Source: a virus
Length of the DNA stretch: 33,200 bases
IMG/VR virus record: IMGVR_UViG_3300013103_000033
Coordinates: 1 to 33,200 of that record
Strand: one strand, 5' to 3'
This document shows, in pieces, positions 1 to 33,200 of this stretch. A program made the position numbers and the translations under genes. Each line of letters begins with the position of its first letter. Positions within the stretch are counted from its first letter, which is position 1. Below the pieces are notes generated by a model. The model saw nothing but the letters and a program-made list of their open reading frames with translations, had not been told where the DNA came from and ran no database searches.

Positions 1-1
1 C

Positions 2-340
2 AGGTGGGCTGAGCTGAATGAGAAGGTGGCGAACGTGTTGGAGCAGTCTCCACTCGCGGACGCTGTCAAGATCGCTGCGCAGCAAGGCCACGCAGACGCT
101 ACTGCCGCCCTGGAAGAACAGCAGAAAGAAGCGTCAGACGCGGAGACGCTCCAAGAAATCGTCAAGCTTGCGGAGTTCGGCAACCAAGAAGCACAAGCCT
201 TCTTGCAGAAGCTGGCTGCTGAGGAGTACGACCGGGGCAAGGAAGCCGCTTTGGAAGAGGTGCACAACACTGCCGCTCAGGAGTTCCTCAAGGGGGCCGC
301 TGAGGTGCAGGTGTTGGTGAACCTAGCGAACCAGCAGTAA
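2..340 (+). CDS. Ala/Glu-rich helical protein, 5' end outside window
   Basis: The frame is open to the window edge, with no stop before the GTG at 26, so the gene probably starts upstream and only its C-terminal 112 residues are seen. The protein is acidic, Ala/Glu/Gln-rich and predicted almost wholly helical. It repeats a short K-hydrophobic-A pattern (EKVANV, VKIAAQ, VKLAEF, QKLAAE) about every 15-35 residues. Its place just upstream of the capsid genes is where scaffold, protease or internal head proteins often lie. I do not recognise the family, so a head-assembly role is inferred from position only. Confidence 0.7.
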   Translation, partial: RWAELNEKVANVLEQSPLADAVKIAAQQGHADATAALEEQQKEASDAETLQEIVKLAEFGNQEAQAFLQKLAAEEYDRGKEAALEEVHNTAAQEFLKGAAEVQVLVNLANQQ

Positions 341-344
341 GGTC

Positions 345-443
345 ATGTACGGACACGACACCATTAAGCTGTACGCTGAGCTTTACAAGATGGCCTATGA
401 GGCCATGGCGCAGCGGTACGGTGTCGAAGGAGAGGCGACATGA
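345..443 (+). CDS. 32-residue small protein
   Basis: A short ORF (MYGHDTIKLYAELYKMAYEA...) starting 4 nt after the preceding stop. Its TGA overlaps the ATG of the next gene in an ATGA junction, which suggests translational coupling. It carries the same YKMA-type K-hydrophobic-A motif as its neighbours. It is too short for standard gene filters, but the tight packing supports it. Function unknown; probably a head-region accessory peptide. Confidence 0.5.
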   Translation: MYGHDTIKLYAELYKMAYEAMAQRYGVEGEAT

Positions 444-670
444 AGCGTCTACCAAACGTCCGTGAGGTGATGACCTCTGTTCGTGCTTCCGTTGCGCAGG
501 TACGTTCGGAAAAAGTTGCCGCAGAAGCTCCTGGAGCGAACCTATCCGTTGACGTCGCCCAGGACTTGATGAAAGTGGCTTCTGAAATTAGGGATGGGAG
601 TTTTGCTCCGGTGACCTATAATGAAGTCATGAAGTTCGCATCGCTGGTGAAAGAGGCTGTGCAAAAATGA
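440..670 (+). CDS. Small helical head-region protein
   Basis: A 76-residue protein, coupled by ATGA overlaps at both ends (start inside the upstream stop, stop inside the downstream start). A strong AAGGAGAGG ribosome-binding sequence lies just before the ATG. It shows three K-hydrophobic-A motifs (SEKVAA, LMKVAS, VMKFAS) and no membrane segment. It belongs to a run of four tiny genes ahead of the decoration and capsid genes. No family recognised; a scaffold or internal-head role is a guess from context. Confidence 0.65.
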   Translation: MKRLPNVREVMTSVRASVAQVRSEKVAAEAPGANLSVDVAQDLMKVASEIRDGSFAPVTYNEVMKFASLVKEAVQK

Positions 671-825
671 CCTCTGCTGAACAACTCAGGAAGCTAGCAC
701 AAGAGTTGCGGGACGCTTCCAAGAAGATGGACGAGGAACGCACGCAGAAGTGCGCGCAGATCCTTGTTGCAGCTCAAGGGTTGAACGAGCTCCGGCGACG
801 CAGAACAGGAGATACAGGCAAATGA
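667..825 (+). CDS. 52-residue helical protein
   Basis: An ORF beginning MTSAEQLRKLAQ, joined to its neighbours by ATGA overlap at the start and a one-base-shifted overlap (ATGATG) at the end. It is charged, predicted as a single long helix with an Arg-rich C-terminus (LRRRRTGD), and carries one LRKLAQ motif. Operon position and coupling support it as real despite its size. Function unknown. Confidence 0.55.
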   Translation: MTSAEQLRKLAQELRDASKKMDEERTQKCAQILVAAQGLNELRRRRTGDTGK

Positions 826-1175
826 TGATCGATTCTGACACACTGCCTAAGATCGCCACGGTCCTCGAAAAGCTCGCCGAGTACATCGAGAACGTTGAAG
901 CTTCAAAGGTCGCCGAGGTCATCAATAAGAAGACCGCTGCGGCTAAGGCTTTGGCGGATAAGTTGAGCACGGCGACGGGTGAGGATATCGACGAGAACGT
1001 CGTGCAAAAGCTCGCTGAGCTCGACCCCGAAGTGGCCGCCATGATCGGAAAGTTCGCTGGTGATGCTACCAGCGTAGATTCCATGGGTGGTCCAGAAGAA
1101 GGTAGAACCGAAAAGACGGCGTCCGCAGGAGATTCAGCTGACGCTCGTTTCATTGGCTGGGTCACTGGACCTTAA
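822..1175 (+). CDS. Helical head-region protein with repeated K-x-A motifs
   Basis: A 117-residue protein starting at the tandem ATG ATG (MMIDSDTL). An upstream extension to 750 exists but would overlap the previous gene fully, and AGGAG precedes the ATG by about 11 nt. Helical, with K-hydrophobic-A motifs at PKIAT, EKLAE, SKVAE, QKLAE and GKFAG. Located two genes before the major capsid gene. No recognised domain; the repeated heptad-like spacing could mediate self-assembly or binding to a common partner, as in a scaffold, but this is inference. Confidence 0.7.
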   Translation: MMIDSDTLPKIATVLEKLAEYIENVEASKVAEVINKKTAAAKALADKLSTATGEDIDENVVQKLAELDPEVAAMIGKFAGDATSVDSMGGPEEGRTEKTASAGDSADARFIGWVTGP

Positions 1176-1187
1176 ACGGAGGATGCG

Positions 1188-1685
1188 ATGAGCAATCTGA
1201 ATTCACTATTCGACATTGTGACCCGGGACCCGCACCCCAATGCGCTTGCGAGTCTCATGGTCATTTTGGACGTCGCTGGCGCTCCCGGTCCGGCCCCTTC
1301 GGGGACGCCGGTCGCTGGGACCATCGGCCCCGGTACCATCGTGATGATGGACGCTGCCGGTGAAGCTGTTCTCGGGGACAGCGGTGCCTGGGCGGCCGCC
1401 ACTCCGATCATGTACATGGTCGCGGTGGATGGCGACATGGACTATGACGGTGCTTTTCTGCATCGGATCACTACTCTCGAGGGTGGTCTGCAGATGAAGA
1501 CCGAACAGTTCGTGGCAGGCGTGTACGTTCCCGGTCAGCCGCTGACGGTTGGCACAGGTCCGACCGCGGGTCAGCTCCTGGGTCTCACCCTCGCCGGTGA
1601 GCCCCTGGTGGCATTCGTGGGTCCAAACGGAGTCAACGCCGACGGCACGCTCGATGTGATCATGCCGCAAAGCAACGGCCGCTAA
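1188..1685 (+). CDS. Putative head decoration protein
   Basis: A 165-residue, Gly/Pro/Val-rich, beta-type protein without charged clusters, preceded by GGAGG. It sits immediately upstream of the capsid gene with a 10-nt gap. Decoration or head-stabilising proteins commonly occupy this slot in tailed phages and have this small, beta-rich composition (repeated GxPVxGTxGPGT-type stretches). I saw no diagnostic motif, so the call rests on position and composition. A minor capsid or vertex protein is the alternative. Confidence 0.55.
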   Translation: MSNLNSLFDIVTRDPHPNALASLMVILDVAGAPGPAPSGTPVAGTIGPGTIVMMDAAGEAVLGDSGAWAAATPIMYMVAVDGDMDYDGAFLHRITTLEGGLQMKTEQFVAGVYVPGQPLTVGTGPTAGQLLGLTLAGEPLVAFVGPNGVNADGTLDVIMPQSNGR

Positions 1686-1695
1686 GGAGGGCGTC

Positions 1696-2607
1696 ATGGA
1701 TTATAACGTTGAAACGCCGGAAGTGACTGCCCAGCTCGTGAATTCCAGCTTCGTGCGGAAGATCGACGAAGGGCGTGTCAAGGAAGCCGCTGAGGAGAGC
1801 ACCGCGTTCATCCGTGAGAAGCTCCGTCAGGAAGCGGCCGTCCGTGAGATCCTCGCCCCGGAGGGTATTTCCGAGGAAGAGATCGACCGTGACGAGGACA
1901 CGGATCAGCCGAAGAAGATCATCGACAAGGAGCCGGACTCGTATGCTACGTTCGTTCAGTTCCAAGGTGTCGGTCCCCGGACTTGGTTCAAGGGTCCGCG
2001 GTATGCGATCTATTTCGGGAAGATCGAATCTCAGCGCTTCACCAAGGTGAAGTGGGAGCTGATGACGTACACCAGCGACATCCGCAAGATCCTGTCGGAC
2101 AACTCGGTCAAGGACATGGCCGACGAGGAAGACAGCAAGTGGAACGAGCTGGTCACCGACATCATCAACGCTAACCCGCTCGAGCAGCGGACCGCTGGTG
2201 CGTTCCAGTCGTCAACGTTCAAGCAGGCTATGCAGAAGATGCTCGGTCGTCGGCGCCCCATTGGCAAGATGCTGATGACGAAGCTGCGCTACATGGACGC
2301 GCTGGATCTTCCAGCGGTGACGGTCGGTGATGATATCGCCAGCCGCCACTTCGACCAGGGCATTGAAGCCACAGAGAGGCTGTGGGGCATCCCGGTGGTG
2401 ACCACCATCAAGAGCGACATTTACGACCCAGACAAGGCGTGGATCTTCGCTCCGCAGAAGCCCAACAACTTCCTGGGGAACTTCTACCTGTTGCAGGATG
2501 CTACCCTGTTCATCAAGCAGGAAGCGGACGTCATCATGTTCTGGAGCTACGAGGCTCTGGGCATCGGCGTTGGTAACCGGCTGTCCATGCAAGAAATCCA
2601 GTTCTAA
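1696..2607 (+). CDS. Major capsid protein (HK97-like fold)
   Basis: A 303-residue protein that would build the icosahedral shell. It has an acidic helical N-terminal arm (about residues 25-65), then a region with mixed secondary structure (FVQFQGVGPRTWF, RRPIGKMLMTKLRY), and a C-terminal segment (IFAPQKPNNFLGNFYLLQDATLF) resembling the A-domain and P-domain beta elements of coat proteins. It ends with the common coat-like pattern of a Gly-rich turn before the last strand. Preceded by AAGGAGG. It follows the decoration candidate and precedes connector-type genes. No prohead cleavage site was identified. The assignment rests on size, composition and gene order. Confidence 0.75.
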   Translation: MDYNVETPEVTAQLVNSSFVRKIDEGRVKEAAEESTAFIREKLRQEAAVREILAPEGISEEEIDRDEDTDQPKKIIDKEPDSYATFVQFQGVGPRTWFKGPRYAIYFGKIESQRFTKVKWELMTYTSDIRKILSDNSVKDMADEEDSKWNELVTDIINANPLEQRTAGAFQSSTFKQAMQKMLGRRRPIGKMLMTKLRYMDALDLPAVTVGDDIASRHFDQGIEATERLWGIPVVTTIKSDIYDPDKAWIFAPQKPNNFLGNFYLLQDATLFIKQEADVIMFWSYEALGIGVGNRLSMQEIQF

Positions 2608-2667
2608 TCGAACTGGATTGCTAGGTAGAGCACTGGGGCTTTCCTGCCCTTCCTGGAGGAGTCAGAC

Positions 2668-3162
2668 ATGAAATACATGAAGTTGACGAACGTGTCTCCA
2701 GCGCGCAAGGCTTATTCAGGTCTGCGTGACGGATCGGGAAGGCCTCTAGTGCTAGATCCCGGTGACATGAAGCCCGTCCATCCGGGCGTCATGAAACACC
2801 GTACCATCGAGGCGGACATCAGGGCAGGAGTCCTTTCGGTTCAGATGCCGGGGGAGGAGGCGCCCAAGCCCGCGCCAACTCCTGCGCCTGCTGACTCTCC
2901 ACCGGCCGATCCTCCCGCGGATACTCCTCCGGCGGACAATGACGACGTTGATAAAGATGACGGGAGCGAGGATGATAACGCGGAGCTCCGCGAGCTCTTC
3001 CTCAGCGCTCCTGGTATCACTGAGAAGAATGTCAACGCCGTCCTAGACGCCTACACAAACCTCCAAGAACTGGCCGACGCCAGCGAGGAAGACCTCGTTG
3101 CTGCTGGTGTGACCAAGTCTTTCGCAGGGCGTGTTGTAGAGTGGGCCATCGAGAACCTCTAG
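2668..3162 (+). CDS. Virion protein with Pro-rich linker and helix-hairpin-helix-like C-terminus
   Basis: A 164-residue protein in three parts. An N-terminal basic beta region (residues 1-60) is followed by a Pro/Asp-rich linker (about 64-110, repeated PPADTPPAD-type units) and a compact helical C-terminus (about 110-164). The C-terminus contains APGITEKNVNAVLDAYTNLQELADASEEDLVAAGV, which resembles a helix-hairpin-helix unit. GGAGG precedes the ATG. Proteins of this build are often encoded just after the capsid gene in phages, as head-completion or accessory proteins. DNA binding by the C-terminal domain is possible but unproven. Confidence 0.6.
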   Translation: MKYMKLTNVSPARKAYSGLRDGSGRPLVLDPGDMKPVHPGVMKHRTIEADIRAGVLSVQMPGEEAPKPAPTPAPADSPPADPPADTPPADNDDVDKDDGSEDDNAELRELFLSAPGITEKNVNAVLDAYTNLQELADASEEDLVAAGVTKSFAGRVVEWAIENL

Positions 3163-3179
3163 GCTACCTCAAATCCTTG

Positions 3180-3208
3180 TTGTGACTACCCGACTGTCGT
3201 CGTATCCT
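3180..3208 (+). promoter_or_regulatory. Sigma70-type promoter for a leaderless transcript
   Basis: TTGTGA at 3180-3185, a 17-nt spacer, and TATCCT at 3203-3208. The ATG at 3215 begins 7 nt after the -10 box, where transcription would be expected to start, so the mRNA would have little or no leader. There is no Shine-Dalgarno sequence before that ATG. Confidence 0.55.
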
Positions 3209-3214
3209 TTCTAT

Positions 3215-3493
3215 ATGACGACGAAAGTCGACCATAACTATCCGTCTCCTGGAGACTTGGTAATTGTAGACGCTGATACGTCTAATCCGATTCAGTACGC
3301 CATCATTCGGGTCTACAATGCAGCTTCCTACCCCCCCAGCTCATTAATTCGAGAAACCTGGGTCGGAGAGACCCAAACCGACGTCAACGGTGAATGGCTC
3401 GACCCCATTTTTTTGGATGACGGCCTGAATTGGGTAGTTCAAGTAAGTAAGAGACTCACGTACAGCACTCAGATTGTGGAGATCTCCACATGA
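3215..3493 (+). CDS. Small beta-sandwich-type virion protein, first tandem copy
   Basis: A 92-residue protein starting at ATG 3215. The longer GTG start at 3182 is rejected because the downstream paralogue begins at the equivalent MT-x-x-V-x-H-x-YP position and because a -10 box lies just upstream. It shares the pattern VxHxYPxxGDLxxV...W-x-x-ET-x-T-D-x-x-G-x-W with the next gene (3490), so the two are tandem duplicates. The DxxGxW signature resembles carboxypeptidase-regulatory-like or Ig-like beta domains found on phage surfaces. Possible head fibre or decoration domain. Its stop overlaps the next start (ATGA). Confidence 0.65.
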   Translation: MTTKVDHNYPSPGDLVIVDADTSNPIQYAIIRVYNAASYPPSSLIRETWVGETQTDVNGEWLDPIFLDDGLNWVVQVSKRLTYSTQIVEIST

Positions 3494-3759
3494 CTGTACA
3501 CGTGAATCACGACTATCCCCACGAAGGGGATTTACAGGTTGTTTCTGAAAACGGAGAACCTTTGGAAGGAGTGACTATACGAATTTTTGAGCTCGAGAAA
3601 TTCCTGGCGGGGGAGACTAGCAGTTGGGTGGCAGAGACTGTTACCGACGCAGATGGTAATTGGGTTGATACCATCGATTTGGAAGACGCTAGGTCTTGGG
3701 CAGTACACTTTCAGAAGCTCGACATTGTCGGTCCTGAACATCGAGAAATAATGACATGA
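3490..3759 (+). CDS. Small beta-sandwich-type virion protein, second tandem copy
   Basis: An 89-residue paralogue of the preceding gene, aligning over its full length: HDYPHEGDLQVV against HNYPSPGDLVIV, then TVTDADGNWVDTIDLED against TQTDVNGEWLDPIFLDD. It overlaps the upstream stop by ATGA, so expression is probably coupled. The conserved T-D-x-x-G-x-W strand-turn is typical of regulatory-like beta domains that bind surfaces or other proteins. The pair may form a heteromeric decoration or have diverged after duplication. Function unknown. Confidence 0.65.
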   Translation: MTVHVNHDYPHEGDLQVVSENGEPLEGVTIRIFELEKFLAGETSSWVAETVTDADGNWVDTIDLEDARSWAVHFQKLDIVGPEHREIMT

Positions 3760-3775
3760 TTCCCGAGGTAATACG

Positions 3776-4408
3776 ATGGGCGACCCTATGGACAGTCGGC
3801 CTCCAAAAACGCCGCGCAGCACATTTAGTAGTAGTCCCAATGGTGGAGTATCCCTGAAATGGATCGAAAGAGAGCTCAGTCGTCTGGACAGCGGAAAAGT
3901 AGACAAAGCACACTACAAGCCCGAACTGTCGAATTTAAAAGAGAAGCTTAGTACTTTTGAAAAACAAATTTCAGAAGTAAAGCGAGAAATTGAAGATGAC
4001 CTCCAAAAGCTCCAGACCCTCCTTGGCGATGACGTCTCGGATGCGCAGGCCGCGGCTATCAGCGCGGAATCCAAGGCGGGGCAACAAGAAGAAAGGGTCG
4101 AACTCGTGGAAAAAACCGTGAATTTTTGGGGAACCTGGTTTTTACGTGGTCTCGTAGGTATGATTCTTCTTTTGATTACGGCTGGTGGAGGCTGGGTTTA
4201 TTCTCACGTTAGGCTAGAAGAAACAGCTAAGAATTCTAGCAAGGCCGTTGAAAACCTACGTGTCGAAGTTGTTCAAGTGAAGCGAGCGCAACAAGAACAG
4301 CGGGATACCCTGACTCGAATGGAATCTCGGACCTTCGATGAAGAGGAAGAAGTGGAAAAGGCGTTGCGGCGAGTCCTTATTGACGTATTGGACAAGAAAA
4401 AAGAATAG
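3776..4408 (+). CDS. Coiled-coil membrane protein
   Basis: A 210-residue protein. It has a Ser/Pro-rich N-terminus (1-25), a long coiled coil (about 45-112; LKEKLSTFEKQISEVKREIEDDLQKLQ), one membrane segment (about 121-143; FLRGLVGMILLLITAGGGWVY) and a second coiled coil (about 145-205) ending in a basic tail. GAGGT precedes the ATG. The arrangement resembles phage membrane-anchored coiled-coil proteins and some large holin-like or spanin-like proteins, but it lies inside the structural operon rather than beside an endolysin. Role unknown. Confidence 0.65.
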   Translation: MGDPMDSRPPKTPRSTFSSSPNGGVSLKWIERELSRLDSGKVDKAHYKPELSNLKEKLSTFEKQISEVKREIEDDLQKLQTLLGDDVSDAQAAAISAESKAGQQEERVELVEKTVNFWGTWFLRGLVGMILLLITAGGGWVYSHVRLEETAKNSSKAVENLRVEVVQVKRAQQEQRDTLTRMESRTFDEEEEVEKALRRVLIDVLDKKKE

Positions 4409-4411
4409 CTT

Positions 4412-4422
4412 TGAGCTATAAT
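4412..4422 (+). promoter_or_regulatory. -10 box with TGAGC upstream element
   Basis: TGAGC followed directly by TATAAT (4417-4422), 24 nt before the ATG of the gene at 4447, which also has AAGGAGG. The TG-N3-TATAAT arrangement recurs at 19432, 28900 and 30296. A TTGGAC lies 23 nt upstream, too far for a standard -35. Confidence 0.45.
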
Positions 4423-4446
4423 TGAGGCGCTCAAGGAGGACATGAT

Positions 4447-5247
4447 ATGACAGCCATCCCGCTAAGAACCATTGATTCGAAAACCATTGTAGGAAATAAC
4501 TTGGTGGGTGTGCGCCAGCGGGTGATTCGGACGGGCCAGTTCAATGGTGTTGCGCCGGTAGTGACGGGTCCTCCGCAAATTGATCCTCTCGATGGCGCGA
4601 TGTTCGCTTCGGACTTGTACATGTATGCTGACGTCCAACCCGAATGTCTGGTGGGGAATCTTGCTGACGTTAATGGACAAGTGTTGTTTAAGGCAATAGA
4701 CCAAACGGTAGACGCCAAGCTTGTCACCATTTCTTTAATTCCGGGTACTGCATTGAGTGTAGATATCGTAGGTAGACTAATTGTGATCACATTTGTCAAT
4801 GGTGTTACGACGTATGCTGCTCTCCTTGTTGCTTTGGCTGCTCACCCAGACTTGCCGACCTACTTTGACATGGCGCTTCCTGGGACTGGAGCGTCTAATG
4901 TGATCGCACAGGATGCCCTCACCTTTGTGGAGCCCCCTCTCGTACAGGCCGTGCAAAACGACGGGGGAATTTTCATGTTTACCCCCGGCCCCAGGGCAAT
5001 TTCCTTGCATTCTATTTCGCTGGTATGTGGTGCCGGATCCATAGTCGATGCCTTTATCCGAGATAAGGGTGGCGCCAACCCCCGGCAAATTCTCACGGGT
5101 GTAGCAGGAGCCGCGAACGATCATACTGTAGATATTCCACTTTTGTCGTCTGAGGAAATCATGATACAGGAAACAGTATCCGGTGTGCCGGGAGTTGGAA
5201 TTGATAAGTATGTGACACTTTACCTCGTAAAAGACCAGGTACTCTAG
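4447..5247 (+). CDS. Virion structural protein, unknown
   Basis: A 266-residue protein rich in Val, Ile, Gly and Ala and predicted mostly beta, with no membrane segment or catalytic motif. AAGGAGG stands 7 nt before the ATG, and a -10 box lies just upstream. The stop is directly followed by the ATG of the next gene without a spacer. Its place between capsid and neck genes suggests a head-fibre, decoration or vertex protein. The C-terminal half (about residues 165-266; FMFTPGPRAISLHSISLVCGAG) reads like a jelly-roll or receptor-type beta domain. No family recognised. Confidence 0.6.
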   Translation: MTAIPLRTIDSKTIVGNNLVGVRQRVIRTGQFNGVAPVVTGPPQIDPLDGAMFASDLYMYADVQPECLVGNLADVNGQVLFKAIDQTVDAKLVTISLIPGTALSVDIVGRLIVITFVNGVTTYAALLVALAAHPDLPTYFDMALPGTGASNVIAQDALTFVEPPLVQAVQNDGGIFMFTPGPRAISLHSISLVCGAGSIVDAFIRDKGGANPRQILTGVAGAANDHTVDIPLLSSEEIMIQETVSGVPGVGIDKYVTLYLVKDQVL

Positions 5248-5751
5248 ATGGCGGTCACCCTCAACCAGAACGCGGCTCCCCTCACTATGGATGTCATTCG
5301 GATGTTCTTGAGGGATCAGCCCGACAAGAATCCGCTTCTGGAAGACGTGGAGTGGGATGAGAAGGAGATCAACAACGCTATTGATCTGGCAGTTTCCAAG
5401 TATAACGTGATGACACCTATCACAAATACCTTTCCGGAGCAGATGAATGCTTGGATGCTTTTGACAGGTGTCTGTTGTATCCTGTTCCGGTCGGAAGGTG
5501 CGAGGCAATTGCGAAATCAAGTTCAAGCACAAGACGGTGGAATTGCTCCGGTTGGCTTGGACGAAAAAGAGTCCCTCTACATGCGCTGGGCTGATTGGTT
5601 CTGTGCCGAGTTTGAGAAAATTGCTCGAGCGGTCAAGACTCAAGCCAACATGGAAGGTGGTTGGGGCGGCTTGACTAGTGGCGGAGGTGGCGCATACGGT
5701 GGGATGTCTTCCGGCTACCGTTGGGTTGGTCGCTGGTATCGAAAAATCTAA
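5248..5751 (+). CDS. Putative head-tail connector/head-completion protein
   Basis: A 167-residue protein whose helical core has features common in head-tail adaptor proteins: an N-terminal TMDVIRMFLRDQP region, an acidic DVEWDEKEINNAIDLAVSKYN helix, and a central hydrophobic helix (MLLTGVCCILFRSEG). It ends in a Gly-rich tail (about 137-155; GGWGGLTSGGGGAYGG). Adaptors with an early motif of the kind LxDxxxxxNxxL-E-D-xxxxDxEI typically dock under the portal. Translation starts on the base after the upstream stop. The connector role is inferred from helical layout and position. Confidence 0.55.
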   Translation: MAVTLNQNAAPLTMDVIRMFLRDQPDKNPLLEDVEWDEKEINNAIDLAVSKYNVMTPITNTFPEQMNAWMLLTGVCCILFRSEGARQLRNQVQAQDGGIAPVGLDEKESLYMRWADWFCAEFEKIARAVKTQANMEGGWGGLTSGGGGAYGGMSSGYRWVGRWYRKI

Positions 5752-5762
5752 AGGAGACGCAG

Positions 5763-6122
5763 ATGGATCCAACTCTACGACAAAAAGTGGCCCAGTTTTT
5801 GAAAAGCGAGGGCGTTTTCGAAAAGAGCGCGGCTAGAATGCCTCCGGTGGGGGACGTTCTACGCGGTGCGGGGTTCAAGTTGAAGGCACTCGCACGAGCG
5901 CATCGCGGGAAGTTGGGTCTCATCGGCGGAGCCGGAGCCGTTGGCGGCTTGGCAACTTCGATGGGTAAGGGTGAGCAGAAGGCGCAACAAGACGCAGCCG
6001 AGCTCAACCAACTGATTGAGGCGTACCCGGAGCTGTTGTATGAGACTCCGCATACCCCCTATCAGCCAGAAGGTGAACCCGCATACTATCAAACAGGGAT
6101 GGGGGGTTACCCTCAGTACTAA
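5763..6122 (+). CDS. Small Gly/Ala-rich virion-region protein
   Basis: A 119-residue protein. The start at 5763 is supported by AAGGAGACG; an upstream in-frame start would overlap the previous gene. It has an N-terminal RQKVAQFLKSEGVFEKSAAR motif, a Gly/Ala-rich hydrophobic stretch (about 54-67; LGLIGGAGAVGGLATSMG) that could be a short membrane or glycine-zipper helix, and a Tyr/Pro-rich C-terminus. The same design recurs in the genes at 10681, 19452, 20086 and 28935. Such proteins may be packaged internal virion proteins or membrane-active; unproven. Confidence 0.6.
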   Translation: MDPTLRQKVAQFLKSEGVFEKSAARMPPVGDVLRGAGFKLKALARAHRGKLGLIGGAGAVGGLATSMGKGEQKAQQDAAELNQLIEAYPELLYETPHTPYQPEGEPAYYQTGMGGYPQY

Positions 6123-6125
6123 GTG

Positions 6126-7013
6126 ATGAAGGGTACACCTTACTCACAGACTTATGCTAAGCAAAAAACTCCTCCGCTACCGACCAAGTTCAGTGTTGAG
6201 GTAACTCGTACGGTTGCGTCCTTTCCTCGTCGAGTTTTTATACAGTGGGCTCTCCGGAAACCTCCCGCAGGGGATGGCTTTTTATTTGACGTGTACCGTT
6301 CTGGCTCTCCTGAGGGAGAGTGGGAAGAGTTGGTCACTGACCTGGCCGACGTGTACCTTTACGTAGATGGGCATTTCGATGAGCCCATTGTGGCAGGTGG
6401 TGAGCGTCGCGACCTCAATCTGTTCTCTTTGCACCGCACGATCTACTACAAGGTCGTGTGTAGATTTGGTTCTCAAACGGCTGAGACGGTGGCGCAACTC
6501 GAAGCAGGACTTGACCGCCGACGAAAAGGAATCCATCGAAAGCTTGTCCGTGATGCCGCCAAAGCATTGAAGCTGGTAGTGGGAACGGAAGTCGCTATTT
6601 TAAAGAAACGCCGGTGGGGGGCTAAATGTGAACACTGTGTTTCGAAGGGTACTGCTCAAGTAGTTCGAGCACACTGCAAATACTGCTGGGGAACCGGGTT
6701 CTTGGGGGGCTATTGGGAACCTGTTTACGGATATGCTCAACGTCAACGCTCGCCTATCCAGACGCAAGTAGCCCCTGAAGGTCATCTGGACCTAAATCGA
6801 GTGCAGGTCATCATGCTTAACTTTCCGCAAGTAGAACCAGGTGACGTCTTAGCATTCATGCGTGACGACAAGCGTTACAAAGTTGAAATAGTTAACCCAA
6901 CACAAATTCACTCTGTGGATGTACATCAAGAACTTCAAGTGTCTGAGCTTGCGCGGTCCGCAGTAGAGTACGGCCCCGAGATCGACGCTTGGCACGACCC
7001 AAAATGGTATTGA
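6126..7013 (+). CDS. Virion protein with CxxC...CxxC zinc knuckle
   Basis: A 295-residue protein. GTG at 6123 directly before the ATG is an alternative start. The N-terminal 120 residues look like a fibronectin-III-type beta domain (VRRVFIQWALRKP...FLFDVYRSGSPEG-EW). Next comes a basic helical linker and a four-cysteine knuckle (C168, C171, C184, C187; CEHC and CKYC followed by WGTGFLGGYW), reminiscent of DnaJ-like zinc repeats. The C-terminus is beta-rich. Phage neck or tail-attachment proteins with a similar zinc knuckle and G-T-G-F motif exist, so a neck or baseplate-linker role is plausible. Confidence 0.6.
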   Translation: MKGTPYSQTYAKQKTPPLPTKFSVEVTRTVASFPRRVFIQWALRKPPAGDGFLFDVYRSGSPEGEWEELVTDLADVYLYVDGHFDEPIVAGGERRDLNLFSLHRTIYYKVVCRFGSQTAETVAQLEAGLDRRRKGIHRKLVRDAAKALKLVVGTEVAILKKRRWGAKCEHCVSKGTAQVVRAHCKYCWGTGFLGGYWEPVYGYAQRQRSPIQTQVAPEGHLDLNRVQVIMLNFPQVEPGDVLAFMRDDKRYKVEIVNPTQIHSVDVHQELQVSELARSAVEYGPEIDAWHDPKWY

Positions 7014-7014
7014 T

Positions 7015-7743
7015 ATGGGTGGAATAGTACGCACAGAACCCCCCAACCTCCCACGCCTGGAGGGAGAACACCAAGACATCATGCCGGGGACACCCTTAGC
7101 GGTGGTCGGCTGTTGGCTTGCTGCGTTACGTTATCGTTTTAACGATAACCCTGGTGAGCCCCTCCCGTGGGTGTGGGATCCGGATTTGCGCCCGGACGAT
7201 GACGAAGATGGACAACCTCGAAGCGAAGAGGGGGTCCCGCGAAAGCTGTTAATTGAGGCAGCATTCAACATTGAAAAAGAGATTCGAAACTACCGTCCGG
7301 CTATTTACGTTGATCGAGGCGCTATCGTACCCATGAAGCACCACGTAGATAACTTTGTGGGAAAGCATATCCCGACAGGGCTCAAAGCGCATCACGCGAT
7401 GGCTAACATGCCCATGTCTTTTTTAGTTGAGTCAGAATCCGCCGGAGAGTGCTGTCTTATTGCAGACACCGCTTGGTTTTTTGTCCTTGCTACGCGGGAC
7501 CTTTTTAGAAAGGATTTTGGGTTCCACGAAATTTCTAACCCTGTGATGGGCCCAACACAATCACAGACAGCCCACGATAAAACAGTGTGGCAGACAACAG
7601 TAGAGTTCAACGTCCAGTTTGATCTACGCTGGACTACGCGTCCAATTGCTCCGTTCCTGCGGGAAATCAATCTCCGATTGCGGGATGCTGCTAACCCGCA
7701 GCTGGTCTATCATGAAATTGCACTACGCGATTCGGATACTTGA
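7015..7743 (+). CDS. Putative neck/tail-completion protein
   Basis: A 242-residue protein starting one base after the previous stop. It has an acidic insert (about 58-75; RPDDDEDGQPRSEEG) and a core containing VDRGAIVPMKHHVDNFVGKH and a long amphipathic strand region. It lies between the zinc-knuckle protein and the tail sheath, which is where tail-terminator or sheath-stabiliser proteins are usually encoded in contractile phages. No sequence family recognised. The 20-nt near-palindrome at 7130-7149 lies inside this gene. Confidence 0.55.
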   Translation: MGGIVRTEPPNLPRLEGEHQDIMPGTPLAVVGCWLAALRYRFNDNPGEPLPWVWDPDLRPDDDEDGQPRSEEGVPRKLLIEAAFNIEKEIRNYRPAIYVDRGAIVPMKHHVDNFVGKHIPTGLKAHHAMANMPMSFLVESESAGECCLIADTAWFFVLATRDLFRKDFGFHEISNPVMGPTQSQTAHDKTVWQTTVEFNVQFDLRWTTRPIAPFLREINLRLRDAANPQLVYHEIALRDSDT

Positions 7744-7752
7744 CCGTATAAT
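7742..7752 (+). promoter_or_regulatory. -10 box upstream of the sheath gene
   Basis: TGACCG followed by TATAAT (7747-7752) starts at the stop codon of the preceding gene and 43 nt before the sheath ATG, which has its own GGAGGAG ribosome-binding site. This would give the sheath gene a promoter of its own, consistent with the high copy number needed. No good -35 at standard spacing. Confidence 0.45.
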
Positions 7753-7794
7753 TGGGCGAGCAGATAAGACGCGACAAGACGTGGAGGAGACCCC

Positions 7795-10680
7795 ATGGCT
7801 ATGCAACGACCTAACGTGATTGTCTTCCAAGAGTACGAGAGCATCACGGTAGCCCCCGACATCCCTGACCTAAATGTCATCGTTGTCGGCTACGCCTATC
7901 AGATTCTGGACTACTTGGATGATAAATCTGACTGTAAAGCTGACACAGGTTACGGTGTCGAAGACGGGGCTATCCCCGTTGCTGGATCTGACAACTACAC
8001 CGATCCTACAGCAGTGATATTGTCCAACCCGCCCAATATCGAGTCTGGTGCCCTTGTTTCGGAGGACAGCGTAAGCGTTTTCTTCGACGATTTGCGCGCC
8101 GTCGTGTCTGAGTGGGACGGTGTGGCTGCCACGCACGGGCGCTACACGCAGAACGACAACCTGTTTTGGGCTAACGACACCGACGGGTTAAACGCTGCGA
8201 CATTCCCTGCAACCAACGGTCAGCATTTCGGCTCTGAAGGAGTCGAAGCAGGCGATATCCTGCTGGTACAGCAAAACGCCGGTGGGTCTGCGGACTACAA
8301 GCTGACAGTTCGGGAGTTGTGTTACACCTTCTACGATGACAGTGTGACTCCGCTCACCTTCATTACTAACGGTGTCTCTCCTGGCGACATCATGACGGTG
8401 TGGAATGATTCGGCTCCCACCGTTCGCGACGGTACGTACATCGTGAAGCGTGTACTCACCGAAACTTCTCTTGAAGTCGAAGAGGTGATCCCCGGAGCCG
8501 GAAACATCACGGTTGCTGGTCCCAACTGTTTCATTCGGATTCAGTCTCCGGCAGGGGTTGTTCGCGTTGAAAACACCACCCCAGCTGACGGCGCACTCTA
8601 CGACACCTGTAACGCTCGAATGAATTCGGACTTCGGTGCCGACTACGTGGGTCCGCCTCCTGGAGCGTCTACCGAGAAGTGGCGAATCGAGCGTGAACTT
8701 GTCGACGTCGACCTGGACGCCACCGATTTCTCAGTGAGCGGAAACGAGATCACCATCAATGGAGCGTTGACTGTCGACGTAAGCGCTACACTGTTGGGAT
8801 GTCCCGTGACGTACTCTGAAATCTACGTGGAATACATGGCGCAGAGGACGGATCTCCAAACGGTCAACACACTGACCTCTACTGCCGAGATGGAAACTAC
8901 GCTTGGCAAGCTCGACGCACGGAATCCGTTATACGTTGGTGCATACATCGCCGCGCTGAACACCACGACTCCAGTGAAGGTCTACGGCCTTGGAGATTTC
9001 GCTTCGGAGGAGCTGGCGTACCTCGACTTCATCGATAAGATCAGTGCGGAGCGTGACATCTACGCCATTGTGCCACTGACCTACAACACCACGGTCCTGG
9101 CGTCCCTGAAGTCCATGGCTGAAAACCTGGCCGATCCGAACTATGTCCTGACCAATGGGATTAAGCAGAAGTTCCGCGCTATTTTGGGAGCGGTCAAGCT
9201 GGAGACTCAGAAGGTTATCCAGGACGTGACCGGCGGGGCGTCCACCTTGCAGAAAGCAGGGACTGCGCCGGTGGTCCCCACCAACGACGATTACCGCACC
9301 ATGAAGATCTCAGGTGCGGCAATGCCGGATCTCACAGCCGCGAAAGTCCTTCCGGGAGACCGAGTGCAGTTGCAACTCTGGGATGGTGCGGCGTTGCAGG
9401 CATTTGAGTTTACGATTTCGCACTATAACGGAGTTGTGACACTCAAAGAGGAACTCGAAGTCGACCTCAATACCGCCCAGCCTGTGACCCAGCAAGGTCT
9501 CCCGGTCTGGGGTGCGGGTCCGGGTACGTGGGATAACTGGCTTCCTGCGGGCTACACCTACGCGCACGCCACGGAAACCTTTGCCATCGTAGACCCTGAC
9601 GGTATTCCAAAGGTGTCGTTCATCCCGGGCGTCGGTAACCTAACGCTTGAAGCAGCTAACCTCGATGATTACTACCTGGTTCTTCAAGTGCCGGGAGCGA
9701 CGTTCATTACGGACGGTGTCATCCCTGGAGATACCCTTCAGATGCCGCTGGATTGCGAGGCTGACCCGGGTGATTGGGATGACCTGACCAACCTGCAGGA
9801 GTGGGAGGTCAACGCCATCCTGAGTCAAGAACGGATAGAAGTTCGAAATGAGGGAACCAACAGCTCAACGGTGGCGAACGAGCTCCCGCACCTGAAGAAG
9901 CGCTCTCTAGTGCCGCCACTTACCGGTGTTTTGGAAGACGTCACCAATGGCGACATTTTCTTCCGCATCATGAGGGACATGGACAAAACCGAGCAGGTCA
10001 CGTCCATGGTTGCGGTAGCTACGAGCTTCACGAGCAAGCGTCTCGTCCTGGCGTATCCGGATTCGGTGGACATTTCTGGGCTGGTGGACGGCAGCAAGCC
10101 CCGGTACGGCTCGAATACTCCAGCGGAAGCCGACCCGCAGCCGGGTTACTACCTGGCATGTGCTATCGGTGGACAGACTGCCGGGCAGCCGTCGCAACAA
10201 GGCTTTACGAACCTGGGAATCTCCGGGATCTCGAAGCTCTACAACTCGAGCACGTACTTCAACGAACAGCAGATCACCGATCTGTCCAACGGCGGCGTGT
10301 ACGTCTTCATCCAGGACAACCTGGCGTCACTACCGTACAGTGTGCACGAAGTCACAACGGACACGACAGCGCTGGAAACCGGTGAGTACATGGTGGTGAA
10401 GAATTTCGACTTCATCGCCTGGACGTTCCTCGATACCCTCTTCCCGTTCCTGGGGATCTGGAATGTTACCCCGGAAACCATCGAGTTCATTCGGCAGGCT
10501 ATACGGACGACTATCGAGGCTCTCCGAGCCCGGTATGTTTCGAAGATCGGACCGCCTTTGATTGACGCGGTCATTGATGGTGTGGAAGAATCAGACTTGA
10601 GCACGGATCGGATCGAGGCGTACGTGAGCGTCGATCTTCCGATGGTCCTTAACACGATTGGACTGCACTTGGTGGCGTAA
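7795..10680 (+). CDS. Tail sheath protein
   Basis: A 961-residue protein that would polymerise round the tail tube and contract on infection. The N-terminus (RPNVIVFQEYESITVAPDIPDLNVIVVGYAYQ) matches the start of contractile sheath proteins. The C-terminal region has the usual conserved layout, with a nucleotide-fold-like segment then VKNFDFIAWTFLDTLFPFLGIWNVTPETIEFIRQAIRTTIEALR and a final strand VDLPMVLNTIGLHLV that would interlock subunits. It is longer than many sheaths; the extra material lies in the middle (about 80-650) and probably forms outward domains. GGAGGAG precedes the ATG. Confidence 0.85.
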   Translation: MAMQRPNVIVFQEYESITVAPDIPDLNVIVVGYAYQILDYLDDKSDCKADTGYGVEDGAIPVAGSDNYTDPTAVILSNPPNIESGALVSEDSVSVFFDDLRAVVSEWDGVAATHGRYTQNDNLFWANDTDGLNAATFPATNGQHFGSEGVEAGDILLVQQNAGGSADYKLTVRELCYTFYDDSVTPLTFITNGVSPGDIMTVWNDSAPTVRDGTYIVKRVLTETSLEVEEVIPGAGNITVAGPNCFIRIQSPAGVVRVENTTPADGALYDTCNARMNSDFGADYVGPPPGASTEKWRIERELVDVDLDATDFSVSGNEITINGALTVDVSATLLGCPVTYSEIYVEYMAQRTDLQTVNTLTSTAEMETTLGKLDARNPLYVGAYIAALNTTTPVKVYGLGDFASEELAYLDFIDKISAERDIYAIVPLTYNTTVLASLKSMAENLADPNYVLTNGIKQKFRAILGAVKLETQKVIQDVTGGASTLQKAGTAPVVPTNDDYRTMKISGAAMPDLTAAKVLPGDRVQLQLWDGAALQAFEFTISHYNGVVTLKEELEVDLNTAQPVTQQGLPVWGAGPGTWDNWLPAGYTYAHATETFAIVDPDGIPKVSFIPGVGNLTLEAANLDDYYLVLQVPGATFITDGVIPGDTLQMPLDCEADPGDWDDLTNLQEWEVNAILSQERIEVRNEGTNSSTVANELPHLKKRSLVPPLTGVLEDVTNGDIFFRIMRDMDKTEQVTSMVAVATSFTSKRLVLAYPDSVDISGLVDGSKPRYGSNTPAEADPQPGYYLACAIGGQTAGQPSQQGFTNLGISGISKLYNSSTYFNEQQITDLSNGGVYVFIQDNLASLPYSVHEVTTDTTALETGEYMVVKNFDFIAWTFLDTLFPFLGIWNVTPETIEFIRQAIRTTIEALRARYVSKIGPPLIDAVIDGVEESDLSTDRIEAYVSVDLPMVLNTIGLHLVA

Positions 10681-11397
10681 ATGGAGAAGGTCAGCGAAGA
10701 CGTCATCGTCAAAACTGCACACCTGATAGGTGTGACACAGGCGATGTTAGACAAAGGCTACACTAAAGATGGAGTGAAGTTGGCGTACGTCCAGTCTGGC
10801 GTGTTCCCGGAAGACATTGCTGACTATTTCGTAAAGGCCGCAGCCGAGACAAATCTGACCAAGGAAGCCATAGCGCCCGCTGTTGTTGCAGGAATTGCTG
10901 CTATCGGATCCAAAGTAGGTCCGTGGCTTCTTCGGGGTGCTAAAGCGATTGGTCGTTGGGCAGGTAAGTCCAAGGGTACCCTTATGAATAAGGGAACTCA
11001 GATGGAGGGTCTCAAAGGTAAAGCTACGCAGTTAGCAGGGAAAGCTGTCGGCGGAGCAGGGGCCGGAGCCGGTAAAGTCGTGAAAGGTCTGGGTAAAAAG
11101 ACTGTTCAGGGAACGGCCGCGGTTCGGCAAGCAGGCCAAGCGTGGCAGGGAGCACAAGGTGCAGGAGCTAAAGCCAAGCTTCTCGGATCTGGAGCCGTTA
11201 ACGCCGGTAAGGGTCTTGTGTTCGGGAGCGGAAAAGGGGTTGGAGGGGGCATCGGACGCGCAGGATTCTATGGTAGTATGGGAGCAGGGGCCTTGACTAT
11301 GGCTCGAGGCAGAGGCGGCACACAAGCAAGTCCGCAGATGCAGCGGATGCAACAGATGCAGCAGATGTACCCGCAACAGCGGATGTACGGAGGATAG
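10681..11397 (+). CDS. Gly/Ala/Lys-rich protein between sheath and tube genes
   Basis: A 238-residue protein whose ATG directly follows the sheath stop. The N-terminal 70 residues are helical with VKTAHL, VKLAYV and VKAAAE motifs. A hydrophobic stretch (about 67-90; APAVVAGIAAIGSKVGPWLLRGAKAI) follows. The rest is low complexity: Gly/Ala/Lys repeats (about 95-215) and a Met/Gln-rich end (MQRMQQMQQM). The basic, disordered, glycine-zipper-like composition suggests an internal virion or DNA- or membrane-associated protein. Function unknown. It resembles the genes at 19452, 20086 and 28935 in design. Confidence 0.6.
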   Translation: MEKVSEDVIVKTAHLIGVTQAMLDKGYTKDGVKLAYVQSGVFPEDIADYFVKAAAETNLTKEAIAPAVVAGIAAIGSKVGPWLLRGAKAIGRWAGKSKGTLMNKGTQMEGLKGKATQLAGKAVGGAGAGAGKVVKGLGKKTVQGTAAVRQAGQAWQGAQGAGAKAKLLGSGAVNAGKGLVFGSGKGVGGGIGRAGFYGSMGAGALTMARGRGGTQASPQMQRMQQMQQMYPQQRMYGG

Positions 11398-11398
11398 C

Positions 11399-12172
11399 AT
11401 GCCAAGTAATGTACCACTGGGAATCACGAAGGGCATTGGGAACTGGTTTTCCCAGCAGCACTCCGTTGAACGCGTCACGGACAACGCGGCGTATACCTCA
11501 GCCCACCCAGACGATACCCTGGTGTTGGCGGGTCCTCCGCGTAAATTGAGCGTACAGGAGCAGGCCTCCTCCGGATGGCAGAGCCTTCTGGCTATCGGCA
11601 TGATGCAGACGTTTCAGATTACGTCGCAGAAGCCGACTCAACCGCTGATGGCGTTGGGGTCCGGACGCACGTTCTACGTGAGTGGCAAGAGCCAGACCAC
11701 GTGGCGGATTGGCCGACTGTTCGCCAACGGTCGCAACTTGCTGCGGGCGCTGTACCATAACGCGGTCGCCGGAGGCGTAGAAGTTCAGAAGCTGGACGAT
11801 CCTGCCTCCGAGAATCAGTTCGACAACATGTTTACGAACCTGGACTCCGAGCTGTACTACATACCGTTTGGCCTCGGAGCCATCTTCAAGGACAAAGTTC
11901 ACGACCTGATCGGTGGTTTCTACGCTGAGTTGGCCATGATCAATAGCTACACTGTGGGCTTCACCGCAGGGCAGAATATGGTCATGGAAGACGTTGGTGG
12001 AATGTGCGACCGGCTACTGCCGTTCCGGCCCACGTCTGTGGCGCAAATGTCGAATGTTCCACGCTCGACTATCGACCAGGTCATCGGCTTCGTTCACAGC
12101 AATGAAGACACTCTCACCAAGAATACGGGCATTACCGATACTCAGCTGGATAAAGCTGACGCGTACCCGTAA
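11399..12172 (+). CDS. Putative tail tube protein
   Basis: A 257-residue protein encoded soon after the sheath, with GGAGG before the ATG. It has mixed alpha/beta composition with a central strand-rich part (GSGRTFYVSGKSQTTWRIGRLF) and a later segment (DLIGGFYAELAMINSYTVGFTAGQNMVMEDV) resembling the inner beta-barrel strands of tube proteins, which end in a long strand carrying glycine and asparagine. In contractile phages the tube gene usually follows the sheath gene. Here one small gene intervenes. Another baseplate or tube-initiator protein is the alternative. Confidence 0.55.
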   Translation: MPSNVPLGITKGIGNWFSQQHSVERVTDNAAYTSAHPDDTLVLAGPPRKLSVQEQASSGWQSLLAIGMMQTFQITSQKPTQPLMALGSGRTFYVSGKSQTTWRIGRLFANGRNLLRALYHNAVAGGVEVQKLDDPASENQFDNMFTNLDSELYYIPFGLGAIFKDKVHDLIGGFYAELAMINSYTVGFTAGQNMVMEDVGGMCDRLLPFRPTSVAQMSNVPRSTIDQVIGFVHSNEDTLTKNTGITDTQLDKADAYP

Positions 12173-12175
12173 TCC

Positions 12176-12184
12176 TGCTATAGT
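12176..12184 (+). promoter_or_regulatory. Extended -10 promoter for the spike gene
   Basis: TGC-TATAGT (TATAGT at 12179-12184) lies nine bases before the ATG at 12194, which has no Shine-Dalgarno sequence. A transcript from this box would have a leader of at most a few bases. The same TGC-TAT-NNT form occurs before the genes at 16337 and 23451. Confidence 0.5.
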
Positions 12185-12193
12185 TTTCGTGTT

Positions 12194-13756
12194 ATGCCAC
12201 CACGGAAATTTAAACACCTCGATTCATCTGAAGAAGTCCGACGCACCGCCCTGGGCGAACAGCCCATGCGGAATAACCTCTACGGTCCCGGCGGTAAGAT
12301 GCTCGCCGAGATCCAAAAGTACGACCCCAAATCCGACACGTACCTCTTGGTCAGCAGGGGACTCGGTGGCGTTCCGGGACAAGCGGGGGGGCGGAGACTC
12401 GCTGGAGTTCCTCGCCGCGTAGAAGATCCGGGAACCATTGCACCACTCGAGAATGGTACAGTAGTTGTTGTCGATACCTCTCTGGGGTTTCCGTATATCG
12501 ACGGTGTCCTGAACATCAACGCTTCGAGCGAAAAACGTGAACGTGCTCCGCAGCCCCCGTCGCTCGCCGGTGCTGAAGGGTCTACTGTCACTGAAGCGAT
12601 GGTCACGGACGGAATGCCGGGGTATTACAAAAACGTCCAGACTCCGGATGACGTAGTTCCTGGAGACTTTGTTCGTATGTCCCCTGACGGAAATTACCTC
12701 GCTATTTTACGAGGTAAAGAGAGTCGCCTGTACGGGAGTGAGAAAGCCCAAATTTCCGTTATCGGGTTGAACGACCTGATTCGTGTGATTTGCGAGGACT
12801 ACGAACACTTCAATGGTTTTGGGACTTTTAAGATTTCCAATGCTGAAGGACGCGGGAATATTGAAGTGCGAGGAGGCGCAGACCAGCTCAACGAAACCGG
12901 AGGTGATGAGGAGCAGTGGACCTTCCATCTCGATATCGGAGACCAAGGAGAATTCTTCGATATGCGCATCACCACTCTTGACGGCAAGACTCTGTCACAG
13001 TTCAAGCTCACGCCTGACGGCCAAATAAGATTGATGGCGGTGAAGGGCATCGAACTCGTCAACGCTGACGGAGCCCCCCGAAGTGAAGAAATAGGGGGCG
13101 ACCACTATCGGCGAGTGATGGGCAGTACGAAAGATAAAATCTCTGGAGCGGCAACTACGACCATCGAAGGTGAACGCACTACGAATACGTCAGAGAGTGA
13201 CAAGAAGGTTATAGGAAACGACCAGGTCAAAACCATCAATCGAAACAAAGTTACACAAGTCGGAGGTAACTTACAGGAGACAATTACAGGTGGAGATCCT
13301 CTCACCGCAAAGCCTACAAATGTTGCAGTAGACCGACAGGTTTTGAATGGAAGCTACTTCTTGGAACTGGGTAATCCTACCGCCGGGGCTAACCCCTCCG
13401 CCATGGCGGGGTACAACGTTTTTGTAAATAATGGTGAGATAACTTTTGGAGAGAACCCTCGAGCCCTCGTACCAGTTACGATGGCTAATGTAAATTTGAA
13501 CACATCACAACCGAACTCCGTAGCTTTAGGAGGCACTGTGGGTCCTGGAGCAACCATGGCGGTACAGCACGCAATGTTGTTTGAACCCTTCTCTTCGATG
13601 ATGGCTACGTTGATCTCGTTATTAGACTCCCATACACACGCAACAGCGTGGGGTCCTTCAAGTCCCGCTATGGCGCCTCAGCCCGGAGGTTTTTCATCAG
13701 CGTTGTCGTCAACTCTCCCCAATATCTCAAGTATTCGGGTCCTTATTGGGGCATAA
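12194..13756 (+). CDS. Baseplate central spike protein with beta-helix
   Basis: A 520-residue protein. The N-terminal part (about 1-180) contains OB-like strands (ENGTVVVVDTSLGFPYIDGVL; VVPGDFVRMSPDGNYLAILRG). A Gly/Asp-rich beta section follows (about 215-290; FKISNAEGRGNIEVRGG). Next is a run of T/K/G repeats (about 300-365; GDHYRRVMGSTKDKISGAATTTIEG, NQVKTINRNKVTQVGGNLQETITGG) typical of the triple-stranded beta-helix of gp5/VgrG/gpV-type spikes. The C-terminus has HTHATAWGPSS, reminiscent of metal-coordinating His pairs near spike tips. It would be the membrane-piercing tip of the tail. No lysozyme domain is seen. Confidence 0.7.
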   Translation: MPPRKFKHLDSSEEVRRTALGEQPMRNNLYGPGGKMLAEIQKYDPKSDTYLLVSRGLGGVPGQAGGRRLAGVPRRVEDPGTIAPLENGTVVVVDTSLGFPYIDGVLNINASSEKRERAPQPPSLAGAEGSTVTEAMVTDGMPGYYKNVQTPDDVVPGDFVRMSPDGNYLAILRGKESRLYGSEKAQISVIGLNDLIRVICEDYEHFNGFGTFKISNAEGRGNIEVRGGADQLNETGGDEEQWTFHLDIGDQGEFFDMRITTLDGKTLSQFKLTPDGQIRLMAVKGIELVNADGAPRSEEIGGDHYRRVMGSTKDKISGAATTTIEGERTTNTSESDKKVIGNDQVKTINRNKVTQVGGNLQETITGGDPLTAKPTNVAVDRQVLNGSYFLELGNPTAGANPSAMAGYNVFVNNGEITFGENPRALVPVTMANVNLNTSQPNSVALGGTVGPGATMAVQHAMLFEPFSSMMATLISLLDSHTHATAWGPSSPAMAPQPGGFSSALSSTLPNISSIRVLIGA

Positions 13757-13763
13757 TCGCGGC

Positions 13764-13792
13764 TTGTATAAGGCGCACAGACATCCTATACT
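13764..13792 (+). promoter_or_regulatory. Sigma70-type promoter
   Basis: TTGTAT (13764-13769), a 17-nt spacer and TATACT (13787-13792) in the gap between the spike gene and the gene at 13845. This leaves a leader of roughly 45 nt containing a GGAGGG ribosome-binding sequence. Confidence 0.6.
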
Positions 13793-13844
13793 TGGTTCAG
13801 CAAATTTGAGAGAGCGAGGCTCCCTACAACGGAGGGTTTGAGAA

Positions 13845-14774
13845 ATGCCTAAACTAATCGCTGCAGCCTTGATCAATGACGTAACTATCCAAGATCCGTT
13901 CCCGACGGATGACAAGCTCGTCATTTCGCTTCCGCACAGAGCAGCGGGTGCTCCCCCCACGTTCGTCGAGACGGACGTGACACGTGGGCAACTCGAACGC
14001 TTGCGGGATCAGATGGTGGGGTTGGAATCTCAAGGATTGATCCGATGGAGCGTCGAAGCATCGGATGAAGATGAGCGCGCTGACGAGTTCGGGTATGAGG
14101 GCCTCCCCATGCTCAGCTGGATTGACATAGCTGCCAACCCGCTCTCTGTGGGTGGTGGTGTCGCGGGTGGGACCATCACAGGAATCAACCTCCTAGGTGG
14201 TCAGGTCAAAGATCACGTCACTTTTGGGGACGTTGCGGACCCCAACAACTGGCTACGTCTCGACTTGCGCGTCACAGATATCGAGCTCAGTGGTGACTCG
14301 AATACGGGTGGCTTTTTCAATTTCAGCATTGTCGATGCCGGTCTTGGTAACCCGATTGCGGTGAACACCTATACCCCCGCTGTCGGTACCGGGCCGTACG
14401 ACCCGACTTTCGTTCCGGCTGAAATCATCATGGAAGTCGACTTTGCGAACGTGGCCCATACCTGGGCTGCTCTGGGTGCGGTGATCAACGGTGCTGCAGG
14501 TCCTGGTCCCGCCGATATCTGTCAGGCAGTGTGGGATGTCGGTACTGACCCGATTACCCAGGCGTACGCAGCTGAGCGCTCCTCGGGGCTGCTCAACGGA
14601 GCCGGTTCCAGTCTGACTATCGGAGGCGCACCCGCGACCATCGATCTGATCGAGGATACCCGCGTGATTTACTCCATCGCGGCTCCCATCGTCGGTGCAG
14701 CCGGTGACATCGCCCAGATTGATCTCCGGACGAACAACAAGCTGGCTCAGATCAGCGCCATCCTCGTGGCCTAA
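13845..14774 (+). CDS. Virion structural protein, unknown
   Basis: A 309-residue protein. The N-terminal 85 residues form an alpha/beta domain (LVISLPHRAAGAPPTFVETDVTRGQLERLRDQMVGLESQGLIRWSVEA). The rest is beta-rich with many Gly/Asp/Asn turns (DLRVTDIELSGDSNTGGFFNFSIVD; RVIYSIAAPIVGAAG), consistent with a virion surface or baseplate protein. It has its own promoter and GGAGGG leader, and it ends at a bidirectional terminator. It is the last plus-strand gene before the reverse cassette. No family recognised. Confidence 0.65.
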   Translation: MPKLIAAALINDVTIQDPFPTDDKLVISLPHRAAGAPPTFVETDVTRGQLERLRDQMVGLESQGLIRWSVEASDEDERADEFGYEGLPMLSWIDIAANPLSVGGGVAGGTITGINLLGGQVKDHVTFGDVADPNNWLRLDLRVTDIELSGDSNTGGFFNFSIVDAGLGNPIAVNTYTPAVGTGPYDPTFVPAEIIMEVDFANVAHTWAALGAVINGAAGPGPADICQAVWDVGTDPITQAYAAERSSGLLNGAGSSLTIGGAPATIDLIEDTRVIYSIAAPIVGAAGDIAQIDLRTNNKLAQISAILVA

Positions 14775-14776
14775 AA

Positions 14777-14819
14777 CCAAAAAAAAGAGGCGCAACGGTT
14801 TTTCGTTACGCCTCTTTGG
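14777..14819. terminator. Bidirectional rho-independent terminator
   Basis: CCAAA...GAGGCG pairs with CGCCTCTTTGG, with an inner AACG/CGTT stem. On the minus strand the stem is followed by a run of eight T. On the plus strand TTT lies within the stem. It separates the convergent genes ending at 14774 (+) and 14821 (-), so it should stop both transcripts. Confidence 0.8.
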
Positions 14820-14820
14820 T

Positions 14821-15177
14821 TCATTCATCTTCAGCACGGATCGCTTCCTGCTCGAACGGATTATTATCCGTATCGCCAGTGAACAACCATGCCTTTACCG
14901 TTTCGTAGTAGTACCCAGGTAGGAAACGTACCAGTCCACCACGGTCGCGAATCTGGTCGCAGTGTTTTAGCTCATGGCGCAAGTTTCGGGGAGTGAAATC
15001 CTCCATCGAACGAAACATGATGATCTCACCAAGAGCGAAGGATGTTTTCTGCGCGTGTCTTCTATCCCAGGTCGCAGTGTCTTTGTAACAGTAGAGCTCC
15101 ACGCCTCTTTCCGTGCGAATGTAATGCCCTCGAACTTGGGCCCACAAACGTAGAGCATCGATTAACCAATCTCCCAT
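14821..15177 (-). CDS. HExxH metallopeptidase-like protein
   Basis: A 118-residue protein with a zinc-binding HELKH motif (H68, E69, H72; LRHELKHCDQIRDRGG). A downstream NPFEQEA (E109 or E111) is suited as the third ligand, the layout of small gluzincin-type or domesticated metallopeptidase folds such as DUF4157-like proteins. GAGG lies before the ATG at 15177. It is the last gene of a reverse-strand module and is followed by a strong terminator. Catalysis is plausible because H, E and H are all present, but the substrate is unknown: cell-wall or virion maturation, or a non-catalytic role. Confidence 0.65.
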   Translation of the reverse strand: MGDWLIDALRLWAQVRGHYIRTERGVELYCYKDTATWDRRHAQKTSFALGEIIMFRSMEDFTPRNLRHELKHCDQIRDRGGLVRFLPGYYYETVKAWLFTGDTDNNPFEQEAIRAEDE

Positions 15178-15186
15178 GCAACCTCC

Positions 15187-15813
15187 TCATGGGAGAATCC
15201 CTCGAGACCGACATTCTTCGTAAAATTGATCGAGCTTTGCGTACGCTTCTTCCACGCCCACCCCTAGCTCATCTTCGGGGTAAGTATACCGTATGGTAGG
15301 AGCGACTTCTTCGAGATCTTTTATCCAGCGTATTCTCTTGGTGCGTCTCTTGATATTGACACGACGAATGAGTAGGACTGCGTCTTCAATCTCTTTGTCG
15401 TCCAACTTTTTGAGTGGTACGACCTTGCCAGCAGCGTTCATCCACATGTCGAAGTCCTCTATCCATCTCCAGTTTTTCGCGACTCTTGTGCTATCTAGTT
15501 TCTCTTGTTTCTCTGTTGATCGGTGTTTCACAGCTTTTCCAAGCTCACAATAGTAAAGCTCACTGAGCGTGAGTGCTACTCGCTGCTTTTCCCCCTTAAC
15601 TATCATCTTTACTCGAACGTCTTTGGGCTTTACGCCGTTCTCTAGTTGGTGCTTGACTACACGCACATCTAAGGCGTGTTTTTCACACCCCGGAATGTAG
15701 ATGCGACTACCGTCCTTGAGTGTGGCTACGAGTTCCACACAGCAATCTTTTTGGCACCCTTGTATAGTGCACCCTGTGTGGTCAGACCGGTGCTTATGTA
15801 GATAATGTCCCAT
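15187..15813 (-). CDS. Unknown protein with N-terminal Cys/His cluster
   Basis: A 208-residue protein. The start at 15813 (MGHYLHKHRSD) is chosen because TGAGGAAC precedes it; upstream in-frame codons run into a terminator. The N-terminal 50 residues hold HKHRSDHTGCTIQGCQKDCC and a later PGCEKHAL, so a zinc site is likely. The middle (about 60-130) is basic and the C-terminus is helical and charged. It lies 10 nt upstream of the metallopeptidase gene on the same strand and is probably co-transcribed with it. No family recognised. Confidence 0.6.
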   Translation of the reverse strand: MGHYLHKHRSDHTGCTIQGCQKDCCVELVATLKDGSRIYIPGCEKHALDVRVVKHQLENGVKPKDVRVKMIVKGEKQRVALTLSELYYCELGKAVKHRSTEKQEKLDSTRVAKNWRWIEDFDMWMNAAGKVVPLKKLDDKEIEDAVLLIRRVNIKRRTKRIRWIKDLEEVAPTIRYTYPEDELGVGVEEAYAKLDQFYEECRSRGILP

Positions 15814-15828
15814 AAAGTTCCTCACACC

Positions 15829-15860
15829 AAAAAAGACGCGAGGGGGGAGCACCCCTCGCG
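15829..15860 (-). terminator. Rho-independent terminator (minus strand)
   Basis: A 9-bp stem, CGCGAGGGG (15837-15845) with CCCCTCGCG (15852-15860), is followed on the minus strand by a run of T (15829-15834). It ends the transcript of the two small membrane-protein genes and separates it from the gene starting at 15813. Confidence 0.8.
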
Positions 15861-15872
15861 CCTCGACGGCGG

Positions 15873-16007
15873 CTACTTGTCGTCGCCCTGGTTGTCATCC
15901 GCATTCTCCTTGCGCTTCTTGCGGATGACGGAAACGACGGCCTCACCGCCGCGGAGGACCGCGTAGGTGGCGACGGGCACTATCAAACCTTTGAAGAACG
16001 CTCTCAT
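15873..16007 (-). CDS. 44-residue membrane-type peptide
   Basis: A tiny protein (MRAFFKGLIVPVATYAVLRGG...) with a hydrophobic N-terminal helix (about 4-28) and a highly charged C-terminal tail (KKRKENADDNQGDDK). AAAGGAAG lies before the ATG. It is located between the other small membrane protein (16066-16302) and a terminator, so the two probably form one short minus-strand operon. One short hydrophobic helix plus a basic tail fits pinholins and small phage membrane regulators. No endolysin is visible nearby, so the lysis role is only a suggestion. Confidence 0.6.
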   Translation of the reverse strand: MRAFFKGLIVPVATYAVLRGGEAVVSVIRKKRKENADDNQGDDK

Positions 16008-16065
16008 TTTTTCTTCCTTTCGTAGTTCTACCCCTCAGAAGTCTGGAGGGCTGTTTCTGAGTACA

Positions 16066-16302
16066 CTAACTTGTACCGTTTTCACCATCGGTTTTTGAAG
16101 GATCTGGGGACTCTTTTTCGGACTTTTCAGACTCTGAAGACTCTGGTTCCTCTTTCGACTCTTGGTTTTTTCTCTGTTTCCTCTCGGATAACCAATCCGC
16201 AGTTTTCTCGACGATTTGCTCACCGAGAACTGCCAGGACGGCTACCCCCACCTCAATCAGGATCATTTTCCAGGGTGGGCCACCTCTACCTTTCTTCGCC
16301 AT
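16066..16302 (-). CDS. Small single-membrane-segment protein, holin-like
   Basis: A 78-residue protein with a short basic N-terminus (MAKKGRGGPPWK), one membrane segment (about 12-30; MILIEVGVAVLAVLGEQIV) and a long, very charged Lys/Glu/Ser C-terminal tail. AAAGGAG lies 9 nt before the ATG. It is divergently transcribed from the gene at 16337 and heads the minus-strand pair of tiny membrane proteins. The topology and size fit class III holins or antiholins. A superinfection-exclusion peptide is another option. Confidence 0.6.
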   Translation of the reverse strand: MAKKGRGGPPWKMILIEVGVAVLAVLGEQIVEKTADWLSERKQRKNQESKEEPESSESEKSEKESPDPSKTDGENGTS

Positions 16303-16330
16303 TGTCTCTTACTCCTTTCTTTGCTATCGT
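16302..16330 (+). promoter_or_regulatory. Sigma70-type promoter for a leaderless transcript
   Basis: TTGTCT (16302-16307), a 17-nt spacer and TATCGT (16325-16330) with an upstream TGC extension. The ATG at 16337 starts 7 nt after the -10 box and lacks a Shine-Dalgarno sequence. The promoter overlaps the 5' end of the divergent gene at 16302. Confidence 0.6.
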
Positions 16331-16336
16331 TTTTTA

Positions 16337-16573
16337 ATGACGTGGCACCAACAAACAGAGTCGTCGGAACTCGAAAAATTGGGTAAGATTACTGTGCGGC
16401 TCATCCGTGTAATGACGTACGAGAAGCTGGCTCGGGCACAAGCTCAGCTTAGAGCCCACGGGGTGCAAACTGAATTTCTCGATACGTTTAGGAAACACGC
16501 GGCTGCCGACCTGAAGAATCTGAGAAACCATGAGTCTGAATCTGGAGAGCGGAAAACGCGCAGCGACAGCTAA
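16337..16573 (+). CDS. Small charged helical protein
   Basis: A 78-residue protein (MTWHQQTESSELEKLGK...), charged and predicted helical. It has no ribosome-binding site and a -10 box just before the ATG, so translation would begin on a leaderless mRNA. Its 3' part overlaps the next gene by 44 nt in another frame. It contains a YEKLARAQAQLRAHGV helix but no recognised domain. It opens the third block of virion-type genes. Confidence 0.5.
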   Translation: MTWHQQTESSELEKLGKITVRLIRVMTYEKLARAQAQLRAHGVQTEFLDTFRKHAAADLKNLRNHESESGERKTRSDS

Positions 16574-17288
16574 GGCCGCGAAGAATAGCGGGCTTTACGC
16601 TACTGCTCGTCGTCGATATGGCGGGAACATTACCGCAATGAAAGGTGATGCTCCGCTTGGGTTGCTCATTGGGCACGTCTTGCGAGTTAACCCCGCACTC
16701 GAAGACGCACCCGCAATCAAAAGAGATCGGCGCAGAGGTTTTATGAAAGCTTCCATCAACGAAGCCCGTACAGTAGACATCCGTGATGTACAACTGGATG
16801 AACCCGCTACCTGCGCGTTCGTTTACGGTCGTGAAATCAACCGATCAGCATCAAGTCTTTATACCACGTATCCTAGTCTCTTTACGCGTGCTGACCGGAA
16901 CCTGTGGAAGTGTGCGTACCTCTTCGTAGTTCTCGGAGCTCCTATTTTCAACTTTATCTGGCAAAAAGCTAATCCGATTATTAAAACAACCAAGGAACCT
17001 GTTTTTGTCAGGAGCGGTCGTGGTGGAAGGGGTAACTGGAAGATTGAGGAGGAAGTAGAGAAGAGCTCCATCAACACTGCCTATGATGATATCCTTTACG
17101 CCGTAAATTCGATGACGGCCGCTCCTCCTGGGTGGCGGCTCACGGAATTTCGTAAGCTCGTGCTTGTAGATTGTGAATACGTTTTTGAACTGTGGCGGCT
17201 GTACGGACCCGAAAAGATGGTCGGGTTTGGAACATTGCCGGTTCTCAGCTACGATCAGATGCGCACCATCATGAATCGGGTGAAGTAG
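16530..17288 (+). CDS. Virion-region protein, unknown
   Basis: A 252-residue protein. The basic Ala-rich N-terminus (MSLNLESGKRAATAKAAKNSG) is followed by a mixed alpha/beta body. Its stop is followed at once by the ATG of the next gene, so the two are co-translated. There is a weak hydrophobic stretch (about 125-142; CAYLFVVLGAPIFNFIW) but no clear membrane protein character. The start is uncertain because it overlaps the preceding gene by 44 nt, and MKGDAPLG further in is an alternative. Baseplate-type genes often follow the spike in such phages, but no motif confirms this. Confidence 0.55.
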   Translation: MSLNLESGKRAATAKAAKNSGLYATARRRYGGNITAMKGDAPLGLLIGHVLRVNPALEDAPAIKRDRRRGFMKASINEARTVDIRDVQLDEPATCAFVYGREINRSASSLYTTYPSLFTRADRNLWKCAYLFVVLGAPIFNFIWQKANPIIKTTKEPVFVRSGRGGRGNWKIEEEVEKSSINTAYDDILYAVNSMTAAPPGWRLTEFRKLVLVDCEYVFELWRLYGPEKMVGFGTLPVLSYDQMRTIMNRVK

Positions 17289-19067
17289 ATGGGTTGGCAA
17301 AAATGGGAACTCGACTTACCCGACCTGTCTCCCGGGGCGGACCTCGCAAAAATCATTGATAAGATCCGAGAGTTCCTGGAAGTCATTGTCGGAATACTCG
17401 AAACCATTCTTAATTTCATCACCGCATTCACTGATCCGCTTGCCTCCGCCATTAAGTCGCTCATCGATAAAATCAAAGAAACCATCGAAGGGTTCTTGGA
17501 AGACGTGGGCGTCTACGTGTTACACGTGCCTATCCGCAAACGCCTGATGACCAACTTCCTCAACTTGGGGGATATCACTCCTGACTGGGCCGGGAACCTT
17601 GGCATTTTTGGAGAGGGTGTTGCAGACACTGATAGCCCCGGGAACTCTGGGCAGATTCTCCCGCCTTGGCAGGATGATAACCTGAACGACTTTTTGGTCC
17701 AGGCCAACCGTTACAACGGCGGGAATTACGGATTCTTTAAAACAGTCATCGAATCTCTCTGGGATCAAGGAGACATCAACCGTCCGCAATTCTTCGATGA
17801 GGATGATTACGTAGGTGGCGTCGTGATGTTGATGGGGACGGACTTTGATCCCCTTGGTTTTTTGGATGATATTTGGAAACTATTCGGTATCTTCGATTTG
17901 GGAATTGACGGTGTTCCCAAGGCCCCTCGTCCTAAAGGATTGAAGGGTCGCGCAATCACGCCTATCGTAAAAACTTCTACGAATGCTACTGGGGGGAAGT
18001 TCAGTGCGTTCCTTGAATGGGAACCTGTCGAGGTTCCTATAACCCAGCTTACGGACCTGGGTGGTGTCATTCTTTTCCCGGAGCGCTACGCCGTTCTACG
18101 GTCGAAGAACAACGTCAATGCTTTGGCTGCCAATTCGGTTCCGGATTTGATGGGTACGCGAACGCTTTCGAGCGGTGCTACGTTTGGACCTACCGAGGTC
18201 ATCTATGAGGGTTCTTATGACCCCATGGACGTGACGTTTATCGACGAGGATATCGCTGCAGAACCTGATGATTCTTTCTACTACACTATTGCGTGGAAGT
18301 TGAAGGGTTACAACGCAGACGAAGCTGTGACTGATGATGGGGGTACGCCATACGACTATTGGTATACTTCAAACGTTGTGCGCATTGTACCGTATCCGAC
18401 ACGTCCAGGTAGTACTCCCCCTGATTGGATTCGAACACCTTCCATTGCTTCGATCTTCCCACAGTTCGCCTATTTCTTGAGGATGATTGTAGCAGAGCTG
18501 GAAAAACTCGCAGGAAAGCTTGTGGGGGCTCTCGATTTCATCACCGACTATGTTGAGTTTTTAAAGTCAGAGATCGCACGGTATGAGGCACTGGTAAATC
18601 GCATCCTCGATGCTATAGAGGCTATTCAAGCCAAGTTCGACCTCCCAACTTCGGGTGTTTATTACCGCCTTTTCAAGGGTCAAGGGGGTAATACTTTCTT
18701 CATCCAAGATCTCGCTCTTTCTCTGAGATCCAGTTACGCGTCTTCACCTCCGTTCCACAAGGGTGACGAGTACGTCACAGGTGTTATCCTGATGACCGGA
18801 GGACCCGAGGTTCTTGTAGAGACTTTGATGACGCTCATGGGGTGGCTCTTTGGAGGAAGTGCTAGCGGACTTACCCCTGTCCTCGAAGGTCTCGATACTG
18901 CGGTAATGGCGATTGAAGACCAATGCTTCGCCGAGGACATGTCCATCACAGCTTGTTCTGCAGAAACCGAGCTACCACTGGACCTCTGTGATCCTGGTGT
19001 AACCCCTGCGCCTACTGCTACATTCGGTCCGGACATGGGCATCGTGCCCGAGACCACGGAGGACTGA
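17289..19067 (+). CDS. Large virion protein with internal duplication
   Basis: A 592-residue protein. Long amphipathic helices (about 18-72; IIDKIREFLEVIVGILETILNF) lead into a VGVYVLHVP strand and later DDYVGGVVMLMGTDFD...LFG (about 172-200). The same order returns near the C-terminus: helices (about 395-455), TSGVYYRLFKG, then DEYVTGVILMTGGPE...LFG (about 492-520). A fibronectin-like beta region lies between (about 225-375; EWEPVEVPI...ERYAVLRSKNNV). The two half-sites resemble a duplicated helix-strand module. The Cys/Pro-rich tail is probably exposed. It is likely a baseplate or tail-fibre-network protein, but is unassigned. Confidence 0.6.
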   Translation: MGWQKWELDLPDLSPGADLAKIIDKIREFLEVIVGILETILNFITAFTDPLASAIKSLIDKIKETIEGFLEDVGVYVLHVPIRKRLMTNFLNLGDITPDWAGNLGIFGEGVADTDSPGNSGQILPPWQDDNLNDFLVQANRYNGGNYGFFKTVIESLWDQGDINRPQFFDEDDYVGGVVMLMGTDFDPLGFLDDIWKLFGIFDLGIDGVPKAPRPKGLKGRAITPIVKTSTNATGGKFSAFLEWEPVEVPITQLTDLGGVILFPERYAVLRSKNNVNALAANSVPDLMGTRTLSSGATFGPTEVIYEGSYDPMDVTFIDEDIAAEPDDSFYYTIAWKLKGYNADEAVTDDGGTPYDYWYTSNVVRIVPYPTRPGSTPPDWIRTPSIASIFPQFAYFLRMIVAELEKLAGKLVGALDFITDYVEFLKSEIARYEALVNRILDAIEAIQAKFDLPTSGVYYRLFKGQGGNTFFIQDLALSLRSSYASSPPFHKGDEYVTGVILMTGGPEVLVETLMTLMGWLFGGSASGLTPVLEGLDTAVMAIEDQCFAEDMSITACSAETELPLDLCDPGVTPAPTATFGPDMGIVPETTED

Positions 19068-19068
19068 T

Positions 19069-19335
19069 ATGCCGATGTATGATTATCGTTGTCCTGATTG
19101 TGAGTGCGAAACTGAAGAAATTGTGTCCGACATCGCCACAGTCGTTTCATGTCCGGAGTGTGGAGCACGCATGGTCCGATTTTGGAAGTCTGCGCCTCCG
19201 ACTCTCAGCGCAATCATCCCGTCTTACCCTGGCTGTAAAGGGCAGAAAGCTGGGTATGTCCATTCGCACGGCCCCAAACGTCCGGCTACTAAAATCCAAT
19301 CTGGATACGGAGGAGCACAGAGTCCTAAAAGCTAA
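19069..19335 (+). CDS. FmdB-like zinc ribbon protein
   Basis: An 88-residue protein beginning MPMYDYRCPDC, the hallmark of FmdB-type (CxxC...SSSS) zinc ribbons. C8 and C11 pair with C28 and C31 (VVSCPECG), as expected for one zinc ion. The C-terminal half is Ser/Pro/Gly-rich and disordered. Such ribbons occur in phage genomes beside structural genes and are usually of unknown role: regulation, or a structural zinc-bearing adaptor. It starts 1 nt after the upstream stop, so expression is coupled to the large virion gene. Confidence 0.7.
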   Translation: MPMYDYRCPDCECETEEIVSDIATVVSCPECGARMVRFWKSAPPTLSAIIPSYPGCKGQKAGYVHSHGPKRPATKIQSGYGGAQSPKS

Positions 19336-19359
19336 AAAGGAGGGCACGAACGCCCTCCT
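19334..19359 (-). terminator. Minus-strand terminator-like hairpin
   Basis: AGGAGGGC (19338-19345) pairs perfectly with GCCCTCCT (19352-19359). On the minus strand the stem is followed by TTTTT; on the plus strand there is no T-run. It may block antisense transcription or be a processing or stability hairpin at the end of the structural block. Confidence 0.5.
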
Positions 19360-19431
19360 AGGTGGGATCCACCAGTTTCCAAAGCCAGAGGGTCCCAGTT
19401 CTTTTACCAAGGATTTCTATCCTGTGAGAAA

Positions 19432-19442
19432 TGCCCTATAAT
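19432..19442 (+). promoter_or_regulatory. -10 box with TGCCC upstream element
   Basis: TGCCC-TATAAT (TATAAT at 19437-19442) lies nine bases before the ATG at 19452. The exact TGCCCTATAAT string recurs at 30296. Lack of a ribosome-binding site points to a near-leaderless mRNA. Confidence 0.5.
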
Positions 19443-19451
19443 ACTATTGTC

Positions 19452-20084
19452 ATGAGAAACGGACTTCTCAAATACGCTGGTAGTGTGTGGTTTCGGCCGC
19501 CTGGAGTTCCCTTTACATTTGCAGGATCTCCCGACTACCAAGAGCGCCTTACGGGTATGACCAAGTGGGCTCCGCGTGGGATGGTGGAAAATGTAGCCGA
19601 GGGGCTCCAAGAAGGTCGTACTGTAGAAGAGCTGGCGCAAGAGGAGCGTAGCAAAGGACTTCTCAAGAGCCTTGGTGTCGGAGCTTTGGCGGGGGGCACT
19701 GCTGGAGGAGTGGCGGGACGCGTTGTGGGAGGAGAAGCCGTCGCGGCTCCTTTCAAGGAACTCCTGTCTAAAGGCGTCTCGCGAAACACTCTTAAGGGTT
19801 TGTGGAAAATTCCAGGCTCAGCGAAACTACTCCCGTTGCTCGGGATCGGAGGTGGGTTGCTCGCCGGTGGTGCGCTCTGGGGGGCTGGTAGAGGCCGACG
19901 AGAGAGTCAGGCACGCCAGGTATCCCGAGGGCTTCTCGCTGAACGCGTATTACAGAGAAACGCACTAAAAGAGGCCCTAAAAACAGAACAGCCGTACAAC
20001 CAGCCGCTTCTCAGAGGAGTTCCGCTCACAAGTGCGTCAGCAGACACTCCGTATGCTGTGAACTTGCCCTACTCGGGGATGTAA
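19452..20084 (+). CDS. Gly/Ala-rich glycine-zipper protein
   Basis: A 210-residue protein. ATG 19452 (MRNGLLKYAG) is preferred; the longer in-frame start at 19431 would sit on top of the -10 box. Features are an N-terminal LLKYAG, a central VGALAGGTAGGVAGRVVGG (about 77-95) and a second LLGIGGGLLAGGALWGAGRGRRE (about 130-155), which could insert in membranes or pack as glycine zippers. The C-terminus is Pro/Tyr-rich. Design matches the genes at 5763, 10681, 20086 and 28935. Probably an internal virion protein, possibly membrane-active; not recognised. Confidence 0.6.
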   Translation: MRNGLLKYAGSVWFRPPGVPFTFAGSPDYQERLTGMTKWAPRGMVENVAEGLQEGRTVEELAQEERSKGLLKSLGVGALAGGTAGGVAGRVVGGEAVAAPFKELLSKGVSRNTLKGLWKIPGSAKLLPLLGIGGGLLAGGALWGAGRGRRESQARQVSRGLLAERVLQRNALKEALKTEQPYNQPLLRGVPLTSASADTPYAVNLPYSGM

Positions 20085-20085
20085 A

Positions 20086-21045
20086 ATGTATCGAGAGTTG
20101 GAAAAAATAGCCTTCATTCCCAACCCTGGGAAAGACGCCATCTATGAGAGACTCCTGCAGCGTGAAAAAGAGCTGGCACAGGTGCGAGGGGTCAAGGATT
20201 TCACGCCTGGAATGCGGATGTCTGGACGAGCTCCCGGCCCACATCCCGCCATGGAGAAGGAGATCCTGAAGGGTACAGGTCCTGGGGTAGGCCAAAAGGT
20301 AAAACACCATACGATAGGACGCCTTCGTCGATTGTGGACACAGCCTGGAAAGTACAAGTGGCTACGTCAAGGAGGTCTCCTGGGAGGAGCGGTTGGTTTG
20401 GGACTTCTAGGAAAAGCATGGATTGACTCCGCGAAAAACGAGAAACTCCTGAAAGAGCAGCAAGCCCAGGATGTCTTGCGCAAGTACAGTGCAAAGTTCG
20501 ATTACGCGCCAAACGCGCCCGTTACGCCGAAGCCTGCCAAATTCCCAAAGATGCCCGCCCCGATGAGTACGAACGCGGGAAAGCCCGACATTCCGGGTAC
20601 CAAGAAACAAAAAGTAGAGCAGGACTTTTCAGGAGAGTCCGCGGAGATCAAAGTGGCAACGACCAATGACGTACTCGCCAAGCTCGCGTTCATGGACGAG
20701 GGTGCGATGCCGTGGATCGCTGGACTCGCGGGGGGCGCCGGAGGGTACTACGCGGGTAAGAAAATCATTGACCCCATCCTTGGGCTCGGTCAAGAAAACC
20801 TGCGGCGTAAGATCCACATCGCGGAGAAGATCATTGAAGGATTGGAGAAGGGTAAGAAGGTTGCGCCGTTCGCGGGTGCTACCGTAGGTGCGATCCTCCT
20901 CGCTGCCATCGCAGCTAAGAAGGCCAAACAGAAGCAACGCGAAACCATGGAGCAAGTCGAGGCTATGGGAGGCCCCGCGCGAGAGGGATTCAGTCCCTAC
21001 GACCGACGTGCTCTCTCCGACCCATTGGCGGCCTATTATGGGTGA
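20086..21045 (+). CDS. Basic glycine-zipper protein
   Basis: A 319-residue protein starting one base after the previous stop. The N-terminus MYRELEKIAFIPNPG has the recurring K-hydrophobic-A motif, repeated internally at VLAKLAFMDEG. Two hydrophobic Gly-rich segments occur: LLGGAVGLGLLGKAW (about 95-110) and IAGLAGGAGGYYAGKKI (about 211-228). A third, FAGATVGAILLAAIAAKK (about 262-280), precedes a Lys/Gln-rich helix. It may be an injected or inner virion protein, or membrane-active. No known family recognised. The following small gene overlaps its 3' end. Confidence 0.6.
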   Translation: MYRELEKIAFIPNPGKDAIYERLLQREKELAQVRGVKDFTPGMRMSGRAPGPHPAMEKEILKGTGPGVGQKVKHHTIGRLRRLWTQPGKYKWLRQGGLLGGAVGLGLLGKAWIDSAKNEKLLKEQQAQDVLRKYSAKFDYAPNAPVTPKPAKFPKMPAPMSTNAGKPDIPGTKKQKVEQDFSGESAEIKVATTNDVLAKLAFMDEGAMPWIAGLAGGAGGYYAGKKIIDPILGLGQENLRRKIHIAEKIIEGLEKGKKVAPFAGATVGAILLAAIAAKKAKQKQRETMEQVEAMGGPAREGFSPYDRRALSDPLAAYYG

Positions 21046-21178
21046 GCCCACCATCTACCGTCGACCGACGGTTAACCTTCCTGCGAAGCCTCCCAAGAAG
21101 AGAGACCTAGAAAAGTGGCGCTGTCATCGTACGCGCAAGGGTAAACCCGTTACTGCCCCTCTCCCTCACAAGAATTGA
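21038..21178 (+). CDS. 46-residue basic protein
   Basis: MGEPTIYRRPTVNLPAKPPKKRDLEKW..., rich in Arg, Lys and Pro with no hydrophobic segment. It begins 8 nt before the stop of the preceding gene and ends inside a -35 box, so it is tightly packed. It could bind nucleic acid by charge alone. It is the last protein gene before the RNA-rich island. Unknown function. Confidence 0.5.
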   Translation: MGEPTIYRRPTVNLPAKPPKKRDLEKWRCHRTRKGKPVTAPLPHKN

Positions 21179-21203
21179 AAAGCTCTCCATTACCTGGTAA
21201 AAG
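21175..21203 (+). promoter_or_regulatory. Promoter of the tRNA/tmRNA island
   Basis: TTGAAA (21175-21180), a 17-nt spacer and TAAAAG (21198-21203) with an extended -10 TG (TGGTAAAAG). The start site would fall near 21210, just before a hairpin and the first tRNA. The string around the -10 (CATTAC-TGGTAAAAGA-CTGAT) is repeated near 33091 in a similar setting. Confidence 0.65.
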
Positions 21204-21211
21204 AAACTGAT

Positions 21212-21245
21212 CTGACTGACCTAACCCTGCTACCCAGGCAGTCAG
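21212..21245 (+). other. Hairpin at the start of the tRNA transcript
   Basis: CTGACTG (21212-21218) pairs with CAGTCAG (21239-21245) around a 20-nt loop. The loop CCCTG can instead pair with CAGGG at 21243-21247, so two folds compete. It sits at the predicted transcript 5' end and could protect it or guide processing of tRNA-Met. Confidence 0.4.
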
Positions 21246-21282
21246 GGCTGTAGGTTGAGTGCACGGGGCTCACCTACGATAT

Positions 21283-21354
21283 TGCGGGATGACGCAGTGG
21301 TAGCGTGCTAGGTTCATACCCTAGAAGTCGGGGGTTCGACTCCCCCTCCCGCTA
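21283..21354 (+). tRNA. tRNA-Met (CAT)
   Basis: Full cloverleaf: acceptor starting TGCGGGA, D-stem ACGC/GCGT, anticodon stem CTAGG/CCTAG with loop TTCATAC, T-arm GGGGG-TTCGACT-CCCCC, acceptor TCCCGCT, discriminator A. Position 1 (T) faces T72, so the terminal pair is unpaired, a trait of bacterial initiator tRNAs. The anticodon stem lacks the three initiator G-C pairs. No CCA is encoded. Confidence 0.85.
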
Positions 21355-21371
21355 CTATGAATCCGTGTTCG

Positions 21372-21428
21372 AGTCCGGACCTTGAGGGAGTCGGGGGGCT
21401 CATAATCCTCGGATAACCCTCTCGGACT
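21372..21428 (+). pseudogene. Degenerate tRNA-like element, CAT anticodon, no T-arm
   Basis: AGTCCGG (21372-21378) pairs with TCGGACT (21422-21428), and GGGGG/TCCTC flanks a textbook anticodon loop CTCATAA (21399-21405) as in initiator or Ile-CAT tRNAs. Only 11 nt separate the anticodon stem from the 3' acceptor strand, so the T-arm is absent. It is probably a tRNA remnant; a T-armless decoy is the alternative. Confidence 0.35.
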
Positions 21429-21478
21429 GACGGCAAGAGCACGCACCCCTGGTAGGGACCAACAGATTGGAGGACACT

Positions 21479-21490
21479 ATGGCAACTTAG
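21479..21490 (+). CDS. Three-codon minigene (Met-Ala-Thr-stop)
   Basis: ATG GCA ACT TAG with an ideal GGAGG 5 nt upstream (21469-21473), 11 nt before the tmRNA. Nothing longer can be translated from this ribosome-binding site. Minimal ORFs of this kind in phages (for example the lambda bar minigenes) cause peptidyl-tRNA drop-off or ribosome stalling, the events that tmRNA resolves. It may be regulatory or chance. The stop overlaps the likely -10 box of the tmRNA (TAGATT). Confidence 0.35.
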   Translation: MAT

Positions 21491-21501
21491 ATTCTTTTCA
21501 T

Positions 21502-21887
21502 GGGGCCGAAACGGTTTCGACGTGTGCGATGGAAGCGTACTGTGCGTGTCCCGCCTTGTGTGTTCGGCGGGTTAGAACGGACACTCAACTCGAACTGCCG
21601 ACAACGTAGTTCCCTTCCCGACCCCGATGGCGACCCCGGTCGCCCGGGCTGCCTAAACGGCACGGGCGTGCCCTGAGTAAGGAGCTCGAGTAGCTCAGGG
21701 GGCGTGATTACACGAGCAAACCCAGGCTGAGTTCTGCGTGATGACGCCGGGTAAACGAAAGCGCAGTAAGGCCGTGATGACTTGTCTCTCGGAAGTCACT
21801 GTCTGAAACGAAAAGAGAGACCACACACGTGAAGATCAGTACGTAACGCGTAAACGGACCCGGGTTCGACTCCCGGCGGCTCCACCA
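21502..21887 (+). ncRNA. ssrA: tmRNA (transfer-messenger RNA)
   Basis: The 5' end GGGGCCGAAACGGTTTCGAC and the 3' end with T-arm CCGGG-TTCGACT-CCCGG pair through GGGGCCG/CGGCTCC, with the G3-U70 wobble needed by alanyl-tRNA synthetase, discriminator A and an encoded CCA. The interior has stems typical of tmRNA pseudoknots (GGCAC/GTGCC at about 21657-21670, CCCTGAG/CTCAGGG at about 21671-21700). It would rescue stalled ribosomes and tag the products. It lies between tRNA-Met and tRNA-Glu in the phage tRNA operon. Length 386 nt, one-piece form. Confidence 0.93.
21597..21656 (+). other. tmRNA tag-peptide reading frame
   Basis: A GCC resume codon at 21597 opens a frame of 19 codons ending TAA: ADNVVPFPTPMATPVARAA. 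It begins ADN and ends AA like bacterial tags, but it is long, Pro-rich and has Arg instead of the usual Leu before the final AA. An earlier in-frame resume site cannot be excluded. Confidence 0.7.
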
Positions 21888-21958
21888 CACAGTCGGCAGC
21901 TGTGTTGCACTAGGGAGGGGTGCAGTGTATAAGTACTCCCTCATTGACAAACTAAAGA

Positions 21959-22024
21959 GGAGAAGGTCCGGATGGTCGATGTCTTTGGTTTGATTACTTT
22001 CCAAAGTCCCGGATAGCCTTCTCC
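21959..22024 (+). ncRNA. Structured RNA rod between tmRNA and tRNA-Glu
   Basis: GGAGAAGG-TCCGG (21959-21971) pairs with CCGGA-(TAG)-CCTTCTCC (22009-22024). An inner CTTTGG/CCAAAG stem (21983-21988 with 22001-22006) completes a 66-nt rod. No ORF or known RNA family fits. It may be a processing hairpin or an independent small RNA. Confidence 0.5.
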
Positions 22025-22031
22025 GTATCTT

Positions 22032-22104
22032 GGCCCCGTCGACTAACGGTTAGGTCACTGGCCTTTCACGCCAGCAGTGGTGGGTTCGAATCCCCCTGGG
22101 GTCA
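22032..22104 (+). tRNA. tRNA-Glu (TTC)
   Basis: Acceptor GGCCCCG pairs with TGGGGTC, discriminator A, and CCA is encoded directly after it. D-stem GACT/GGTC; anticodon stem CTGGC/GCCAG around CTTTCAC (anticodon TTC); T-arm GTGGG-TTCGAAT-CCCCC with one mismatch. A functional Glu tRNA is expected. Confidence 0.9.
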
Positions 22105-22109
22105 CCAAA

Positions 22110-22259
22110 GTTGCGGGACTCTGTTATACGAAGGGCTTGGCGCCGTCCTTTCGTAGGTAGGAGACATTAACGGGCCCCATACCAGAGGTAGCACGCGCCC
22201 TGCGAAGACGTGTAGATGCCGAGAGGGAGACCTGACTGAGGACTCTCTCGTCCCGCAAC
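22110..22259 (+). ncRNA. Branched structured RNA with 9-bp closing stem
   Basis: GTTGCGGGA (22110-22118) pairs perfectly with TCCCGCAAC (22251-22259), enclosing a roughly 130-nt multi-branched region. Inside are TACGAAGGG/CCTTTCGTA (about 22127-22155), CTCTG/CAGAG bridging 22120 and 22193, and GAGAG/CTCTC (about 22221-22248). There is no coding potential and no resemblance to tRNA, 6S or RNase P that I can see. Located between tRNA-Glu and the protein gene at 22362. Confidence 0.55.
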
Positions 22260-22361
22260 GCTCTTTGAAAATTTAATACGTACGGAGGTAAAAGAGAAAG
22301 ATTTCCCTGGAATACAAGATCGCCTTTCGTGGTGATCTATAACTACGAAGGAGGACTCTCC

Positions 22362-23003
22362 ATGACTGAAGCTAAGAACCCCAAAATTCCGTTGGCCAGG
22401 CTGCTCCTGCGCCGCAAGGAACTCAACGCCCTGTTCCAGGCGCGCTTCGATGCGCTGCGCCTCGAGCTCACCAAGGACGACCTCCAGCGCCGCAAGGTGA
22501 ACGAAGAGACCGACCAGGTGGAGGGCGTGATCTCGCTCGTCGACAAAGCCGGGCTCGAGAAGGAGGCCGACTACTACGCGCACCAGCGAAGGCTCGCCGA
22601 CAGCGTCGTCCAGCAGGCCAACTGGGCGACTGACGTCGAAGTCCCGGCCCACGTCATGACCGACGACGACGTAACAGAGACCAACGACAAAGCGAAGGCC
22701 AAGCTCGCAGAGCTCCTTGTCCGACGCAGGGACCTCGAACAGCGCATGAGCGCCTTCGGGCCTTCCCTCCGCTTCCGCACCGACGACCTGCACGAGCAGG
22801 TCTCGGACAGGCTCCCCATCGCCGATGGTCTCGCCAAGATCACGGAGAAGGTGGAGCGCAAGACTCCCTCGCAGCTGAAGCCATTCATGCAGCACGATGC
22901 GCTGCAGGCCAAGCTGCGGGCAGTCGATACTGTGATCCAGAAGGCCAACTGGGACACGGTCGTGGAGGTGCCGGTCACGGTGCTCTCCAACTTCTCGGCG
23001 TGA
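22362..23003 (+). CDS. Duplicated-domain helical protein, GC-rich
   Basis: A 213-residue protein with GAAGGAGGA before the ATG. It consists of two homologous halves: residues about 8-95 (ARLLLRRKELNALFQARFDALRLEL...QQANWATDVEVP) and about 105-205 (AELLVRRRDLEQRMSAFGPSLRFRT...QKANWDTVVEVP). Both are helical with a closing ANW-x-T-x-VEVP strand. The LLxRRxxL opening recalls the DIP1984-type helical proteins, but weakly. Its codon use is much richer in G/C at third positions than its neighbours, suggesting acquisition from a GC-rich source. Function unknown. Confidence 0.7.
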   Translation: MTEAKNPKIPLARLLLRRKELNALFQARFDALRLELTKDDLQRRKVNEETDQVEGVISLVDKAGLEKEADYYAHQRRLADSVVQQANWATDVEVPAHVMTDDDVTETNDKAKAKLAELLVRRRDLEQRMSAFGPSLRFRTDDLHEQVSDRLPIADGLAKITEKVERKTPSQLKPFMQHDALQAKLRAVDTVIQKANWDTVVEVPVTVLSNFSA

Positions 23004-23015
23004 CCCGGTTCTGAC

Positions 23016-23114
23016 GTGAGGGTTCCCTGGTTCGCCGGGGGGCCCCACTGACGACCCGGTCACCATAGGATGGGCGTAGCGCAGGACTAGGGTTTGCACG
23101 GCACCCTAAGCCGT
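23016..23114 (+). ncRNA. Structured element with UUCG-capped hairpin
   Basis: Directly after the upstream gene, a strong hairpin (23016-23048: GTG-GGG, then CCCTGG-TTCG-CCGGGG, then CCC-CAC) carries a UUCG tetraloop. Further on, TAGGGT (23088-23093) can pair with ACCCTA (23103-23108), and ACGGC (23098-23102) with GCCGT (23110-23114). These two stems are interlocked, so they are alternative folds or a tight pseudoknot. There is no T-run, so it is not a simple terminator. Confidence 0.45.
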
Positions 23115-23169
23115 AGGTGTCACCGGTGGCATCGTCGCAACTCGTTTGATTGTCTACAAAACGATCAAC

Positions 23170-23200
23170 ACTCAATGGACTGGCTGTTAATCCAGAAACC
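23170..23200 (+). pseudogene. tRNA-Asn-like anticodon-arm remnant
   Basis: ACTCAATGG (23170-23178) resembles the 5' part of a tRNA D-arm, and CTGG-CTGTTAAT-CCAG (23180-23195) resembles the GTT anticodon arm of tRNA-Asn but with an 8-nt loop. No acceptor or T-arm with GTTCRA is present. Probably a decayed tRNA. Confidence 0.25.
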
Positions 23201-23222
23201 AAGAGCTAAATGTATCGGAGAA

Positions 23223-23392
23223 TACGTTTATTCAAGGCCACGAACTCCGACTATCGGAACATCAGAACCTTGAAAGCCCGAGTGTACCGAGTGAACGAAC
23301 ACCAGACCAACCGCCTCTTGGGGACATATCCTCAGGCGGTCGACTATCCGATATCCGACTATCCAAGTCCTGGGGCGCCCATCCCCTTTTTT
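23223..23392 (+). ncRNA. Structured RNA ending in a rho-independent terminator
   Basis: TTCAAGG (23231-23237) pairs with CCTTGAA (23268-23274), enclosing TCCGA-CTA-TCGGA (23246-23258). A long hairpin follows: ACCGCCT/AGGCGGT (23310-23316, 23334-23340) with inner GGGGA/TCCTC and loop CATA. It ends with GGGG...CCCC and TTTTTT (23372-23392). The direct repeat CGACTATC occurs three times (about 23249, 23341, 23356). An ORF at 23210-23401 covers this region but runs through the terminator and is rejected. Confidence 0.5.
23372..23392 (+). terminator. Rho-independent terminator
   Basis: GGGG (23372-23375) pairs with CCCC (23383-23386), followed by six T. It ends the preceding transcript 45 nt before the promoter of the HNH locus. 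Confidence 0.65.
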
Positions 23393-23436
23393 CTTCCGTA
23401 GCTCAAAGTATCAGCACTTCGGGCCTCTTAATGTGT

Positions 23437-23444
23437 GCTATTCT
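23437..23444 (+). promoter_or_regulatory. Extended -10 promoter of the HNH locus
   Basis: TGC-TATTCT (TATTCT at 23439-23444), six bases before the ATG at 23451, with no Shine-Dalgarno sequence. Spacing is identical to the leaderless promoters at 3203 and 16325. Confidence 0.5.
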
Positions 23445-23450
23445 ACGGGT

Positions 23451-23741
23451 ATGGACAAACACATCTTAGAAAAGCTAGTTGAACAACGTAAGAGCATCCG
23501 GCAAATAGCGGAAGAGATGGGGTGTTCATTCACTAACGCCAGGTACTGGCTTAAGAAGCATAACTTAAAAACGCTAACCAGGGTTCAATCACCTCATTGT
23601 TACGTGTGCGGGGAGACGCGCCCGGAGTGTTTCTACGAGCGGCGTACAAAAATATGTAAAGTTTGCCACAATAGCTACACAAAAAGAGCGAGGACAACAA
23701 AACAGATCCTACGGAATCATGTTGTTGGGAGGGGTGTGTAA
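23451..23741 (+). CDS. HNH homing endonuclease, N-terminal part (frameshifted)
   Basis: A 96-residue product from ATG 23451 (MDKHILEKLVEQRKSIRQI). A helix-turn-helix (about 12-40; SIRQIAEEMGCSFTNARYWLKKHNLKT) would bind DNA, followed by a zinc ribbon (CYVCGETRPECFYE...CKVCHNSY, about 50-77). In free-standing phage HNH enzymes of this family the frame continues into the nuclease core, but here the frame ends at 23741 and the core is encoded in the +1 frame from 23719. A frameshift mutation, a programmed slip or a sequence error could explain it. Leaderless start. Confidence 0.65.
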   Translation: MDKHILEKLVEQRKSIRQIAEEMGCSFTNARYWLKKHNLKTLTRVQSPHCYVCGETRPECFYERRTKICKVCHNSYTKRARTTKQILRNHVVGRGV

Positions 23742-23934
23742 ACGGTGCGGATACTTCCGCTGCCAGGAAGCGCTGGTATTTCACCACTCGGATTCAACTA
23801 AGAAGGATCCCAACTTTAAGAGTCTTAGGGGGTGGAGTCGCGATAGGACAAAGAAGGAGCTTGGGCACTGCGTGTTACTCTGTGCGAATTGTCACGCTGA
23901 AGTCCATGCGGGCATTGACATTAGTGGGGAGTAG
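23719..23934 (+). CDS. HNH homing endonuclease, C-terminal nuclease core
   Basis: A 71-residue frame beginning MLLGGVCKRCGYFRC. It holds the complete HNH core: CxxC, LVFHHSD, and CVLLCANCHAEVHAG, with the HH pair, N and final H that bind zinc and cleave DNA. It overlaps the N-terminal frame by 23 nt with a +1 shift and has no clear ribosome-binding site, so expression needs frameshifting or re-initiation at its ATG. Its stop TAG is supplied by bases 8-10 of tRNA-Gln, so gene and tRNA overlap by 10 nt. Confidence 0.65.
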   Translation: MLLGGVCKRCGYFRCQEALVFHHSDSTKKDPNFKSLRGWSRDRTKKELGHCVLLCANCHAEVHAGIDISGE

Positions 23935-23999
23935 CCCAGCTGGTTTAGGGCATCAGGTTTTGGTCCTGAAAGTCGAGGGTTCGAATCCCTCCTCCCCAT
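23925..23999 (+). tRNA. tRNA-Gln (TTG)
   Basis: Acceptor TGGGGAG pairs with CTCCCCA, with the U1-A72 pair typical of Gln tRNAs and discriminator T. D-arm GCCC...GGGC; anticodon stem TCAGG/CCTGA around TTTTGGT (anticodon TTG); T-arm GAGGG-TTCGAAT-CCCTC. The first 10 nt overlap the end of the HNH frame. Confidence 0.9.
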
Positions 24000-24012
24000 C
24001 TAGGAGAATCTC

Positions 24013-24402
24013 ATGGCTTACATCATCGGAGAACCAATCATTAACGTGACTGGCACCTCTTCTGGACACTCCCGCCTCACGGTGCGCTTCCCGGTGTTGG
24101 AAACCCACAGTGGAGAACGACATTACCGGGGGGTAACCATAATACTTGACCCCGAAAAACTCTGGATGTTGGGTGACCAACACGAGCCTCCCCCGGTGTT
24201 GCCCGATATGCCAGTCCACACCGGGAGTGTAGACGTGGGTACGTACGTCGATACTCTCATTGCGACAGCTGAGCTCCAGGACGAGCTGAAGAAGCTCGCA
24301 GAAGAAGACGGTATCGATCTAGACTACCCTGAGCACATAGAACGCTGGAAGATCGGAGCGGTCAAACGTGCTTCGGAGCGTTGTAAGGAACGTAAGAAGT
24401 GA
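24013..24402 (+). CDS. Small conserved-looking phage protein, unknown
   Basis: A 129-residue protein. AGGAGA stands before the ATG, 14 nt after tRNA-Gln. The N-terminal half is beta (IINVTGTSSGHSRLTVRFPVLETHSGERHYRGVTIIL). The C-terminal half is acidic and helical (TLIATAELQDELKKLAEEDGIDLDYPEHIERWKIGAVKRASERCKERKK). It is followed by a long hairpin and tRNA-Asp. No motif identified. Confidence 0.65.
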   Translation: MAYIIGEPIINVTGTSSGHSRLTVRFPVLETHSGERHYRGVTIILDPEKLWMLGDQHEPPPVLPDMPVHTGSVDVGTYVDTLIATAELQDELKKLAEEDGIDLDYPEHIERWKIGAVKRASERCKERKK

Positions 24403-24415
24403 GTAAAATTGCTTT

Positions 24416-24478
24416 GAGCGGTGGACCTGCACGCGAGGTGCCCCCCCACATCCCCTCAGGTTCACCGCTCATCATTTT
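24416..24478 (+). terminator. 14-bp hairpin with T-run
   Basis: GAGCGGTGGACCTG (24416-24429) pairs with CAGGTTCACCGCTC (24457-24470), all 14 pairs with a single G-U. An inner GCAC/GTGC stem is present, and ATTTTT follows 4 nt after the stem. It could terminate the preceding gene or be a stable RNA end. An ORF at 24399-24581 over this hairpin and tRNA-Asp is rejected. Confidence 0.6.
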
Positions 24479-24480
24479 TC

Positions 24481-24554
24481 GGGGCATTCGCCTAGTGGTC
24501 TATGGCACCGGCCTGTCGAGCCGGATTCCAGGGGTTCGAATCCCCTATGTTCCG
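24481..24554 (+). tRNA. tRNA-Asp (GTC)
   Basis: Acceptor GGGGCAT pairs with ATGTTCC, discriminator G (an Asp identity base). Anticodon stem CCGGC/GCCGG around CTGTCGA (anticodon GTC); T-arm AGGGG-TTCGAAT-CCCCT. No CCA encoded. Confidence 0.9.
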
Positions 24555-24581
24555 CCGCGCAGCTGTGACGTATCACGTTAG

Positions 24582-24705
24582 GCCGAGATGCGGAGAGAAG
24601 TGCGCGCTGCGCGAGGATTTCTGAGTACTGACTGGTTGGGCGTGCTTCTCTATGCCTGCGTTGGTCCGCCCTGGGTGAGGGACCCCGTTAAATACTAATC
24701 TCGGT
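24582..24705 (+). ncRNA. Branched structured RNA between tRNA-Asp and tRNA-Pro
   Basis: GCCGAGAT (24582-24589) pairs with ATCTCGGT (24698-24705). Inside, AGAGAAG (24594-24600) pairs with CTTCTCT (24645-24651), and GGTCC (24663-24667) pairs with GGACC (24680-24684). A small GTGA/TCAC hairpin precedes it. No ORF, tRNA or terminator fits. Confidence 0.45.
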
Positions 24706-24723
24706 ACACCCAGACTTTTCTTA

Positions 24724-24798
24724 CGGGGCGTAGCGCAGTCTGGTTAGCGCGCCAGCTTTGGGAGCTGGATGTCGAAGGTTCGAATCCTTTCGCCCCGA
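24724..24798 (+). tRNA. tRNA-Pro (TGG)
   Basis: Acceptor CGGGGCG pairs perfectly with CGCCCCG, discriminator A. D-arm GCGC...GCGC; anticodon stem CCAGC/GCTGG around TTTGGGA (anticodon TGG); T-arm GAAGG-TTCGAAT-CCTTT. The C1-G72 pair is the known Pro identity feature. Confidence 0.92.
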
Positions 24799-24802
24799 CC
24801 GA

Positions 24803-24845
24803 GCCTCCATAACTCAATGGCAGAGTGGCTGGCTTTCAATCCACG
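24803..24845 (+). pseudogene. Truncated tRNA-Glu-like 5' half
   Basis: GCCTCCA, TA, D-arm ACTC-AATGGCA-GAGT and an anticodon loop CTTTCAA (TTC) follow tRNA order exactly. However, the anticodon stem 3' side is mismatched, and no T-arm or matching acceptor (TGGAGGC) follows. The sequence runs on into the gene at 24891. Probably a tRNA broken by recombination. Confidence 0.35.
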
Positions 24846-24890
24846 TCGTTCCAGCGAAGACATGCGAGATGAGAAGGGCTTCTTCGACAT

Positions 24891-25176
24891 GAGCTTCAAG
24901 AAGGATCCAGGTGTGAAGAAACCCCCGGAGGCGGGGGAAGAAATGACCGACTACAACATGACGGGCTTTCTTCGATACGCTAACATTCAGTGTAGGTGTG
25001 ATCGACATTTCGGATGGGTCTGCCCTAAGTGCAAGGACGAAAATCTGTGGAAGTACAGCTTCCCAGAAACTGTCAAAGAAGCTGTCGACAAGGGGTGGGT
25101 AGCCTATGTTGTGAGCTACGATTTGACACCTAAAGGAAAAAAACTACTCGACCGACTGGAGCTGCGAACCATATGA
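24891..25176 (+). CDS. Small Cys-containing phage protein
   Basis: In-frame ATGs at 24861, 24891 and 24943 are all possible starts. 24891 (MSFKKDPGVKKPPEAGEE) has AGAAGGG upstream, and 24943 has GGAGG held in the loop of a CCCC...GGGG hairpin. The product ends with IQCRCDRHFGWVCPKCKDENLW, a probable zinc knuckle (CxC-x3-H and CPKC), then a helix and a hydrophobic strand (WVAYVVSYDLTPKGKKLLDRLEL), resembling a small winged-helix-type fold. Its stop overlaps the next start. No function recognised. Confidence 0.55.
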
Positions 25177-25469
25177 AACTCTGGGTAGACGACGTTCGGC
25201 CTGCTCCAAAAGGCTGGATCTGGGCTAAGAGCTACAAACAGGCTATGAGGCTCATGGAAGAAAACGACTGGGATTTCGATGTCATCAGTCTCGACTATGA
25301 TCTGGGCGAGGAGAAGACAGGTTATGACTTACTCTGCAAAATTGAACAGCGGTCAATGGAGTACATGAACTACACTCCGCTTATCGGCGTCCACACATCA
25401 AACATGATTGTCCGTGATAAGATGTGTAATGTTGCGTCTCGTCTCAATGGTAGGCGTCTCAGGAGGTGA
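25173..25469 (+). CDS. cREC-like cyclic-phosphate-processing receiver domain protein
   Basis: A 98-residue protein coupled to the upstream gene by ATGA overlap. It begins MKLWVDDVRPAPKGWIWAKSYKQA and contains SLDYDLGEEKTGYDLL and LIGVHTSNMIVRDKM, matching the conserved motifs of the small receiver-like cREC family (WVDDxRPxPxGW, SLDxDLGxxxTGYDxL, VHxxNxxxxxxM). The family is proposed from genomic context to act in systems handling 2',3'-cyclic phosphate RNA ends. Here it sits within a tRNA and tmRNA island, which fits an RNA-end function, though biochemical activity is unproven. Confidence 0.7.
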   Translation: MKLWVDDVRPAPKGWIWAKSYKQAMRLMEENDWDFDVISLDYDLGEEKTGYDLLCKIEQRSMEYMNYTPLIGVHTSNMIVRDKMCNVASRLNGRRLRR

Positions 25470-25472
25470 TAC

Positions 25473-25727
25473 ATGGGTAAGATCTACAAACGTAAACGCC
25501 GGTCTTGTGCGCTATGTAAGCCCCACAAAACGGGGGGTGCGGATAAGCTCAAACCTCACCAACGACAAGAGCTCACACTTGCAGAAGCCGAGATGCGGGA
25601 AGCTAAACTCTCGGGACGCCCTGACAAATACGACGATATGTGTGAGGATTCTCTGTACGACGATCAATTCCAATCCGAGTACGCAGAGCTTCATGACATG
25701 ATCGACCACATCTACGATACCTACTGA
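25473..25727 (+). CDS. Small basic/acidic phage protein with CxxC
   Basis: An 84-residue protein with GGAGG upstream. Very basic N-terminus (MGKIYKRKRRSCALCKPHKTGGADKLKPHQ) with CALC and a following His, then an acidic helical C-terminus (EYAELHDMIDHIYDTY). The CALCKPHK start is familiar from small phage proteins of unknown role. It lies 3 nt after the cREC-like gene and is probably in the same operon. Confidence 0.6.
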   Translation: MGKIYKRKRRSCALCKPHKTGGADKLKPHQRQELTLAEAEMREAKLSGRPDKYDDMCEDSLYDDQFQSEYAELHDMIDHIYDTY

Positions 25728-25801
25728 GGATACGACCACCCTCTTCGCATAGCGGTACTGCACACGCTGTTGAACCGCATCCGCAATAACGTAATCGTTA
25801 A

Positions 25802-25874
25802 GCCGTCCTAGCTCAGTCGGTAGAGCAGCGGATTTGTAATCCGCCGGTCACGGGTTCGATTCCTGTGGGCGGCT
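25802..25874 (+). tRNA. tRNA-Thr (TGT)
   Basis: Acceptor GCCGTCC pairs with GGGCGGC (one G-U), discriminator T. D-arm GCTC...GAGC; anticodon stem GCGGA/TCCGC around TTTGTAA (anticodon TGT); T-arm CACGGG-TTCGATT-CCTGTG. No CCA encoded. Confidence 0.92.
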
Positions 25875-25875
25875 C

Positions 25876-26095
25876 TGTACTAGATGCCTTCTACTCCGGA
25901 GGCGGGGGATGTTACATCCCAACAGACGGCAAACTGGCGCATGAAGCCAGGGGCCCGAACAAGCCCTCCGGGGGACCGGGGGCGTACTTTGTAAACCAGC
26001 TCGCCCTGCATCGGGCGTCGCTTGGCTTACAAGCCTACGCTACCCGAGCCCCCAGGAGGACAACATTCGTGCCCTCTCGAGACCCAAGTAGTACA
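25876..26095 (+). ncRNA. Large multi-branched structured RNA after tRNA-Thr
   Basis: Closing stem TGTACTA (25876-25882) with TAGTACA (26089-26095). Branch 1: CCGGAGG (25896-25902) with CCTCCGG (25965-25971), enclosing GGGATG-TTA-CATCCC (25906-25920) and CTGGC-GCATGAA-GCCAG (about 25934-25950). Branch 2: GGGGGC (25978-25983) with GCCCCC (26048-26053), enclosing CGCCC/GGGCG (about 26002-26017) and GGCT-TACA-AGCC (26024-26035). All pairs are complementary as listed. It begins 2 nt after the tRNA and ends before a ribosome-binding site. The frame reading through (25865) is not coding. Confidence 0.6.
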
Positions 26096-26116
26096 ACAAA
26101 TAAAGGAGAGCATTTC

Positions 26117-26434
26117 ATGATTTTTCGACACTACCGAACAGAGGAGAATGGTTGCGCCACGGTTGCGTTCCGGTCGGAGGACGGCCTGGCGGAATTGGGC
26201 GTAGCCTGGTGTTCCCCCGAGGACCCCTTCAACCGAGCCAAGGGGCGACTCATCGCCGCGGGCCGAGTGGAGACCAAGCGCGACAACGGGCACTACCACT
26301 CCATGCCACACACGGGAGATGTACAGCTACGCCCCACGATCTTCGCCATGTTGGACAGTATGAAGAAGCCCCGTTGGTTCGAGGGGTTCATTGGAGAGCT
26401 GGAAAAGGCGGGGGAAGAAAAGGAGAAGGAGTAA
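26117..26434 (+). CDS. Conserved-type small phage protein
   Basis: A 105-residue protein starting at ATG 26117 after AAAGGAG; the longer frame from 25865 runs through tRNA-Thr and the structured RNA. It shows VAFRSEDGLAELGVAWCSPEDPFNRAKGRLIAAGR, a pattern (S-x-D-x-x-x-x-x-G-x-A-x-x-S-P-x-D-x-F-x-R-x-x-G-R-x-I-A-x-G-R) I have seen in many phage hypotheticals. The acidic/basic tail is EKAGEEKEKE. Function unknown. It is flanked on both sides by structured RNAs. Confidence 0.75.
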   Translation: MIFRHYRTEENGCATVAFRSEDGLAELGVAWCSPEDPFNRAKGRLIAAGRVETKRDNGHYHSMPHTGDVQLRPTIFAMLDSMKKPRWFEGFIGELEKAGEEKEKE

Positions 26435-26472
26435 TCAGTTCATACATATCAGAGTTTCCGATCTCGAGACGG

Positions 26473-26646
26473 AGAGCGTTACGCTCTTATACGCGGCTAA
26501 CCTGGGAGTACATAGCGCGGCACTGTACTCTTACGGTTCTACTCGCGTGTTCCCTTAGATCGTCTATAGAACGGACGAAGACGCCAATCTTAGGGAACAC
26601 GCCGAACAGAACCGTAAGGGTAGCATTCCCGCATATCAGTGATATG
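26473..26646 (+). ncRNA. Structured RNA with 89-nt rod
   Basis: AGAGCG-TTA-CGCTCT (26473-26487) and GAGTAC/GTACTC (26506-26511, 26525-26530) are followed by a rod. CTTACGGTTCT (26530-26540) pairs with AGAACCGTAAG (26608-26618). GCGTGTTCCCTTAGAT (26545-26560) pairs with ATCTTAGGGAACACGC (26587-26602) with one mismatch. CGTCT/AGACG lies at the tip. CATAT...ATATG (26632-26646) closes the region. It ends 9 nt before tRNA-Leu (TAG). No known family. Confidence 0.6.
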
Positions 26647-26654
26647 TAGAGCTA

Positions 26655-26737
26655 GCGGGGGTGGCGGAACTAGGTAGACGCGCCAGCCTTAGGAGCTGGT
26701 GGGATTTCCCGTGCAGGTTCGATTCCTGTCCCCCGTA
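26655..26737 (+). tRNA. tRNA-Leu (TAG)
   Basis: Class II tRNA: acceptor GCGGGGG with CCCCCGT, anticodon stem CCAGC/GCTGG around CTTAGGA (anticodon TAG), variable arm TGGGATTTCCCGT, T-arm GCAGG-TTCGATT-CCTGT, discriminator A (Leu identity). Confidence 0.92.
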
Positions 26738-26739
26738 CC

Positions 26740-26891
26740 GTGCTTGAGAGATGGTTTCCGGTGACTGACCCTCCCTAGCAGGCTGAGGCCAGGATTGAAA
26801 GATCAACCTGAGCGGGCCCATGGGAGGAGCGAACAGCACTGTCAGATAAGGGACGGAACCGGTGACGGCTCGGAAAGACGAGCACTTTTTT
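26740..26891 (+). ncRNA. Structured RNA ending in a terminator after tRNA-Leu
   Basis: GGTTTCCG (26753-26760) pairs with CGGAACC (26854-26860) with one bulge, enclosing CTGAC/GTCAG (26765-26769, 26841-26845) and CCTCCC/GGGAGG (about 26771-26776, 26822-26827). GTGCT (26740-26744) can pair with AGCAC at the 3' end. It finishes in GCTCG-GAAAGA-CGAGC-AC-TTTTTT. The next gene starts 24 nt later. This is either a small RNA or an elaborate tRNA-operon 3' end. Confidence 0.5.
26868..26891 (+). terminator. Rho-independent terminator
   Basis: GCTCG (26868-26872), loop GAAAGA, CGAGC (26879-26883), then AC and six T. It probably ends the transcript of tRNA-Leu (TAG) and upstream RNAs. Confidence 0.7.
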
Positions 26892-26914
26892 AAACCACAC
26901 AGGAGAACTGCCCC

Positions 26915-27229
26915 ATGTCCAAAGATCCCACCCGAACACAAGCCATGCTTGCTAAATGTCACGACTGCACAGGCCACTACCACGACGGTAAAGACGATTG
27001 TGAAGTCACGAAATGCCCGCTGTACAAGTGGATGCCGTATCGCAAGCTAGAGCCCGACTTTGAATGGGCAGAGTACAATCCTCGCTCTAAGGGCCTTGTC
27101 TCGAAGGAAGAGACGAAGCGTGACTTCACACCAGAACAAAAAGAGGCGATGGTCAAGCGACTCGAGGCCGCGCGAGAAAGGAGATATCATGCCGATCTTC
27201 AGGATTCGGGTGTCGAGGACAATGAGTGA
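26915..27229 (+). CDS. Cys-rich small phage protein (CxDC...CPLY type)
   Basis: A 104-residue protein starting at MSKDPTRTQAML, with AGGAGA upstream. It contains KCHDCTGHYHDGKDDCEVTKCPLYKWMPY, a four-cysteine zinc-binding signature seen in small proteins of many phages. The C-terminus is a basic, helical EEKRDFTPEQKEAMVKRLEAARERR. It overlaps the next gene by 41 nt. Possibly a nucleic-acid-binding or regulatory factor; no activity is known to me. Confidence 0.75.
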   Translation: MSKDPTRTQAMLAKCHDCTGHYHDGKDDCEVTKCPLYKWMPYRKLEPDFEWAEYNPRSKGLVSKEETKRDFTPEQKEAMVKRLEAARERRYHADLQDSGVEDNE

Positions 27230-27497
27230 GAGTGGTGTCTTCTACGTAACAGCTGATGACGCACAACAAGCGAGAATAAAGACTTACGAAGATATCAACG
27301 AAATCATGGATTGCTACGGGGATTGGGAGTTCGACGAGATCATGAGCGACATGGCTGACATCGACGCCATTAAAGAAATAGGTAGCCTCCCTGAGTCTTA
27401 TGAAATCCCAGCAGAGCTGTGCTTTGAAACGCCTCCAAAGGACGGTGATGTGTTCATGCCTGTAGACCCCCGCCAGCTGAAACTTTTTACGAGGTAA
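27189..27497 (+). CDS. Small acidic phage protein
   Basis: A 102-residue protein. ATG 27189 has AAAGGAGA upstream. Begins MPIFRIRVSRTMSESGVFYVTADDAQQARIKTYEDINEI, suggesting a small beta-alpha domain, and ends in a basic LKLFTR. Very acidic middle (DEIMSDMADIDAIKE). Overlaps the preceding gene by 41 nt and is followed closely by the next. Unknown role. Confidence 0.6.
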   Translation: MPIFRIRVSRTMSESGVFYVTADDAQQARIKTYEDINEIMDCYGDWEFDEIMSDMADIDAIKEIGSLPESYEIPAELCFETPPKDGDVFMPVDPRQLKLFTR

Positions 27498-27501
27498 AGT
27501 C

Positions 27502-27768
27502 ATGGAAGAAGAGAAGCTCCCACGCACGTGTGCAACGTGTGCGTATTACCGAAAAGAAGTACGAGACAGCGGCACAACGGGGGCTCCCTTCGACGCTCGG
27601 ATGTGTAACCACCCACGATTCAGCTCAGTAATGGGCAAATGCCCTGAGCCAGATACTCCTGGATGTCTTCTCCACTCGGGCTTCGCGGAAGAGCTCGTGG
27701 AGGCTCGCAAACAAATCAGGCCTCCCCCCCCCTCGGGATGTTCGACGATAACATACGTGGTGCCCTGA
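27502..27768 (+). CDS. Cys-rich small phage protein
   Basis: An 88-residue protein (MEEEKLPRTCATCAYYRKEV...) with six cysteines: CATC near the start, MCNHPRF, KCPEPDTPGC. These form a probable zinc or redox knuckle of the small CxxC-x-YY type common in phage hypotheticals. It overlaps the next gene by 31 nt. Start just after the previous stop. Function unknown. Confidence 0.6.
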   Translation: MEEEKLPRTCATCAYYRKEVRDSGTTGAPFDARMCNHPRFSSVMGKCPEPDTPGCLLHSGFAEELVEARKQIRPPPPSGCSTITYVVP

Positions 27769-28166
27769 ATTTGCACTCCTTTTCTTGGCAGCTCAAGCAA
27801 TACATAGATGATTTCCATGAGAACATGGGGAAAGCCGAGCATGACTACGCTGTGAACCCAACGGGGGGGGATCGAGGCGATTTAGTATATCGAATAGGAT
27901 ATGCTCTGATGCGAACCGACCGCAACCCATTGCGTACTGAGCTGTACAATATCGTAAACGATGCGCTACAAGCCTACCTAGAGCCCGCATTTGAGCAGTC
28001 GCAACTAGCGATCTTGTATCATATGGATTACTTGATCGCGCAGATCGAGCAGCGATACGCGCCCCTCCAGCAAGAAGTGGAGGAACTTCGACGAGAGGTC
28101 AGGAGGTTGAAAGATGAAGATACAGATAGCGTCCGACCTGCACTTAGAACTGCGGTCGAAGACTAA
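27738..28166 (+). CDS. Helical phage protein with C-terminal coiled coil
   Basis: A 142-residue protein from ATG 27738 (MFDDNIRGALNLHSF). Predicted wholly helical, with a heptad-like end (QRYAPLQQEVEELRREVRRLKDE) fit for oligomerisation. It overlaps both neighbours (31 nt upstream, 53 nt downstream), implying coupled translation with the metallophosphoesterase gene. No motif recognised. Confidence 0.6.
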   Translation: MFDDNIRGALNLHSFSWQLKQYIDDFHENMGKAEHDYAVNPTGGDRGDLVYRIGYALMRTDRNPLRTELYNIVNDALQAYLEPAFEQSQLAILYHMDYLIAQIEQRYAPLQQEVEELRREVRRLKDEDTDSVRPALRTAVED

Positions 28167-28902
28167 GTTCCAGATCCGCGACGATGCCGAAACGCTCGTC
28201 CTGGCTGGAGATGTACACAAGAAGCCCAAGAGCCTCGCCAAGTTCTTTCGGCGTATCCTCAAGCAGAACGACATTCCCATCGTCTACATCCTAGGAAATC
28301 ACGAATACTACGGGCGTGTGTTCCCGGACGCGCTGGACGAATACCGAGAAGCTTGCGCAGATATCCCCCAGGTGAAGCTCTTGGAGAAGAAGATGGTCGA
28401 GATCAAGGGGGTGCAATTCTTGGGTACTACCCTCTGGTCCGACATCAGTAACCCCCTACATGCTCTGGCCGTCCAGGCAGGTATCACCGATTTCAAATAC
28501 GATCACGGGGAGTCGCGCCCTGTCGTTCAGGTAAGGGGAACGTACGACGGTATGTCACCCTTCGTGTGGACTCGTGAGTACATGGAATGCCGGGAGTGGT
28601 TAGTTGAGGCGTTGGAGAATAGGAATCCCAGAAAGCCTACGGTTGTGGTCACACATCACGCACCCACTCGGGCAGTCCACCCCAAGAAGTTCTTGAAGTC
28701 CCTCACCCGAGCAGCATACGAGTCGGAACTCTCTGGCCTCATGGACCGATACAAGCCTGAACTCTGGGTTTACGGTCACGATCACGGACCGCGGGTCGAT
28801 ACTCAGATCTATGAGACACGAGTGGTTTGCAACCAGATGGGCTATTACTTCGAGAAGGCAAAGCAGACCAAGTACGAACCTTGGATCATTGAGGTGAAAT
28901 GA
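28114..28902 (+). CDS. Calcineurin-like metallophosphoesterase
   Basis: A 262-residue protein with all motifs of the family: DLH (D8, H10), GDVH (D33), GNHE (N62, H63), a histidine pair HH (H181-182) and GHDH (H222, H224). Together these bind two metal ions and hydrolyse phosphate mono- or diesters. Length is normal. Phage members include RNA- and DNA-end phosphatases and cyclic-nucleotide phosphodiesterases, and the cREC-like gene nearby makes an RNA-end role attractive, but the substrate is not shown. Preceded by AGGAGG inside the upstream gene, which it overlaps by 53 nt. Confidence 0.9.
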   Translation: MKIQIASDLHLELRSKTKFQIRDDAETLVLAGDVHKKPKSLAKFFRRILKQNDIPIVYILGNHEYYGRVFPDALDEYREACADIPQVKLLEKKMVEIKGVQFLGTTLWSDISNPLHALAVQAGITDFKYDHGESRPVVQVRGTYDGMSPFVWTREYMECREWLVEALENRNPRKPTVVVTHHAPTRAVHPKKFLKSLTRAAYESELSGLMDRYKPELWVYGHDHGPRVDTQIYETRVVCNQMGYYFEKAKQTKYEPWIIEVK

Positions 28903-28910
28903 CCTATACT
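28881..28910 (+). promoter_or_regulatory. Sigma70-type promoter
   Basis: TTGGAT (28881-28886), an 18-nt spacer and TATACT (28905-28910) preceded by TGACC, the TG-N3-TATAMT element seen elsewhere. The gene at 28935 follows, with AAGGAGG. Confidence 0.6.
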
Positions 28911-28934
28911 TCAAAAGATTGAAGGAGGTCACAC

Positions 28935-29723
28935 ATGCACCCAGCATATGTACAAGGCTACGCCGAGGTCATGACCAAAATGGCCAATATCACTGAAGAA
29001 GATATCGCTGCTGCTCTAGCTGGCCGCACCGACCGCGATATTTCTCCTGAGGAGGTGTCTCAGTACGCCCGTGAGCAAGGCCGCGAGGGCTACATGGGAG
29101 CCAGCAGCCATCCCAAATGGGGTGTCGGAATCGGCGGCGTGCTCGGTGGCGGCCTGGGTGCCCTGGGTGGAACGATAGCTCGTGGTAAGCCTGGAGTGGG
29201 GACCGCCATAGGTGCGGGCTTAGGCGCTCTTGGGGGCGGCGGTCTTGGCTATCTGGCCGGGAAAGCCAGCCAGAAAGGCGTAGGCCACCGTGAAAAAATG
29301 TGGGGACAGGAACTGGGCGATATCGCTCAGGCGGGACGAGTTCCGAGAGAACTTGCACATACATACGAGCACGGTCGGGAGCTTGAAAACCTCCTCCCCT
29401 ACGCCAGCGGCATCCAAGAAGAAACCGCCAAACCTCTCACCCCTGAGGAGTTCGCGATGCTCCGCTCCGGCTTGATGAAAGAACTCATGACGGAGAAGGG
29501 CATCGAGGGGGCGCTCTCCGGGGCTGCGATGGGCGGACGCTATGAGGGAGGCGAAGAAAATAGCCGCGATAAGCTACAACGCCAGCTCATCGGTGCCGCC
29601 CTCGAAGGAGGACTAGGGACACTCAAAGGCATGCGCGAGGCTCGTGAACGCGCAAGCACACTCTCCGACCTCTACGAACGTGGTTACGGCCATTTAGCTG
29701 GACGCATGTACGGACACAAATAA
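28935..29723 (+). CDS. Glycine-zipper protein in the tRNA island
   Basis: A 262-residue protein with AAGGAGG before the ATG and its own promoter. N-terminus MHPAYVQGYAEVMTKMANITEEDI has a TKMA motif. A long Gly-rich stretch (about 57-115; VGIGGVLGGGLGALGGTIARG and GVGTAIGAGLGALGGGGLGYLAGKAS) forms one or two glycine-zipper hydrophobic segments. The C-terminal half is charged and helical. It shares its design with structural-region genes at 5763, 10681, 19452 and 20086, so it is probably a virion protein displaced into the island, or a membrane-active factor. Confidence 0.65.
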   Translation: MHPAYVQGYAEVMTKMANITEEDIAAALAGRTDRDISPEEVSQYAREQGREGYMGASSHPKWGVGIGGVLGGGLGALGGTIARGKPGVGTAIGAGLGALGGGGLGYLAGKASQKGVGHREKMWGQELGDIAQAGRVPRELAHTYEHGRELENLLPYASGIQEETAKPLTPEEFAMLRSGLMKELMTEKGIEGALSGAAMGGRYEGGEENSRDKLQRQLIGAALEGGLGTLKGMREARERASTLSDLYERGYGHLAGRMYGHK

Positions 29724-29730
29724 TCTTTCT

Positions 29731-29795
29731 ACTAGCTTCCCCAACCGCTGAGTGGGGTACAGGACGTTACGTCCTAGGTCGCCGGGGAAACTGGT
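29731..29795 (+). ncRNA. Hairpin element downstream of the glycine-zipper gene
   Basis: ACTAGCTTCCCC pairs with GGGGAAACTGGT over 12 pairs with one mismatch (29731-29742 with 29784-29795). It encloses AGGACG-TTA-CGTCCT (29761-29775), a UUA triloop like those at 25906 and 26473. No T-run follows. Confidence 0.5.
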
Positions 29796-29807
29796 GACAC
29801 GTTAGAA

Positions 29808-29937
29808 CATTATCCCCCTCATCAAGGAGCCGCAGCGCACGACAGAAATAAAATCTCCGTCGAACAGCATCGTACACTCGTGTCGTTCGTCGATATTATT
29901 TCTGTCAGCGCACGCGCCCTTGATGATGGGAATAATG
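29808..29937 (+). ncRNA. 130-nt rod-shaped RNA
   Basis: A 20-nt arm, CATTATCCCCCTCATCAAGG (29808-29827), pairs with 29918-29937 over 18 of 20 positions. After an internal loop, GACAGAAATAAAAT (29841-29854) pairs with 29893-29906 at 13 of 14 positions. The tip contains CGTCGAAC/GTTCGTCG and ACAC/GTGT. There is no coding frame. A -10-like TATGAT overlaps its 3' end for the next gene. Confidence 0.6.
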
Positions 29938-29966
29938 TATGATTCTAGTAGTAGAAGGAGGACCCT

Positions 29967-30191
29967 ATGATTCACTGCACCAATGGGTACAACCCACCCC
30001 AGTATCGCATCGCCTGTACCGGCAAGTGGGTCACACCCGACTTCGACAAGGATGTAGCACCTCTTGACGACATCTTCATCGCCACGGACGGTACCAAATA
30101 CACACCTGAAGTCCAGTACTCCAACTGTCCCAAGTGCTTGAACGCCATCCGAAATGAGGAGTTGGCCCTCGAGCCTGATCCTGAAGATTAG
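29967..30191 (+). CDS. Small zinc-ribbon-like phage protein
   Basis: A 74-residue protein with AAGGAGG before the ATG. It contains HCTNG, ACTGKWV and a CPKCLNAI knuckle, giving C-x-C and CPKC pairs suited to one zinc ion. The C-terminus is acidic. It ends 7 nt before tRNA-Leu (CAA). Similar tiny zinc proteins are frequent in phage tRNA regions. Function unknown. Confidence 0.65.
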   Translation: MIHCTNGYNPPQYRIACTGKWVTPDFDKDVAPLDDIFIATDGTKYTPEVQYSNCPKCLNAIRNEELALEPDPED

Positions 30192-30197
30192 AGCTCT

Positions 30198-30282
30198 GCG
30201 ACCGTGGCGGAATTCGGTAGACGCGCCGGATTCAAAATCCGGTGGGCTTACACCCGTGAGAGTTCGAGTCTCTCCGGTCGCA
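30198..30282 (+). tRNA. tRNA-Leu (CAA)
   Basis: Class II: acceptor GCGACCG pairs with CGGTCGC, anticodon stem CCGGA/TCCGG around TTCAAAA (anticodon CAA), long variable arm TGGGCTTACACCCGT, T-arm GAGAG-TTCGAGT-CTCTC, discriminator A. Confidence 0.92.
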
Positions 30283-30295
30283 ATTTTGGGCTACC

Positions 30296-30306
30296 TGCCC
30301 TATAAT
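30296..30306 (+). promoter_or_regulatory. -10 box with TGCCC upstream element
   Basis: TGCCC-TATAAT (TATAAT at 30301-30306), the same string as at 19432, lies 31 nt before the ATG at 30338, which has AAGGAG. It starts 14 nt after tRNA-Leu (CAA), so the two genes below have a separate promoter. Confidence 0.5.
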
Positions 30307-30337
30307 TTACGGCAGTAGCGTAACAAGGAGCCTCGTA

Positions 30338-30919
30338 ATGGCGTCGGCACAAATACCAGGAACTTTGCCAAATCCTGAATCTATGCCTGAAGAAGTTTTG
30401 AGCTTGAAGAGCATGCTCCAAGCAGTGTTCGACATGGGAGAAACCGAAGTAGACAAATCTGCAGAGCTGTCAGAGAGCATACCTGACATTGAGTACCACT
30501 CAATGATTTCAAATGTGTATGACTACGGCCCGACTGCAGAGTCCTACTACGTAAACGGAACCCGTGGTTTGTATTCCGCTTTTATGGTGTACGAACCGGC
30601 GTTTAGCTATAGCCCACCACCTGAAATGGGTATATGGGGATACCTGGTTGCGCTCTTAGTAACCTGTGAGCATGGGTCTTGTGCGTTGCTCAACTGCAAC
30701 CCTAAGATCATGGGGTCGGCTTCGATTCAGCACATTCCTTATCCGATGGATAAGGGTGATTTCTTTTTCTGGGCTGATTCAAACGAGCCCCTCACAGGGA
30801 TCAGTGAAGATGGCACCATGGGCACCGCAATGGGCCTTTTGGGCGTACAGGGGTGTACCACTACTGGTGTACGTCTGCGCGTTTATTCGTTTTACAAGTT
30901 TGTGGAGAGGCTACCATGA
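30338..30919 (+). CDS. Unknown protein of a two-gene unit
   Basis: A 193-residue protein. AAGGAG precedes the ATG. Mixed alpha/beta, with a hydrophobic beta-rich middle (IWGYLVALLVTCEHGSCALLNCNP) carrying four cysteines in VTCEHGSCALLNC, then acidic and Gly-rich parts. The ATGA overlap with the next gene and the shared promoter imply that the two products work together. Composition is virion-like (few charges, many Gly/Ser/Thr), so a head, tail or receptor-related role is possible; not recognised. Confidence 0.6.
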   Translation: MASAQIPGTLPNPESMPEEVLSLKSMLQAVFDMGETEVDKSAELSESIPDIEYHSMISNVYDYGPTAESYYVNGTRGLYSAFMVYEPAFSYSPPPEMGIWGYLVALLVTCEHGSCALLNCNPKIMGSASIQHIPYPMDKGDFFFWADSNEPLTGISEDGTMGTAMGLLGVQGCTTTGVRLRVYSFYKFVERLP

Positions 30920-31551
30920 CACATACTCCGAGCCCCGCCATGGGATCCGGGTCTCTGCTGGGACTGTACGAAGAATCCTCTGGGAATGTTAAAACTGACG
31001 GTACTCTGTCTTTCCCTCTTCAACTTGGAGACCCCGTAGCTAACGCCCCTATTCTTCATCTCAGTATCGATACAGACTTCAAAAGTCGAATTGTTACGAC
31101 ACTGGATTTGGGAGCTACAAACCCGACTAGAGACTTCGCAACATTCCCCGACTACAATAGTTTCCCTGGTCTTCCTCTCTTCATAGACCCTGGATGGATG
31201 GAGATGCTCCTGAGCGGAGACGTATTCAACCAAGTAGCTTGGGGAGGCAAACTAGCCGTTAAGCACATGATTATCCGGTGCGTCCTCGGATCAGTCGCAG
31301 TACACTTCGGAGCGTTGGATCCTTTCCATACGTATCCAGCAATGCCTCCAGCTAAAACACGCCCCTTCATTCTTCAAGAAGGAGGAGTTCTGACGCACGC
31401 ATTGAATGGTGATCGTCCCTTTGTTGTAACACTCGAGCGCACACCCCCGGAATCTCCAGTAGCGTTTATTCAAAACCTCCCAAGTATCTTCTTACAAACT
31501 TTCGAAAGCTTGAATCGCCTACGCATTGCGCTTTTCGTAGAGCGCCGGTAA
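30916..31551 (+). CDS. Unknown beta-rich protein of a two-gene unit
   Basis: A 211-residue protein, coupled to the upstream gene by ATGA overlap. Begins MTHTPSPAMGSGSLLGLYEESSG. Predicted mainly beta with a hydrophobic VAVHFGALDPFHTYPAMPP segment. Low charge and many Pro/Gly/Thr residues suggest a virion or surface protein. It ends 33 nt before tRNA-Leu (TAA). No family recognised. Confidence 0.6.
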   Translation: MTHTPSPAMGSGSLLGLYEESSGNVKTDGTLSFPLQLGDPVANAPILHLSIDTDFKSRIVTTLDLGATNPTRDFATFPDYNSFPGLPLFIDPGWMEMLLSGDVFNQVAWGGKLAVKHMIIRCVLGSVAVHFGALDPFHTYPAMPPAKTRPFILQEGGVLTHALNGDRPFVVTLERTPPESPVAFIQNLPSIFLQTFESLNRLRIALFVERR

Positions 31552-31584
31552 CCCCCAAGGGCGATAAAGGCAGTACCTGCTTAA

Positions 31585-31668
31585 GCCAGGGTGGCGTAAC
31601 CGGTAGGCGCGCGAGACTTAAAATCTTGTGGAGGTAACTCCGTACGGGTTCGATTCCCGTCCCTGGTA
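31585..31668 (+). tRNA. tRNA-Leu (TAA)
   Basis: Class II: acceptor GCCAGGG pairs with CCCTGGT (G1-U72), anticodon stem CGAGA/TCTTG around CTTAAAA (anticodon TAA), variable arm TGGAGGTAACTCCGT, T-arm ACGGG-TTCGATT-CCCGT, discriminator A. Confidence 0.92.
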
Positions 31669-31680
31669 CAAAGTGTTGGC

Positions 31681-31890
31681 TTGCGTTAGTGCACGCAACC
31701 GAGAGAGCTACTCTCTCGAATCGCGCATAGTTTACGCGCACACTTGCTCCGTCCGCTGTCTCTGGATGCACACCACGACACAACTACTTGAATGCGCTCA
31801 TGCCAAGGGATTGGCACTCGCTTTCCTCGGTTCAAGCAGTTGCAGAAATGTCCGACGTTAGCATCCAGAGATGCCTATCCCTCAGCGGAC
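31681..31890 (+). ncRNA. Structured RNA: three hairpins and a 140-nt rod
   Basis: Hairpins: TTGCGT/ACGCAA (31681-31698), CGAGAGAG-CTA-CTCTCTCG (31700-31718), and GCGC/GCGC (31723-31739). The rod: GTCCGCTG (31751-31758) with CAGCGGAC (31883-31890) and TCTCTGGATGC (31759-31769) with GCATCCAGAGA (31861-31871), continuous on the 5' side. An inner CAACTACTTGAA (31781-31792) pairs with TTCAAGCAGTTG (31831-31842) at 11 of 12. The apical hairpin is TGCCAA-GGGA-TTGGCA with a GNRA-type loop. It lies between tRNA-Leu (TAA) and the HNH gene. Confidence 0.6.
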
Positions 31891-31948
31891 TCTACAAAGT
31901 AAGCAACACTCATTGTTACATATTGTAGAACATTGTATTATTAAGCTC

Positions 31949-32362
31949 ATGCCGAATACAGACAAAAGAAAGTATACCGCTTACATGCGGGCCTACATGC
32001 TTAAGCGCTACCATGAACGCCGAACGCGCGCAGTGACATTGTTAGGCGGAGTTTGTGTAGTTTGCGGAGAATCTCATGACTTAGAAATCGACCACATCGA
32101 CCGTAAAGAGAAATCTTTTTCGATTTCTAAGTTGTGGAGCGGAAGAGAAGACCGGTTTTTAAAAGAACTTAAGAAGTGCCAATTACTGTGCAGAAAACAC
32201 CATCAGCAAAAAAGTATCAAAGAGAGAGGATGGAATTCCCGAAGCTCACACGGAACAGTAGCCGCATACACGCACGGAAAATGTCGTTGCGAAAAATGTA
32301 AAAAGGCAAAACGTAAACAGATGCGCGAATACCGAAAAAGTAGGAATGGACGGGTACCCTAG
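31949..32362 (+). CDS. HNH homing endonuclease
   Basis: A 137-residue protein from ATG 31949 (MPNTDKRKYTAYMR). A basic N-terminus leads to the nuclease core: CVVC (zinc), LEIDHIDRKEKSFS (the first His region), CQLLCRKHHQQKS (N/H and zinc). The C-terminal RSSHGTVAAYTHGKCRCEKCKKAKRKQ is a second Cys pair typical of DNA-binding tails of such enzymes. The TAG stop lies in the tRNA-Lys gene (15-nt overlap), as for the other HNH locus with tRNA-Gln. No intron is seen, so it is free-standing and intergenic. Confidence 0.85.
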   Translation: MPNTDKRKYTAYMRAYMLKRYHERRTRAVTLLGGVCVVCGESHDLEIDHIDRKEKSFSISKLWSGREDRFLKELKKCQLLCRKHHQQKSIKERGWNSRSSHGTVAAYTHGKCRCEKCKKAKRKQMREYRKSRNGRVP

Positions 32363-32428
32363 TGGCCAAAGGGACTGGACTTTTAATCCGGCGCAATTGC
32401 TTCGTGGGTTCGAATCCCGCCCCGTCCT
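32348..32428 (+). tRNA. tRNA with TTT (Lys) anticodon on a Tyr-like class II body
   Basis: Acceptor GGACGGG pairs with CCCGTCC, discriminator T. D-arm CCC-TAGTGGCCAAA-GGG is like bacterial tRNA-Tyr (GGCCAAAGGGA). Anticodon stem CTGGA/TCCGG surrounds CTTTTAA (anticodon TTT). The variable region is 12 nt (CGCAATTGCTTC), far longer than the 5 nt normal for tRNA-Lys but close to tRNA-Tyr. T-arm GTGGG-TTCGAAT-CCCGC. Confidence 0.85.
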
Positions 32429-32442
32429 CTAGGAGGACACAC

Positions 32443-32625
32443 ATGGACATCAATGTAGCTGAAATTCGAATGCTCCTTGGAATCTGCGTACGAGGGTTGC
32501 ATCACGTACGCGATAACGAAGACAACGACTTAACACCTCCTGACCGTATAGAAATTCAGGAGATCGCAGAGAAGGCAGAAGAGGCGTATGACGCTTTACG
32601 CCCGTGGGCACCTGACGAATGGTGA
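32443..32625 (+). CDS. 60-residue helical phage protein
   Basis: MDINVAEIRMLLGICVRGLHHVRDN... with AGGAGG before the ATG. Acidic and predicted two-helix, with IEIQEIAEKAEEAYDALRPW at the end. Its stop overlaps a frame leading into the next gene. Unknown function, common style of phage accessory protein. Confidence 0.6.
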   Translation: MDINVAEIRMLLGICVRGLHHVRDNEDNDLTPPDRIEIQEIAEKAEEAYDALRPWAPDEW

Positions 32626-32642
32626 GATGGGAGTTGACCAAC

Positions 32643-33083
32643 GTGGCAAACGACTACTTACGGTTCAGTGAAAAAATAATGAACCTCACCCAGAAAGAAT
32701 ACGCGTGGTTGCTGCGCGTATTCAAAACTGTAATAGATGACATGGACCCCAATGAACTCAAAGCTTTCGCGGCAGAGTTGGAACTCACACCCGAAGATCT
32801 GGAATGGGGATGGCCAGGGTTCAGTTACAGTTTTGAGGATGCTGGCAAGGCCCTGTGGATCTACTCTGACGAATACGCCAACGTAGAGAATTTGGGAGCG
32901 TTTTTGCACTCCTTCATGAAAGTGACAGGAAGAAAGGACTACATAGCCGTCACATGGGCCGAGACCTGCGACAAGCCTCGGATAGGTGCATTCGGCGGAG
33001 GAGTTCTTCTGGTAACTGCTAAGACATACGTGGTGGAGTCAAGCTGGTCACGCCTCGGAAAGCTGATCAAAGAGCATCTCTAA
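32643..33083 (+). CDS. Conserved phage protein (ANDYLxFSE type)
   Basis: A 146-residue protein starting at GTG 32643 (read MANDYLRFSEKIMNLTQKEYAWL), preceded by GGGAG; the earlier ATG at 32619 gives a non-conserved extension. The pattern ANDYLxFSExxxNLT...EEAW, FSYSFED-x-x-x-LWIYSDE, and ITWAETCDKPRIGAFGGGVLLVTA is one I know from many tailed phages (and related elements) as an uncharacterised conserved protein. Function unknown; its spread suggests a general accessory role. Confidence 0.75.
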   Translation: MANDYLRFSEKIMNLTQKEYAWLLRVFKTVIDDMDPNELKAFAAELELTPEDLEWGWPGFSYSFEDAGKALWIYSDEYANVENLGAFLHSFMKVTGRKDYIAVTWAETCDKPRIGAFGGGVLLVTAKTYVVESSWSRLGKLIKEHL

Positions 33084-33090
33084 GATTCTA

Positions 33091-33127
33091 CATTTACGTG
33101 GTAAAAGATTCTGATACAAAACAGAAT
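33091..33127 (+). repeat. Second copy of the TTAC-TGGTAAAAGA element, with hairpin
   Basis: CATTTACGTGGTAAAAGATTCTGAT here matches CATTACCTGGTAAAAGAAACTGAT at 21189-21211. As there, it is followed by a hairpin (ATTCTG 33108-33113 with CAGAAT 33122-33127). An extended -10 promoter for a further RNA is likely, though a good -35 is not seen here. Confidence 0.5.
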
Positions 33128-33200
33128 GATTCGGCTGCGACACTTGTTCACCAAGCCGCTGCCGACACCAGTTTGAGAAGGGCGAAAGCTAGTGCACATG
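33128..33200 (+). other. Start of another non-coding structured stretch, truncated by the window
   Basis: No ORF is seen. CTTG-TTCAC-CAAG forms a small hairpin (about 33149-33161), and CGGC/GCCG can pair round it. The region probably continues as another structured RNA or tRNA beyond the window. Confidence 0.3.

Follow-up and report, generated by a model that had tools for sequence, protein, structure and literature searches.

Retron-like RNAs, probable templates of a phage-encoded reverse transcriptase, in the tRNA arrays and elsewhere in the genomes of a group of large phages

Introduction

What is the structured sequence of 220 nt that lies directly behind a tRNA-Thr gene in an uncultivated virus? 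The stretch of DNA analysed here, called the window throughout, is the 33.2-kb (33,200 nt) virus record IMGVR_UViG_3300013103_000033. An earlier note on this DNA described the 220 nt as a single two-branch RNA fused to the 3′ side of the tRNA. The analysis below indicates that the element (unit A) is one member of an RNA family whose plan is that of a retron msr-msd, and that it is probably a template for a phage-encoded, retron-type reverse transcriptase (RT).

Results

A structured RNA between tRNA-Thr and a small protein gene

The 3′ end of tRNA-Thr(UGU) lies at 25874/25875 and the 220-nt region begins at the next base, so that the adjacency described earlier holds but the proposed gap of 2 nt does not. 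Unit A occupies the spacer between this tRNA and a small protein gene (Table 1), and its ends had been placed exactly in the earlier note. Its minimum free energy (MFE) is −101.1 kcal/mol; dinucleotide shuffles give −78.8 ± 4.4 (z −5.1), and none of 200 reached the stability of unit A. In a scan from 15 to 33 kb in 200-nt steps only a handful of stretches fell below a z of −3; unit A was among them, and the others include 26501–26700, 29801–30000 and 31701–31900. The 7-bp closing stem noticed previously is perfect and has a pairing probability of about 1 in its core. The two composite branches thought to lie inside it, CCGGAGG/CCTCCGG and GGGGGC/GCCCCC, are present as strings but have a pairing probability of 0, and forcing both of them costs 16 kcal/mol (−86.6 vs −102.6). 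The favoured fold instead places one long imperfect hairpin after three short ones.

Table 1. Positions of unit A, its parts, its neighbours and its paralogs in the window (a1 and a2, closing-stem arms; P2 and P3, short hairpins)
Feature	Position	Strand	Remark
tRNA-Thr(UGU)	25802–25875	+	adjoins unit A
Unit A, whole retron-like RNA	25876–26095	+	signature a1-G..P3..AG-a2; z −5.1
a1, 5′ closing-stem arm TGTACTA	25876–25882	+	pairs with 26089–26095
G right after a1, predicted priming nucleotide	25883	+	context TAGA; putative function
Hairpin P2, GCCTTC/GGAGGC	25886–25903	+	MFE
Hairpin P3, GGGATG-TTA-CATCCC triloop, predicted RT-binding	25906–25920	+	common to all units; putative binding
Hairpin CTGGC/GCCAG	25934–25950	+	MFE
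Long imperfect hairpin, predicted msd (template)	25951–26074	+	MFE; putative template role
AG immediately before a2	26087–26088	+	enriched in units
a2, 3′ closing-stem arm TAGTACA	26089–26095	+	closing-stem pairing
Small protein gene, no known family	26117–26434	+	105 aa; separate from unit A RNA
Unit B, TACATATCA-G .. CAG-TGATATGTA	26443–26648	+	P3 26473–26487; ortholog in G004
Unit C, TTCTACTA-G .. TAG-TAGTAGAA	29727–29956	+	P3 29761–29775; ortholog in G004
Unit D, AGTGTTG-G .. AAG-CAACACT	31672–31910	+	P3 31700–31718

A reading frame is open from 25865 through unit A, and translation of 25865–26434 as one protein would have overturned the RNA interpretation. The codon score of this part of the frame is −0.11, against +0.08 to +0.31 for eight genes of the window, which is the value of non-coding sequence. 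The start of the 105-aa gene at ATG 26117 is preceded by AAAGGAGA, and a homolog in the relative G006 (36% identity) starts at about the equivalent of this ATG, with an SD-like site of its own upstream. The non-coding codon use and the later start in G006 rule out unit A as the coding N-terminus of the longer frame.

The Rfam search proposed in the earlier note matched unit A to no family, msr included, also at relaxed thresholds; the covariance models returned only tRNA, tmRNA and chance-level matches. No convincing DNA homologs of unit A were found, and comparison with E. coli 16S, 23S and 5S rRNA gave no match, so that mimicry of rRNA was rejected for this unit. A separate phage RNA that copies an rRNA hairpin was seen in relative G004, just after tRNA-Pro (L045 17141–17170): its 30 nt match E. 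coli 23S rRNA 1059–1088 at 93% (E 5e-6), which we take to be hairpin H43 of the GTPase-associated centre, and the element is closed by GGCGGG/CCCGCC.

Four paralogous units in the window

The supposed single element turned out to belong to a family with a retron-like plan, for the window holds four paralogous RNAs, A to D (Table 1). The order of parts in a unit is a1, G, a short hairpin, a G-NWA-C triloop hairpin, a long variable hairpin, AG and a2. In folds of the structured spacers the triloop hairpin P3, after which come more short hairpins and then the long one, has 6–8 bp and a UUA or CUA loop closed by G–C, and a search of the plus strand of the window found it exclusively in the four unit spacers. 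Closing stems are of 7–9 bp in the window (7 in A and D) and of up to 19 bp in relatives, and the contexts of the G at the inner end of a1 are TAGA, CAGA, TAGC and TGGC. Unit B ends 6 nt before tRNA-Leu, unit C lies between two ORFs without an adjacent tRNA, and unit D starts 2 nt after tRNA-Leu(UAA) and has a G004 ortholog that can be aligned over its full length. Apart from their own pairing arms, nothing in units A–D matches elsewhere in the window.

Several further features of the tRNA-rich part of the window were recorded. The spacers 22112–22258, 23003–23390 and 24557–24720 between tRNAs look structured and are without the unit signature; one of them is closed by GCGGGAC/GTCCCGC. A phage tmRNA lies at 21502–21887, for which the tag called by ARAGORN looks wrong: the frame GCC GAC AAC GTA GTT.. 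yields ADNVVPFPTPMATPVARAA before a stop and resembles the G010 tag ADNVVELFPKVEAAPVAKAA, likewise followed by a stop. The non-coding stretch upstream of it, 21357–21500, is inside a block 93% identical to G004. At 24802–24899 a tRNA-Glu-like gene breaks off after 53 nt and runs straight into coding sequence; in G004 about 1.5 kb separate the two parts, and the window looks as though it had undergone a deletion by comparison. A cREC_REC domain protein (cyclic-phosphate processing receiver, PF20274, E 5e-24) is encoded within the tRNA cluster at 25173–25469, and HNH endonuclease genes stand beside tRNAs at 31871–32362 (PHROGs) and at about 23450–23935 (judged by sequence alone). In G010 a tRNA-like gene with a two-base anticodon call directly follows tRNA-Pro (L063 7974–8046).

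The unit signature and its conservation in relatives

Relatives were found through the major capsid protein, and all those that bear units are uncultivated contigs. The full signature was matched 29 times (one match read twice) in the window and its relatives, against 1.5 times in dinucleotide shuffles. When the closing helix was chosen blind to its flanks, G followed a1 in 27 of 38 cases and AG preceded a2 in 24 of 38; in a wider set treated in the same way, 31 of 68 had both. The predicted msd part has a median z of −2.7 over 52 units, and P2 across units is only weakly better than shuffles. Units of the relatives often stand in tandem, two of them filling the spacer from tRNA-Gln to tRNA-Glu in G010, and extra copies sit tens of kilobases away. 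The relatives Arash and D69, which have no RT, gave one weak signature match in 400 kb.

Conservation of base pairs was another point on which the earlier note had staked its RNA. Alignment of units B, C and D with their G004 orthologs, using two-sequence consensus folds, yielded 26 two-sided, compensatory changes and 12 one-sided ones, counts that lean towards structure because the folds were fitted to the alignments, the lack of broken pairs being by construction. In P3 of unit B, for example, AGAGCG/CGCTCT in the window corresponds to AGAACG/CGTTCT in G004. Pair conservation is seen for these three units, no ortholog of unit A having been found.

A retron-type reverse transcriptase in the relatives

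The msr-msd plan of the RNA predicts an RT, which was then searched for. Of 24 records, 11 encode an RT of family PF00078, 360–420 aa in length, among them that of the sister phage G003, whose capsid protein (locus L004) is 95% identical to that of the window. The best profile matches of these RTs are retron models; one RT searched by sequence matched nothing but retron RTs in the PDB, and in a fold search with its AlphaFold2 model (mean pLDDT 83) the 16 best matches were all retron RTs. By profile, sequence and fold alike, DRT2, group II and diversity-generating retroelement (DGR) RTs rank behind those of retrons. The strict NAXXH and VTG motifs are absent: xAxxH or something similar is found, with the H invariant, and LG replaces TG. 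Validated retrons also vary in these two motifs (PMC6868368).

No RT is encoded in the 33.2-kb fragment that forms the window. Since the sister G003 has both the RT and a unit in the gap between DNA polymerase and terminase, we expect the phage of the window to carry an RT in the missing part of its genome. G004, G013 and G014 carry units and gave no RT, though these contigs may be incomplete. The contigs L184/L185 were considered as the RT-bearing piece of the window's phage and rejected, there being no overlap with the last 1.7 kb of the window or with the adjoining contig G001; their RT is just 43% identical to that of G003. A descriptor search within about 1.5 kb of the RT found no units.

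The association with an RT bears on whether the units might simply be structured spacers of a tRNA transcript, protecting the 3′ side of tRNA-Thr, aiding processing or serving as the next gene's leader, without any reverse transcription. Units A, B and D do adjoin tRNAs, as do the two in the tRNA-Gln to tRNA-Glu spacer of G010, and A and C end shortly upstream of an SD site. Unit C and most of the relatives' units are, however, away from tRNAs, and a spacer role leaves the G after a1, the AG before a2 and the company of a retron-type RT unexplained; we consider it improbable. The tRNA-Thr and unit A may nevertheless share one transcript, in which case the cut that frees the 3′ end of the tRNA could define the 5′ end of unit A as well. 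Co-transcription with a tRNA and release by tRNA processing are plausible for units A and D. Of the single precursor suggested before, the structured RNA directly behind tRNA-Thr stands; that it is an extension of the tRNA does not, because the same kind of RNA occurs at places without a tRNA, namely at unit C in the window and in the polymerase/terminase gap of relatives.

Contigs selected by their RT carry the units on the RT strand

The signature had been derived from the same phage group, and the converse test was made on mostly new contigs: 80 viral contigs were fetched by RT alignment alone. They contained 39 signature matches on the RT strand and 2 on the other, where shuffles gave 0.33 each. 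Of the 39 matches about 9 are in genomes from which the signature had been derived; as several contigs are also near-duplicates, the distinct new units number about 25 by our count. The matches on the RT strand lie about 7–10 kb upstream of the RT, except for one marginal match in L248.

Most of the RT contigs have a common gene order, consisting of DNA polymerase A, a gap, terminase (on the other strand), a MoxR-type ATPase, a DUF2201 VWA/metallopeptidase, a hypothetical protein and the RT, and the RNAs lie within the polymerase/terminase gap. Contigs with this order number about 58, of which by our count 24 have a signature match, against 1 of about 22 without it; in several of the contigs that lack a match, a closing helix with both G and AG lies inside the gap or close to it. 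In L205 and L208 the units are in tandem; their front part hardly varies, their hairpin is a variant one and their template parts differ. In G011 and G012 the gap is only 42 nt long and the units are in arrays elsewhere. The genes upstream of the RT in G003 include the MoxR-type ATPase at L187 4283–5533 (AAA_5, just under the cut-off) and the DUF2201 metallopeptidase/VWA protein at L187 7713–9341.

The constancy of this neighbourhood raises the alternative that the RNAs bind another member of the module (the MoxR-type ATPase, the DUF2201 protein or the hypothetical protein), or serve as signals for packaging or replication next to terminase and DNA polymerase, with the RT a mere neighbour. The ancestral site of the RNA is indeed the polymerase/terminase gap, and the RT is no more constant there than the genes for the ATPase and the VWA protein. 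Against this, the proteins known to use RNAs of such a plan are retron-type RTs (PMC6868368), and both the strand bias of 39 to 2 and the copies tens of kilobases away misfit a cis-acting DNA site. We hold this explanation, too, to be unlikely. A possible role for the ATPase and the DUF2201 protein, whose genes precede that of the RT in most related contigs, is that of partners of the RT.

Discussion

Comparison with retrons and other RT systems

Published retrons have a1/a2 inverted repeats of about 8–30 nt and a priming G at the inner end of the msr strand of the stem, mostly in the context TAGC but also in CAGA or CAGC (PMC6868368). The units have such closing repeats, with A and D at 7 bp just below the published range; a G with TAGC- or CAGA-like context is found at the expected place in the window and is enriched in the family, its use as primer being predicted. 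The hairpin bound by RT-Eco1 has a stem of 8 bp and a loop of 3 nt (PMC6868368). The short hairpins with loops of 3–10 nt expected of an msr are present as P2 and P3, and the msd is represented by a long hairpin, predicted in the case of unit A. In the closing stem with its G, the short hairpins including a triloop, the long hairpin and the retron-type RT of relatives, the system therefore resembles retrons such as Eco1/Ec86 and Eco2/Ec67. It differs from them in having several RNAs per RT, in placing these at 7–10 kb upstream of the RT or at distances of tens of kilobases, in packing some of them among tRNA genes, and in the altered NAXXH and VTG motifs of the RT. Points that speak against a retron-like reading are the lack of an RT in the window fragment and in some relatives with units, the distance of the RNAs from the RT, the altered RT motifs, the failure to find an ortholog of unit A, its 7-bp closing stem, and the different RNA of the P2-like phage retrons described below. 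Because the RNA has the features of a retron RNA, while msr-msd and RT are at least 7–10 kb apart rather than in one compact cassette and the strict RT motifs are altered, our view is that the RNA works like a retron RNA, with a retron-type RT in relatives, and that the system is a variant and not a canonical retron.

The nearest precedent, as far as it is cited in PMC6868368, is Nex1 (Ne160) of Nannocystis exedens, where repeated msr-msd-like sequences occur without a nearby RT. It shares with the present system many RNA copies away from the RT, but according to that citation is on a bacterial chromosome, whereas here we have a phage lineage, an RT in the same genome, variable templates and a conserved gene neighbourhood. 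The retrons of P2-like phages (pro147, 4LV2017, vB_YenM_56.17) also place a retron-type RT in a phage genome, although their RTs are only 23–27% identical to a query of the present group, and the unit signature was not found upstream of the RT in these three. A search for literature reports of phage retron RNA arrays found none, which is weak evidence of absence as most subscription journals were outside its coverage.

Diversity-generating retroelements pair an RT with an RNA template and are often carried by phages, and the present RT is a PF00078 protein. It is nevertheless very improbable that the units are the template of a DGR or of some other RT system that is not retron-like. Retron RTs come first in the profile, sequence and fold comparisons, with DGR RTs ranked below them in the fold search; in alignment the present RT shows QGxPxS and not the SQ motif of DGR RTs; and the long hairpins of A–D lack the second copy in the window that a DGR repeat pair would provide, other than their own pairing arms. 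We give practically no credence to three decayed tRNA genes, a reading to which the slot in G006 lends agreement of place and length (tRNA-Met, -Val and -Ala, about 220 nt in total), as neither ARAGORN nor the tRNA covariance model detects anything in unit A up to E = 10, and the four paralogs have a different layout in common.

A model for the retron-like RNAs

Across many related phages, an RNA family of common layout and conserved structure lies on a consistent strand and is associated with a retron-type RT. By analogy with retrons, unit A would be transcribed with the tRNA cluster and fold via its closing stem; the RT would recognise the triloop hairpin P3, prime DNA synthesis on the 2′-OH of G25883 and copy the long variable hairpin from about position 26088 upstream. 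The predicted product is a small branched single-stranded DNA, with start and stop sites that we infer from the retron plan. A single RT may serve several RNAs, which have a shared front plan and different template parts, and the phage would then make a set of different small DNAs in infection. On balance we favour the view that the genome core of this widespread large-phage lineage includes a multi-template retron, in which a single RT, its gene grouped with those for a MoxR-type ATPase and a DUF2201 VWA/metallopeptidase protein, copies RNAs with a constant front and variable templates, some of them packed in tRNA arrays, into a panel of single-stranded DNAs.

In conclusion, our analysis suggests that the large phages of an entire group produce, while infecting, several kinds of small single-stranded DNA, and one has to ask what benefit a phage would have from these. 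Our first guess is that the DNAs act as decoys or inhibitors of host defence, and our second is the exclusion of rival phages. Recombination donors are also a candidate, although the lack of any match to units A–D elsewhere in the window lends this role no support. Natural RTs that apparently accept many template parts are of interest for DNA production in cells, and the RNA signature described here lets others find further copies. Bacteria are known to carry retrons for defence, as cassettes in which each RT has a single RNA; in these phages, retron-like parts look like core equipment of the phage itself, with many templates per RT.
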